Source: Heliocidaris erythrogramma | Taxonomy: Eukaryota; Echinodermata; Echinoidea; Camarodonta; Echinometridae | Assembly (NCBI GenBank): GCA_025617745.1 | Contig: CM046859.1 | Coordinates: forward strand, 21,143,073 to 21,207,072 | Length of the DNA stretch: 64,000 nt | Direction: 5' to 3' | Shown: in pieces, positions 1-64,000 of the stretch | Layout: every line of letters starts with the position of its first letter | How positions within the stretch are numbered: position 1 is the first letter of the stretch | Notes under the pieces: model-generated | What the model was told of the DNA's origin: nothing | Seen by the model: only the letters and a program-made list of their open reading frames with translations | The model's database searches: none | Made by a program: the position numbers and the translations under genes

Positions 1-339
1 AGACGATCGTGAGAATCAGTAACAATTGTTAACTTGTTCACTTATGTACGCATCCACTTGTCGAGTTGGTTTCAATATCAGAATCGAAGATTGAGCCCTA
101 CTTTTCCCCCTATAACTTTCTTGATTTTTTCCCTCATTTTTCTTCGGTATCTTTCAGAAATCTTCACAAAGGTAGAAGCGATGTTAAGTTGGAAGATCAT
201 CTTTATGGGAGGGTTAACATTACTCGCGAGAAGAGGGTAAGGGAGAGGTGGTAAAAGGGAGAGAGCGAAAGAGGGGGGAAATGGAAGGCGTGGTGTTTGG
301 TTCTTGTGTTAGGAGGAGGCTTGTAGGTGTACACAGCAG

Positions 340-660
340 TACATGTTGTCCCGGTCGATCCCCGGTAGGCGCCCGCTCGGGTGCGAGAAAGACGATCCCT
401 CCGTTTCGATTCTAAGCCCACGTGCTCCTTGAGTTTCGAGCCAACAAGAATCCGAGATGTTACGCTTTCCAACATCCTCCTGGTCGCCATCCCAACATGG
501 TGCTCTCCTCGCACCTGCCCCGATCACGATACCCTAGCCTCTCATCGCCTGCCGATGCGAGAGCGCAGAAGAAGTAAAAAGAAACAGAGATTGTCAGGGG
601 AGAGGGTAGTTTTCCAATGACGACACGGAATGATCTTAAACTTAGTGACCCTAGCCCGAA
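340..660. other. GC-richer stretch, no clear gene
   Basis: CCCGGTCGATCCCCGGTAGG (350) to about 560 is GC-rich for this window and crossed by frames of 70-100 codons on both strands. The frames lack proper ATG context, splice sites or motifs. Possibly regulatory. Confidence 0.18.
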
Positions 661-2400
661 GAACAGTTCAATCTGTCAGAGAATATTGGCGCCTTTTACA
701 GCCACGCCACGATTTTAAGCATGGCAAGTTGGTGATTCAAATCAAAAACTTGAAATCTTCATGAAACACGTGGTCATATCGTTCACCAGAGACGACCATC
801 TTATACAAGAATTCGGTTCAATGTTCGACCGATCGCCAGCATCCTATCATCGCTATCTAAAGTGTGGTTGATCCCATCGAACATTACATGTTAAGATCGT
901 TACGATGGCTATGGTTACCTCTATGCCCAGTTTACTATTGACACTTTTACATACTGTGCATTGTTCAAATGGCGCCAAAAGTTGCCTTTATTTCATCTTC
1001 CAATGGCATTTCCATAATGTATATGTTACAATAGGCGCCAATACACTTCATGTGTGCTGGAATGGTGCCAACTAATATGATGTGAATGAGCAAAATCAAT
1101 TGCAAATTTGAAGAAAAAGAAATTAAATGTTATGAATGTTCACACTCTTTTTCCTTTCGCACGACATGAATTAAAGTCGGCAGATTTGCACTGACTTCAC
1201 ATTAATCACTATAATATAAATTGTGATTATATTATGTCTTCATTGATTCATAAAAATGTATCATTATGATATATTTCCATTTTGATAAAAAAATTTTGCA
1301 GCTCCGAAATTATACCAAACCCGAATTAATCTGATAAATATCCTATAATATTTTCGCTCAACTGGTCAAATGTTATATTTTTAGTTCTAAAATCACATCT
1401 GAAATATGGGCATTACGTTCCATGTAAATGATATAATTAGCTAAACATTTCACAATATTAATCACTATGCATGTTGGAGTATACAAAATGCTGATGAAAA
1501 TATCATGGCTGTGGTCAAATGACAGTTGAATGGTAGGCCATTTTATTAAAATACAGGAAGAAATGAAATTTAAAAAAATCTGTCAGAGGGAGAGAGAGAA
1601 TAGAAAACAAAAATGTATAGGCCTCATATCATACTAAATTTAAACTTTGCAGTCTCATATAAAGTAGATTTTAATATCCCTCAATTCTGTTTGATATATG
1701 AAATAAGAACAAATCAAACCTATTTACAGACAATATTTTTTGTGTACAAAAAGAAACTGTATTACAGAGCTATTCAAAGTCAATAGACCTTTTCACATCA
1801 AAACGATTATAATGATATTTTCGGTTGAAATGTATATAAATTGTTTAAAAAATAATGAGTATTATCATTTCATGATTTTTTCAAAACTTCATCGCAATAA
1901 CAATATATTTAATAACGAATGTTTTTCTACAATCAATCAATAAAAAAAAAGAAGGAAAAAATATGTACGAGGTTTTTCTTTTCTAAAAGTGTAAGATATT
2001 TTGTGATGTACTGACAATGAACAATTCTCAACAAGAACTGATGTTGACATAAGGAATATGAAAACAAAGGTCGATGTAATACACATGAAAAAAGGAAAAA
2101 AATGCTAAACATAAATCTGTCATTGATTCGCCCTAAATCTCAGAAAGCAAGATTCTAACCGTATTTGAAAGGAATTAGTTAGGCAGACGTAATGACGTAA
2201 ATACAAGAATAATGATATACAAGAAGAAAAGCTAGTAAAAAATATAACATTTCCAAACATATTTGGCAAGTTTGAAACTAAGAACCAGCCATTTCTTCCA
2301 GCTAATGTGTTTAGCAAACGCGAGAAAAATTGTAAAAAATGAAATGATAGACATGTTGTCAATTAAGGTGTTTAGGTGGTATATCCATTGGAAGATATAT
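661..2400. other. AT-rich intergenic or intronic filler
   Basis: No gene or repeat recognised. Holds a loose cluster of GGCGCC(A/A) sites (686, 971, 1034) and one degenerate copy (1064). The rest is A/T-rich. Confidence 0.5.
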
Positions 2401-2539
2401 AATATTCTGTAATTGTTTTCCTCTCTCTATCTCTCTCTGTTTCTTTCTTTGTTTTTCCTGTCTTGGATGACGCATGTAAAGAAAGGAACTGAGCAAGAAG
2501 ATAATAACAGAAGGAGCTATATAGGACCATGGGGAAAGG

Positions 2540-2960
2540 CAAGTGTCAGTTCGGAAAGTAGGGTGATGGATCGCCGTAACTGGTAGATAGTCAATCTCCT
2601 ACAATAAGGATCTAAATCAATTTGTTTAACACTGGTCTGACGAGGACCTGTATCGCTTGTCGGGACCAGTTAATAGAAGACGATGGCGAAATCCGAGTCA
2701 AGCGCTTGTCCCGTTTAAAATAACCAGATCCTCCTTTCCTAGTTTCCTAATAAATTTGTGTAGCACTTAATGCCCCTCTCCCGCTCTATCTCCCCCTTCT
2801 CTTTCACTCTTTATCTATTCTCATCCCTTCCTTCCCATTTTTTCTTCTTTCTGGAGCGCCCCTTTCTCTCTATGTCGGATAAGTTTTAACGATTACTGTC
2901 TTGAAATCCGTGTCAATTGCTTGTCCGGTTTTCAAAATCTAGGGCAGGCATGGGCGGCGG
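2540..2960. promoter_or_regulatory. Possible regulatory island with duplicated 36-mer
   Basis: Non-coding sequence richer in G+C than its flanks, holding the GAAATCC(G/A)... pair described separately plus a pyrimidine tract (2770-2875). Nothing here can be translated beyond short frames. Confidence 0.22.
2686..2938 (+). repeat. Pair of diverged 36-bp direct repeats
   Basis: GAAATCCGAGTCAAGCGCTT then GTCCCGTTTAAAAT (2688-2721) recurs as GAAATCCGTGTCAATTGCTT then GTCCGGTTTTCAAAAT (2903-2938). A partial third CGCTTGTC occurs at 2654. The intervening sequence is not repeated, and no element ends are visible. Confidence 0.5.
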
Positions 2961-3456
2961 TATTTCTGGTGCTTCTGATGAAATAATGAGCCGAATATGA
3001 GGATTTAATAACCTAGGGGAGGGGGTATCTGCCCTTTATTTAGTAAATAAAAGAAAAAAGGGAAAGAATTTGCGCCTGCGCACTAAGATGGTAATAAACA
3101 CGTTTATGAACCTGACATTAGGTAACTTCATTATCAGGCACCGCCCCAAGTATCAAGCTCTTCCACAAAATTAAATTCATTTTTTTTTTGGTTGCTTTTA
3201 TGATAGGCATCATTGAAGTATACTCACAATGGGCTTCCTGAATTCGCCTTGGTTAAGTCACGCAAACTATGTTCAGTTCTTTATCTTGAAAATATAAGTA
3301 TAGCTCTAGGGTTTATTCAACGATTAATTTAGTCCTTTCAGATTAACTTTAAACAAACATAAATGAATGTCATTTTGCTTCAGACAAATGAGAATGAAAT
3401 AGAGAGCGGTTTTAACCAACTCTTACTATAGAAATACATGGGGAGTATATAAGGAA

Positions 3457-3627
3457 CAAGGGGCGTTGTGGCGTGCACCTGTAATCCAGCTAACAGTGGA
3501 AGTTATAAACTGATTCAGCGGACCCAGGTTCGAGACTGAGTCACGTCTTTCGGATGGTGACGTTAAAGGTCGGTCCCCAGACGTAAATAATCATATCTGA
3601 TTGATACACGTCTGTAAAAACCCAATT
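3457..3627 (+). mobile_element. SINE, second copy of the 7SL/Alu-like family
   Basis: This copy matches the element at 37556-37730 along its whole length with few differences. The head is at 3461-3490, the B box GGTTCGAGACT at 3527-3537, and the 3' hairpin arms CAGACGT and ACGTCTG lie near 3580 and 3608. The AC-rich tail runs straight into a CA microsatellite (3628-3665), so no target-site duplication can be read on the 3' side. A 185-bp element that also has CA/TG flanks follows immediately. Confidence 0.8.
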
Positions 3628-3665
3628 ACACACACACACACACACACACACACCCTCACACACAG

Positions 3666-3850
3666 GTTTACATGGCTTTACTTCCGAGGACAACTATTGT
3701 TCCTCTATTGTTACTCGTCCTCGGACAGTCGACGGAATAAAGCACAACTTGATTGTTGGACGTTCGAGGACTATTGTCCGGCTTCCGAGGACCATTGTTG
3801 TCATGATTTTTTTTTGTTCTCTGTCCGAAAATGTCCTCGGACATAATGCT
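3666..3850 (-). repeat. 185-bp CCGAGGAC-motif element, copy 1
   Basis: This is the reverse complement of 62908-63092, over the same 185-bp length with only about six mismatches and no indel seen. The core motif CCGAGGAC and its complement GTCCTCGG recur several times in both orientations, so the RNA or DNA can fold into several small stems. Both sides are CA microsatellite (3628-3665 and about 3858-3880). On the minus strand it keeps an open frame of about 61 codons, shared with the other copy. I do not recognise the family. It has no clear terminal inverted repeats and no coding similarity that I can name. Confidence 0.75.
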
Positions 3851-3949
3851 AAAAAACTCACACAGACACACACACACATACCCCAATGCTTTGGTGCGTA
3901 TGCATGATAGAATAATGAAGAAACCTATAGAGAAAACGATTTAAAGAAA

Positions 3950-5760
3950 TGATGGGAGTAGGGGGCATGGACCTGTAGATATGTTCAGCAGTGTTCAGAC
4001 AGAGGCGACGTAGGTGGAGAGTAGATGGATTTTCTTCCGTTTGATTAAATCTTGGTGAAAAGGGTGGACAAAGGAGAGAATGAGATAGAAATTCAGAGAA
4101 ATCAAAAAGAAGATATGGATGAAGAAAAGTTCAAATATAAGTGGGCTTGTAATGAGCGAAAATAGGCGTTAAACACGATGAAAGAAAACAAAATATGTGA
4201 AATTTTTATAGTAAAATGAAAGTGAAAATCAAATTCAAGTAGTCTGAAAGCACTAGACGATTGTAAAAACAGTCAATAAGGACATAAAGGACATAAAGCA
4301 ACAAGGGCAGACATAGAATGTATTTGGAAAATTCAAATTCCTTTCGTTGCCGCTCGGTGTACTCCATCAGTGTTCCATCGCGGTGCTACCAATCAGCATG
4401 TCGCCTTCCCTGGTTATCATCAAGTCGTCACCTTGCACTTCCAGAGTCCACTTCTTAGGACAATCGCCTGCCTTCTATTTAATCAAAAAGCCCCAAGATT
4501 ACTCCTCAAATGGAAACAATTGCAAACGACTTGAATCATCCCCCGATCAGGTTTCCACACACAATTTTCCGACCCTTTTAAAAATAGTTTTATTTGTCTT
4601 TTGAACACTCTCTTAACTTTTCCCCATTCCGTCACGCAACCACTCTTGCGTTATCAAATTTCGCATTAAGCTGTATTTAACCATAATAGAAACATCTCTT
4701 TCAGGTAAGTTAGGATGAACGGGCAAACCCGATATCCCATTGCCAGTCTATCTCGAGTGTGCTCGCCGCGTTGATAATTTTATCGTTGGGTTTGATATAA
4801 AGTTATTCTTAATGGGTTTCCAACTGACCTCGCTTCCTTTTTGTGGAGGGACTCTAATTGAATGAAAGATGAGGATGTTAGAATTCTGTTGGATAATAAT
4901 TTGATTCTCTGAGATGCCACTGAATTCATTGCTCCCTCCACTTCGCTTCCTCTCTGCCTCACTACCTCCTTTTCATTTCTATCTCTCTTCTTTCTCTTTC
5001 TCATAATTTTATGTCTTTCTTTCCTCCTCCCTTCCCCGCGTCTCTCTTTATTCATATCCTCTTTATCTATGTTTATATTTTATGTTCTTTCCCCTCTCTC
5101 TTGATTTTACTATCCTGATTATATCACTTTTTTATTCGTTGCTCCTCTTATTCGTTTTTTCCCTGTGTCCCTCGTCTATTTTAACTGCCGAAATCACTAA
5201 ATTCTCTTTTACTTTTAATACTCATCTTCTTCCAGTCTCTAGATCTAATATTGTTCTCCCTTTGTCCTTTTGTTTCTCCTCTACAAGGTTACAAGTGTGC
5301 CGAATAGAAAAGAACAAATATACAGAGATGAAAGTGAGAAAGATGAAGTTATTTATTATTGACCACTGCCCATGGAATCCGATCTTCTGTCTATCGATGT
5401 AGCTATACAATCGTGATAGCACGCCCTGACGTGCCTCGCACACTAAATTGCGAATTCACACCCGGAGATGACACTACTGAAGTGCAATATTTTCTTCGGT
5501 TTTCCCACTCTCCCTCACAAAAGCATTCCAAGTTACGAGTTGCCATTTTCTTAGGATCTTCCTCTTCCCTCGATATCTTTTTCTTTCGGAGGTTACAATG
5601 TTTTTCGCTTGAAGATCCTCTACCATTTAATCAAGTTTTCCCGGCTAAGGTGATGTTTACATCGGTATTTGAAAAGGATGGGCAATGAGAGAGTAAAAAT
5701 AATTACAGAGCAAATGAGAGACAAAGAGAAAAAGACAGAGGGGAAAGGGAGAAAGAATAA
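3950..5760. other. Filler with pyrimidine tracts
   Basis: No exon recognised. 4930-5280 is CT-rich low complexity. Frames of 85-109 codons at 4347, 5082 and 5359 rely on TTG or ATG starts inside biased sequence and show no domain. Confidence 0.45.
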
Positions 5761-5761
5761 A

Positions 5762-5762
5762 A

Positions 5763-5798
<36 letters not shown>
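5762..5798 (+). repeat. (GA)n microsatellite
   Basis: Near-pure GA dinucleotide run inside a wider purine-rich stretch (5690-5800). Confidence 0.9.
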
Positions 5799-5999
5799 GA
5801 AATGTTAGTGAGAAGGGAGTGATACAAGAGCTAGTACTTTTGGAGAGCACTTGGAAACCTTCTAACATGGCAAGTTGAAATTTTGCTCGTTTCTCGTCCA
5901 AGAAAAAGAGGGTAGATTGAAAAAGGACGGTTAAGGGAAAAGACTCTTAGCCTAGCAACACGAACAAGATGTATGGCAGGAGTTTTATAACACATCGGC

Positions 6000-6200
6000 C
6001 ATCTTATCCAGGCCAGGACGAGATGTCTTGACGACGTCTGGTAACCCAATTCCTAAAGTCTAGGAGTTTAACTCGATTTCAGAGCACCGCTCCTTAAGGG
6101 GCTATTACTGGCAAGGCGCTAATTGCCATTTATCGGCCTCTAATGACGCGCTGCGTCCAAGAGGCCGTATTTATGTGGCTCTCGACTGGGCTTCGTAACA
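6000..6200. promoter_or_regulatory. Enhancer-like island
   Basis: GC-balanced non-coding stretch with CGCTAATTGCCATTTATCGG (6117) followed by CCTCTAATGACGC, and a nearby dyad between GCCATTTATCGGCCTC and GAGGCCGTATTTATG. CCTTAAGGGG (6092) is palindromic. The surroundings are AT-rich filler. Regulatory role inferred. Confidence 0.3.
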
Positions 6201-6819
6201 TTATAACTTAACAAACATAAACAGAGATTTTGTCCTATATACCATGCATATTATGATTGAATGAGTGCGCAAACTAGGGCATGGCCTAAATATCTGTTAA
6301 ATGGTGAGGTGCAGTAAAGGGGGTTGGATAGAGATGGAGACTCGTGAGGTAACATGAGTTAAACGAAGAGTCGCACGGGCTGCTGTGGGGCGACAAGGCA
6401 GTGAGGAGGGCCAGCGGGAATGGGGAGGAATGCAAAGCTATCGGGCTATGACATACATATACCCTAAAAGCAGGAGAAACAGAAAACTGCCCAGTGAGAA
6501 TGTCTGTAGCCCATCACATGCTTCACTTGTTTCGTTTGGCGCTACAGTAAATTATCCCTGCGCTTCATAAGCAAGAAAGGAGACTCTCATAACCATTTAT
6601 TATTTTCTTAATTTACCATAAGATGAACCCCATGGGTACATTACTTCCTCTCTTTTGAACTAAATCACCCACATATAGTTTACGCTGTTCAAAATCTTTA
6701 TTTTCTCTCCTTCTCCCTCTCGGCCGCAACGAGCCTCAACTTGGCACCTTCTGCATCTTCACCTGCTTTTTCACATAACATAAATACACCCGCACGACCC
6801 CAAATACTGCATTCAGCTA

Positions 6820-7100
6820 ATTAAAACTATTATATTAGCGATGCCGTGGAAACCTTCCGCTTATTAGTCGCGACTCTATGAAAAGGTAAAGAAATAATTA
6901 GGTCAGGCGAGCTTGCAATGGGGTCATGATCGATATCGCAACACGCGATGACATCCCAAAACATTTTACGCGCGCCACTGGCCTATACCAATCCCGCCCA
7001 ATTGAAATGTTTGAATTTTTAGATAAACCGTGTACTCGCGCGCCATGTGAGTGACAGTGATCACGTGATGCGAGCTCGGTGTCGTGACTGGTTATTCAGG
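6820..7100. promoter_or_regulatory. Enhancer-like island
   Basis: Contains CAGCTAATTAAAAC (6815), GGGGTCATGATCGATATCGC (6919), TGACAGTGATCACGTGATGC with an E-box CACGTG (7063) and several CG-rich patches. No frame and no repeat seen. Inference only. Confidence 0.28.
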
Positions 7101-7639
7101 AGACATGGAACCTACCAATGGGCTGGGAGTGAAGTTCATGACAGAAATCTTCTCCATGGATTTAGATAATGCATAAGATTGCCACTAAATAAAATGCATT
7201 TTGCAGATTTTCATGCAAGCTTGATGTGGTGCCTTCATTAAGTGACAGACGGCGACCTTTTTAAAAAATGACATGGTACAGAGGTACGTGATTTTGTTCT
7301 GTGGTCTGCAATCGAAAACATGAAAGTAAAATGATGGTGGATGTATTGGCATTCAACAAAGTGGTGGCGTCAAAGGAATGTTTTTGCATTTCTGTTTAAT
7401 GTAATTTTATCAATTTCTGATCAAGTGAGTGATCATTCATCATTCACTTATGTGCACTATACATTTTCGTCAACATTTCCTCTTTCTATCAGTCTCTCTC
7501 TCTCTCTCCCTCTCTTCGTCTCTTATTGCATATAGTGCATTATTGCGATCAAAGTCATATGTACAAAGCAGCAAAGAAATTACAGCTACCAATATATTAT
7601 TGACATACAAACAAGATGAAGAAAGGTACTGCCCCTAAA

Positions 7640-9850
7640 TTATATTAAATTACTTAGATAAAAAAGCATGACATAATTGAAAATATACGCTGGCGTCGAT
7701 TACTACATCAATACTATTGACATATAACAGTAAATTGTCACATTACAACGAGTTTTCGTAGGCCTATCTGAAAAGTAAATTCCATACATGTTTGTTTACA
7801 ACTAACCCTTCATTTGAGATTTTAAAACCCCACAACAACACTAGGCCAATCGCAAGGGTGTAGGCAAGATGATTGAAGGTCGGATAGATTGAATGTGTCC
7901 GGTCTCGGAGTCCTCTTATCTCGTCTACTTTTTTTAAACCTCTGTTGAGCCTCATTGGTTAGCTGAGACCCTCCCCCACCCTCATCGAAATTATGTAACT
8001 GAAGTGCACCTTATGCTAACCAAAAGTGTAATAATTCATTCCCCGATGCAACCACAAGATGCCAAATGTATTTTTACAAAACAGCAGAAACTTTTTGTAA
8101 TGTGCATAACAAGTGGCATAATGTACATGCTTCTGTAATCCTCTGTTACAAATTCTTCGTTATTGTAAATAGCAGATTGCATAGGTTCATGCCGATAAAA
8201 GTTCAATTTCCTAAAAAAAAAAAAACCAGCCCCAAAACTAGGCATAAATTGAATGTCCTCTTTGGAAAAAGAAGAAAATCAGGGGCTCAAGAATGTAGTA
8301 GAGTACATCATATTGCTTTACTGCTGAGGTATGGAAAACATAAAATGTAACAAAAATTTACAATAGTGAAGTCCTCCTTTTGCTTCGCAGTCAACTCCTG
8401 TGGCTAAGGTATTTGCCCTAAAACATACTCGATACATATTTTACCCACAATAACATGCGTGCGATAAGATCATGAACCAGCTAATATTTCTATGAACGTG
8501 AATGAGTGTAATAAAAAATTTTTTTTCTTGAAATAAGATAAGAATATGGGATTTTGTACATTTATATTTTTTGGGGAAAAAATTATATTTCAAAAAATAC
8601 GCTAATAAATTTCTGCAATGCAATGTTTACTGTTAAGGGATAGAATCACTGTGTTGAAGTTGAGAACTATGCATATCATACTGTGAAAAAGAACAGGACA
8701 TGCATTGATACATAATGGTCTTTTTTTGAAAGAATGTATGCAAAAGGATATCTAGCTATTGATATTCAGGATGAGATACCCGCAACAGACGGGAGGGTGG
8801 GGGGGGGGGTGCGTGTGGGTGGTGTATGCCTGCTACATTTTATGCTGGAAAGTGTACGCCACTGAAATGCTGCACTTAGTGATTAATTGCATGATGACGT
8901 GTAAAAAAGAAATCCAAATCTGTTTGTTCCTGTCAAGAATAATGGTACAAATAAATCTCCATTTACAGGTTGGAAGATGTTTTGTTTTGGAATGTTATGC
9001 TACACTGCTGATATATGTGTAATCTTTCGGCTATAAAAATGAAATACAATTTTAATGCAATGTTGATGTCAAAACTGGCCCTCTTGTAAAGCAGTATTAA
9101 TGTACCGAAGAGACCACTCTGTTTAGAGAACACTGGATAAATAAATGAATAATAAATACATGAATAAATATATTATTTTCCTTCAAAATAAACAAAAAAG
9201 CATTCGCAATAGTAGGTAGGTGATGTAGCCATGTTATTCTGATGTTGCTTTTAAAAACACCAAAAGCATAACATTTTAATGTTTTCGAAAAATGAAATCA
9301 TGTAATTAAAGGAAATACGTGGAAGATGATTAACGTTAGTTTGCGTAGAAACTTATGATGATAATGCCTTACATACCTTGAAAAATGTTTTTTTATTTTT
9401 TTTATTTTTTTAATATGCCTGCAAAGCAGTTATTCTTTTTATTTCAAATAATATTAAATTTCAGAATAAATAAACATTATAAACATTTTTATACTCGCAA
9501 TGTTATAGCTATCCATACGAATCTCTATTAGATTTGAATTATCATTCTCAATTTATTAAAGTGAGTTGAAACTTAAGGTAACTATTCTAATTTGTAACGG
9601 ACTTGAATTTGGTAAGAAAATGAATGCTTATCGAATTAATGATGAAATATTCATACATTCATAGACAAAGGCAACTCAAACTTGCTGTAACTTTGTCCCC
9701 ACGCCCCCCAATGAAGTTCGATATCATCCATTCTTATTTTTTAAATTGTAAAATAATCATCGTTTAAAAGAATATCTTTAAATTCATGCTTCAGTTTGAC
9801 GATGAGGGTTCGATCTAGCATGTAGCATTTCAATAATTAGAATGTCCAAA
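7640..9850. other. AT-rich filler with a possible retroelement 3' end
   Basis: No gene. 9060-9170 (GCCCTCTTGTAAAGCAGTAT ... GGATAAATAAATGAATAA) looks like the 3' end of a non-LTR element or its SINE, with an ATAAATA-rich tail. A G run lies at 8796-8808. The 94-codon frame at 8066 is not convincing. Confidence 0.35.
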
Positions 9851-9853
9851 ATG

Positions 9854-11220
9854 TCATATATTATTCGTATACGTTTTAATCTGAATGCATTTTTCTGTTG
9901 AGGAGGGGAAAGAAAAAAAAAAGCTCTTTCGTGTCTTCCCCAAAGACATATTCAAACTTGACTCTGGGATTGGGATGCCTTGATATAATGATGAGGGGGA
10001 GGGAACAATTACCGTCGTGTAAGTCATACTGGTAACGAGCGTTCCCCTCGTGTTACCCAAAACTTCATCTTTCCGATCGCTTTTCACTCCTCCTCAGCCC
10101 TACCCCTCCAACAGCGAGCCAGTGGTCATTCCTTGCCCCTGTCCTTCAATCAGAAATCTGTTTGAGAAGAGAGATGGAGAGAGAGAGAGAGAGACGGAGA
10201 CAGAGAGGAAGAGAGAAAGGAGAAGGAGCAGAGATCCAGAAAAAAAAAGAGAAAATGCACGTTGGGCGAAAAATAGGACAGCATTACAATGGTTTATAAA
10301 CGAACAGAAGGCAAAACTAGGTAATGTCAACAACCAAATTTTCAAAGAGGTAGGGGAAAAAGAATTGACGAAAGAGAGGGACTGCGCACGTATTTTTTCC
10401 CCCTAATTTTTGCTTTCCTTCCTTTTTGTGTGAGATGACTTCGTGTTTATTCGTAACTTTTGCAATTGTCACAATGTTTATAAGCACGTCTGACTCGTTT
10501 TTAGAAACTCGTATTTGCATATATTGGCCTCGATTTCTCTTTTATTTGAGACCATATTTTCTGTAACTCTTATTTGCTCTCCCATGTGTTTGACCCGAGC
10601 TATGAGTAACCCGAGCGAGAGTCACATGGTGCACTGGCCGGCAATGGCCCGGGTCTAGTTTATCGAGTGCCGTCCCATGTGAAACCCGTGCGAATTTCAC
10701 TATCTGCTGCAGTTGAATTGCAGTCTATGCTTCTAAAAAATAGCGTCACTCTGTAATGAATGATATACATTCTTAAAGCACAGATTTCCAATGAAATTTT
10801 GTATCTGTGAAAATGCCTATGATATAAAGGATGAAATGTTTTTACAAAAGAGACATGTATATACGATCAGGTTTCGATATCGTTTTATTGTTGACTACTT
10901 GTCGAAAAGGATACATATCAGATTTTTCATGTATCTACCATAACATTATTTTGTTGTTGTTCAACGTTTATAAGAATATAACAGATGCGTTCATGTCCAA
11001 TACATGCCAGAAAATAAAAGGAGCACCTACTGACACCATGAAGTTACATACATGTAATATTAGAAACCTATCAAAAATGTTGGTATGGGTCATGTGAAGT
11101 TAACATAAATAATGGATGTATCCCTGTGTGTCATTCACTGCAGACATTGTTATGAAGTCATGTAAAACTGAAAATCCTGTAGAAAGTATATTGAACATTA
11201 TTTCACGAAGAGAATAAGGG
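9854..11220. other. Filler with GA tract and a CG-containing patch
   Basis: 10175-10250 is a GA-rich low-complexity tract that produces a spurious 118-codon frame. 10575-10700 holds a GC-richer patch in which CCCATGTG(T/A) followed by ACCCG(A/T)GC occurs twice (10581 and 10674). No exon seen. Confidence 0.4.
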
Positions 11221-11224
11221 ACAT

Positions 11225-11690
11225 CATTAAGAATTCATCTCATGTCCATCACCTCTTTCTGGAAAAACATTTAATAATTAATTAGAGCATCTTTCGATCG
11301 TAATCTTATTTCGTCATTGATTAACCCTGAGAAATATTATTATCCTATCCCACAGTGAGCGTAATTAATTTCTTTCACATTTTGTTTCGTTTGAGACACC
11401 ACCACTTCACGTGAATGTCGCGAGTGGCATTTTTGATTAACAAAAACAAAATTCCATCATGATTAGTGAGCCCACTTTGTCTCCAGTACATTTAATGCAA
11501 TGTGCCCTTTTATTGAGGAGTGCGGTGCAATGCTGCCCAATTCCCTTTTCACTTTACTTTATGGCGCTTTATTAGCTACAACTTAATCCAATCGCATAAT
11601 TAAAAGCCAGCCGCTGACATTTCAGCGGTGGAGTGCACGAAAATTCGCATGAGTCATAATTGAATAACTTCAGAAATGAGATAACATTTT
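11225..11690. promoter_or_regulatory. Enhancer-like island with homeodomain sites
   Basis: No frame, no repeats, and base composition more even than its flanks. Homeodomain-core sites are dense: TTAATAATTAATTAG (11271), GATTAACC (about 11321), GTAATTAATT (11361), TTTATGGCGCTTTATTAG (11559) and CGCATAATTAAAAG (11593). TAATCC, an Otx-type core, is at 11585. CCGCTGA CATT TCAGCGG (11611-11628) is a perfect 7-bp dyad. It is non-coding; the regulatory role is inference and depends on conservation. Confidence 0.35.
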
Positions 11691-12129
11691 CTGGAAAAAG
11701 CATTGTTTTAAGATGCACCAATTTACTCCATGTTCACCTCTATGCCATCTTCACTGTGTTTGATCATGGGTAACCAAATTCATCTGTTAAATAGAATGAT
11801 ATAGTTATAGTACATCTTCCAATACTATATTGTGCCTAAGGCAATAGTCACTTACAACCCTTCTATTCAATCTGTAGGTCACGAGATGAGAATTAAATAT
11901 TAATGTTTAAATAAATGAATTAATATGGAATAACCCCAAAAATGATAAATGTAGATAAGAACGGCTTTATCTGTCTGTTTAATAGAACATCAGTGTGAAT
12001 ACGATTTAATAGCTTTATTTTTGAATGACATCGGAGGGCAGAAAACACGGGGGAATGGATAGCTCATTCAGTGAGAGAGACGAGAGTTTGGGGAGGCAAA
12101 AAGAAAGATGTCTGTGGCAGTGATAGGGT

Positions 12130-12425
12130 TAAGGTTTGCTCTTGCTCGCGTAATTAGGCTATCCAAATAAACGTGGCCTGTATAAAATAGTCAAATTCAC
12201 ATAAAAAGGTTCGTGCGCGTGAGTGGGTGAAAAAGAGTGCAGAGCGAGTGTGCGGGACACTTATCCGCGCGCGCGTGCCATATTTCGACAGGACATTTGG
12301 GAGTGCGGGTGATCGAAGTACCCGGATGTGTATTATTTGTAACCTAGATCTGCGTTCTATTTTCCACTGACTGCATAAACAGAGGGCCGTAAGGTCGCGA
12401 GAGCCGTTGAGTAGCCCCGACTAAA
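12130..12425. promoter_or_regulatory. Possible regulatory island, CG-rich
   Basis: Includes CGTAATTAGGC (12149), CCTGTATAAAATAG (TATA-like, 12177) and alternating CG runs TTATCCGCGCGCGCGTGCCA (12261). No frame. A promoter for an unseen transcript is possible, but no exon follows. Confidence 0.22.
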
Positions 12426-12584
12426 TTCTTTAATTTAATAATTTCACTTTAGTTCCTTTCCTTCCGAAAGGTCACTAATACTTTTCACTTCTTTTTTTCT
12501 CTTTCAAAGTTGCATGAAAATCCTATTTTTATTTCATTTCCGTCGCTTTTTCTTAGACTTAGTGCTTTACCACGCCCTATTCAC

Positions 12585-12640
12585 CACTATGTGTGTGTGC
12601 GTGTGGGTGTGTGTGTTTGCGTGTGTGTGTGGGGGGTGGT
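12585..12640 (+). repeat. (TG)n microsatellite
   Basis: Interrupted TG repeat ending in a G run, within otherwise plain sequence. Confidence 0.85.
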
Positions 12641-13239
12641 TGTAAGGCTTGGTTTTTAAAGATCAAAGGACCGCATTCATAATACAGGACAAATATGTGC
12701 ATAGCCTGAGCAAGTGGTTTGGATTTTGTTAATGGAATGGGATGGAGGTGGATTCGAAGTTGAACCAATAGAGTGATATCAGTGAATAAAGCGAGATCTA
12801 CATTTTCCTCAGTAATTTATTCAAGACCTCTTCAGAATTTGTGACAAAATCTTCATCATTTTGAAAAAATGTATGGGCAGCATATGAAACAATAAATCGT
12901 AAAGTTCAGAAAACTACAGTTATTGACGAAGGACTTAGCATGTCAACAGCTTTTATGGGAAGACAGAAATACCAGTCTATATTTTGAAGTATACTCTGAA
13001 AGCAGTTCTCTCAAATAGATAAGACATAGCTGAAAAGGGGGAAAATAATGGAAACAAAATATAAAGTTTCTGTATGGGAATGTGATATGGTAAATGAAAA
13101 AAAAAATTATGATATTACAGTAGCCAAATAAGGATGGACAAAGCAGGGTCGTTGAATTAGTTCATTGAAAGGGAGATAGACAAATAGTGAAATATTCTAA
13201 TGAAGCTATAAGTAGCTAGCCTACTACAAACGAATAAAG

Positions 13240-13611
13240 GCCGATTAAGAAGGAGAATACGGAAAGAGGTTGTGAGGCAGAAATATAGAAAGAAAATGAA
13301 GGTACAGAGAAAGAGCTGCGATATAGGGGGAGACAGAGAAAGACAAGAGAAGATGCAGATTGGAGAGAGAAATTAAGCAGAGAGTGTAAAGAATGAGGAG
13401 GACAAGAAGAGGCAGAATAACAAGAAGGAGAAGGAGAAGAGGAAGAAGAAGAAAAGAAAGAAAGAGAGAGAGAGTGAAGAAGAAGAGAGTTAGTGAGAAG
13501 AGAGAGAGAGCGAGAAAGAGAGCGAGAAAGAGATAGGGTGAAATAGAGGGAGAGAGAGAGGGAGAGAAAGAAACAGGAGAGAAACAATCAGACAGAAAAA
13601 AAAGAATGGAA
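13240..13611 (+). repeat. Long polypurine (GA-rich) tract
   Basis: About 370 bp of nearly uninterrupted purines on the plus strand, most extreme at 13430-13600. On the minus strand it translates as a 123-codon serine/leucine frame, which I reject as a gene. Purine-pyrimidine mirror tracts of this size can form triplex DNA. Confidence 0.85.
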
Positions 13612-14095
13612 AGTAGATGAATTCCCCTGGTGGTATCATGTTGCGATTACTCGTCGATGGATTCCAAAAAGTGCACCCCGGTCATCCCCAAAGTCTGGAA
13701 GACCTCGAGTAGCCCTTTGGTGGAACCTAGTTCCCCGGACAAAACAATGTCCAGTGAGGTATAACAATTTATATTAACACGTCACTTTGAACATTTCAAC
13801 ATCTTAGGACGACGGGCAAGGGTCCACTCTGTCTTCTTTGATTGACATATTGACAGATGCTGGGCATTGGTATTTACCGCAGTGGACAGAATAGATTAGA
13901 AGATAATGGTTTAAACTAGATTGTGATTTCCTAAAGTTTTTCCGTGTTTTCGATGAGATTTTATAGAAGCTTATCAAAAACGGAAGAGGGAATTATATAT
14001 TAAAGTACAAAATGCAAAATACATCAATGTCAGTATCAAATGAACTTTTTTTTATAAGCAAAAAAAAGAACAAGAACGAGAACAAGAACAAGTAG

Positions 14096-14126
14096 AGGGC
14101 AGAAGAGAGAGAGAGAGAGAGACGGA
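14096..14126 (+). repeat. (GA)n microsatellite
   Basis: GA run flanked by AGAACAAG repeats (14065-14090). Confidence 0.85.
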
Positions 14127-14319
14127 GAGGAGAAACGAAAAGAAAAGAAATGGGCATAATTTGTTGGGGAAATACATATAAATCTTAGAAAAAGAATAAA
14201 ACTCCCAGTCACGTTTTGAATGAATGGTAATCCTAGATTTGAGTTGTGTCTCTAAAGAGCAGTACCCGATGAACTTTTCTCTCTTTTTCATGTACTATGT
14301 GCTTTCCGTTGTCGCTTTC

Positions 14320-14960
14320 GTGTTCTGTCTTCGGCTTGGGTCCCCCTCCGTACTTCATTCATGCTTTCTCGCCCCCCTTTCCCAAACCAGCCGGCGCGGG
14401 ATATCTTCGCTTCCCGACAGCCGTGTCACCTTACACCGGGAGCCTGGTGAGGATTAGCGGGCCAGGCTCGGGTCGCTCGGGTGGGCGGGTACCGATGGTC
14501 CGGCTGGAAAACTCACCAACGAATTCAGAAGCAACACAGAAAATGGGAGATTGATCTGAGAGAGTGAGATGGAGAAAAACATGGACAGTAAAGAGTACAG
14601 AGAGAGAAAGCTAAATGGAATGATGGAGAGAGAGAGGGGGCGAGAGAGGGAGAGTTGGGGAGAGAAAAAAATTGAGAGGAAGACTAAACAAAAGTGCTCA
14701 GAACCTTTCCGACTTCAGGTGGATGACCTGTGTCTTAAAACATTCCCCTTGTTTCGCGCCGACTCCCAGATAAAAAAAAACGCGGCAAAGTACAGCCACC
14801 CTTTATGGACTGTGTACACATCCATCGTAAAGCGATGACTGGGGTCTGTTTGATCTGCTATATCGGGCAAACAGCGCGGTGCGGCCCGTTATGTACACGA
14901 CTCGGCCCTCCATATCAAAACTTTCAACGTTACTATCTTACTCGTGACAGGTGTACATAC
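14320..14960. promoter_or_regulatory. GC-rich islands split by a GA tract
   Basis: 14330-14520 and 14690-14960 are GC-richer than almost all of the window (for example CAGCCGGCGCGGGATATC at 14388), separated by a GA-rich microsatellite (14540-14690). Short frames run through both but carry no recognisable domain. Confidence 0.22.
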
Positions 14961-15734
14961 CTAACGTCTAAAAGAGAAATATTGGATGAAGAGAATACAT
15001 GTAGATGGAAGGAAACGAGATGAATACAGATGGGGGTAGAATATGTAGACTCCTTAAGGGAGCAGTACAATGCGTCCTTATTATACCCCTGCCGGACATT
15101 AAACATCTTCTCATCATTTCGCGAGTTTTATTGATATTCAAAAGGAGAAAAAAGTGTCAGACACTTTTTTTCACCGCTTCCAATATCAAAAGAAAGAGTC
15201 GGATACGATTCATGTAAATAATTATCAAATTTCGAGAACGGAGCGAGTTAAATGGGGCATTGTCGACATGATATCAATGTCTATAATCAAGAAAGGATGG
15301 TTAGTAAACACACCGTTGAGGACTAGAATCATTTCATATCGAAGAACAAATTACAGTTATTTGATTTGATCGCATCAAATGAAAGCGTAGATGAGGAGAG
15401 AAAGGAGGGAGAGGGGATGTATTCCATATGACATCTTAGTGTTCTTCAAGAAGAGATCCTTTCAGATGGTAGTCGGGGGAATGATTGTATTTTTCTCCTG
15501 ATTGTGTAGTACACCGTATTTATTCCCATTTCCTCGAGGAATTTCCTGGTTAGCTCACCGTGTGCAGGAGAAGAATAGAGAAGCAATCAAATATCGGATA
15601 AAATGGAATCATTCTTGAAATATGACTGCCTAAACCCCCATGACAGTTCTCACTTTCCTTTTGTGTTGATTGTCCTTCAGCGAGAGATTCATCAGGAGAA
15701 TATAATGGCCTCACTCAGATTTCTTTTCACAAAT

Positions 15735-15740
15735 CATCTC

Positions 15741-15774
<34 letters not shown>

Positions 15775-16085
15775 CCTTCTCTCTCTCTCTCTCTCTCCCC
15801 TCTCTCTCTCTCTCTCTTTGCTTCCATTTTTCTCCTCCTTTCCCTCTTTCTCCCTTCATCCCCTACTTTCTTGACTTGTCTCCTTCTGCCAGTTATCTCT
15901 TATCTCTCACTCACTCACTCTATTCTTATTTATCTGAGTCTTTTTTTATTCCCTTGTCTTACCCCATCTTTCTATCCCCAAGCCTCTTTTTTTCCACTCT
16001 TTACGATAAGTCGATAATTTTCTTTTTTCTTTTTGCTTTTCATTTCATCAGCCCCTTCTATTTTTCTCGTCCTTTCTTCATGTCA
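15735..16085 (+). repeat. Long polypyrimidine (TC)n tract
   Basis: A TC microsatellite (15740-15818) grades into 250 bp of CT-rich sequence. It yields the 180-codon frame at 15603-16145 (runs of SLSLSL), which is low complexity and not a gene. Confidence 0.85.
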
Positions 16086-16089
16086 CCGA

Positions 16090-17160
16090 TGAAGACACTT
16101 TTCCTTTTTTATTTACCTCTCCACAATAATAGCTCATATTCATGATAACACATGTGGATATTATATATACAAATAATGGTTATATAATTATACTAAGGCC
16201 GTATGATATTGTGTTTCTATTTCAATTTTAATTTGTTAGCATATGCCTATGAACTTTGATTGTTAAACAGATATTTAAAAGTACAAAATATCTGAAGTGA
16301 GTACTTTCCAAAACTCACCATACGATAGTTTTCACATGTAGGGTGAAGTCCGAAGGGGGTTAACAAGTAAAATTATGATTACATTACCCCCCCCCCCTCC
16401 AAAAAAAGAAAAAAAAAAGAAAAAAGAAAAAAGAAAAAAGGAAAACAAAATGTCACCATGAAGTCAGACCACGCGAATTTCAATTTGCAAAGTTGCTGAT
16501 CATATGGGCGTGGTCTACTTTCGTTACCTATTCACGTCAATGACCCTCTTTGAAATAAAACGGAGGGAGGAGCATTCATTTGGGGAAAGGTAAGAGATGT
16601 TTATTACAGAATCATTTGGGAGTATTTGAACGTCATATTTTGGATCACCCCAAGGCTATATCTTGATCCCACTTCTCCTGTGTCCAACGCAAAATATCGA
16701 CGAGTAGAAATATGATTTCTTGAAGACGACGCCCTTTACACGAGAGAAAGAAATTGAAATAAATAAAAGGTGTTTTCACAAAGGTATCCTGGGGCTCTTA
16801 TATTCCGGCTGTTCCCGTATAGTATAATAACAGAGAATTGTCGTTATGACCGTAAGATGTTACGTTTTTATCTTGTCTAATTGACCATCCATTTTCCTCT
16901 GACCCTTTTTGGCAAATTTTGTTTAGTTAACGTCAATTGATTTTCCTCTAGTTCAATTATGTCATTTCGCTTTCTTGTATTCTGTATCCTGAACCTGTTT
17001 TCTAATTGACGTCAATCATCACAAAAGGTAGAGAATGAGAGAGAAGGGAAGAGGGATAGAGTTTAGAAAGTTATAAGTTTGTCATGATAAAATGATCATT
17101 AGAGTAGTGAAACTAATCAGGGTAGTAGCAATGTGATTATGTAAGGCCTCTGATGAAATA
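16090..17160. other. AT-rich filler
   Basis: Nothing recognised except a C run followed by an A/G-rich tract (16386-16445). Confidence 0.45.
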
Positions 17161-17511
17161 TGAAATAAATAATTTTACATAAAAGAAAGAAAATTAAAAA
17201 CAAGACAGAAACAAACAAATAAAACCAATAAATTTTACAAGATAAACAGTCTACAGATAATATCAATCATGACAAATCATGTCCAAGTAAATAAATCATT
17301 AAAGTGATTAAATACACTGAGTTACTATTTTGAAATAAATGATTTCACATAAAAAGAAAGAAAAACAAAAACAAAAACATACAGATAAAATCAAAATACA
17401 TTTTACAAAAAAAAAACAACAGTCTACTCTACATATAATATCAATCATACTGAAAAATCATATCCAAGTAAATAAATCACTAAATTAAGTAAATACATTG
17501 AGTTACTAATA
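17161..17511. repeat. Tandem duplication, two units of about 170-180 bp
   Basis: Unit 1 (17161-17330) and unit 2 (17331-17511) both start TGAAATAAAT and both contain AATATCAATCAT, CCAAGTAAATAAATCA and AGTTACTA in order. They differ by small indels, mostly in A-rich tracts. AT-rich and non-coding. Confidence 0.75.
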
Positions 17512-17559
17512 AATTTAAATCAGATCGATATTCCTAAAGACGGGCAAAAGGGATATTGA

Positions 17560-17573
17560 GTGAGAGTGAGTGC

Positions 17574-17604
<31 letters not shown>

Positions 17605-17640
17605 AGCTAGAGAGAGAGAGAGAGAGATAAAAGACAGACT
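17560..17640 (+). repeat. (GA)n microsatellite
   Basis: GA repeats with interruptions; drives the 75-codon minus frame nearby. Confidence 0.85.
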
Positions 17641-17839
17641 TTGGAAAAATAAATAAGTATAGATTGAAAAAAATAATAAAAAAATAATGATGCTTCAGAT
17701 AAAGAGAGAGTTAAACAGAGAGCGAATAAAAAGAGGAAAAATACAGAGAGTATTAGCTTATGAGAAAGAAAGGAGAAAGCATTATTGAGAGAGGAGTGAC
17801 AGAGACGAAGCGGTGGATACGCCATGATTGGCATTTGTG

Positions 17840-19600
17840 GACCAGGGGCAATGCCTAGATAAAAATGATGACATTTGTGACATGTGCGCTTCGCATCATT
17901 GTCCTATTTCCTTGTATCATATTAATAGGGGGTAAAGCGAGATGGGTCGCGCAGATGACTTGCCCGATAAAGGCCAACTAAAGAGCTCGGGACGGGGGTA
18001 AAGTTTTGATGACGTGTGAAGCTAAGTCAAATGTCACACGACACCGTGTTGGAAAAGTTATCCAAGTGTCACGACATAGTACTCCTCATCGATATCCCAT
18101 CCCATCTCCTCATCTTTTTTCTTTGCTCCCTTTTTATTTCTCAAATAAAACTTGGTATAATCATTTTTTTCCACCGCTTTGTTTGTATTACATTAAACCG
18201 CTTGTTCTCGTATGAGAACAGAAAAACCTGCTATATATTTTCAAAAAATAATTAAATTACGTTTTAAAAGCCACATTTCTTTTGCTAAATACATTAACAT
18301 GGTAAATTACGGTATGTCAGGGTTTGTAAAATTAGGTTGCTTTGATACTTCTAGAATAAATTTATACTATGTCATATCATGCAGTATTTTAAAGTTCTGT
18401 ATCGTTACATTTTATCGTTTTGTGAATTGATTACAAAAATTAACATTACTTGACCAACTATTTACACATGTTTGGAAGATTTCATATTGCCATTTCAATC
18501 AAATAATTAAATTCACACAGAAAATACATAACTCAGATGCTGAAGAAACCTGGAAAGGTCAGTTATTCGTGCCAAAAGAGTGAAAGCTTTTTTTTTTTTT
18601 TTTTTCATCCTTCTTCATTTGACATCTTTCCATGACCATCTGCATTTATAATTTGTAATTCAAACAAATACACTTTGTGCAACAAAAATCATTTTATTAT
18701 AACCGTTTATACACCGTTATTTGATCTTATCCGACGCAGAATTTCTTCCATACATAATAGGATAATTAAAATATCTCGTTTTTATTGCAAAGTGGGATGT
18801 GACAGAATTGTATGGGGGTCGTTCTGAGACAAACATGAAAAGAATAATAAAGAATTTTTCAATGAAATTCGAATCATTCAAATAGCTCCAAGTTGTACCT
18901 TTATTATGTGTCATTTACATGTTTACTTACACTTTAATATATATGCTAAAAGGAACTTCAAAAGTTTTATATAAGAATCTAAATTTCTATACACATGCAG
19001 TCATTCGACCAACATGCATTAAAAAAAGGAGAGAAAGACAGGAGAGAGGAATTGGAATACTAAGCTTTGTAATTTTATTCGTAATGGTGATGTCTGGTAA
19101 ATGATTTCATTCTATGAAGTGAAATGTTTTTGTCCTCATTCATTGACGCTGTAAACTGACCTCTCAGGTTTCACTGAACAGAAAAGAATTATTAAAATTT
19201 ATCGCGTGACTTGGTCATGTTTTTATGTCTTCATTATCTGATATTTATGTCTTTATCTATCTGTTTGTGCAATCGACAAGGGTTTTTTTCCCCTTGCACA
19301 AGAATCAGGGAGAAGAAAAAGACCGATTAATGATATTCATATGATTTTCCATTTGTGACTTTTTAGATGATTTTTCAGTTAGGAAAGTGAACTATTTGAA
19401 GTGGACCGCGGTGATTGTCGGTCGAGCTTTCGCACAAAGGTTTCTGCTTTTCACAAGACACAGACATAAGGAAACAAACGCTAGAGAGGAATGAACTTTC
19501 GGCAAAATAGCAATAGATGGGTTCGGTTAAAGAGAAAGAAAAGGAGAGGAGAATCGATCAAATGGAGGAGAAAGTTGAGCCCTCTTTGGATTAAAATTAT
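17840..19600. other. AT-rich filler
   Basis: No gene or repeat recognised apart from a T run at 18587-18605 and a few short frames without features. Confidence 0.45.
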
Positions 19601-19604
19601 TTTC

Positions 19605-20165
19605 ACAGAGAGAGAGAGAGAGAGAGGGAGTGGTGTCAATAAGTCAATGACTAAAACTCGAAAATGATGGCCTTTTGCATACCGTCTTGCGTTGCTGTAT
19701 GGTCTAGGGCATTTTAAACAGAGACCAAGTCACGCAGGACATAACACCCTTCTCATATGAACAGCCAGGGACTGATCTGCTCCCTAACCTCTTACCAACT
19801 CTTCCCCACAATGCATGATTGGTGGTGCACATACACGATCGACTTGTCATGATTACAAATAATACTAGAGGGAGTAGAAGAGAAAAAGTGAGAAGGGAAA
19901 CAAGCAAAGAAAAGGACGAATGGAGAGTGACAGACATGGCCAGACAGAGAGAGAGAGAGAGAGAGACAAAGGTGCAAATAGAGAAGGAGACAGATAGAAT
20001 AGAAAGCGAGAAGAAAACGTGAGATAAAGTTTTTAAAAAAATGTTCGAAGTGTAACTAAGCTGAAAAAAAGGGAAAGGAGAGCATGCATTATAATTATAA
20101 AAAGAAGGAGGGAGAAAAGGTACAAGAAATAAAGAGAGAAGAGAGAGAGAGAGGGGGTGGCATCT
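19605..20165 (+). repeat. Cluster of GA-rich tracts
   Basis: GA microsatellites at 19607-19628, 19945-19967 and 20135-20156 within purine-biased sequence. The 181-codon minus frame (19704-20249) is a leucine/serine/phenylalanine low-complexity translation of this bias. Confidence 0.75.
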
Positions 20166-20346
20166 AAAAGGCGAAGAATCAAAAAAAAATTCTGGTGAAT
20201 GGTAATCATTTATGATTATGACAGTATGAAAATTGTGAAAAGGATACAATAAAATAATAACAAAGAATCTGTTACTTGCTTCTATTAACAGTTATATCCA
20301 ATCAGTCAGTTCATGGGGAATTATTTTCTTGATAATTTATTGAGCT

Positions 20347-20425
20347 TTAAACCACCGACTACTGAATTCTCAAATTCCCATAAGGTTAATACACGGACCA
20401 CTGGGTCCAGTAGGCAACCGGTTAA
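20347..20425. mobile_element. Tiny TTAACCC-ended MITE, copy A
   Basis: This is a 79-bp element homologous to 34241-34320. It begins TTAAACCACCGACTACTGAA and ends CAACCGGTTAA. The ends are inverted repeats of the TTAACC type, extended inward by CCGACTACTG against the complement of CAGTAGGC. It is non-coding. Confidence 0.65.
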
Positions 20426-20629
20426 TGGAGGATAGAGGGCAAGAGGGATTGTAAGAGACTTACAGATATAATGCGACATGATTGTAAAGATTATGTTAGT
20501 AGAAACAAGATGAGCTGAGACAAATGAACTGAAGTACAATCATGAATCAAAAAGAATATACACAGATATATGTTTTAGGGGTAAACAGTAGATTTTCATG
20601 AAGACATTGTTAATCTGTTATTAGATGCA

Positions 20630-20910
20630 TGTGAGTACATGTAAAATATGAGTGAGGAATATAATTTATGTACTTTTCGATTTCCTTTAATGATTAACGT
20701 ATTTTAATGATGTATCTTATAATTTGCTTACTTCATTGATTGACTTTCATTTACTGTATTTATACCTTGTATTACCGGTAGTAGTTTTTTCGTTCTTGTT
20801 AATCTCTGTAATTGATAGTTTATATTGTACAATGTTTTATTCAGCTTTTGGCTGCGACACATGTTTCTTTCAATAAACCATTTTTTAATTGAATTGAATT
20901 TGAACAGTAA
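20630..20910 (+). mobile_element. Possible non-LTR retrotransposon 3' end
   Basis: CAATGTTTTATTCAGCTTTT (20830) followed by TTTCAATAAACCATTTTTTA then ATTGAATTGAATTTGAA resembles the 3' UTR and short-repeat tail of LINE (CR1/L2-like) copies. No reverse-transcriptase coding remains nearby. Family assignment is by style only. Confidence 0.4.
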
Positions 20911-21654
20911 TACATCATTATAGATAATTATGTTTTGAGATTATGACATAAGTAATCATGTAAAGGACCAAAACAGAGTGCTTCCCTGTAATATCTAAAC
21001 TTGTCTTGTCATGAATTACTGCAAAAAATTGCTTCAAATGAAGTATACAATATGTGGAATAAAATTGTGATTTTTAAGAAAATGTCATTTACTTGTGCAT
21101 TTTCCCAATTACATTTGTACCATATCAACGAATTTTTTGATTTTTTAGCGATTTATCATAATAATAAGCATTCATTTATTCGCATCTATTTCATATGGAG
21201 AAGACATGTTTTATGAACGTTTCCAGAGGGTAAAAGTACACCTACCGCTAAAGTTTACTTTATTCCCTAATACATGCGAAAAGTTGTCCACTAAGGAAAG
21301 AAAAACTAACATAATTTGTTCATATAACAAACATACAAAATAATCAAAAAATATTTACAGTTGACGTTAGAGTGACTAAATCTTATGTGGGCAGGATAAA
21401 GATCATCGAAAACGAGTTTTTTTTAATGAATTTAAATTAAAAATTAAAAATAGTTTCCGAACTTTCAAATTTACTACTTTAATATAATGTACACATTGAT
21501 TTTATTTTTAAACCATTGGGAAAATATAAGTAAATTTGGGAATAGACTTTTCTGTTAAATGGAGGAGAGAGATAGGCCTATACATGCATGATGATAGGGA
21601 GGCAAACTGAGAAAGGCGAAGTGACAAAGAGGGGGGGATATAGAGAAACAGAAA

Positions 21655-21686
21655 AGTAGAGAAAGAAGGAGAGAGAGAGAGAGAAA

Positions 21687-21732
<46 letters not shown>

Positions 21733-21735
21733 AAG
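21655..21735 (+). repeat. (GA)n microsatellite
   Basis: One of the longest GA runs in the window (21689-21721 almost pure). Confidence 0.9.
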
Positions 21736-22499
21736 AGTGGGTAAAGAGACCAGTATATATGTGTACGCAAATCAATGTCTGTGAAGTAGGTTCGAAAATA
21801 GTGCCAAAAAGTGCAAGTAGTCCTTGCGCGACCCAGAAACGGGAGTGCGCGCGATAAACATTTGAATGGTAACTATCAGAGTCTTATGTGACTGGGGTCA
21901 GACGGTAGCGTTATGAGAGCAGAAATATAGTCAGATTAAGTTACATCCGTCTCTTTCCCGTCTCTCCTGTGGTGAGTGATAATGAAAAGCTATAGGGGGA
22001 AGGCTGTGGACAGTTCATGAGGGGGCAAAATAAATCGGGCGATGGCATCGAAATACTAGGCCCTCTATTTCGTGGTTTGTAATATATATCCTGGTTCATC
22101 CGTGGCAAAAGGTAGAACGAGAGGGTAGAAATATTAGCTAAAATGATCCTTACTTGACAAATAAGAAGTTATAAACAGAAAGACACTTTAACCTTTTGAA
22201 AGAAGAGGTGAAAATATTACCCAAAGCAAAAGCAGCAAAATTTCACAACAGTGTGTAGGTTGTTGTAATAGGAAAAGGAGCATGTACAAACATGAAAGAA
22301 AATTGAAGATATAAAGCATCTTTGTTTGAATTCTCTCATCAATGAATACACAGAAAATATTATGGTAAATTGGAATTCTGGTTTTTATTTCAATTATTGT
22401 AAGCAAGACAATATTGATTGTCTTGACTTGCAACGACGACTAATCGACATATAATACAAAAGGACGGATGAGAGAACCAGGGACTATAATGCACTGATA

Positions 22500-22740
22500 G
22501 ATATCTCATTTTCTTATTCAGTTTTTCCATAATGCATCTGAAATTGCATGCATGTGAATGTCCAAATGAGTCATGAATATTTAATAATTGCCGCGACAGA
22601 GTAATTTTCCGTTTCGATTCTCTGTAGATACAGCAGGTTTGTTAAAATGATAACCAATTTGTTTAGGTCCTATCGTGGGCCATCCATTTGTCTTTCTTTG
22701 AAGAAAGCAAACGAATCAATATTTAATTTAGTCAACTGAC
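22500..22740. promoter_or_regulatory. Enhancer-like island with AP-1 and TAAT sites
   Basis: Has an AP-1 consensus TGAGTCA (22567-22573), GAAATTGCATGCATGTGAAT (octamer-like, 22540), TTTAATAATTGCCGCG (22579) and CAATATTTAATTTAG (22717). Non-coding and non-repetitive. Confidence 0.28.
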
Positions 22741-22744
22741 AATG

Positions 22745-23935
22745 TTTGTACACCCCGAATGCTTGTATGCATTTCACTATAAATTGAAAGTGATATTTTA
22801 ACCACAAATAGTAAATACTGGTCATAATGGTTTGCCCAAAACAGCAAAAATATGGACTCTTATATACCTCATGTTACAAAATTTTACTTCGATAATAATT
22901 ATGTTTGAGTAGAAAGCAGGGCATAACCATATATCAAGATGTCTACTTGTAGTCTTGCCATTTATGGTTCACGCACATGCAATTTCTTATTTATTGTGGG
23001 TAGGCATTCCTTTAAAATTTATCAAGAATCAAGCGTAATATCAGGCAATATCCAAATGCCGCCTTTTCTTTAGCAGTGTCTATTTTTCGAATCATCAGTA
23101 TACAGGCAATCGTTCACATGATTTTCAATTCCAAATAGTTTCTGTATTAAGTGTACTAAATTTAATTTCCCATGATGTTGGACAATTTCTACCCAGTGTT
23201 TCTAAAAGTGTAAATACTGGACAACTTAGATTCTGATGATAAATAGATATTCAAATAATAATTCTAATAATAATGAAAAAACAATCGATAGTTGGGGAAT
23301 GGTAATACCTTTACTTATACGGGCTCTAAAATTGTCACTATATCTGCTCAGTCTATTTACATAAAATGTAGATATTTTTTCGAACAAGAAACGTCTCATC
23401 GATTATGTTCTTGCAGACAAAAAATATCAGCACTTATTGTTGTTTTTTATTATTTGATCCCTTCGTCCTCTAACACATTATTATATATATATAATTTTTT
23501 TTAAATCGTCTACAATATAATAATATCATTATGAGGGCAGACTATAATATAGATATACCTATGAAACATCATAGTATTGTTTCAAACTCATTACTAAACC
23601 CGTTATAAAGCTTAAGGTCATGGAAAATAACTCGTCTTTTTTGTTCGTAATTTGTTTATTTAGTTTTAGCTATTAATGGCAATGTTAGAACTGAAGGCCA
23701 GGGTTGGTATCTTAAAAGATATATATATATATATATATATATAATTATTGTCCTACGTCGGTTGATGAGAAATACACAAAAGTCAATAATAAATGAAATA
23801 ACCGTTAAAAATGAAAGAAATAAAATGTTCGCCCATCAGGAATTATATTATATGTACACATTTATAATTTTAAACAAAATATATACATATACATAATACA
23901 TGTACATGTATATCTGTAATACGCAATTCGTTGGC
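22745..23935. other. AT-rich filler with (TA)n
   Basis: TA microsatellite at 23719-23743. No exon, repeat family or island recognised. Confidence 0.45.
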
Positions 23936-23939
23936 AGAA

Positions 23940-24110
23940 AGTGGCCCGAAAACGCTGGCGGGTATGAATGTCAGTCTATGTCTGCCCACGTCACCCGACT
24001 ATTGGGTTGCTACGATCAGAACTATATAGTTTTCTGCTGAGCAAATATCTCGGGGCTAGCGACGATCGCCGCTAAGCAAGAAAAGTCCAGTAAAATGGTC
24101 CTATGTTCCC
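23940..24110. promoter_or_regulatory. GC-balanced non-coding island
   Basis: Sequence such as CTCGGGGCTAGCGACGATCG (24049) stands out from AT-rich, TA-microsatellite flanks. No frame above 60 codons starts here. Function not evident. Confidence 0.18.
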
Positions 24111-24389
24111 TTTAAAAAAAGACTCTCAAAAGCAGCATTATTTAGAGTTGCGCTTGACCGGAAAACTTCTAGCCCAAGAAGCGTCGAACACACTCCACCA
24201 CGGAGGTGAAAATAAAAAAGAGCTAACAATGATACTGAATAAATACGGTGAAAAGACACTGTACTCCTATTCCCAGTGTCTTCTTTCCTCTTTTGCAAAT
24301 TAATTGAGAATTTATCCACATCTCGGAGAACGATTTGAGGGAAAGTAAACAAGATATCCTACGCTGGAGAAAGCTGACATAAAGTTATG

Positions 24390-24900
24390 ACACTACGCCG
24401 GTGTTTGAGTTCGGCCGTAATTTCCTTGTATCATTGCCGGGTTTCGATTTTCACAGAGGTTCCGAAACTCCCGTCTCTCTTTAAAGGGGCCGACTTCAAT
24501 GGGTGTATATTGGAGAGGGGGAAAAGACATAATTGTCCCAACTGTATAATATACAGACAAAGAAAATGAGCTAAGTCTCGGGGGCAAGGGCGCTGTAAAG
24601 TCAATATGGTTGACTCTGACATTGAGAAACTATGAGGGTCGCAACGCGCTCCTGCGGGACATTCATTGTCCAGGCACGGGACGGCTGCGGGGAGCGACGA
24701 TGCCACTGTACCGTTGGCACCTTGTAACGAGATGGTAATTAGAGAGAAAGCAGCCGGCGAGCGTGACGGCACGTCCACGTATCGTCACCCCAGTGGTGCC
24801 GGCCGAGTTTCTAGTCACGGGCCCCTCCAAAGTCAAAGATTGTATTTTGTACCTACTAAACCCCATGGCTACAATGATAGAAATAATATCTGCTATCAAT
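24390..24900. promoter_or_regulatory. Enhancer-like GC-richer island
   Basis: Contains SOX-like cores in ACATTCATTGTCC (24659), TGGTAATTAGAG (24731), a TCF/LEF-type TCAAAGATTG (24832) and several CG-containing blocks. Three overlapping frames of 60-115 codons on both strands cross it, but none shows splice signals or a known motif, so I read it as non-coding. Confidence 0.3.
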
Positions 24901-24904
24901 AAGC

Positions 24905-26530
24905 GTTCTCTAGTTACATTTTAATTTTAATTACACATCATATCGGTAAAATGGGCACGACGGAAACTATGCGACAGCATGTGAAATGATTAGTCCTGTA
25001 TCATATCGAGTTACAGTTTAAAATCAAAGGGAAATAGTAACCAAATCCAAGTTAAGAAAATAGATACCTATTTGATCTTTACAGCTTCAAATTGTTGTTG
25101 TAATAAATCAGTATCAGTATCCTGTTCTGTATTTTAGAGGAATCGTCGTTTATCAGAATTATTTGACGAACGCTTATCATGCGAACCCTATTCTCAGTTA
25201 TAATCCTTCCAAATAAAAGTACGTGGTTAACACGTTAGAATAGATGTTCTCTGTAGGTTTCCATGGTGAGTGAGTACGTTAGAATAGTTGAACTTTTGTG
25301 TGTGAGATTCAACTGATGGGCTATGAAAATGAAAAATATCACATTAGAAGGTAGCAATTGCAGAATATAGACAATACGTATTGTTATTGATGTTGTCCGA
25401 ACTCTTAAGGTACCTTTTTATGGTCCAAAAATACAAAATATGGCAGTACGATGTCACAAACACTTCCTCACCCGAACCCCGTGAATTTCAAATTGTACTT
25501 TTCATTTTCATTTTTTGTTTTGTAATCATATATTTCAATAAATTTCCCTTGATTTTTATATCCATCGACTTTGAAACGGATGATCTATAATATATATGTC
25601 GAAAAGCGATTTCCTTACGATAATCTTATGAATTCATATCCATATAATGTTCCAGTAACTCTAAGTTTGTCCCCGAAAAATATGAGCCAATGAATTAAAA
25701 AAAAACATATGTTAAATGTTTTCACGACTAAGGTGGGAGCTCATAAACCACACATAACTTTTGACCTTTCTTCTTGCAAAAACAGTTGATTGTAGATTTG
25801 TCACGAAACAGACACACTGTAGCATCAACCGCTTGTCAGAACCCACGCTAAAGGTTACAGTGTCATGTACTTGGGTGGTATAGGAACAGCGTTAGACCTT
25901 CATTTCCTTAATAATTATAATTTGTCGACGTGTTTTTTGGTGCTATTTCGAATCGTTGAGTTTTTTATTCCGTCCGGTAATGGTAGATGCGATTCTTAAA
26001 TTGCCATAAAGGGGAAAAAAGAGACACAACGGGTAGAATATTTCGAAGCAACCAGCTCAACAAGTCACCAACTCGCGGATCTTCCTACTCCGGTAATAAC
26101 TTCCACTGAACTAAATAAAACCGAAAATGCAGAATGTCTTAAAATTATCCGTATTTGCAATGTCATATGGTGAAGGAAATTTGGCAACTAAATAGACATT
26201 CGTTTAGTTTCTTTACAGCTACAATATCACTGTATTATTCTTTAAAGATGTCGAAAACCCTTGGGGTACGGATATTTTCTCAACATTCGGCAAATTCATT
26301 AAACAAGAACTATTGAAAAAAAGTAATATTATCCTAGCAGCTAAAGTCATGTTGGCACGGTCAATATTTTTGCTTATTTCTTTGGAAGATCTTTACTAGT
26401 CTTGTCGGCATATGTTTCTGAGGAAGGAGGTTTATAAATTCTGCAATAAGATGATTAACAGGAAAATAAGGAAATAGAGAAAAGGAAGAGGTATAACTGA
26501 AGAGGGGGAAGCAGGGATAGACGAAGTAGG
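24905..26530. other. AT-rich filler
   Basis: No gene or repeat recognised. Confidence 0.45.
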
Positions 26531-26539
26531 CAAAGGGAA

Positions 26540-26720
26540 AATAACTTGTCGTGTTCGGCTCGAATATCCACCAGCGAGCGGTTCAGTGGACACGCTGTCC
26601 GATGTAACAACTTAGGAACCTTGCCACGAGATCATTATTCTACATTCTGAACCCGTGGCCCATCCAGAGACTCTGACTCATCTTGTCATCATATATCTGA
26701 CAGGCTTCTACGAGTTGTAT
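26540..26720. promoter_or_regulatory. GC-balanced non-coding island
   Basis: CCACCAGCGAGCGGTTCAGT (26569) through GAACCCGTGGCCCATCC is compositionally distinct from its flanks. No repeats and no frame. Confidence 0.2.
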
Positions 26721-26729
26721 ACTCTGTCC

Positions 26730-29700
26730 ACTCAGTGGATATTCAAATAGATTGACTGTGTAGGTACATGTACAGTGTCCAAAAAAAAAAAAATCTGGTA
26801 AAAAAAAGCCAATTAATATCTGTCCAACAAACTTTCAGCAGTACCTTGCCAGTTCAGGTAATGTTCCGATTAATTTGCGGTAAAAAAGAAACGAAATTGC
26901 CTTAGTTAGGCCTTATTAGACAAACTATTACCTGAGCGAGGGCATGAAATTGCTCAAAGTTAGCCGGACCCATCTTTACTTGTCAGTATGTTTTAAAGTG
27001 AAGTAGTCTTTATTGGGATATAGATGCAATTTTAGCTTAAGTGATAGCGAAGTATAATGATAGGAAATTGTGTATACTAATGGGCGGGAATGCATACATA
27101 GTGCTAATAACACTGCCTTTCATTAAACCTCTATAATATGATATAGGATACATGGGTATATACACGCGTATTCTGCGGTGCATTTGGAGAATCAAACTCT
27201 TCTAATTATGCATGAATGTGTATCGATGGCCAGTTACTTGGAGCGCATCTAACATCGAACGATGCTCATACAGTGAACCCGTCCAAAATATGCAGGCTCA
27301 TTTTGTTTCCATCTATGAATCACCAATTTCGTCCCCATCCAAATCTAAAAAGCGGGGTAATTTCGTTGCAACTTCATGTGGCCGACTCGGCCGTGATGAT
27401 AACGATGACTGAGTTGCGCTGCAAACTTTTAAAAAGCCACATTTCGTGTGACTTACCTTTTTCGCCACAGCTGTTTCGTACTCATTACACATAACAACTG
27501 TTTGCAAGGAAAGCGTATTTTCTTTCGATAAATTCAATAATCTGTTTGCATTGGTATTTACTTTGGGTCCAAACCAAGGTCCGTTTTCCATTTGAAAATA
27601 AATGTTTTGCCGACATTGCAAAATGAGGCGATCAATAGAGAGTTAGCACAACACTCTCTAAAACGATTCCCACTGTGAACATGAAAAAAGCAAGCATTAC
27701 ATGGACTCTGTATTCTAAGATCTCTTTCCCCCACCCGCCCCCTCCCTTTTCTCTATCCCTCTCTTTTTCTGTCTCGCTAACTGTCTCTTGTTGTCTCTCT
27801 CCCTGTCCCTATCTCCCTGACATGGAATATTTCCTTGCCAAAAATTAAGTGATACATATTGTAGAGATTATATTTCACAAAAATCACAAGCAGGAGACTG
27901 CTGACGGGTATTCTGGGTCATATGATAACTCCCACAGCATAACATTGACCTGAGGATGAACGGGGTTTGTCGGAAAGTACAAGGGTGTATATAATTATAC
28001 AACCGTGGCTTTCACTTATTGATTCATTATTGACGCTAATTAATACGCACTTTGTGGACTGTGCAAAGGTGCGACTGTTAAGGTCGAACAGTAATTAGGT
28101 AATTTTGTTTATCTGAAAAACTGCATTGTGGTTTCTTAATTTTTGTTCCCTAATTGAACTTCACGCTTCTTCTATGTACTTTCTTATTTTGTAGACCATT
28201 TTCATTAACTCGTAGAGCAACGATTACAGCTATCACAATATCAGTGACCAAAGTTGTATGTATAAAAAGACTTTCTTTGCCCTACACAGTGTACTTTTAC
28301 TTGCAAGTTCATTTTCATACTCATAAAAGTAAATATCTATTGGAGTAAGTGTTCATTTCTGATCTCCTAAACAAAGGCTTTGAGAAATATGTTACACAAA
28401 GCCTTTGGAAGCAGATCACTTTTTTTTTAAATGTGTTTTTTATTTAGCAGAGGTGAGAGCTAAAAAAAGAAAAGGGCGGCGTTCATAATCAGAATATTGT
28501 AAAGGGGGAGTCACAATGCCACAGATTGTAGGGAAAAATCCGAGAAAAGTCCGTGACAAACAATTAAAGGAAAACAAAGTCAAAAAATAAATAGAAAAGA
28601 AAAACGAATCTTGAAGGTTATCATACATCTCAGGTGCCTTTGTGGTGGAAAATTTGAAAAGGGCGGGGGGGGGGTTCTTAATTGTGTACTTCAGACATTC
28701 CAATTGGGTTTTAAAACGGAGACACGGACCGGTTATGCCCTTCTCAATCAGCCAGCCCATATTAGGGAATTGGAAAACCATCAGAATATTTTCAACTTTC
28801 ATGAACTCCATGTTATTTTATTGCTGTATTCATCTGCTCCTCATAGGTAACCATGGTAGCTAGTGATGTACCTTATCCCGACCAAAAACCAGTCATCACA
28901 CGTCATCCGTGTCAAGAAGACATTAGACGCCGGGCTAGGTCAACATCAGATAAGACAATATATTATCTAAGTACATAACCATATGGTATAGAACACAAGT
29001 ATGTAATCCTGTAATATATAACATATAATATAAGTATATAGCCTAATGATCAAGAAAATATGATTTAATTATATAGCAATATAATATATGAATGTATATA
29101 TGATATGGAAAATGTGATATAAGTATATAGGCATACAATATATAAAATATAAAATATGTTATAGCCATAATTGAAAGGCTACCGATCCTCAGTATCATTA
29201 CCATATCCTTTTGAATTTATTACCCAATCAGGGAATTATCTTTGTTTAGATATTTTAAAAAATAATTCTGAAACTCCCATTCTTTTGCAATAGCTATGAT
29301 ATCTGTATTCATTATAAGTCATGTGTATCTCCGTTCTCCAAAAATGCAAAAACATTTAGAAAAATGAATAAACAAACAATACTAATGATAACAAGCAAAG
29401 CAAAACAAACATTTGTTTATCAATTTACTAAATCGAAGTAAGACAATGGGAAACAGGTAAGACACTATTACATTTGTCCTTTATTTATCAGTCGTCTCAG
29501 TATCACTTGCGAATATTAATCTGAAGAGCTTACATAACCTTGTAAACATGGGAAAGATGTACATGTTCAACAATGTGTTACATGAGAAATTGGTTGCTAA
29601 TACTATGGAACAATGCCTTGTTTTATCAAGATAGATAATGAAATGGAAAGGCATTATCAAAGATTTACCCCACGACAGGTAAGTCTTTGATACATGTTGT

Positions 29701-29780
29701 GCCATTGCGATAGTTATATCAGTCACGGAAGGCGAATATTAGAGTATATGAATCAGTTACCAAATGCAAGTAGTATCATG
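26730..29780. other. AT-rich filler with one hairpin
   Basis: No exon recognised; frames at 27212-27621 and 28440-28863 overlap on both strands and show no domain. A perfect 11-bp stem hairpin lies at 28361-28417. 28970-29165 is a run of degenerate ATATAAGTATATA-like sequence. Confidence 0.4.
28361..28417. other. Stem-loop, pre-miRNA-sized
   Basis: CAAAGGCTTTG (28372-28382) pairs perfectly with CAAAGCCTTTG (28397-28407). After an internal loop, GATCT (28361) pairs with AGATC (28413-28417). The total is 57 nt, with a loop of 14. Could be a small palindrome or an RNA hairpin. Confidence 0.3.
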
Positions 29781-29784
29781 ATCT

Positions 29785-29926
29785 GGGCCCCGTTTCATTT
29801 TTATCAATAGGAAGTTACAATAATTGTTATAAGCTACTGAAATCCTTGAATCTGATTGACTGAAAGCGCATTTATCATAGAAATGAGGTAGTTGTTATTG
29901 ATAACAAGTTTTATGAAACGGAGACC
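29785..29926. mobile_element. MITE with GGGCCCCGTTTCAT-type ends
   Basis: This 142-bp unit starts GGGCCCCGTTTCAT (29785) and ends ATGAAACGGAGACC (29926), giving imperfect terminal inverted repeats. The interior is AT-rich, with further internal complementarity (ATTGTTAT near 29822, GTTATTGATAAC near 29893). It has no coding capacity. MITEs with GTTTCAT/ATGAAAC ends are familiar in marine invertebrate genomes. The target-site duplication is not clear. Confidence 0.7.
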
Positions 29927-29929
29927 TGG

Positions 29930-32325
29930 AGTGTATATCTTTACTTTGCAGATTAGTAAATTAGACGTAAGATTATCACAATCTAAAGGCCCCCTCCCAT
30001 TCTCCTCTCACATGGTGATGTGTTTTGTGGAGTTATTGCATTGTATAGAACAAGTTTAATGCGATTGGCCTTTTATCAATAAATATCAGACCGATTTCTC
30101 CTCTATCGTTTCCTTTATGATTTATTTATTTACATTCTCAGATAATAATCATGTAATATGCATGCGGGAGTTTTATCCATATCATGAAATAGACGTAAAG
30201 CCAGGAAGTGAAATACTGCCGTCCCCATATACATGACTTCCTATTATTTTTGAGGGGATTGAAAAATGGCAGAAATTGAAAATTTGTATTAAGAAATAGG
30301 TATCATAGACAACTCACAAACCTCTAAAATGAGAGTATAGTATAACAAGGGTCAAAGGTCACATCAGTGTAATTCTAACAGGTATGCTATGACCTAGGAC
30401 AGCGCCAATCGATAACTAGTTACAACATGCAAATATTGGATATTCTGGCGCGAATATGAAATCTCATATTCTCAACGATCACCTGCCAAGAGCAGCTGTG
30501 TCAAGTGATCGCTCATGAAATTAATAGTGGTCGAACCGAGCTTAGAAATTATGCTGAATATGGATATTATACTGTCAGACCATGTAGTTGTAATTGTTCT
30601 GCGACATATTACGTGATAAGTCATGTTATTAATCTGGATAGAGAGCTATCTAAAAATTGTAATTCAGAAACAATTCGACATAAGATATTCATACCTGAGC
30701 GATTCGATAGTAACACAGAATATGCATAGTTGAATAATAAATAACACGCAGGGTTCAGTTGGATCGGGTTCATCTTTCATAGGTGTATCCATAATAAAAA
30801 ATTGAAGAAATCTTTTTTCACCCCTGAAATTTTCATCGACAAAAACGGTGCATTATTTTCATAAATACTACATCCAAGAAATAATAAAGTTATAATGAGT
30901 TGCCACTGGGAGAGTGTTTACGCTCGTTGAATACCCTGCCTCCAAATCAGAAAAGAGTGAAGCACCTTCACATTTCAAAAGTGTTAGATGAGCGTAAATT
31001 AGTTATTAACTTAATATTCCAGGGACGTGTATATTCATTGACATTGTTTTAATCCATAAAAACGTTGTCGTGATTGCAGTTATGTTTATTTTTACATGCA
31101 ACAAAAAAGTTTAATGATAGATTGTGCGCATATGAAGTGTCGGTTTTAAGATATTAAATTTATATATTCTTTATTTTGATTGTTCATATTAAAGATTTTG
31201 ACATAATTGTGTAGGGAGTTGCATTGTTAAATAAATTGTTTAGAAGGTAACCTAAAACATATCTACAGTGTTAAGAAAAGATAATACGTTTAGTACTACA
31301 TATGAAAGAAAAACAATGAAATATTGATTCGCAATAATAATTCTAATCTTATCTATTTATCTGTTCAATTATGTTCTAATCTTATTAGATTAAGATTATT
31401 AGAAATCATGGATATCATCATATAATAATTAATTTATGATAGAAGTATATTCTAGTTTACTTCTTTTGTCAACACCCGGTGCATTGTGCAATGATGTTTC
31501 AACAATTAGGTCCCAAATACCACGAATTCTACGAGGATAAGCGCCATCTCTCGACACTTCAATTTCAGTGATGGCTACTGGTATGTTTTAAGGGAGAGCA
31601 TATTAAGTTATAGCATGTATAGGGCCATTTGTATTTTCGTGTTTTTTTTTCTTTCTTTTGCTCTTGTCAGTTACTGAACCTTTGATGCTATCAAATAGAT
31701 TTTCCTGTATTAGAACGATTAAGTATAATCGTTTTGTGAATCACACAATGTATAAATCGAATAAAGTGTCACAATTATATTAATCCAATTGCAGCCCTTT
31801 CTTTTATTTTTTGTTCTGTTATATCATTCCTGTTACTTTCATGATTTTCACACTCTAAGACAGGGAAAAGGCCTATAATTATGTATCTTGCATGATAATG
31901 GAAGCTAACATATTTTCTGAACGTTAACACATATTTACAGATAATAGTTTTATTGACTTTATATCAACTACGTCAATGTAACATAATCAAATAAACCTAT
32001 AATGCATCGTTAATTACTTCCCTTTTTTATGTATGTTAAAACCACATATTTGATATTAATGTTATCATACTCTGATTCTGTCAGCCCCTGAAATAATACA
32101 CCTTTATTAAATAGGAAAAAACCACGTTCTGCTCCGTCAAGTTTAACACCATCTAAACTAACATTGCCTTCTATAACTCGAGGAAAAAAAGAAAAGCTCT
32201 CCATCATTATTTGTTCTGTTTTACAAGAATAATACTTGCACAAATAAAATCAGCTGCCTATTATGAGTCGGCAGTTTAAGTTATTATAGAGTAGTTTTAT
32301 TCTTTTCAAAACCTTAGAGGCCTTA
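29930..32325. other. AT-rich filler
   Basis: No gene recognised. A 74-codon plus frame at 30505 (CSCNCSATYY) starts without ATG. 31366-31402 contains a short palindrome TCTAATCTTATTAGATTAAG. Confidence 0.4.
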
Positions 32326-32329
32326 TTTG

Positions 32330-32840
32330 CTTAAAGTCGTTGTGACGGTGCAGGTTTTCCGTCGCAATGATTTCTCAATTTCATACTGCAATGGAAATTA
32401 CGTCATTATTTATTCAAACGAATTCTCAGCCCTAACATAATTACCAAAAGCAATATTAGATAAACGCGCCAAATAATAATTACTGACTGTTGATGATTAT
32501 AATGTCTGAAGCACATACTGACTTAATTTCATAACGTCATTAATACAAAATCATTGTATAAAAGGTCAAATTAAAACTCACCTACCCGTTAACATCATTC
32601 TCATGATTGTACAACTTTAATCATTGGGATATGGCTAATGACAGATGAAATCAACTAATGAATTAATACATAACTTAGGTTATTGATTGTTAATACTTGT
32701 AATACTACTCTTAATGATATTAAACATGGTTCTCTCTCCTGTCAGTCTAAGAATGTATTTTCGTATTAATACCAAAAAGGTCACCACCACAATCAAATGA
32801 CGTAATTGCGAGCCTTGAGTTTTGTTAATAAAGACTAAAA
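32330..32840. promoter_or_regulatory. Enhancer-like island with TAAT and CRE-like sites
   Basis: Two CRE/C-EBP-type sites in opposite orientation bracket the island: ATTACGTCATT (32397-32407) and ATGACGTAATTGCG (32797-32810). Between them lie many TAAT/ATTA cores (CATAATTACC, AATAATAATTACTG, TTTAATCATTGGG, CTAATGAATTAATAC, TTATTGATTGTTAA). It lacks repeats and frames. Conservation was not tested. Confidence 0.35.
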
Positions 32841-32844
32841 ACAT

Positions 32845-34235
32845 AAAAACCACCTCGAGATCTGCACACGTAGGTGATAGAGACAGATCCGATGAAATGC
32901 ATCGAGGGGTGTCGTCAGAGTGTGTTGAAAGAGATTAGCTGTGAATGTTTTATTGTAAATGACAAATATTATTCTATAGAGTTTGGATGTGAGATTGCAA
33001 TGGCCTTTTACCTACATTCACAGGTTGGTCCATTTTCCAGACTCGCTGTTACACGCTGGTAGTCCATTAACCCGAAACCACACAGATACCAAATCGAAAT
33101 CGTACATGCTGCTAAACCAACGCCTCCATTCCATAAGCCCAGGCCTTGATTAACCCTTTGTTTTCTGAGATGAAGATAAGGCTTGGTTGGGAACGGTTAG
33201 GGATAGCGCTGCAGCTATCTAGGAGTTAAAACATGTCAATGTTTTCTGTTTGTACACTATCCGGCGCCATTGGTAGTGTGGTTTACATTTCGTCAAACTG
33301 ATATGAATGTATTTTCAAACAAAATGTGTTGGTAACGAATGATATCCCCTTTCCTCTCATATAGTGGATGATGGACATCTCGATTTAGCATGCTTCCTCC
33401 ACTTTTCTTTTCAAACGCCTTAAAATAATTATGTTGACTTTGCTCCCTACTCTGGCTCCTTTCCGTACCTTTTACATGATTGTCCGCAAAAAGAGCACTT
33501 TATTTTGTTATCAGTTCTCTTTTTAGACTTATATTGTTTCTCGAAATAGTATGAATGACATTCAGAAGAGTTATCCGAGAGAGTCAAACTTTCGAAACAT
33601 GAGATGGGAAAACGCAAGTAAGTCTACGGCACGTGGATATACCTAGTGACGGGCTGCAGTGGGGGCCCCAGCCTGGACCCGGCAGACACGAACAACACGC
33701 GATCGAGGTCGACCCGCGCCGAGTGTTGTGAGTGCGGTTTCTTTGCATTGAGCTTGTGTGCGTGTGCGTGTGCGTGTGCGTGCCCGCCAGTGAGACAGAA
33801 CTAGAGATAGCGGGAGATAACTCTACATGAATATGTATGTGTGGGACATAATAGTAAATTAAAATTCGTGTGGTCAGTGGAGGAAGGTGAACGACTCCTA
33901 CACAATGGGTTTCCAGGCTGACGGGAGAAATGTGATGAATAATGTTGGGGTGTAAATAATTCCGTCTGTTTAAGTAGTAGAATAGTTTATTCATCGCCTT
34001 CTCCTCCACTTTTTCCGTTCAGACTCAGAAAAATGGAACACAAATCAAGAACACTATTCACCACTTCTTTTTAAATTCAATTTCACATACCTAATCATGT
34101 TCATGGACATGTATGGCCAATACATTTGTTCTTGTCTTATTACGTAGCTGTGTCTTGAACTGTGTGAAGAAAAAGATGAGAAAACAATTGTGTTTATTGA
34201 ATTTAGCAATCATCATAAAAATCATCATGTCAGTT
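32845..34235. other. Filler with a GC-rich patch and TG-type repeat
   Basis: 33630-33735 is GC-rich (GGGGCCCCAGCCTGGACCC) and 33757-33783 is a (GTGTGC)n repeat. Frames at 32874 and 33584-34009 use non-ATG starts or read through the repeat. No exon supported. Confidence 0.4.
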
Positions 34236-34240
34236 TCATT

Positions 34241-34320
34241 TTAACCCGATGACTACTGCATTCTCTATGTCCCATAGGTTTAATACTGGTTCACCCCAAT
34301 TCCCGTAGGCAATGGGTTAA
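34241..34320. mobile_element. Tiny TTAACCC-ended MITE, copy B
   Basis: This 80-bp element has perfect TTAACCC/GGGTTAA ends and is homologous along its length to 20347-20425. The 5-mer TCATT sits directly on both sides, a possible target-site duplication. The inverted repeats extend inward (GACTACTG on the left, CCGTAGGC on the right). Confidence 0.7.
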
Positions 34321-34404
34321 TCATTCTTCTTTTTTTAAATCTCTATTCATGATTAATATTAGTACCAAAATCTGCATAAAATTAAATACAATTAAATTGA
34401 TATA

Positions 34405-34695
34405 TAATAAGGCGATGGTTCCTTGTTAAGACGTTAATCTACATTTGCCACTCTCCACCCAGGTGTTAAATGGGTACCCGGTAGGATGCGAAAGTTGATG
34501 TCGTTTGCTTAGCAATGAGAGCGTCACTGTACTGCCCATTGCTGGAATACCCCCCAGGGAGCGGAGAATGTGTGCGGGGATGCCAGAATCCGATGACCGG
34601 GGTAATAATAACTCCTTTGTAGGTGCCTTGAGCATCCTCTGGGATGGATACGTGCGCAATATAAATGTAGCTATTATTATTATTATTTATGTTCT
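34405..34695 (+). mobile_element. SINE-like element with (ATT)n tail
   Basis: The stretch contains CACTCTCCACCCAGGTGTTA and GGGTACCCGGTAGGAT near 34450, a GC-rich middle, and ends TGCGCAATATAAATGTAG followed by a (ATT)n tail (34673-34690). Bodies of this kind with ATT tails belong to tRNA-derived SINEs seen in marine invertebrates; I recognise the style but cannot name the family. Immediately 3', 34713-34740 on the minus strand reads TAGTGGTTTAGTGGTTAGGA, a tRNA A-box-like head in opposite orientation. Confidence 0.6.
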
Positions 34696-34709
34696 ACATA
34701 AGATGCAAA

Positions 34710-34742
34710 CGGATCGGTCGTCCTAACCACTAAACCACTATA
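34710..34742 (-). mobile_element. tRNA-like SINE head fragment
   Basis: On the minus strand it reads TAGTGGTTTAGTGGTTAGGA then CGACCGATCC, which resembles the A-box arm of tRNA-derived SINEs. No B box or acceptor stem follows, so it is not a tRNA gene. Confidence 0.35.
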
Positions 34743-34989
34743 TTTAGTAAAACGCTATTCCATGAGAGGAAGACCTGAGTCGTGTTACAGACCTGCATCA
34801 TTCTAAATTATCCACTAAAACATGATGTTTTGGGGCCAGCATGTATCAACATGATGCTGAAAATAATGTACACTAGAGAGCACATCAAAATTTTACACAT
34901 ATGGGAATTCATTATCTATAGTGACGGCGTTAATTTCATGACTTTTCTTTAATAGCTCGTTACTCAAATATCATAACCCTGACGGATTA

Positions 34990-35205
34990 TCTGCCATAGG
35001 AAGGGGGGGGGGGGGGCACTTATACCAAAGAGCAGCGACATGCAAACTAATAATGGTCATAGTAAAAAGTAAAAAATATAAATAATAATTATTACAATTT
35101 TAGGTTCACTTTTATTTATTTATTTTATTTTTTAATTTTTTTTATAAATTAATTGATTTCTTTATTTGTTTATTTTTATTTATTTATTTAATGAATTAAT
35201 TATTT

Positions 35206-35238
<33 letters not shown>

Positions 35239-35460
35239 TTTTTTTTTTTTTTTTTTTTGGGGGGGGGGGGGGCTAAATTTGATCCCAGACACGCAAATAG
35301 AATTTTTACTCTTGTAAAGTTACCCCTGGATCTTCCAATGCATACTTTTCTAGTCAGTTTTGTTTTTAACGTCACATATATTCGTAGGCTTTGAAATTCC
35401 ATGCATTTTTTTAGTTTATTTTGTATTTTTTTTTTATTTGGGGGGGGGGGGGGAGTTAGA
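34990..35460. repeat. Homopolymer and (ATT)n-rich stretch
   Basis: G run at 34997-35014 followed by GCACT, ATTT/ATTA-rich sequence 35110-35240, a T run then G run at 35238-35272, and another G run at 35441-35453. Run lengths are likely to be assembly-sensitive. Confidence 0.8.
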
Positions 35461-35639
35461 GGGGGATTCTGTATTGGAGTTTTGTTTTCACAAAAGAATA
35501 CATGAATATGAATTATAATAGAAATAGTATTTCACAATTTCTATTTCCTATCCGAGGTAATGAGCAGTATAGATTTATGGTTGACATCATGTTCGTCTTT
35601 ATTGTATCAGATGACACCGTTCTTTCGAATTTCTTACCG

Positions 35640-35880
35640 ATACCTTTAAGCAACCGATAAGCGAGAAAGATTGTGGAGGCATCCCTTCCCGCCAATGACC
35701 GCAGAGTTGTCTCCGCTCCGTCAACGTTTTGGCATCGCTCAATTACCATCATTACCACGTACGTACCGGCGTCTAAACTTTGCTTAGAGATGGGCTACAT
35801 TTCTCCAGCAACGACCTTAACGGCTCAACCCGCCCTGCCTTATAGCACCAACTGAGGTCAGTAAGATAAGGGTTTGGGCC
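35640..35880. promoter_or_regulatory. GC-balanced non-coding island
   Basis: Contains CGCTCAATTACCATCATTAC (35736), a palindromic ACGTACGT (35757) and GAGGTCAGTAAG (35851). A 60-codon frame crosses it without recognisable features. Confidence 0.22.
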
Positions 35881-35884
35881 AGTC

Positions 35885-37540
35885 TATAGGACAAGTCTTC
35901 TGGAAACATAAGAACGGGGAAGACTGATCAAGCACTCAAGCAACTCAAAGGGGCATCGCCCACTGTCATGACAGGAGCAGAGTTTTGAAGAAAATAGAGG
36001 ATATGGCCACAGGCACTGTCTATTCCTTTAGCAGTATCGATATTGTCAAATATCTAAATTATCCATTTTTGGGGGGTTTTGTTTTGTTTTTGTTGTGTTT
36101 TTCGGGGGGGGGGGGCAGAAAATGAGCATCACCTCATCACTATCAGATGTATTATTTTTATTATCATTAAGACCTGAAAAATACCGAGGCATGTTATAAT
36201 ATCATGACGTCTGCTGACATATAGTAAGGATAGAATTATAATATATGTTGTACATTTTAAAACGCGCAAAACTTTATCATCTATGTTTGTGTTTCACTAC
36301 TTGGAAAAAAAATCTGTGAAAATATCAAATATTACTTAATATAAACTTATAAATTAAAAAATAATACATGTACATTGTTGTGTTGCTGTACATAGTTCCG
36401 TACACAACAATTTCTATTTTATTATCTGATAGTTGCTTATTTTGAAGTTTGCAGTCGATTTTCTTATTATATAGAAATGTACATAAAATGAAGTGCGAAA
36501 AAATATGCAGAATTTGTTTCACTGCTTATATTGTCTGTGATGTATGCATCTAGATTTGTCCAGTCGGGTGGATATATACTTACTCTGAAACAACAACAAC
36601 AACCAATAAACAAGGTTCACCATGTCTGCAATCAATGATTGGTTTAATCTGATTTCGTTCTTTCATTTTATCATTATCCTTAAATATTCAAAGTGTAATA
36701 ATGCTTAAAACTTTCTTTAATAAAAGCTGAATGTCATATTAAGACAGTTATCTTATAGAAATTCTACAAATGACATGATTGCCATAATCAAACAACGATA
36801 GAAGACGTTCACTTTTGAGAATTTACGATATACCCCTGTATACTTGATGTTTTTTGTTTTTATCACGGAGACATTTATTTTAATATTTATGAACTGCGTC
36901 TGGTGAAATGTTTCACTTTTTATCAGAATAACAGGTAAGCTGTTTTGAATAAGACTATATAATTATTTGAAATTGGTATTATAAGGTGCTAGAATTCCCA
37001 AAACGTTTTGTAAATTGATTATATACCGATTTCTAATGTTATAAAACTCATTTGGGAAGAAAAAATGTTTCGCTGATGCACGTCATGATATGTGGCAACT
37101 TTGGGGAAAGCAGAAGTGTGATTAGGGAGCAGCCAAACCACACCCATGATGCCTTGCGTGTAATAGGGCGTGAACTGCCACGTAGCGTGGTAATGCTTGC
37201 CAACGAGGCGATTCCCGAAAAATACACACTGTGTCAAGAGAAAAAAAAAGAGAAGAAAAGCAGTAAGCACAGAAAAAAGCATCGAAATATGTGACCTTTT
37301 AATAGAAATAAATAGCTGTTTATAAAAGATAGAAATATAATTCTCCATTTTTCTCCCTATTCTCTATCTTTTCCGCCCATCTAATCTCCATCATCAACTT
37401 TATATAAGAAATAATGTATTGGTAATTGCTGTTTTGTTTACTTTTCCAGTACTTTGGATCGTACAAAATATAATATCCTCGATGGACTTAACATGCATAT
37501 CGGACGCGTTAAATACATTACACAATAAATACATTACACA
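35885..37540. other. AT-rich filler
   Basis: G run at 36106-36116. 37060-37225 is a GC-balanced patch crossed by an 80-codon frame without ATG context. No gene recognised. Confidence 0.4.
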
Positions 37541-37555
37541 ATAAACATGGCTAAA

Positions 37556-37730
37556 ACTGGGCGTTGTGGCGTGCGCCTGTAATCCAGCTACCAGTGGAAG
37601 TTATAAACTGATTCAGTGGACCCAGGTTCGAGACTGAGTCACGTCTTTCGGATGGTGACGTTAAAGGTCGGTCCCAGAGGTAAATAATCATATCTGATTG
37701 ATACACGTCTGTAAAAACCCAATTACACAC
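37556..37730 (+). mobile_element. SINE with 7SL/Alu-like head and 11-bp TSD
   Basis: A 175-bp SINE is flanked by perfect 11-bp direct repeats ACATGGCTAAA at 37545-37555 and 37731-37741, which are its target-site duplication. The head (from 37559) reads GGGCGTTGTGGCGTGCGCCT and is followed by GTAATCCAGCTA. This closely matches the start of 7SL RNA and Alu, which have GGGCG, GGTGGC, GCCTGTAATCC and AGCTA in the same order. The Pol III A box is near 37567-37579 and the B box GGTTCGAGACT is at 37625-37635, the same B-box form as in Alu. The 3' half is unrelated to 7SL. It includes TTTCGGATGGTGACGTTAAA, similar to the GGATGAGACGTTAAA segment of V-SINE-type tails in aquatic animals, and ends in an AC-rich tail. 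The perfect duplication suggests a fairly young insertion. Confidence 0.85.
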
Positions 37731-38029
37731 ACATGGCTAAATCATAACAGCTGAGCCACTGTGAAATAATAATAGAACACGTGTTATATGTTTTTAGATA
37801 TACATGCATTAATATCCTTCATGCGATCTTCCCTGGCCTTGTTTTTTTTTTAAACTTCACATTCCCTCCATACGTGAGGTTTTTTTTATATACCGTGTAC
37901 TAGCAGCTGATGAAAGTAACTTCCTAGAGAAAGTAAATTGAGCGGGAAACTATCCGTAGACCCTGCATAGAACAGATATGAGAGTGAGAGTGAGCGAGAA
38001 ATAGTGTGTGCGTGTGGGGTTTGTTAAGG

Positions 38030-38068
38030 GGATGTATATACATGTGTGTGTGAGGGTGTGTGTGTGTG

Positions 38069-38100
<32 letters not shown>

Positions 38101-38170
38101 ACAGAGAGAAAAAGAGAGATAGAGAAGGACACAGAGAGACGTAGAAAGAGAGAAAGGTACAAAAGGAAGA
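38030..38170 (+). repeat. TG, TA and GA microsatellite cluster
   Basis: (TG)n with an internal TATATATA block (38042-38100) followed by a GA-rich tract. Confidence 0.85.
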
Positions 38171-38389
38171 CAAAATGTTAAATGGTAAATATTATTTTGA
38201 CCTGAATTTATGTGCCAGATTTTGTATCATTCTTAATTGTTAGCTTTTGTTCTATGCTCACAATGATTATGTCAAGTGAAAGTCTTTGTAAAATGAAGCG
38301 AAAATGAAAATGAAGGGTAAAAACAATCAAAATAAAGATAATATCCTATCCTTAAGAAACAACAAACATTGTTTCTAGTATTATGTACA

Positions 38390-38483
38390 TATATATATAT
38401 ATACATACAAAAATATAGTTCTGCTTCGGACTTGGCTGAAAATTCGAATTTTTTCATCGTATACGGACGTTTCATTCCTATTT

Positions 38484-38530
<47 letters not shown>
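38390..38530 (+). repeat. TA, TC and TA microsatellites
   Basis: (TA)n at 38390-38403 and (TC)n grading into (TA)n at 38487-38527. Confidence 0.85.
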
Positions 38531-38531
<1 letters not shown>

Positions 38532-38714
38532 AGACAGCTAAAAGCGGACAGGGGTAGGGATGTAGAAGTAACAGCCACTGAATTATATGTCTGTCATGTC
38601 TGTTAGAATAGTAGGAACTAGTTAAGAAAATACACCACTCGTGTGAGTTTTCTTGAATTTAAAAGGAAGTAACCTCATGAGAACTCACAATTTCACATCC
38701 AAAATGCACACACG

Positions 38715-38880
38715 CACACGCCTTTCCCATTTCTTTCCCTCTCCCTGTCTCTCCCCATTTCCTTCCATTATCCTATTTCTCTGCTTCTCTCTACATCTCC
38801 CACTCCTCCTGTCCTTACTCTCTCCTTCTTTGTCTTTCTCCCTCTCTCTCTCCCGCTCTCTCTCCTATGCCTACTGCCCC
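38715..38880 (+). repeat. Polypyrimidine tract
   Basis: CT-rich low complexity producing the 77-codon frame here. Confidence 0.75.
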
Positions 38881-39469
38881 ATCTAATATGCATACGCCAT
38901 GTTACGCTCTATTTTTTTATACGCTTTTCCTTCTAGATAGCCTTTGAAAAATATAAAAGGGGTAAACTCAAGAAAATCAAGCAAGATCATAGAGCACAGA
39001 GGCTATAGCTGACCTCGCCACCTGGTGATAAAGATGAAATTAATATACAATCGCAAAAAAAAAAATGATAGAGAGATAGCGGAACTGCATTTCGGCCTCT
39101 TTTTCCAATACGCTTCAATCATATCTACCGATTCATATACTACGATACCGATCAACAGGTGTGGCCTGTCTTTTTATTTCTTACTACTAATTACCAAGCT
39201 TGTCGATCTTTCGTGTAATCAATCTCTCATGATTTATTGTTCTTGGATCTCATAATTGTGTCACTAACAAAAGATCTCGTTTCCTCCCTGCATTTGCACT
39301 CCAAATTAGTATTAAATTATCGTATCACTCTTTTCAAAATTTGCACTCGAACCTTAAAAAGCATGATAACTTTCATATTTACACAATTGCGACATCGATA
39401 GCGTCATCTGTACAAATACTGTTCAGTTGGCGTGAAAGAGATGGTATGATAAGATGTATGGATTAGAAA

Positions 39470-39620
39470 TGACAGCTGACTTAATTGTTGTGTACAAATT
39501 TCTATCCAAAGCGATCATAATTAAAGCGTCCGTATGGCGCTTTGGCTACTCTATAATTATGTCTTCTTGCAAATCAGATCAAGCGCTTTCTGCTCATAGG
39601 AATCATATTTGAGGTCAAGT
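39470..39620. promoter_or_regulatory. Small enhancer-like island
   Basis: Includes CATAATTAAAGCGTCC (39516), TATGGCGCTTTGGC (39533) and CTATAATTATGTC (39551). TATGGCGCTTT also occurs in the island at 11559. No frame. Confidence 0.25.
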
Positions 39621-40369
39621 GCAAGGACGCTACTAAAATGTGAATCTTTATCTCTCTATATTTTTAGAGAGTTTATTTAGGGTGTTAGGTATGTATAAAT
39701 TTGAACAGAAAACACTTTAGCAATAATATTTTACAATTGAATATACAAATGAAGTCATTAAACAGTGAAATTGGTGATGGAAAAACAATCAATTACCAAT
39801 TTGTATATACAGAAAAAATATTTCATCAAAAATAGAAATTATATTTAAAAAAAGCGAGTTAAAAACCAATTATATTATTATTCTATGTTTGATTTTATAG
39901 ATAATATTGGTTATGGTAGATCTATTGTTTAAACATCGATCCATTGAACGCCATAGCGTTCTAGAAAGGGTGAAAAATGGTAATTATTGTGCTATGTTCA
40001 TGATGTAGGTATTGATCAGCATCAGTCCATCATAATTGTCATACAAAATAAGACTGCAGAGTCGTCAACAAACCCTTGTCCAAACCACCGAATCAATTCA
40101 TTTATGTAGACACACAAATATTAGCATTCCAGAGTGGTCAAAATGCATGCCCCGTTTAACGTTGACGACACGCGATTTTCTTCCCTCTTCATCAAGTACT
40201 ATAGATGAAAACCTTAACCACTTTACATCTTCACACGATATTGGGGAGTTGATATGGAGGAATCAGCAAGCTTATTCTATTAAAGAAACGCATGTTAAAG
40301 ACAAAGGGATGAACGAGAAAGAAATACATATTTGGAACAGGTTATGCATGCGGACAGCGTAACGAGATA

Positions 40370-40640
40370 TGCCCCAAGTCTCAGCGCGAGCTCCTTCAGT
40401 ATGCGCATACCGGAACTTTGTAGAAGCTGTTATTTATTGCTTAAACAACTCGGTGTCCTGTTCCACTAGGAACTGAATATGTAGTTGTTTAAGGGGGAAA
40501 AAGAGATCTAACAGCGAGTGACCAAAAAATGGTAAGGTTTTGTCCGAAGTAAAGGGTCACTATTTGTTACGCGGCGCCATTCCAGATGATCCCTACGGTG
40601 GAATTAATTTAATGCGGACAGTCCCTTAATGGATCGTGAT
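40370..40640. promoter_or_regulatory. Enhancer-like island
   Basis: GTTACGCGGCGCCATTCCAG (40567), GGTGGAATTAATTTAATGCG (40599) and paired half sites TTGTTTAAG / CTTAAACAAC (40487 and 40440) in an otherwise unremarkable stretch. Non-coding. Confidence 0.25.
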
Positions 40641-40644
40641 GCGT

Positions 40645-41517
40645 ATTATTATCTTTCTTTATTTCATTGATTTTTTCCTGAGTGCGTGCATGGGCTATCA
40701 CACTACTATATCAAAATTTATTATAGTAAAAAGAAGGATAGCTTTTTGGACAAAAAACCCAAAACGAATAAACAGCATTGAGAAACTTTAAAAGTCAATA
40801 GATTATTATTAAAAAAAACAAAAAAACATGTATATAGCAAAACACAATGAAGTTAGTGGAATAAGAAGGTAAAACTACGTCGTTGCAATACATTATTCTA
40901 CTCAACGTTCCACGTATTATACAAAATTAATCAGTACCGGTACCGTGTTCCATTTTTTTTTAAACTTCACCTATCGTTTTATATATATTTACATTTTATA
41001 ATGAACTGCACACATAAGATTAAAATTGATGATCTAAGAAAAAATGTGTATATCACTTTTTAAAAAGAAATGCAATGGCTTCGAGTAAAATAAGCAAGTT
41101 CGTAATTATAATTTCCGCATGTGCAGATAAAGGTAATTGAGCCGAATACAATTAACCTTTATACGCTTTCATTTTACGCACCTTGATGCGCGCACCAGTA
41201 TGATTTTACATGTTAAACGAGTAGCGCGTTCACCAAAATAAATGCGCGTACGTGTACAAATTGGGGTCATGTCTGGGTCATTTGCACCATGTATTAATTA
41301 CGAACATTACATTCCTTTTAAACCGGGGCTTTCCATATATATCAGACAAGTATTATATTGTTGAAAACAAATAAAGACAAATCGAGTTTGCTTGCATTCG
41401 GTGGTCTTTTTGTTTGTCCTAAAAGTGATGTATCAGAGAACAGACACCATATGCGTAGGATGGGTTTTATCAATAGTAGTAGAAAAAATTACAATAATAA
41501 TGATTGCGATTATGGTG

Positions 41518-41561
<44 letters not shown>

Positions 41562-43935
41562 TCATGAATTGATATTGATGACAACAATGATAAAGATGAT
41601 AAAATCATAATAATCTTGTTATTATAGAAGATGACAATAATAATAATTTTCTTTTTTTTGGGTCATATTATAGTATTTGTAGTTCTTGAATCCACAAAAT
41701 ATAAGGGTACATGTATCACAAAGACTAGCATTTAAAGCAAGCATATCAACCAACTTTTGAAATGAGTTTCAAAAATATATTTGTTCGACGCAAAGAATAA
41801 ATGAGTTCTTTGTTGAACTTTATATATATATATATACATGTATATACAGCTAGGAGTGGCTTACGTGTAATAATAATTTACCCAAATGCAGTCAGCCCAT
41901 ATGGACAACAAATTCCACTGTTATGCACCTCATAATGCAACGCTAAATCTGTTGACATTCAGTGAATGAACACATGAATTGGTCATAACATTTTGCTAGA
42001 TAGATTTATTATTTCAGATTTAACATTCTACCAATTTCATACGTAACTGGACATTGAATAAAACATAATTTCGAATACTTTTAAAATGCGGAATTGTCGG
42101 CTACAGAACAATTAAACCATGTAGGCCTGTAAGTTTCATTAAAAAAAATCATTATTTTTATGGAGAATAAAAACGTTTCCAGAATCGACTAGTAAAATAA
42201 GAAAAAGTGTGTTGTGTTTATGGCGCTTGAATATTGATCAGTTTGAACAAGAAGGTTTAAACAGATGGAGTCATAATAAACAGCTTGCCTTTGAAGTATT
42301 TCCATACCGCCTCAATACAAACGAAAAATACGCGCTCTGTGAAAAAAGAGAAATTCCTTTCATTGCATAACCATGGGATACGTAAAAAGGAGGATATTCT
42401 ATTAAAAGGATAATGGATTTTCGCAGACCCAAATATAACTTCGGGAAAGTGCACATGAATGGTATAACCAGGTACACGCGAACAGATTTAGTGCCAAAAT
42501 ACAATATTGTAATGGCCATTTCGTCACTGCCCGCGTGTGCCCATTGCTTTGGGTTGTAATATCATATAGTCGACTTGACATTTTATGAAGCTAGATAAGT
42601 TCTGTCCGTTGAAGTTTTTTTGTGGATTTGTGATCCCATGTTGCCTCCGGACAATTTCAGCTTTGTTGCCCCAAAAGCACAAAATAGTCTCATAGACAGC
42701 TTACGCACTGCGTGCGCCCTGAACCCAACGCTAACAGTGTTGTTAATCTTGTGCAATGAAACCTGCGATAAAATACAATTCCCTGGTATATCATCCGTGC
42801 ATTGCGTCACAGGTTATGCTGCATAAGATGAACAACACACTGGATTGTGATATGCAAATTATGCAAACTGCTCAAGGTTTCCCAAGGGGCAGCAAAGATG
42901 AAAATGTTCTTTGATTACAAATCCCCCCAAGAAACTTCAACGGATATAACTTTTCTAGGTTCACTGTTGGCTGTATAGGAGCGCCAAATGGACTAATAGC
43001 GCCATCTTTCACGATAGTGATATGTGAAACTTAACAAACGGAGTTAAGCGGAAAGGTGTTAAGATTTTACCTTGAAGAGGCATACATTTTGTGACACCTT
43101 CAAAGCTTTACCTCAAGAAATTCTCCATGTTTAAGTCAGAGGAATATCAGAATGACATCGCAATCATACAACTGCACAGTCATTCACTTTCTGTGTTCGT
43201 CGCTTAATGAATTTAACTGCGCATTACAAACTTTCAAAAATCCACACCTCTCTAAATCTCTCCCGTTTACTTTGGCGGAATCAGACATCTGCATCTGAAA
43301 ATCAAGACTGTTACATTAAATCAATTGTACATCCTTTATAATCTGCCAGGTGTTTGAAATAATTATCGTTGAGACTCGTTGAGTTGAGACTTCATCCGTT
43401 TGAAGACTCCATTTGTTTTTAAAACCTATTCACAGAATATACGACTTGCTTAATGTCTCCTGGTGAAGGAGATATACAGATAAACAGGTCTACATTCATA
43501 AAGTTCATGGTAAAGTATATATGAATGATTACTGAACAAGTTGTATAACTTGTCTATAAATGGGGGCACTTCTTTTGCATGACTGACATTCTGATGCCAT
43601 TCAGACATCGTCTGGAATTTTGCCTCGTTCAAGTTCATACTTGCCCTCAACCAACGAGCCTGATGCTGAACCGTTATGATTTCACAATTTCCTATTTTAA
43701 AGAAAAATGTACTAGAGAGATAACATCAGTACTGGCAGGACGCTTTGTCACTCTGCAAACGTTTCCATAATTAGCTTCAGCATTAATATGGCGTGCAGAC
43801 CCGGGTTAATTCTCGAGGGGCACATTGAGGGTCGTCAAATAGAGAACTCTAAAGGAGAATTTTTCAACTGATCTAACCTTAGCACCAATGTTTGCATTAA
43901 CATGAAAAGCTGCAATTTAAGCTGCCTAATCAAGC
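40645..43935. other. AT-rich filler with (AAT)n
   Basis: (AAT)n at 41517-41550, (TA)n at 41822-41836. Frames at 42257-42826 and 43450-43770 overlap on both strands without features. No gene recognised. Confidence 0.4.
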
Positions 43936-43939
43936 GATA

Positions 43940-44285
43940 ATATCTAAAATCAATCTCCATGGGTCGAGGATCCGCCGGAGAAAACCATCAAGATCAACAA
44001 AGGCCAGACACGTTGAAGAATAGGCAAGGTCAGCCGGGCCAGGATCAAGGTCAGAGAGTACAAAGCCGACATGTTCTAGTTCACATCCACAATAGCGAGC
44101 CCAGGGAACATGGTAAACGTGTGTACGGTGATTGACTGACTGGGACACTGTTGGCAGAATTCAGCGCGCATCGCTTCTTCCTGGATACGCTCAAATTTTG
44201 GCGCCCTGAACCGGAACGAAATGGTTGGTATCACCGTGGCTGGGTCATCATGACAGACAGGACGTGGAAGGTTGATAAACACGCT
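43940..44285. other. GC-richer stretch with open minus frames
   Basis: On the minus strand a frame of about 70 codons (44286-44076; PTISFRFRAPKFERIQEE in its middle) is open but lacks an ATG and an obvious acceptor. It overlaps a second frame. It could be an old coding remnant or a non-coding island; I cannot decide. Confidence 0.2.
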
Positions 44286-44289
44286 TTAT

Positions 44290-46490
44290 ATTTTAGCTCT
44301 CTCATCTATCGTGCTCCTTCTCCTTAGAAAAATTGCATTATCCTCTTAAAACAGAAAACTGGAGATGAAGGTCTAGATAAAACATAACTACACTGATTAA
44401 ATGATTTGTAAGAATGCGCTTACTTTCAAGAAGGACTTGCGTGATAATTAAAGTAAAAAACAAATTAATTAGCCCGGAGGTATAACTTGCATATTGAGAT
44501 ACATTTTAAGTCCCGTTAAAGAAAAAAAAAAGATGCAAGCTTTCGGCCTCCACAATATATTAGGACACATTAAACATGTAAACGTATGCGGATTAAATCG
44601 AAATCAATAATTATTATGCATTGGCTTCAGGGAAAATACTGCTTTTCATTGTTGGATCATTGATCGTCAGTGACATCCCATTCACCTGTCTCCAAAGACA
44701 TGGAGAATACACAATTTATTCTCTATTATCACCATAAATTTACTCTTTATCATCATGATGTTTATAATAACTGTGCGTTTTATCTTATTTATATTGTTGT
44801 ATAGTTAGTCGGCATACAATCATGACAACCATTTCATTACTTAAAACAAATATTATTTTATTAAAAAAAAAATCCTATTCACCTATACATGTGCCCATTT
44901 CCATTAGGGTAATAAATTTAAAAGATATCAGTTAAATTTCTTTTTAATTTGTCTGTCTGTCGGGATTAAAAAAGCAAATTAATGACAGAAAAAACTTCAT
45001 TCATATCACTGATACGTTTTGGGATCTCCTAAAATTTCTCTCGTACGAAATGGACTTTGTGTATATACTGCATTTTATTTTATTTTACAAGGTTCTGACA
45101 ATTTCATTTCATGCAATTTTTTAAAAATGCAAATAAAATTTCCCCACCTATCCTATGAAACATCCGTCACAGTTTTGTAACCATCGGCAAATCCAATGAT
45201 AATCATAGCCTTAAATGTTAATACAAGAAATTAATTCACGATTCTCCAACTAGAAGTAGGCTTATACCATCCATTATCAGCAATAGTTTATACATGCATA
45301 TATATATATATATTCTCATATGGATGGGAATTCTGGCCACGAAACATGTGTTTAAAATATAAACCGTCAATGCTCTCCACACCCAACCAATTACTAGCTG
45401 CATTGAATAAGGCCGATAAGAAATAGACACAGTTAAGGTATTTAACCCTGTGAGAGCCAAAAATCAAAATACCATGGAAAATGTAGACCCATGTTGGGCT
45501 TGCGGTAGGGCAAGGGTGAATATTCCCGAGGAACTAGTAGTAGACGCTTCTTCAACCTATTTACTAACACAAAACATGTTAAACTCATCTTTGACATTAC
45601 AATGGCCGTCTGTTTTTCTGCAGGCGCGGCGATTCTCGATAAACTATTTAAGACGATGATGGTGTGATATCTTAAGCAAGCTGATCACTTTTCAGTGCCA
45701 CTTTTAGACATGTTTGACGACTTTAGAGTCCAGACAACCAAAGTTACCCTTAGAACATTCCCTAAAAGTGTATAATGTTATCTTTCAGTAAGAAGAGGCA
45801 AGTCGTCATTTATACTCTAACTCAAAAGAAATGGAACAGTGGAAAATGATTTGGTCACACCTAACCGAACTTAAGTATAACAGAAGGCCAAAATTGGATG
45901 AAATTGAATTTCATCTAAAATATTTTACTATTTATGAACTTTTGTAGGTTTGAAAGCAACAAATGAAACGAATAAAGGATTGTAAATTAAAAAAATAAAG
46001 AATTCCATCCATTTAAAAAAAAATGTTAATCAATACCTTTTGGTAACTCCCCTTGATTGGAAGAGATATAAAAATCGGAATTATGTCTACGTTAACAGGT
46101 AAACGGGAATATAGAACAAGATAAATATCTTAGCTAGAAGTGGTCATTGACTCAGTCGAATATAAAGTCTTTTTTAAACCTACCGGACATCTAAGGTTCA
46201 TTATCACAACCTTCATTTTTGAATATGGTAAAATGGTTACTGGTGTAATGTAAAATGTTTGAAGTTATTTGCAGGTGATTAAAGAGAACAGTTTGGAGTA
46301 GCACTTGTTTCATCATATCACTGCCATCATAAACAGAAAAGATTATAAGATTTAAGCATATTTTTGGATCAAATCGAGGGGAGCTGTTTTCCTGGCGAAG
46401 CACATGTTGCGCACGTCCGATCACCTAGACTAGAAGACATCGAAAAGCACCTTCTGCTTCTCAGGTGAATAACCATGTCTCCATGTTTCC
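44290..46490. other. AT-rich filler
   Basis: (TA)n at 45297-45313. One ATG frame at 45473-45659 (MENVDPCWACGRARV...) is 61 codons and starts right after TTAACCCTGTGAGAGCC, but has no splice or domain support. Confidence 0.35.
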
Positions 46491-46742
46491 ATGTCATCTA
46501 TCCTTTGCATCATTTGCCTGTGGATCATGTGGATTTGGCCAATTTGCAAACAACCACAAACAGAGGCTCCCGGTGAGAAGAAAGAAAAGAGAACATTTAT
46601 GGAAGATGTCATGAGTAAGAATGACTTCATGCCCCGAGTACCTGATCACCAGACGAAATGGCTGAAGGTTGTAGCTTATGACTCCATCCATCAGATCCAA
46701 CGATTTACCTTCATTTTTTGTTCGTTCCCCCCTCTTTCCTGA
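46491..46742 (+). CDS. Dubious small ORF with hydrophobic N-terminus
   Basis: ATG-started, 83 codons. Residues 1-19 are hydrophobic (SSILCIICLWIMWIWPIC), followed by a charged stretch (EAPGEKKEKRTFMEDVMSK). The opposite strand is also open for 134 codons from an ATG (46494-46898), so at most one can be real and chance is likely. No splice signals stand out and no family is recognised. Confidence 0.12.
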   Translation: MSSILCIICLWIMWIWPICKQPQTEAPGEKKEKRTFMEDVMSKNDFMPRVPDHQTKWLKVVAYDSIHQIQRFTFIFCSFPPLS

Positions 46743-46904
46743 GGCCAACACTAAGCATGTTCCTAAATCATGGCTTTGTTTAAGTAGTCCCCCTTTTCCC
46801 GTTCCATCATAACGTAAGCTACCAGAAACCTTGACGAAATCAATCATTATGCTCAAAACGCAGCTTTGATTTTTTTCTGGAGACTTGAACTCCAACATCA
46901 AGTA

Positions 46905-48060
46905 AAACTTGGCATTAAAATTTAATCTAAATTTTTTTCAAATCATGCCGGAACGTGACATTCTTAATCATCGAATCTGTTTTTCTTGTCCCCCTTTTTT
47001 ACAAATTTTGATATCAAACATCTGCCCGTCATGCCTGTAAAGTAAGTTAAGAAAGTTTCCCCTTAAGACAAGCTTTCGTTAAGTATCCTGTTTTGTATTG
47101 GGTAAAATGAAACACAAAGAATTGGGTAACAGAGCAATAATTCCACTAAATGTCAAATAATTGCGTCTCATAAATATTAAATCAAATATATCAATGTCTT
47201 GCAGCCGAATCAAATAAATTGTTCTTATTGCCATCATTTGAATATAAATCTGCTCAATTTGTTTGAATATTAATGACGATCTCCTGTTTTAAATGTCTCA
47301 AGCTTTTAGCATTTAAAATCATTCGTTGTGAGGTGGAACGTATTGTGCTCAACTTTCCGTTGTTCTATTTCATTCATTCAGACATAATTACAGGATAAGA
47401 AGATTAAATTTTAGCCTAGATCTAAACATCTAAAAAAATCAACAACCAGCAGACAGCAGGTTTCTTATGGAAAATGGATGAATAACACATTATAATCAGG
47501 AAAATTCCCAACTCATTCATGTTTCACCACAATCAGGGGTAATTCCATTCAAGTACACAACAAATAATTCTTCCAATCTTCACCTACTTGAATGAATAGT
47601 CGCTTGATTATATACATTATATTATTGAAAATACAAACCATATTTCAAGTTGCATTCATGAACCACTCCGGGTTTTACAAGTATCCATGTGCCGACAATG
47701 GGACATTTCCAAAGTTTTTAGTACCTCGCCTTGTTGATTTAGTGGATAAGATATAATACACCACGTAGTTTACGTGAAGATAATTTCACAAACATACTAC
47801 ATTATTCACGACTCTGTTTTTAAAGAAGAGCTAAAAATTACTTTAAAAATTACTAAAGGATTCAACTGCAGATATCATTCTTATGAACTGGCTAAACAAT
47901 TCACAGTACTTCTTAATTTCGGACAAGACGGACATATTATGAAACACCTGTGCTCAGACACCTCCCCTAAAATCTTAAATGTGCCAAGAATGTCAGAGCT
48001 ATTCGAAATTTCGAGAAAAATTTCCATTGCAACAAAACGATTCATTTTATTCTTGAAATT
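46905..48060. other. AT-rich filler
   Basis: No gene or repeat recognised before the fold-back zone. Confidence 0.45.
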
Positions 48061-48064
48061 CATC

Positions 48065-49590
48065 CAATAACATGTCCAGTGTGTCCCAGAAAAAAGTTCA
48101 CAGTTTGAAAAATTCTCCCCAATACGTTTTTCAAAATATTTAAAGGAAGTTATCAAACCTGTGGATAGCTTAGGGTCTCTTTTATCAAATGACACCAAAA
48201 TATCTAAAAATATTTTACACTTGAGTGAGCAAAAGCAATTTTGTGAAAGGGTGCGAAATAGAAAAATCAGACCTACAGATGTAAAAAAAAGTTATGAATC
48301 TTTTAATGGCATGTAGCATTAAAAACTAGGGAAACAATGAAAATTCAAAGAACAATTTGCAACTCAGTCATTAGTTTGTGACTTCATTGGCACACAACGA
48401 ATTATTATGTTTATTTGCGTAGTAAAAAAATTATTTTTTTTTGTCCAAGAATATGATTTCCTCATGACTTGAACCAACTTAATATATTTTTAATAATATG
48501 TTGGGGTTTTTTCAGGTGTACATTGATAAAGAATACGCTACACTTTGTAAAAATCAGGAAAATTTGATTGTTTAAATATAATAAACATACATAAGTATGA
48601 GTGATTATGAAAAGTAATATTTTGGAAACAATCTCAATATTTTAGGGTTCGTGAAATATGGTTTATACATGAAAATGGTTTATACATGAAAAAGCATATT
48701 ACTAGAGATATAACTTGGTTCAAGTTATGTGAAAATCATATTTTTGTACAATTTTTTTTTTATTATGAATGTAAACAAAATAATTGGTGAGTTGTGAGCC
48801 TAGACATCACAAACTCATAACTCAGTTGCCAATTTGCCGAGTGGTTTCATTGTTTTCCCCATAGTTTTCCATGCCACTAAAAAAAAGAATCATAACTTTC
48901 TTATTAGTTGTCCGATTTTCCTTAAACCTTTTTTGATCTGTATAGGTCTGATTTTACGGGGTAACCTCACCAGTCAGAAGGACTGCTATTCATAGGGACC
49001 GCTATCCATGACTAAATGAATAGCGGTTTTGTATGAATAGCGGTCTCTATGATTAGCGAGCAAACCATAGACAAATTACCTCGCTATTCATAAGGACCTC
49101 CCTTCATAAGGACCACTATTCATAACTATTCATAAGGTGTGCTATTCATAACGTGTGTTAAATGAATAGCGGTCCTTATGAATAGCGAGCGGACCCGGAT
49201 TTTACTGCTTCAATTAAAACCAAGTAATGTTTAAACTGGACTTACCTTTAATTTCACCTAGCTTGTTTACTCCATAATAAAGTTTTTATGCGATAAATCA
49301 GGACATACAGTGGACCAAATCTGTTCTTTTATAAATATAAGAATATTTCTCACATTTCTAGCCCTTTCATGACTCCCATCTTTGCCGATACTAGCCAGAA
49401 CAAAAAACAAACAAACTCAAGTATGGATTTTTCACCCTTTCACAAAAGTAGATCACTGAAGCGTAAAATACTGTGAGATATTTTGGTGCCAGTTAATGGA
49501 AGAGACCCTAAGCTATTTACAGGTATATGAATACTTTCTTTAAATATTTTGAAATATCTAACTGGGGAGACTTTTCAGCCGTCAATTCCA
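48065..49590. repeat. Large imperfect inverted repeat (fold-back element)
   Basis: The left arm (about 48065-48490) and right arm (about 48705-49590) are reverse complements. Matching blocks, as read on the right arm, include ACTTGGTTCAAGT (48715), CACAAACTCATAACT (48807), TTTCATTGTTTTCC (48845), CATAACTTTC, AGGTCTGATTTT (48944), CACCCTTTCACAAAA (49431), ATATTTTGGTG (49473) and GAGACCCTAAGCTAT (49501). The spacer is about 200 bp around 48.6 kb. The right arm is longer because it holds the 240-bp insertion described separately and an extra segment at 49206-49425. The 98- and 105-codon frames overlapping the left arm are not convincing as genes. Confidence 0.75.
48958..49197. mobile_element. 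240-bp motif-array insertion with 8-bp direct repeats
   Basis: The unit is flanked by identical 8-mers GATTTTAC (48950-48957 and 49198-49205), and it interrupts the right arm of the larger inverted repeat. Inside, the motif CGCTATTCATAAGGACC and its complement GGTCCTTATGAATAGC recur at least nine times: forward at 48985, 49001 (variant), 49082, 49102, 49116, 49126 and 49141, and reverse at 49016, 49032, 49162 and 49174. The ends are weakly inverted (CGGGG at left, GACCCG at right). No coding capacity. Confidence 0.65.
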
Positions 49591-49745
49591 AACGGTTCTC
49601 AACTTTGTTGATACCAGCCAGAACAAATAGCAATTTTTGTCAAGTCTGAATTTTTCACCATTTTACAAAGGTGTTTTTTGATCACTCAAGCGTAAGAACT
49701 CTTGGTGTTGTTGCATAGGAGAGCTATATCTATATATATTTAACA

Positions 49746-50100
49746 GAAACAGATCAGTGAAGATTTGAGCAAAATCCGATAATAAATAAGAAAGTTATGA
49801 AGTTTTGTATGTAATCAATCAGACACAAACTGGCAGCTCCGTGACGTATCTTGCGAGCTACTCTCCCATTTGCTCAGTACAGAAAATTTCATAAATTTTC
49901 ATTTTCTTAGTTTTTGATGAAGGAATAGATTCATACAGGTTTTTTGTAAAAACTTAAGAGCAATGATTATATCTAAGATGCATGTATGACTGAATATTTC
50001 CTTTAGAGAAAATGGAAATTAATGATTTAAAACTTTGATGATTTAAAATTCAAAACTTTTCTTATCGGATTTTGCTCAAACCTTCACTGATGTGTTTCTT
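49746..50100. repeat. Inverted-repeat element (about 355 bp)
   Basis: The terminal arms are 49746-49796 and 50054-50100. The left contains GATCAGTGAAGATTTGAGC then AAAATCCGATAA, and the right contains CTTATCGGATTTTGCTCAAA then CCTTCACTGATG. The interior is AT-rich with no coding frame. The TTGCTCAAA/TTCTTATCGGATTTT block also resembles CTTATTAGTTGTCCGATTTT at 48900, so neighbouring fold-backs belong to a related family. Confidence 0.65.
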
Positions 50101-50104
50101 TAAT

Positions 50105-52780
50105 TTTTCTGTTTCTTTAAAAACCAACTTGTAATCAAGGTGGACCATCCCTATTTATGAATCATTCATGGATCAATTTAATGTTCAGCAGGTCTTAAGA
50201 AATTGAAGACTATTTTTTTATTTTAAAGAAAGCCCTCATGCCTCCGATGATTTACCATCAGGCACAAAGTACGGTGCCTTTAACGCGGAAATTGGTGGGG
50301 AAAATGAGAACAGAACGTGGCGTGTAAAGTGGCTGTAGCGATTCAGTGCATTCACACCTCGGATTCCTGTTATACATGTGCAACTGTTATTTTACAGCAC
50401 ATCCTCCTCAAAGCGGCACAGGATATTGGATTGAACATAAGTCGGGCAACATCGTTTACACAATAAATTCACCCTCAGATGAGATAAGTCAATATTTTAT
50501 TTCCATGTGGTACGTTGAAAAACTATCAAGGGATATTTGAAGAAAAAAGTCATCAGACCTTCACAGTGCCCCTGACTGGAGAAAGCGCGGCAAACGACGA
50601 GGGGTGTCTAGAAGGAGAATAATAATGCATCAGTGCATATGTGATGCTCTTTATGTCATACGTATATAAATGTAGGCCAATTCACTTAACATACTCATGA
50701 ACCTGGCTACGTTTGAATGGACCGTGCGTTCAGGGACCTGAAGAAAGTACAAGAAGCCATGCACACAGTCAAGGATTTAAGCTAAAGACCATTACAGAAC
50801 CCTGGATAGAATTAGAAACTATGTACAACGTTGCTTACCTGACCCAGGCATTTCTTCAACGAATATCGATTTAAAAAAGCCGATAAAATGAGTTTAATCG
50901 AGTTTATATCTTTGCTGCCGACTGTTTCAAATGTCAGAATGATTAAAGATAAAGTTCAGTTCTGGTCATATTATTAATTGAGAACAAAACTGTCAGGAAG
51001 CGTTTGGGAAAGGGTGATTATATATATTACATTAGAATTAGTCAATGCTGTTATGGAATCATTAAAATGAAAGAAATTGGCTCGATCCTGGTGAGAGTCA
51101 CATGAATTGCACACAGAAATGTGTATATGGGACTACACAAACATGTGGCATGAAATTTCAGCCCAAACATTTCAGCTGCAGTTTCTTGTCCTATTTTGAA
51201 TATGAGGGCATTTGAACAGCAATCCTTTTTAGGGGACATCTCTGCTATGATAATCTTCCAACCTGACATAAAAAGAGTTAGAAGTTCACAAATAATTTTT
51301 CACCTATCCCAAAATTCAGCCTTCTCTTTAAAAGTGAACATAATTACAAATCATTTCAATGAGAACGAAGAAGACAAACAGTTGATGATAATGGAATTAG
51401 GGATGAAAACAACCTGATATCTTTTGCCAAGATGTATTTGTCCTAAAGTCCATGTTTATGGCATTTTCTTATTATCATATAATCACTAGCAGAATGAAAT
51501 ATTACTCATATTCTAGCAAAATGAAGTATGTATGTAAAGAAAATGGAAAGTAGATGTAGAGACAATTTAAAACATGACGAGACATACTGCACAATTTGAC
51601 ACGCCTCTCCACATAGTGTATCTAGAGTGTTGATGTAGAACAAACATTGTCTCTCTTTATCAAATTATGATTCACCTAACATATGACCACAAATTTCATC
51701 TCTCAAACTAAAACTGTTATCTGGGCATATGCTGAGTAGAACTGGGTTATCTTAAACCGACATAAAGTGTTAATTTTGCGGTTGACTGCCAGTAACAATA
51801 TTTTGATGTGGGATTCCGGCGTACATTATAGAGAGGGGATGATTACCAACACATGGGAGGCACATCTTGCTCCCATGTACATCCCCTCAATGAGAGGGGA
51901 TATATATTAATGCCAGGAATACAGTTAACACCCTTTCATTACCTCCAAATTGTATCTTTTCTGCATTAAATGTGCACTTTCATAAGCATCGTGCCAACAG
52001 AAAATGTGATGTGACACACGTAATGGCTATCATGTAATTTTTTAACACTATAATTGGAAAGGCAAATATAAAGCATTTAAAGATGCGTTTTTCGAAAAAC
52101 CACAATAAATGGATAAAATATAACGGATATATATAAATATTTGATTATGAAATCTGACCCCCAGCCCTGTATCTCTCACCTTCATAATTTTCTCTTTAGC
52201 AAGCGATGAACAGAATATTCTAAATTATATACTAGTTATCTTTTTAGTCACTTCGGTATACATATGAACGAACTTAACTTAACGTAACCACAATACGAAA
52301 TCAATAATACATATTCACTTTTGAATCAAATCAGTTTCAAATGACAAAATGAAGTAAGAAGCAAAAGAGATATACTACAACTAACATTTAGTCAAATGGT
52401 CCATGATCCAAACATGACAATGCAAGGTTCATACATCACTCTGTCTGTGATGAACATGACGAATAGGCATTGTCTGGCTATAAATTTATTCCAAAAATCT
52501 CCCAAAAGAAATATTCCATAATGATACCCAATCGTAAATCATCATACCAGAAGCTAATTTTATCTAGGCCCCTCCCCCCTCATTGACAAGGGGTTTATGG
52601 GATTAACACATCAGAGAGTTCACCTTTAAGAGCGGTTGTCATCTTTGATATTCAGCCAACACTTTCAGCACATGCTGTTTGCATAATGTTTTGACATTTT
52701 CCGGCTGCGCCAAGCACGCAAACTTTTTTTGAAAATAGAATTTATTTCTTCTTTTTTCGATTTCATAATGTCGTCAATTT
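50105..52780. other. AT-rich filler with one strong hairpin
   Basis: 50220-50360 is a GC-balanced patch. 51833-51888 is a hairpin (GAGGGGATG with CATCCCCTC and ACATGGGAG with CTCCCATGT). No exon recognised. Confidence 0.4.
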
Positions 52781-52854
52781 CTCCCTTTTATGTCTCTCTC
52801 TCTCTCTCCATCTCTTTGTCTATCTCTCAATTCATTTCTCTCCTATCCCGTTAG

Positions 52855-52981
52855 GTCCCAATTTATATATGGGGATGAACGAATCATAAGTTTGTTAATA
52901 AAGCAAAGAAGAGCGCTGACAAAAGTCATTGTCGTGGCAGATGAGTCTTTGACCTCTTCACAAACTCTGCATTTTATGTAA
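52855..52981 (+). CDS. Dubious exon-like frame after a pyrimidine tract
   Basis: A long CT-rich tract ending CCTATCCCGTTAG (52854) resembles a strong splice acceptor. The frame that follows (SQFIYGDERIISLLIKQRR, continuing to LHFM) runs 41 codons to TAA. The acceptor may simply be the end of a TC microsatellite. No partner exon found. Confidence 0.15.
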
Positions 52982-53349
52982 GGTACTTTTTAGATTTATT
53001 TTTTTATTTTACGTACCATTATATGTTACTTATAGATTTTTATGCCTATTTTTTCCTTTTTCGTTCTATTGAATATAAAATATTAATGTCGACAGCATTT
53101 ATACATCATGTTTAATTATTACCTATACAGGGCATCTTAGCTGCAAAATAAAAAGCCGTATTTTGCACGGTACTCCGAATCTGTAACCGGAGCGGACAAT
53201 ATTGCCATATTGCCCTCTTCCGGGTTTTCCCCATATAGGCTGTACTAAAAAAACCTGCAATCAGAGGCTGACAGGCAAACAGACGTGTTTGTAATTGCTA
53301 CAAAATCGGCATAATTATACATGATACATGTGATATAGGTAATAATAAT

Positions 53350-53640
53350 AATATTGACTGGCTCTACTTTCGGGGAACATCGAAAATATTGCCGTTAAAA
53401 AAAACATATTGCCCTCGTCTTCGACTCGGGACAATATGATTCTGTTGCGGGCAATATATGTTGATATCCCCCTCAAGGCCAGTCAATATTATACAAATGT
53501 TTACTGCTTTGAGGGGCACGGTTAAAACTATGGCCCGAGGTGAGCTCGCAATGCCCCGGCCGAGACGATAGTCGAGGGGCATAGCACAGTTGAAAGATCA
53601 CCGAGGGCCATGGTTTTAAAGGTGAAGCGAAAAAAAAGGT
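53350..53640. repeat. Composite of short inverted repeats
   Basis: AATATTGACTGGC (53350) is answered by GCCAGTCAATATT (53478-53491), with CAATAT/ATATTG motifs between. To the right, GGCACGGTTAAAACTATGGC (53516) pairs with GGGCCATGGTTTTAAAGGTG (53606-53625) around a GC-rich, CG-containing centre that includes GAGGTGAGCTCGC. The 72-codon minus frame here is a by-product. The stretch is probably one or two small fold-back elements. Confidence 0.5.
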
Positions 53641-54121
53641 CAACATTTTTCTATATACCGCATCTCGTTAGCTCAGAAATTCATCTCAAAGACAGATGAA
53701 ATACGGTACCGTTGATCGCTCTTTCGAACTTTCGTTCGGTGTATCGGTGTACAAAGTCCATATATACGGTGCCCGCCGCGCGCACGCGTATCTAAATTGC
53801 CATAGCTACGCACGCGCGCGTACAAAACAGAATTTTTGCATTGTATGCGCGAGTAGAACTATCCCCGATCAATAGTTTTCACCATACCGCCCGGCAGTCC
53901 GTAGTGAATTTCATTCCCGCAAATTTGACAAATCAGAGGCCTAGAATCTAGACATGCGGTATATAATACATAAATATTACATTTTTCAAAAGTGGTATGT
54001 ATTCTATTGTGCTTGTATCTAACATAAAACTACAGCAGTAATGTATTCTTTGAAAATATCCAGGCCCAGAGTCTTACAATATTCTTGAAATCACATAAAG
54101 TAACTAACTTATGAATACGTA

Positions 54122-54144
54122 ACCACCCCCCCCCCCCCCCCCCG
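54122..54144 (+). repeat. Poly-C run
   Basis: About 20 consecutive C after AACCACC; length may be inexact. Confidence 0.85.
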
Positions 54145-54479
54145 ATATCATAAGGTATGTTCGATTCAATTCATTATATTTTTGTTATGACTTTGTATAG
54201 AAGCGAACTAAATTTTGGATTTTACGTGTCAGGAAAAAAAAGTCTTTATTGTAGAGTTTTACCATGTGAACACAATCATTAACCTGAATCTCATCAATTT
54301 TACCCTTAATCTTAATCACTGGTCACAAAAGAACACTTTCACACTTCATGTGTGATTTTGCCATAAGTAAGTAATAAACTATAGTCCTTTTTTGCGTAAT
54401 TTTAGACCAATGATGTCATGAATGTGTTCTAGAAAGAATATAGACATTGGCAGCAGAAGCGAAGGTTTCATTTTTTCGA

Positions 54480-54900
54480 AGTTTAACTTTCTATTTTGGA
54501 CGACAAACCCAATCGTTGGTTAAACGATGTCAGCGGAATGTCAAACAGATTAATTGCCCATTCTGCAATTAAATAAACGAAACAGGAGTGAAAGGGGACT
54601 CTCAGTCATTTAGAAAATGTTATGCGGGCGGGGGTTGTTGTAAGATGTATGCACTGTTGATGATCTGCAATTATGTCAACGATGAATTGTTTTTAATGTA
54701 GCGCCTGTACAATCGTCGTCACCAGAGCCAGACGAAATCGTGGACAAATTTACGAGTCATTGCGATAGATCATTCCGTTTTTCCCGCCATCATCGGCAAT
54801 CATGAACTCAATTTGAAAATGGCGAACATGGTTGACAAAACAATTATGTTAAAACAAATCGGTGGAAACAGCTGTTGGCCAACCTAGTCATAGATCGAGA
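54480..54900. promoter_or_regulatory. Enhancer-like island
   Basis: Has ACAGATTAATTGCCCATTCT (54544), GCAATTAAATAAAC (54566), GCAATTATGTCAACGATG (54666) and GTGGAAACAGCTGTTGGCC (E-box, 54862). One plus frame from 54701 to a TAG at 54885-54887 is open for 61 codons right after TTTTTAATGTAG, an acceptor-like end, but has no recognisable domain. Confidence 0.3.
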
Positions 54901-55604
54901 AAGACTGATGTGAAAGCACTTTCCTGAGATCTAAAATACCAGTTGCAGTGGGGCATCACTTCATTTTGATCGATCTTAACCCTCCGAACACCACACGTCT
55001 AACATGCATTTGATTGAATAGTCGTATAATCCATTTTTGGTAATGGCAATGTTAATTTGGTTCGGCTCTTGAGCCGATCACATAGATGTCAAACAGGTCG
55101 AAGCCTGGATGTCATATGTGATAAATTCAGACATAGATACTAATGTTTCTCCTCATGTTTTTGTTTCATGGATAGGCCATACGGTAATCCATATAATATA
55201 GAACTTTGCAGAGATAATTCAGAGAACAAGATTATTCTGGGATGACGCCTTTGTATCATGTATCTAAAACGCAGTGTGAGTCACATGCCATAGGATATCA
55301 TATCTGGAGGAGTAAACCCATATACAAACCAATGCTACACCCTGGACTTCCATCCCGGACTAAAACGCCGGGACAACTATCCCCTACGACAACATCCGCT
55401 GGAAAATTAACCCTCAGCATAATTTCGCTAGTTTCTAAATTACATTTAAAAATGACACTTTATTGTGGTATACCAGAATTTTGATAACGAAATAATATTT
55501 TATAAAACATTTAGTTATCAACATACAGTAGATTAGATATGAAAACTACATATTCCGGCTGCCGGAAATCGAAATCTAATTCAAAATTTTAGGGTGGCTG
55601 CAGC

Positions 55605-55626
55605 CCCTCCCCCCCCCCCCCCCGGT
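55605..55626 (+). repeat. Poly-C run
   Basis: C run after GCAGCCCCTC, similar in context to poly-C/poly-G runs at 54.1, 58.7 and 61.8 kb. Confidence 0.85.
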
Positions 55627-55979
55627 CTCATAAGCTTAACGTCTTTACCCCTTTGGTAGTTGTCTGATGGTTAGTTTTGGTAATTACTATTAGCGGTAAT
55701 TATGTAAGACCTCAGTAGAGGACTATTATCACTAACTGCAATTATTGTCCGAGCACTTAGAACTCAACATTTCAACCAATCAATTAAGGAATTTATTCCC
55801 CAGTTTTTTAAGAATGAATAATGTTAACAATTATTTATGGTAGCAAAGACATGGCTGTAAGTGGACTATATGAAATTGGACTTAGCAATATGTACACAGA
55901 TAGATTGGATTACATATAACAAATGGTAAAACAAGGGCATTTTAGAAATATACGTTTCGTCGAGTGTCGTCTGATATAC

Positions 55980-56880
55980 TGGGCATTCAAAAAAAGAAAA
56001 AGAAAAAGAAAACCCAACTTTGAAAAATTCGTGTAAATGAACTATATTTCTACCAACAATTAAATTCATATCATACGAAAGAGTAATTCATATCTTTTTT
56101 AATGGTATCTTGTTTAGGTTTCCAGGATCATGCATCGCTGAACACCATTGTCTTCAAAGTTTTGTGCAAAAATCTAGTTGGTTCACTTTCCTGTAAAACA
56201 CTATAGCCATGATGCTAAACAGATGCCTTTTATGAAATTGACTGCGAGCTCCAATTCTCATTGTGGATGATTTTCCTTTTCATAGATAGGAATCATTTTG
56301 CAAAGAAGACAGTCTGGGCGAACGTACCAGAAGGATTGCAAGATCACAGAGCAATGCAAATAAGAGGCAAAGACCATAAAGAAGGAAAATCAAAAAATCA
56401 TGCATGTGTTTGAAGATTTGACTTTGCTGATTTTAAGAAATGTCAGACTATTTGTTGAAAATGGGCGGAAGATGCCTGCAGCACTCGGGACGAAAGAACA
56501 CGTCTCTGTGCTCTCCGAAGATTTCACTTCTGCTTGGTCAAAGTTTGTGACTAACAATTCGTTCCATGCTTAGTAAAGTTAATAAGACTCTTTGTAAAGG
56601 CTTAAAATCAATCATTATGAGATTGCTTACTAAAGAATGGGCATGAAGAGCAACCAAGCTATAGTTAACAAAGACATTTAACCCAAACCATACCTAGTGT
56701 GTTTTAAAAGGAAGTGAACCAACTAGAATTATGCGTTTAATTTTGGAAACATAAGCAAGTTACCATTGGAAAGCAAATGAATTACTCTTTCATATGATAT
56801 GAAACTCAACTCCGGTAAATATATAATTCATTTACAGGAAATTTTCAAAGTTGGGTTTCCTTTCTCTTTTTAAACGCCTA
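55980..56880. repeat. Fold-back element with arms of about 200 bp
   Basis: Left arm 55980-56205 and right arm 56692-56880 are imperfect reverse complements. Shared blocks, as read on the left arm, include AAACCCAACTTTGAAAA, TGTAAATGAA, TCATATCATA, GAAAGAGTAATTCAT and CTAGTTGGTTCACTT. The central 490 bp is unique, moderately GC-richer and without a long frame. It may be a fold-back transposon or a local inverted duplication. No target-site duplication was identified. Confidence 0.65.
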
Positions 56881-57783
56881 GTACATAACTTTTGTTTTGA
56901 TATAATATGCGTATGTAAAATTTCGTGTTTTGATATGATTTGCCTATATGTTCTGTTGCGGGTTTTTTAATAAGGATTTTATGTTAGGATTTCTATGAAC
57001 CATTTGAATTTGTATTTGAATAATTGAATAATTACCCGGGTCAATTGTAGTAGGGTAATTTTTGATATATCATAAGCTATGTGTGCGGCAATAGGTACGT
57101 ACTCCTAAAGAACCGGTAAATGAAATTAATTGAAAGGGGTCATGCATAATGAGAATAAAAAGAGAGAATTCAAAGTAGTATGTTTATATCCCAGACTTGT
57201 CAGTTATATAGGAATAATGAGAACATGGGAGGGGGGGGGGGGCACTATTAAAAAAAAAAAATTCAATCAATCATAAAACGGAAACAACAATCTATTTAAT
57301 ATTGATTTGTTTTGTATATTTATAAATTCATTGCTTTGTTCTATTTCTTTTTCTGGGGGAGAGTGGGGGTAACTCACAATAATACTGATGGTTTTCTGAG
57401 TCTGTTTATGTACATGTTGATGTCTGTAGAACAGTTTTTCTTTTTAACTCACTTCCCTTATCAAGATCAACATGACTATATCGACTGGCTTCCTTATTGC
57501 ATGTTTTCAACAAATTTATTTGATTATGGTTTTCTGGCAAATATTAGGTGAAATAAAACCTTCGATGTCTATTGGGATATAAAAACGTAATTCACAGACA
57601 AATCTAATATCGCCTGATAATGGACTAACATTTGTCCTAGAATAATAAACCAACACATTCTAAAAGAGTACCACCAGCTCATAGCTGCGTTAAATGTTGC
57701 TAGCATAAATCCATGAACCGAATTCATGTCTCACAATTAGGTATAACAGTAAGAAATCAAAATACATATGAAAGTAGCATTCT

Positions 57784-58170
57784 TTAAACTTTAGAGTTCA
57801 CAAATTTCCTTATAGAGCTCTCCGACATAATAGCAGGTGTCATTTTTAAGGTACCTGCATTGTTTCTGGACATGTAAGAAATGATCCAGTGGATAGAATC
57901 ACGTGGAGATTTGGTAAAAGGCATTTTTTCAACAATAAAACATAAATCCACTGTGTCTGTAAAAGTATCAATATTTCCCTTCAAACATAAGTCTCTCCAC
58001 TGAGGAGAGGAGTAGCTGACCTGTATGTAGCTGTCCGGGAATTGTAGTCCGAGGGTATCTATATCTGCCTGGGTGTATTTGTCAGGGGCAACTTGTCCCG
58101 GTGAAGTGGCCATATCCAGCAAAGGGCGGCCCGTCATACACCCCTTCTGGAGATCATATATACCCCATCC
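57784..58170 (-). CDS. Candidate 3'-terminal coding exon, unrecognised protein
   Basis: The minus-strand frame is open for 128 codons before a TAA, bounded upstream by an in-frame TAG that is also a possible splice acceptor (ACTAG then GGATGG). It starts GWGIYDLQKGCMTGRP and ends SSIRKFVNSKV. An internal ATG at 58137 would give 117 residues. Composition looks like a soluble globular protein (mixed charge, W, C and P residues, no low complexity), unlike the other long frames in this window. I do not recognise the domain. A minus-strand AATAAA equivalent lies about 270 bp downstream, near 57509. An alternative acceptor (CTCCAG at about 58147) would start the exon at KGCMTG. It could also be a chance frame or a transposon fragment. 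Confidence 0.4.
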   Translation of the reverse strand, partial: GWGIYDLQKGCMTGRPLLDMATSPGQVAPDKYTQADIDTLGLQFPDSYIQVSYSSPQWRDLCLKGNIDTFTDTVDLCFIVEKMPFTKSPRDSIHWIISYMSRNNAGTLKMTPAIMSESSIRKFVNSKV

Positions 58171-58659
58171 CTAGTAGAACTTCCATGTGAACATATGGCA
58201 TGCTGGAGTACTCACGTAAACGCATACCTATCCCTTATGTTTATCAATAAATTTGACATTTGTAGCTAATAATGTTATTTAGATTTCCACTGAATTTCCC
58301 CTATGTTCTTTTATAAACAAAGCCATTTGGGATAAAACTCATAATACCAAGGAGGTAGTACCTCCTTGATAATACATTAAAGCCAATGTTAATATTCATT
58401 CCAGACTTTAACTAAAAGTAATTCACTAACAGTCATTCGATGCATTAGAGACAAACTTGTATATTTTTTAACGATAGATATAATATTCACTTACTGAGGA
58501 GGAGTCTTGAAAAAAAGTTGCCAAACTATCTTACTTTCTGTTTTCATTATTATCAAAAGAGAAAAATCTAAATCAACAAAACACACTCCTTACATTTTTT
58601 GTAAATGTAGTTAAAGGGAAAATGGGAAGGAATGCGTGTGCAATAGGGGGCAAAGGCTT

Positions 58660-58700
58660 TGATAAGGGGGGGGGTGCAATGTCACCCCCCCCCCCCGATT
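58660..58700 (+). repeat. Facing G and C runs
   Basis: GGGGGGGGG (58667) then TGCAATGTCA and CCCCCCCCCC (58686) form a near-perfect dyad. Confidence 0.8.
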
Positions 58701-59037
58701 TCAAAATCATCAAACAGGATTGGTACCCCTTAATTTCTATAATACTATAATGTGTTTAATCATTTTGCAAGTCCAATTCAAAGATGTGATGTGGCCTTTA
58801 AATTCTATTAACCAGTCGTTATATTTTTGGGTGGATTACATACAATCTTACATTTTCGAGATACCTAAAAGTGATCTCATTAGTTAGTCTTCCGGGGTTC
58901 TCTGTTGCTCACAGGTGAAATTACTTCAGGCCCAAGATGAAAAGGCGCGAACCCTCACGTTCTCTTCGGTCATAGCCCCCGAACCAGAAGCTCTGGAGCT
59001 CTCATTAAACAGTTTTGTCAGATCGAACTTGACTTAC

Positions 59038-59099
59038 TCTTCTCCAGCATCTCGGGCACGCAACCATGTTCTTCCCCTTAGGCAATGTTTGCTTAAGGT
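59038..59099 (-). CDS. Candidate internal exon upstream of the 58-kb exon
   Basis: On the minus strand, a good acceptor (TTTTCTCGGTCATTATTCAG, ending at 59100) is followed by 62 nt and a donor GTAAGT (59037-59032). In the frame that ends on a codon boundary, 20 residues are encoded, including PKGKNMVACPRCWRR. Joined at phase 0 this continues into GWGIYDL of the exon at 57784-58170, giving a CxxC-containing stretch. The splice signals and phase are seen; that the two exons belong to one gene is inference. The opposite strand also has an open frame here (58915-59103). Confidence 0.25.
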
Positions 59100-59161
59100 C
59101 TGAATAATGACCGAGAAAACAGATCATGAAGATGGCAAGGTCGTCTTCACTGTTCCATGTG

Positions 59162-59482
59162 GTTCTTCCGAAGGCGCAGAATTCCGAATGTTTGTATTTT
59201 GCAAAGGGTCGTTACTCCGATGGTTCGTAATTCCAAAAATTAAATACGGTTCATAATTCTGAAAGTGAAAAGGGTTCATATTTCCGGAGGTTCGTAATTC
59301 CGGAAAGTTAATTAGGGCTCTATTGCATTTTCGGAACCTTCGGAATTATGAACCCCCTGCTATGGAAAATGTGTGTTTCGGAATTACGAACCTTTCGGAA
59401 TAATGAACCTTTGGAAAAACAAACCTTCGGAATAATGAACATTCGGAAGAACGAACCTTCGGAAAAACGAGTACCCCCTGAC
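59162..59482. repeat. Dyad array of GGTTCGTAATTCCGAA motifs
   Basis: The left half (59162-59330) carries GGTTCGTAATTCC-like units, for example at 59221, 59249, 59274 and 59290. The right half (59331-59482) carries the complement, CCTTCGGAATAATGAAC-like units, for example at 59340, 59376, 59397, 59427 and 59457. The whole forms a long imperfect inverted repeat built of 16-30 bp units. The 61- and 66-codon frames here (repeats of the FRNNEP type) are products of the array, not genes. Confidence 0.7.
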
Positions 59483-59569
59483 TTCACACCTGATGACAAA
59501 GCCACAGTTTTCGTGATACAATCTAAAACTCATCAATCACGTTTCTAAGAAGCGTATATAGGTTAGAGT

Positions 59570-59654
59570 ATGGGTAGTTTGAAGATGGGGTGGTTTTTCT
59601 TAGTGGTAGTGATACTCTGCGAACCACCTCCGAATGTTCATACGACCATCCAAC
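59570..59654 (+). CDS. Candidate first coding exon with signal peptide
   Basis: ATG at 59570 opens 28 codons reading MGSLKMGWFFLVVVILCEPP then NVHTTIQ. This is a lysine-bearing N-terminus, an uninterrupted hydrophobic core (WFFLVVVILC) and a polar stretch, as in a secretory signal peptide. The exon ends with one base of a split codon before a strong donor, GTAAGTGAG, at 59655. A TATA-like TATATA lies only about 15 bp upstream, too close to serve the ATG unless the 5' UTR is minimal. The protein family is not identifiable. One possible continuation is the short exon at 60394. A complete gene is not established. Confidence 0.4.
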
Positions 59655-60393
59655 GTAAGTGAGTGTTAAAAAACAGTAGAATTTCATTGAATTGATGGGT
59701 ATTTTTAATGAACATTAATTCATTTTAGAAAAAATACCAGCATTGAAACAAAGCAATCCAATACATATCTTTTTTTTTCTTGAATATTGGCGTTTTAGTG
59801 TTCTAACGACGTAAATCAAATCAGATTTATTCGATTTATGTATTTTTTATAAAATACCGAGGGATTTAAATTAGCACTCTAATTTTGCGGTGCAAATGTG
59901 CAACTGCATAATTATTTCTTGCTATATACATTTCTTATAACAGTTGTTGCATTTTTAAAAAGTAGCCTAATTCCTATTTAATAGATTTGTTCTCTGTATT
60001 CGATAAGCTATCCGCATAACACTTTTTTCAAAACATAATACAAGTATATACTCTTATATCGTGTCACATAATGAGACAGATAATTAGAATTGGCCTTCGC
60101 AACAAAATTATGCTTTAAACCTTTCGCAATACCACGCGACGTTATGCCTGCTTTGAATTGTCACGGTACCAGAACATTAATGTTTCTTTCCCGCCCATAC
60201 TAAGCTGCCATAAAGTCACTGCACTTTGAAAAAGATTTTTTAAAATCATACCTCCTACTTTATAGTAATATTTCTCGTTTTAATTTCCATCACCTAAATC
60301 GTTTAGCACATTTACCCAGTAACCTATTTATTCGGAGAGGGTTTCCATGCGTAGTCTTTCATTACCAGAATATATTTCGTTTGGTTTCTACAG

Positions 60394-60446
60394 TCAATTT
60401 CCAGTCACCCAATTTGCTCTCCCGAATCGAGATATACCTAGGCTGA
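60394..60446 (+). CDS. Possible short second exon of the 59.57-kb gene
   Basis: A good acceptor (TTTCGTTTGGTTTCTACAG, ending at 60393) is followed by TC, which completes the split codon left by the exon at 59570-59654 as CTC. The frame then runs 16 codons (NFQSPNLLSRIEIYLG) to TGA at 60444-60446. This would make a 45-residue secreted peptide. Both the junction phase and the stop could be coincidence. Confidence 0.18.
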
Positions 60447-60449
60447 ATA

Positions 60450-61455
60450 ACTAAGATTAAGACTGACATCACATCCACATATGCAAATCTGTCTCCGGAT
60501 TGTAGAGAATTTGATTAGTTGTTTTGATATTTAATATAATTTTGTGATATTCACACCGGGGTCTTGCAACGTAGACTAAGGTAGACGAAAGGGAACTCCA
60601 ATGTCAAAGGTCGTGCAAGGTTACAACATGGTTATCAATCCAGTCATCTAGGTCCAGTCAACTCCGTTCATTAGTGCAGCGCGTAGATATATTTACTAGG
60701 TGAGTACATGTAGCTTCTGTGTGATCTTTTTTTTTCTTCCTGTGGCGTCGCTTTCTATTTTACCCTAGTCCCAGTGCGTGTGTAGGAGTTATCCAGTAAT
60801 TTTGGACAAGCGAGAAAGTAGGCGAGTCCTTGGAAGATAAAATGGATATAGCAGTAATCTCTGAAACTTCTTCCGAGAGGGTCATGAAACCTTCAGATCT
60901 TTTCCCCTCGATTCATAGCATAACAACATAGAATAATTTTGGTTGTAATATTTGCCAGACAATGTTTTGTTCTTTAGAATAAATACCAGTCACATTTTCA
61001 CACAAATAATGTAACAAAAAACAATCAATAAGAGCATGCTGCCAAATGTTTCTTATTATGGAAAATAATTTTGTAACTTATGAAGCCGTGAAAAGCCCGC
61101 TTGTACAAGCATGTTCGACAATTATTTTTCAAAGAATAATGCTCAATATATTTTCATGTTTTACTCCCGTTAAAAGTTGTTTGTGCTTTGTCTTCGGTTT
61201 GAATTAAAGAATGGAGGTTAAAGGTAATAAAAATGCAGGCACGTAAGATTTCTTTTTCAAATCAGTTTAATCGCGTACTGTACATGTTTTGATGCACGAA
61301 AATGTAAATTCATAAAAAGAAAAAGAACATTAAAAGTATTTGATGAATTTGAGTTAAAAAGAATAATTCAAATGTAAGGATAATGGTCGAAAAAAATGGG
61401 AACAATAAAAAACCTTTTTGTATTCCATCTCTAGAAATATCATGAGCAAGGACCC
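60450..61455. other. AT-rich filler with a donor-like site
   Basis: 60585-60697 is GC-balanced and ends ACTAG before GTGAGTACAT (60701), a good splice donor. It may be an untranslated exon, but no acceptor or frame confirms it. Confidence 0.3.
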
Positions 61456-61467
61456 CAAGGGATCGTC

Positions 61468-61829
61468 CAGGGGCGGATCCAAGATTTAGTATAAGGGGGG
61501 GGGGCACACAAATGCAGGTTTGTCAACTTTTGGAAAAGGTAGACCCGTATTTTTTTTTGTCTTGCCAGCTTCTCGAAAAGTGTGTGTGTGTGGGAGGGGG
61601 GGGGGGGGGGGCAACAAAAAAATTTCGCCAGACCTCCAAAATTCGCTCAGTGGGGGGGGGGGGGGGGGTTATGGGGGTCCAGTTTCTCTCATAATTCTCT
61701 GACAAGCAAAAAAAAAAGGGGGCACAATCGACAAAAGGGCGGATCCTCTATGGTCAAAATGCATACTTTTCTTTCAATGGGGGGGGGGGGGGGCACGGGA
61801 AGTACCCCCCCCCCCTGGATCCGCCAATG
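61468..61829 (+). mobile_element. hAT-type MITE with 8-bp TSD
   Basis: The terminal inverted repeats are CAGGGGCGGATCCA at 61468 and TGGATCCGCCAATG ending at 61829. The flanking 8-mers are GGATCGTC (61460-61467) and GGGTCGTC (61830-61837), an 8-bp target-site duplication with one mismatch. CAG-starting ends and 8-bp duplications are hallmarks of hAT elements. At 362 bp and with no transposase frame it is non-autonomous. The interior holds three long G runs (about 61494, 61597 and 61652) and another before 61793, several followed by GCAC, and an internal copy of the GGCGGATCC end motif at 61739. Short open frames here are glycine/proline low-complexity artefacts. Confidence 0.8.
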
Positions 61830-62363
61830 GGGTCGTCATCCTTTTGTTAAACTAGTATGTTACGAAAAATACACAATAAACACAATAAACACAATACAGG
61901 AAGGTTGAAAATAATATAATTGATCCCCCAAGTGTACTGACAAGTTAGGTATGGGGCATGCAAACCGAATCACCGAAACATTAATGATCCCCCATTTCAA
62001 CTTGCAGTATTCTTGGGGGATCAAGAAATACAATTTAAACACTATTAAATAGAATAACACGAATAAAGGAAGGAGTAAGAAAACAAAGTTTTAGGATTTA
62101 TTTCATATAGTGACGTTTACAAACAATAATCAATATAACCCGATTTCTTTTGAGACTTCTTGAAGCTCATATTTCACATAAGTTTACATACTTCATTTTC
62201 ATTTTGAGTGCATCATAAAACAAATAATTTTGTATGCCTTTTCGTTGAGGGTAGGTAGGTGTTGTTCTGTTTTAATTCAAACCCGTAGACGAAAATAATT
62301 TGGGATTATTCTACTTTCGATTCTACTCTCTTCATATGTAATATGTATGAATAAATAAATAAA

Positions 62364-62412
62364 TATATATATATATATATATATTTCCTCACAATATATA
62401 TATATATATATA
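62364..62412 (+). repeat. (TA)n microsatellites
   Basis: Two TA runs separated by TTTCCTCACAA, directly left of the hammerhead-bearing unit. Confidence 0.9.
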
Positions 62413-62635
62413 GTACAAATTTTAATAGGCTGGAAAGTGTTGCTTTAGAGACTTAGCTGGACAGTCTGTTTCGGCCGAAGCCTCATCAGCAACTAAATCA
62501 ACTTATACAATGTTTGATTAAAGTACAGCGTATATAAGACAGACATATAATTCTAGTGCAGTAAAGCAAGCAAACAAAAGATACACATGTGGCTTTTTAA
62601 TGGTAGAATAGAATTGGTAAAATATACATGTATAT
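62413..62635 (-). mobile_element. Hammerhead-bearing retroelement remnant (PLE or retrozyme-like)
   Basis: This is the unique sequence between two TA microsatellites (62364-62412 and 62636-62670), and it contains the hammerhead ribozyme. No reverse transcriptase or GIY-YIG frame is present in it or next to it, so it is either a non-autonomous retrozyme-type unit or the decayed end of a Penelope-like element. The boundaries are taken from the microsatellite edges and are approximate. The link to these families rests only on the ribozyme architecture. Confidence 0.45.
62450..62499 (-). ncRNA. Type I hammerhead self-cleaving ribozyme
   Basis: Read on the minus strand (5' end at 62499), this 50-nt stretch has the full hammerhead layout. 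Stem I 5' strand is 62499-62490. The core CUGAUGA is 62489-62483. Stem II is GGC/GCC closed by a UUCG tetraloop (62482-62473). GAAA is 62472-62469. Stem III is a single C-G pair (62468 with 62462) around a 5-nt loop. The cleavage triplet GUC is 62462-62460, and the stem I 3' strand is 62459-62450. Stem I forms 10 consecutive pairs, eight Watson-Crick and two G-U (57/92 and 52/97). Predicted cleavage is between 62460 and 62459. Known context: hammerheads with a minimal stem III occur in Penelope-like elements and retrozymes and usually act as dimers or in tandem RNAs. No second copy was seen in the window, so this is probably a lone remnant or one end of such an element. It sits between TA microsatellites. 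Confidence 0.85.
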
Positions 62636-62646
62636 ACATATATATG

Positions 62647-62677
<31 letters not shown>

Positions 62678-62831
62678 CTGTATATACAGTTCAAAAAGCT
62701 CTGCGACTGATATTAAAAATAGAGAGAGACACAGAATATATCACTCCGTTAGACATATCTCTCTCTCTCTCTATTTTTTAAAAAAAAAAGTTTAACTTTT
62801 TAATGGAGTTTCTTCATTCATTTATTGTTTG

Positions 62832-62832
<1 letters not shown>

Positions 62833-62866
<34 letters not shown>

Positions 62867-62888
62867 TGTGTGTGTGTGTGTGTGGGTG
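62833..62888 (+). repeat. (TA)n(TG)n microsatellite
   Basis: TA run passing into TG run directly left of the second 185-bp element. Confidence 0.9.
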
Positions 62889-62907
62889 TGTGAGGGTGCG
62901 TTTGTTT

Positions 62908-63092
62908 AGCATTATGTCCGAGGACATTTTCGGACAGAGAACAAAAAAAAATCATGACAACAATGGTCCTCGGAAGCCGGACAATAGTCCTCGAACGTCG
63001 AACAATGAATTTATGCTTTATTCCGTCGACTGTCCGAGGACGAGTAACAATAGAGGAACAATAGTTGTCCTCGGAAGTAAAGCCATGTAAAC
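62908..63092 (+). repeat. 185-bp CCGAGGAC-motif element, copy 2
   Basis: This is the partner of 3666-3850, in opposite orientation 59 kb away. It is preceded by TA and TG repeats (62833-62888) and followed by a TG repeat (63093-63112), so it has microsatellites on both sides exactly as copy 1 does. Internal short dyads include TGTCCGAGGACA near 62915 and GTCCTCGGAAGCCGGAC near 62966. The shared 61-codon frame contains the peptide segment MSEDIFGQRTKKNHDNN. Given about 97% identity between copies, that frame need not be under selection. Confidence 0.75.
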
Positions 63093-63199
63093 GTGTGTGT
63101 GTGTGTGTGTGTAATATGTATGTGGGTATATATTTGAAATTCTCTGTAGGGGTCTCTTCACATAGCTATAACAATGGTGTCCTCATTATTTTGTTCCAG

Positions 63200-63280
63200 A
63201 CCCGTTTCTTCGATGATCTTAAAGTAGGACGGGACAAACTCTTTCTTGTGGATCCAACCAAGTCACAGCTAAGTCGATGA
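63200..63280 (+). CDS. Candidate 3'-terminal exon, unrecognised protein
   Basis: A clear acceptor (TCATTATTTTGTTCCAG, ending at 63199) precedes an open frame TRFFDDLKVGRDKLFLVDP then TKSQLSR and TGA at 63278-63280. The 26 residues have ordinary protein composition, unlike the low-complexity frames nearby. Upstream exons would have to lie left of 63.1 kb or be missed. The exon at 59570 does not splice directly into it in frame (an early stop results). I cannot name the protein. A second open frame (63320-63541) follows in arginine-rich sequence and is less convincing. Confidence 0.35.
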   Translation, partial: TRFFDDLKVGRDKLFLVDPTKSQLSR

Positions 63281-63284
63281 CACC

Positions 63285-64000
63285 ACGTGCCCTCTTCATC
63301 ATCTCATCCCTGATCGGAGTTGATTCTTCTTGATGTTTTGTTTGTGCAAGGGAAGAAGAGGGGGAACAAGGCCAAAAACTTGCAGCGGTATGGCTTTACG
63401 TTTAGACGCCGTCGCCCCAGGCCAGAAGAAAGTCAAGGAATCCGACTGCAGCGACGAGGGGGAATGGTAGCTAGGGATGAACGGAAGATAAATTATTATA
63501 CGTGGGCAAGTCATCATGATCATGAACTTGGTAATAGTTGAAAGTACATTGGGGGTGAGTCAAGTCTATAGCATAGCACCCTCTCTATCGTACTTTCTCT
63601 GTCTCCCTCTTTCTCCCTCGTTGCTCATGTTACAGTGATATGTCTTAATCACAGTCATTTGAATGCTGATGTGTGATTACATACATCACAGGATGGTAGG
63701 TCCGTCTACCAGAGAACTAGTCTCCGTGCGTCTGCCTAAATAAGGGAAAGAGAAATTCACTTTATCAGAAATAATTATGGTACTCAAAACATACCACCAT
63801 GACTTTACAAAATGTCATATATAACTAGGTGATAAGGTGGATAAATAAGATATCTCTCTACAGGACAGAAAAGAGTTTTGGTACGAGCGGGGCAAAAAAA
63901 AAAGTTATTCTTGCAATCCTTGCCATATGTTAAAAAGAAAGAAAACATTTACATAATTAATATGTCTTTTTTTTAATGGCCAAATATGATATAAATCGAT
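63285..64000. other. Window end, no clear gene
   Basis: 63360-63480 is GC-richer and arginine-codon rich in one frame, with a competing frame (MALRLDAVAPGQKK...). Neither is supported by splice sites. The remainder is AT-rich. Confidence 0.3.

Follow-up and report, generated by a model that had tools for sequence, protein, structure and literature searches.

Minimal hammerhead ribozymes associated with Penelope-like elements (PLEs) reportedly cleave as dimers, as Lunse, Weinberg and Breaker are said to have found in 2017. The combination of a hammerhead with a Penelope fragment is already known from other animals; a literature search for echinoderm papers found none. In the extracts of the published papers on which the present comparisons draw, the hammerheads of PLEs are described as having little or no stem III and as being active as dimers, and the elements as having head-to-head pLTRs, tails and AT-rich targets (PMC7761336, PMC3846280, PMC6466107, PMC7229834), the role of the hammerheads being "still a mystery" (PMC7761336). 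In rotifers and other animals, pLTRs joined head to head, one of them bearing a tail, have been described in AT-rich targets (PMC3846280). In PAc, a Poseidon element of Anolis carolinensis (Penelope/Poseidon clade), both strands are cut and extended and two internal start sites are used; its hammerhead cleavage is dispensable for insertion, changes in the hammerhead having no effect on it, and RNA-seq revealed no ends at its cleavage site (PMC11167929).

The locus described here lies in a window (i.e., the whole stretch of 64,000 nucleotides that was analysed) of the sea urchin Heliocidaris erythrogramma. It shares with the minimal PLE hammerheads of Lunse, Weinberg and Breaker a short stem III, the association with a PLE and a palindrome capable of dimerisation; unlike those cleaving as dimers, the window copy is not in tandem. 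The family, known from genome copies, resembles PAc in the position of the hammerhead near the pLTR-ORF junction, in two internal reverse transcription start sites that would explain an optional tail, in the apparent cutting and extension of both strands, in the AT-rich targets and in the apparent insertion of unprocessed RNA (PMC11167929). With the Penelope elements of Adineta vaga it has in common the pLTRs, the head-to-head inversion, the optional one-sided tail, partial tandems and AT-rich targets, although the sequence differs and a literature search counted no mention of "hammerhead" in that paper (PMC3846280). Like animal non-LTR retrozymes, it carries a type I hammerhead in a small mobile repeat of low GC content; unlike them, it has no tandem direct repeats, the family has a coding partner, and stem I is uninterrupted, without a loop that could join loop-loop contacts (PMC7229834).

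A Minimal Hammerhead in a pLTR Fragment

The minus strand of the window at 62450..62499 is, by sequence, a genuine miniature hammerhead ribozyme of the minimal type I, recognised by direct reading, by a descriptor scan and by its genome copies. Direct reading along this strand gives the 5' strand of stem I (GATTTAGTTG, 62499-62490), the core CTGATGA (CUGAUGA, 62489-62483), stem II (GGC-TTCG-GCC, 62482-62473), GAAA (62472-62469), the segment C-AGACT-G (62468-62462), U at 62461 and C17 at 62460 (with GUC at 62460-62462), and the 3' strand of stem I (CAGCTAAGTC, 62459-62450). The initial annotation had claimed an intact core (CUGAUGA, GAAA and GUC), every position of which is indeed present, and direct reading likewise bore out a stem I of ten continuous pairs, two of them G-U wobbles, and a stem II, GGC-UUCG-GCC, capped by UUCG. 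The single pair that had been assigned to stem III is better described as two pairs (A15.1-U16.1 and C-G) with a loop of five nucleotides. The direct reading and the descriptor scan agree on CUGANGA/GAA, on A15.1-U16.1 and on H17, and the direct reading also on the open stem I, the closed stem II and a stem III of at most two pairs that mark the minimal type I form. On the established hammerhead numbering, we take the cut to fall at 62459..62460 on the minus strand, i.e., after C17 at 62460.

A descriptor with strict core letters, run on both strands of the window, found this single place, with ten stem-I pairs, whereas the best of 100 first-order Markov sequences with the same dinucleotide make-up reached six. 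The core pattern without stems (CTGANGAN{5,30}GAAA) occurs 14 times in the window, where 5.2 occurrences would be expected; since the core letters alone are common, it is the stems that carry the evidential weight. The minimum-free-energy fold contains stems I and II, without the non-canonical core, with a z of only -1.48, so that the fold energy by itself would have missed this hammerhead.

Rfam hammerhead models expect longer stems. Rfam gave 0 matches anywhere in the window at the gathering thresholds; with permissive filters, RAGATH-1-hammerhead reached 21.9 bits (E 0.2), its cut-off being 56.3, and the window hammerhead is thus filed under no Rfam hammerhead family. The initial annotation had named the lack of a covariance-model match and the lack of homologous copies as the two results that would speak against it: the former was observed at the Rfam thresholds, and homologous copies, at least 70, are present. 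The score below threshold might also suit a chance or decayed match, i.e., letters that fit a hammerhead but for which the element has no use, a reading opposed by the ten stem-I pairs against at most six in the random sequences.

Comparison with other copies indicates that the hammerhead lies in a 5'-truncated pLTR fragment of a Penelope-like element, without an ORF and without a second hammerhead, on the minus strand at 62410..62620. A diverged coding part may exist elsewhere in the window. The fragment (about 211 bp, its limits blurred to within a few bases by the TA repeats) is one pLTR end and finishes in a 3' end of the "short" type, TTTGTACTAT. According to the repeat analysis of the window, it is flanked by (AT)n repeats at 62351..62412, on its 3' side and overlapping its last bases, and at 62622..62686, on its 5' side. 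The fragment is apparently dead; a single pLTR could act only if transcribed, and then as a monomer, and most likely this copy does nothing.

Other repeats are present in the window. A dispersed repeat at 62876-63136 matches 3623-3881 in inverted orientation (91.6% identity), with TG or AT microsatellites adjoining, and protein-like fragments resembling those of this repeat also occur at locus L032. A 176-bp repeat pair (37559-37733 and 3461-3636) is recent, judged by its 97% identity, and long imperfect palindromes at 48285-48902, 59162-59452 and 53348-53492 (self-inverted matches of 66-72%) are perhaps foldback or MITE-like.

Copies in the Genome and the Coding Partner

The genome of the window itself (1,064,227,859 bases, i.e., 1.06 Gb, in 26 contigs) was searched with the pattern CTGATGAN{8,16}CGAAACN{2,8}GTCCA, which demands an intact core; such counts are lower bounds. 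At least 70 matches were found (38 forward and 32 reverse; 0 in the reversed control), all of them taken in by loci L001-L068. Many are not independent, L018/L019, L033/L034 and two places in L032 being duplicated DNA. Among 46 distinct hammerheads (L051-L068 left out), the stem II segment reads GGCTTCGGCC in 42, and the loop is AGACT likewise in 42; the conservation of the core is partly accounted for by a recent common origin. Since most copies carry both wobbles, the earlier argument that tolerated wobbles point to function is weak.

The copies are ends of a Penelope-like element and mostly run into (TA)n repeats, a feature that, among the classed copies, sets them apart from PAc. Eleven copies (L040-L050), all between 53 and 59.6 Mb of contig C11, have a different 3' junction, which is common also to L024 and L066; these look like a derived repeat that carries the hammerhead and has spread secondarily.

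The link with a Penelope-like element that had been claimed from the window is shown by locus L031, where a pLTR with a hammerhead, a single reverse transcriptase-endonuclease ORF and a second pLTR with a hammerhead follow one another, the two hammerheads being 2,519 bp apart and the element ending in TACTAT(AT)n; a single ORF between hammerhead-bearing pLTRs is the layout of a Penelope-like element. The frame contains one in-frame stop inside the endonuclease part, so that the locus, as it stands, is no working element. Cleavage is predicted about 155 nt ahead of the frame's first ATG, whereas in PAc the site is 26 nt inside the ORF (PMC11167929). Downstream of the 3' end of the element (from about 5720), L031 also contains part of another, canonical-looking Penelope reverse transcriptase.

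The element protein has 3,507 relatives at E up to 0.001, the best with 69% identity. In 50 homologues the reverse transcriptase positions are invariant, as is a C-terminal set of Y, Y.G, R, H and E, the motif residues of the GIY-YIG endonuclease that Penelope-like elements have at this end; Pfam gave weak matches to RVT_1 in 3 of the 50 and to GIY-YIG (PF01541) in 2 of the 50 (best E 0.015), and neither family matched the frame of L031 itself. A sequence search of solved structures gave 0 matches and NCBIfam only weak, unrelated ones. The structure model of the homologue P0002 (mean pLDDT 91.4) has telomerase TERT (3du5, E 8.3e-9) as its best PDB match in Foldseek; in the VIA-align rows the reverse transcriptases of a DGR and of a group II intron lead, with several TERT rows below. 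As judged from this model, the reverse transcriptase of the element is telomerase-like, as is that of Penelope-like elements.

No relative was found in viral contigs searched with alignment A1. Two contigs of a prokaryote genome collection contain relatives, with identities of 46% (L069, a MAG record, for the reverse transcriptase) and 50% (L070, a clam symbiont record); both were taken as animal DNA. The full descriptor found no complete hammerhead on either, and Rfam, applied to L031, L069 and L070, returned only weak microRNA models, on L031. On the 3' side of its ORF, L069 reads CTGACGA-GTGC-GTAA-GCAC-GAAAC, a hammerhead of which only the 5' half is present before the contig breaks off, and in which the letters of stem II (GTGC-GTAA-GCAC) are wholly different from those of the window family and still paired. 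This distant half hammerhead, together with the descriptor control and the at least 70 copies, led us to reject a chance motif, and a match without use to the element is very improbable.

The same copies bear on the link with retrozymes that the initial annotation had also proposed. In a retrozyme, a small non-autonomous tandem repeat, the hammerhead would process oligomeric RNA into circles, and a short copy within low-GC DNA that bears a type I hammerhead and no ORF would suit it. However, the window contains no tandem array, and among the 70 matches there is no pair in direct orientation 150-1000 bp apart: the four pairs less than 1 kb apart are all inverted, and in the two other close direct pairs (C7 and C19) it is flanking DNA that has been duplicated. 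Moreover, the family has in L031 a coding partner with the same ends, and most invertebrate retrozyme hammerheads are said, in the extract of PMC7761336, to form a stable helix III, against the two pairs observed here. Animal retrozymes are marked by direct repeats of 150-450 bp in tandem, each with a single hammerhead, and by plentiful linear and circular RNA; such repeats were found neither in the window nor among the 70 matches. A tandem retrozyme was therefore rejected, and the probability that we assign to a retrozyme origin is very low.

Unequal 3' Ends in Head-to-Head Insertions

Two alternative 3' ends occur in the family, a "short" one, TTTGTACTATAT(AT)n, and a "long" one, TTACCTACTATAT, about 63 nt further. 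In L031 the long site, shortly before the ATG, reads CCTACTAAACC, so that in both kinds of end TACTA passes directly into TA repeats. When 60 distinct hammerhead copies were sorted by rule, with duplicates removed and each arm of a pair counted, 26 ends were short, 16 long, 9 of the C11 type and 9 other. Outside the C11 type, 38 of 51 copies pass straight from either site into TATATA (26 short and 12 long, L059 being counted among the latter and yet as one of the 9 others in the tally).

The genome copies display the head-to-head inverted pLTRs, the optional tail and the AT-rich targets of Penelope-like elements. All seven inverted pairs among the 70 matches are head to head. When arms recognised from remnants were added and L033/L034 was counted once, 12 distinct pairs had both ends classed, and every one of them (12/12) joins a short arm to a long one, with 0 equal pairs. 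The arms were assigned visually, from printed sequences and token maps, and for the later ones the hypothesis was already known. These pairs are C1:68188225, C4:21553013, C4:21671000, C6:43701657, C10:2037323, C11:11113504, C11:15343946, C15:60884, C15:36088149, C16:11532093, C17:19465300 and C1:77749266. Ten are firm, among them that on C6, whose short arm was recognised from a remnant of 15 nt. Of the other two, C1:77749266 was classed from a remnant of 10 nt within a (CT)n target, and C1:68188225, whose ends are displaced by some 10-20 nt from the usual sites, according to whether an arm contains the GAGCACTTTCAGC segment. The incomplete pair C17:11374289, which would be the thirteenth, was left out of the count. 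In the C11:11113504 pair an unrelated insert interrupts the right arm (L037, 2960-3420).

If the two ends were independent (about 0.6 and 0.4, from 26 and 16), about half of the pairs should be unequal, and 10 out of 10 would thus arise by chance less than once in a thousand. Both arms of C15:60884 carry the variant CATTATGAAAAG, found elsewhere among the examined loci only in the duplicate L034, and they therefore probably derive from one source locus. The classed arms differ in this respect from PAc, whose strands are alike in start site in vitro (PMC11167929). The extract of PMC3846280 already states that a tail is optionally present on one of the inverted pLTRs; a limited search of the literature brought up no claim that paired arms invariably end at different sites, and the rule, which is countable, may be new.

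5' Ends and the Predicted Cleavage Site

Insertion of cut RNA should leave copies that begin at CAGCTAAG or end at GTC. Two patterns with exact letters and obligatory TA flanks, which miss diverged copies, were used for such footprints. For 5' ends between the core and the cleavage site in (TA)n surroundings, 19 rows correspond to 8 distinct places: one end is at the cleavage site, preceded by AAAGCAA, two are 3-4 nt, four 9-11 nt and one 25-27 nt upstream of it. No copy with a 3' end in the 30 nt that follow the stem III loop was found by the exact-letter pattern, run without a positive control. With these patterns no build-up of ends at the predicted cleavage site is seen among the genome copies, so that the inserted RNA was apparently uncut, in agreement with the anole element (PMC11167929). 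The lack of inserted copies ending at the site, and the single one of eight core-region 5' ends there, are also what a decayed motif would leave.

Eight solo (TA)n insertions (L001, L010, L029, L032, L064, L067, L022 and L025) start 1-6 nt upstream of CUGAUGA; for comparison, the eight distinct 5' ends above are spread over the 30-nt core. This cluster at the stem I edge could reflect a stop of the reverse transcriptase at stem I of a dimer; TA microhomology possibly accounts for some of these starts, and ascertainment is possible, since the genome pattern demands an intact core.

Discussion

The segment ACAGACUGU (62461..62469, minus strand) is self-complementary but for its central A. As stem III it provides two weak pairs within one molecule and eight (4+4) between two, with a self-duplex energy of -6.9 kcal/mol, so that the active form is likely a dimer, and dimeric cleavage through the palindromic stem III is plausible. 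Taken together, the data are best read, with a probability of about 0.88, as a dead PLE pLTR inserted in (TA)n, in a family that would insert by two-strand nicking and two-site priming and whose dimeric hammerhead would cut read-through RNA. The window fragment would have arisen by reverse transcription of element RNA into a (TA)n repeat. In AT-rich DNA the element protein would nick both strands, and each free end would then serve as a primer on the element RNA, at one or other of two internal UACUA sites that lie downstream of the hammerhead; the cDNAs from the two strands would meet head to head. The hammerhead alone would work poorly because of its stem III of two pairs, and two molecules paired through ACAGACUGU might make up an active double hammerhead, perhaps with the help of the protein, as for the anole element. 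Cleavage would divide multimeric read-through RNA into its units, but the inserted copies would owe their ends to another process.

The palindromic stem III and the absence of cleavage-site ends among inserted copies might also mean that the hammerhead is mainly an element of RNA dimerisation or RNP assembly, with cleavage secondary, and a protein dimer has been predicted for the anole element (PMC11167929). The catalytic core positions, needless for a mere dimer contact, are nevertheless kept, and we regard this alternative as unlikely. A further proposal, which we hold with still less confidence, is that every two-armed insertion is primed at two distinct RNA sites, one for each DNA strand, because a protein dimer would hold two RNAs linked as a double hammerhead. 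The unequal ends (12/12, 10 firm), the palindromic stem III, the absent cleavage-site ends and the 5' cluster at the stem I edge all fit it, without proving it. If this were true, the ribozyme would be part of the architecture of the insertion machine rather than the maker of the element ends. The hammerhead family constitutes a genome-wide record, and both of its patterns, that of the ends and that of the arms, lead to testable predictions on how the element inserts.
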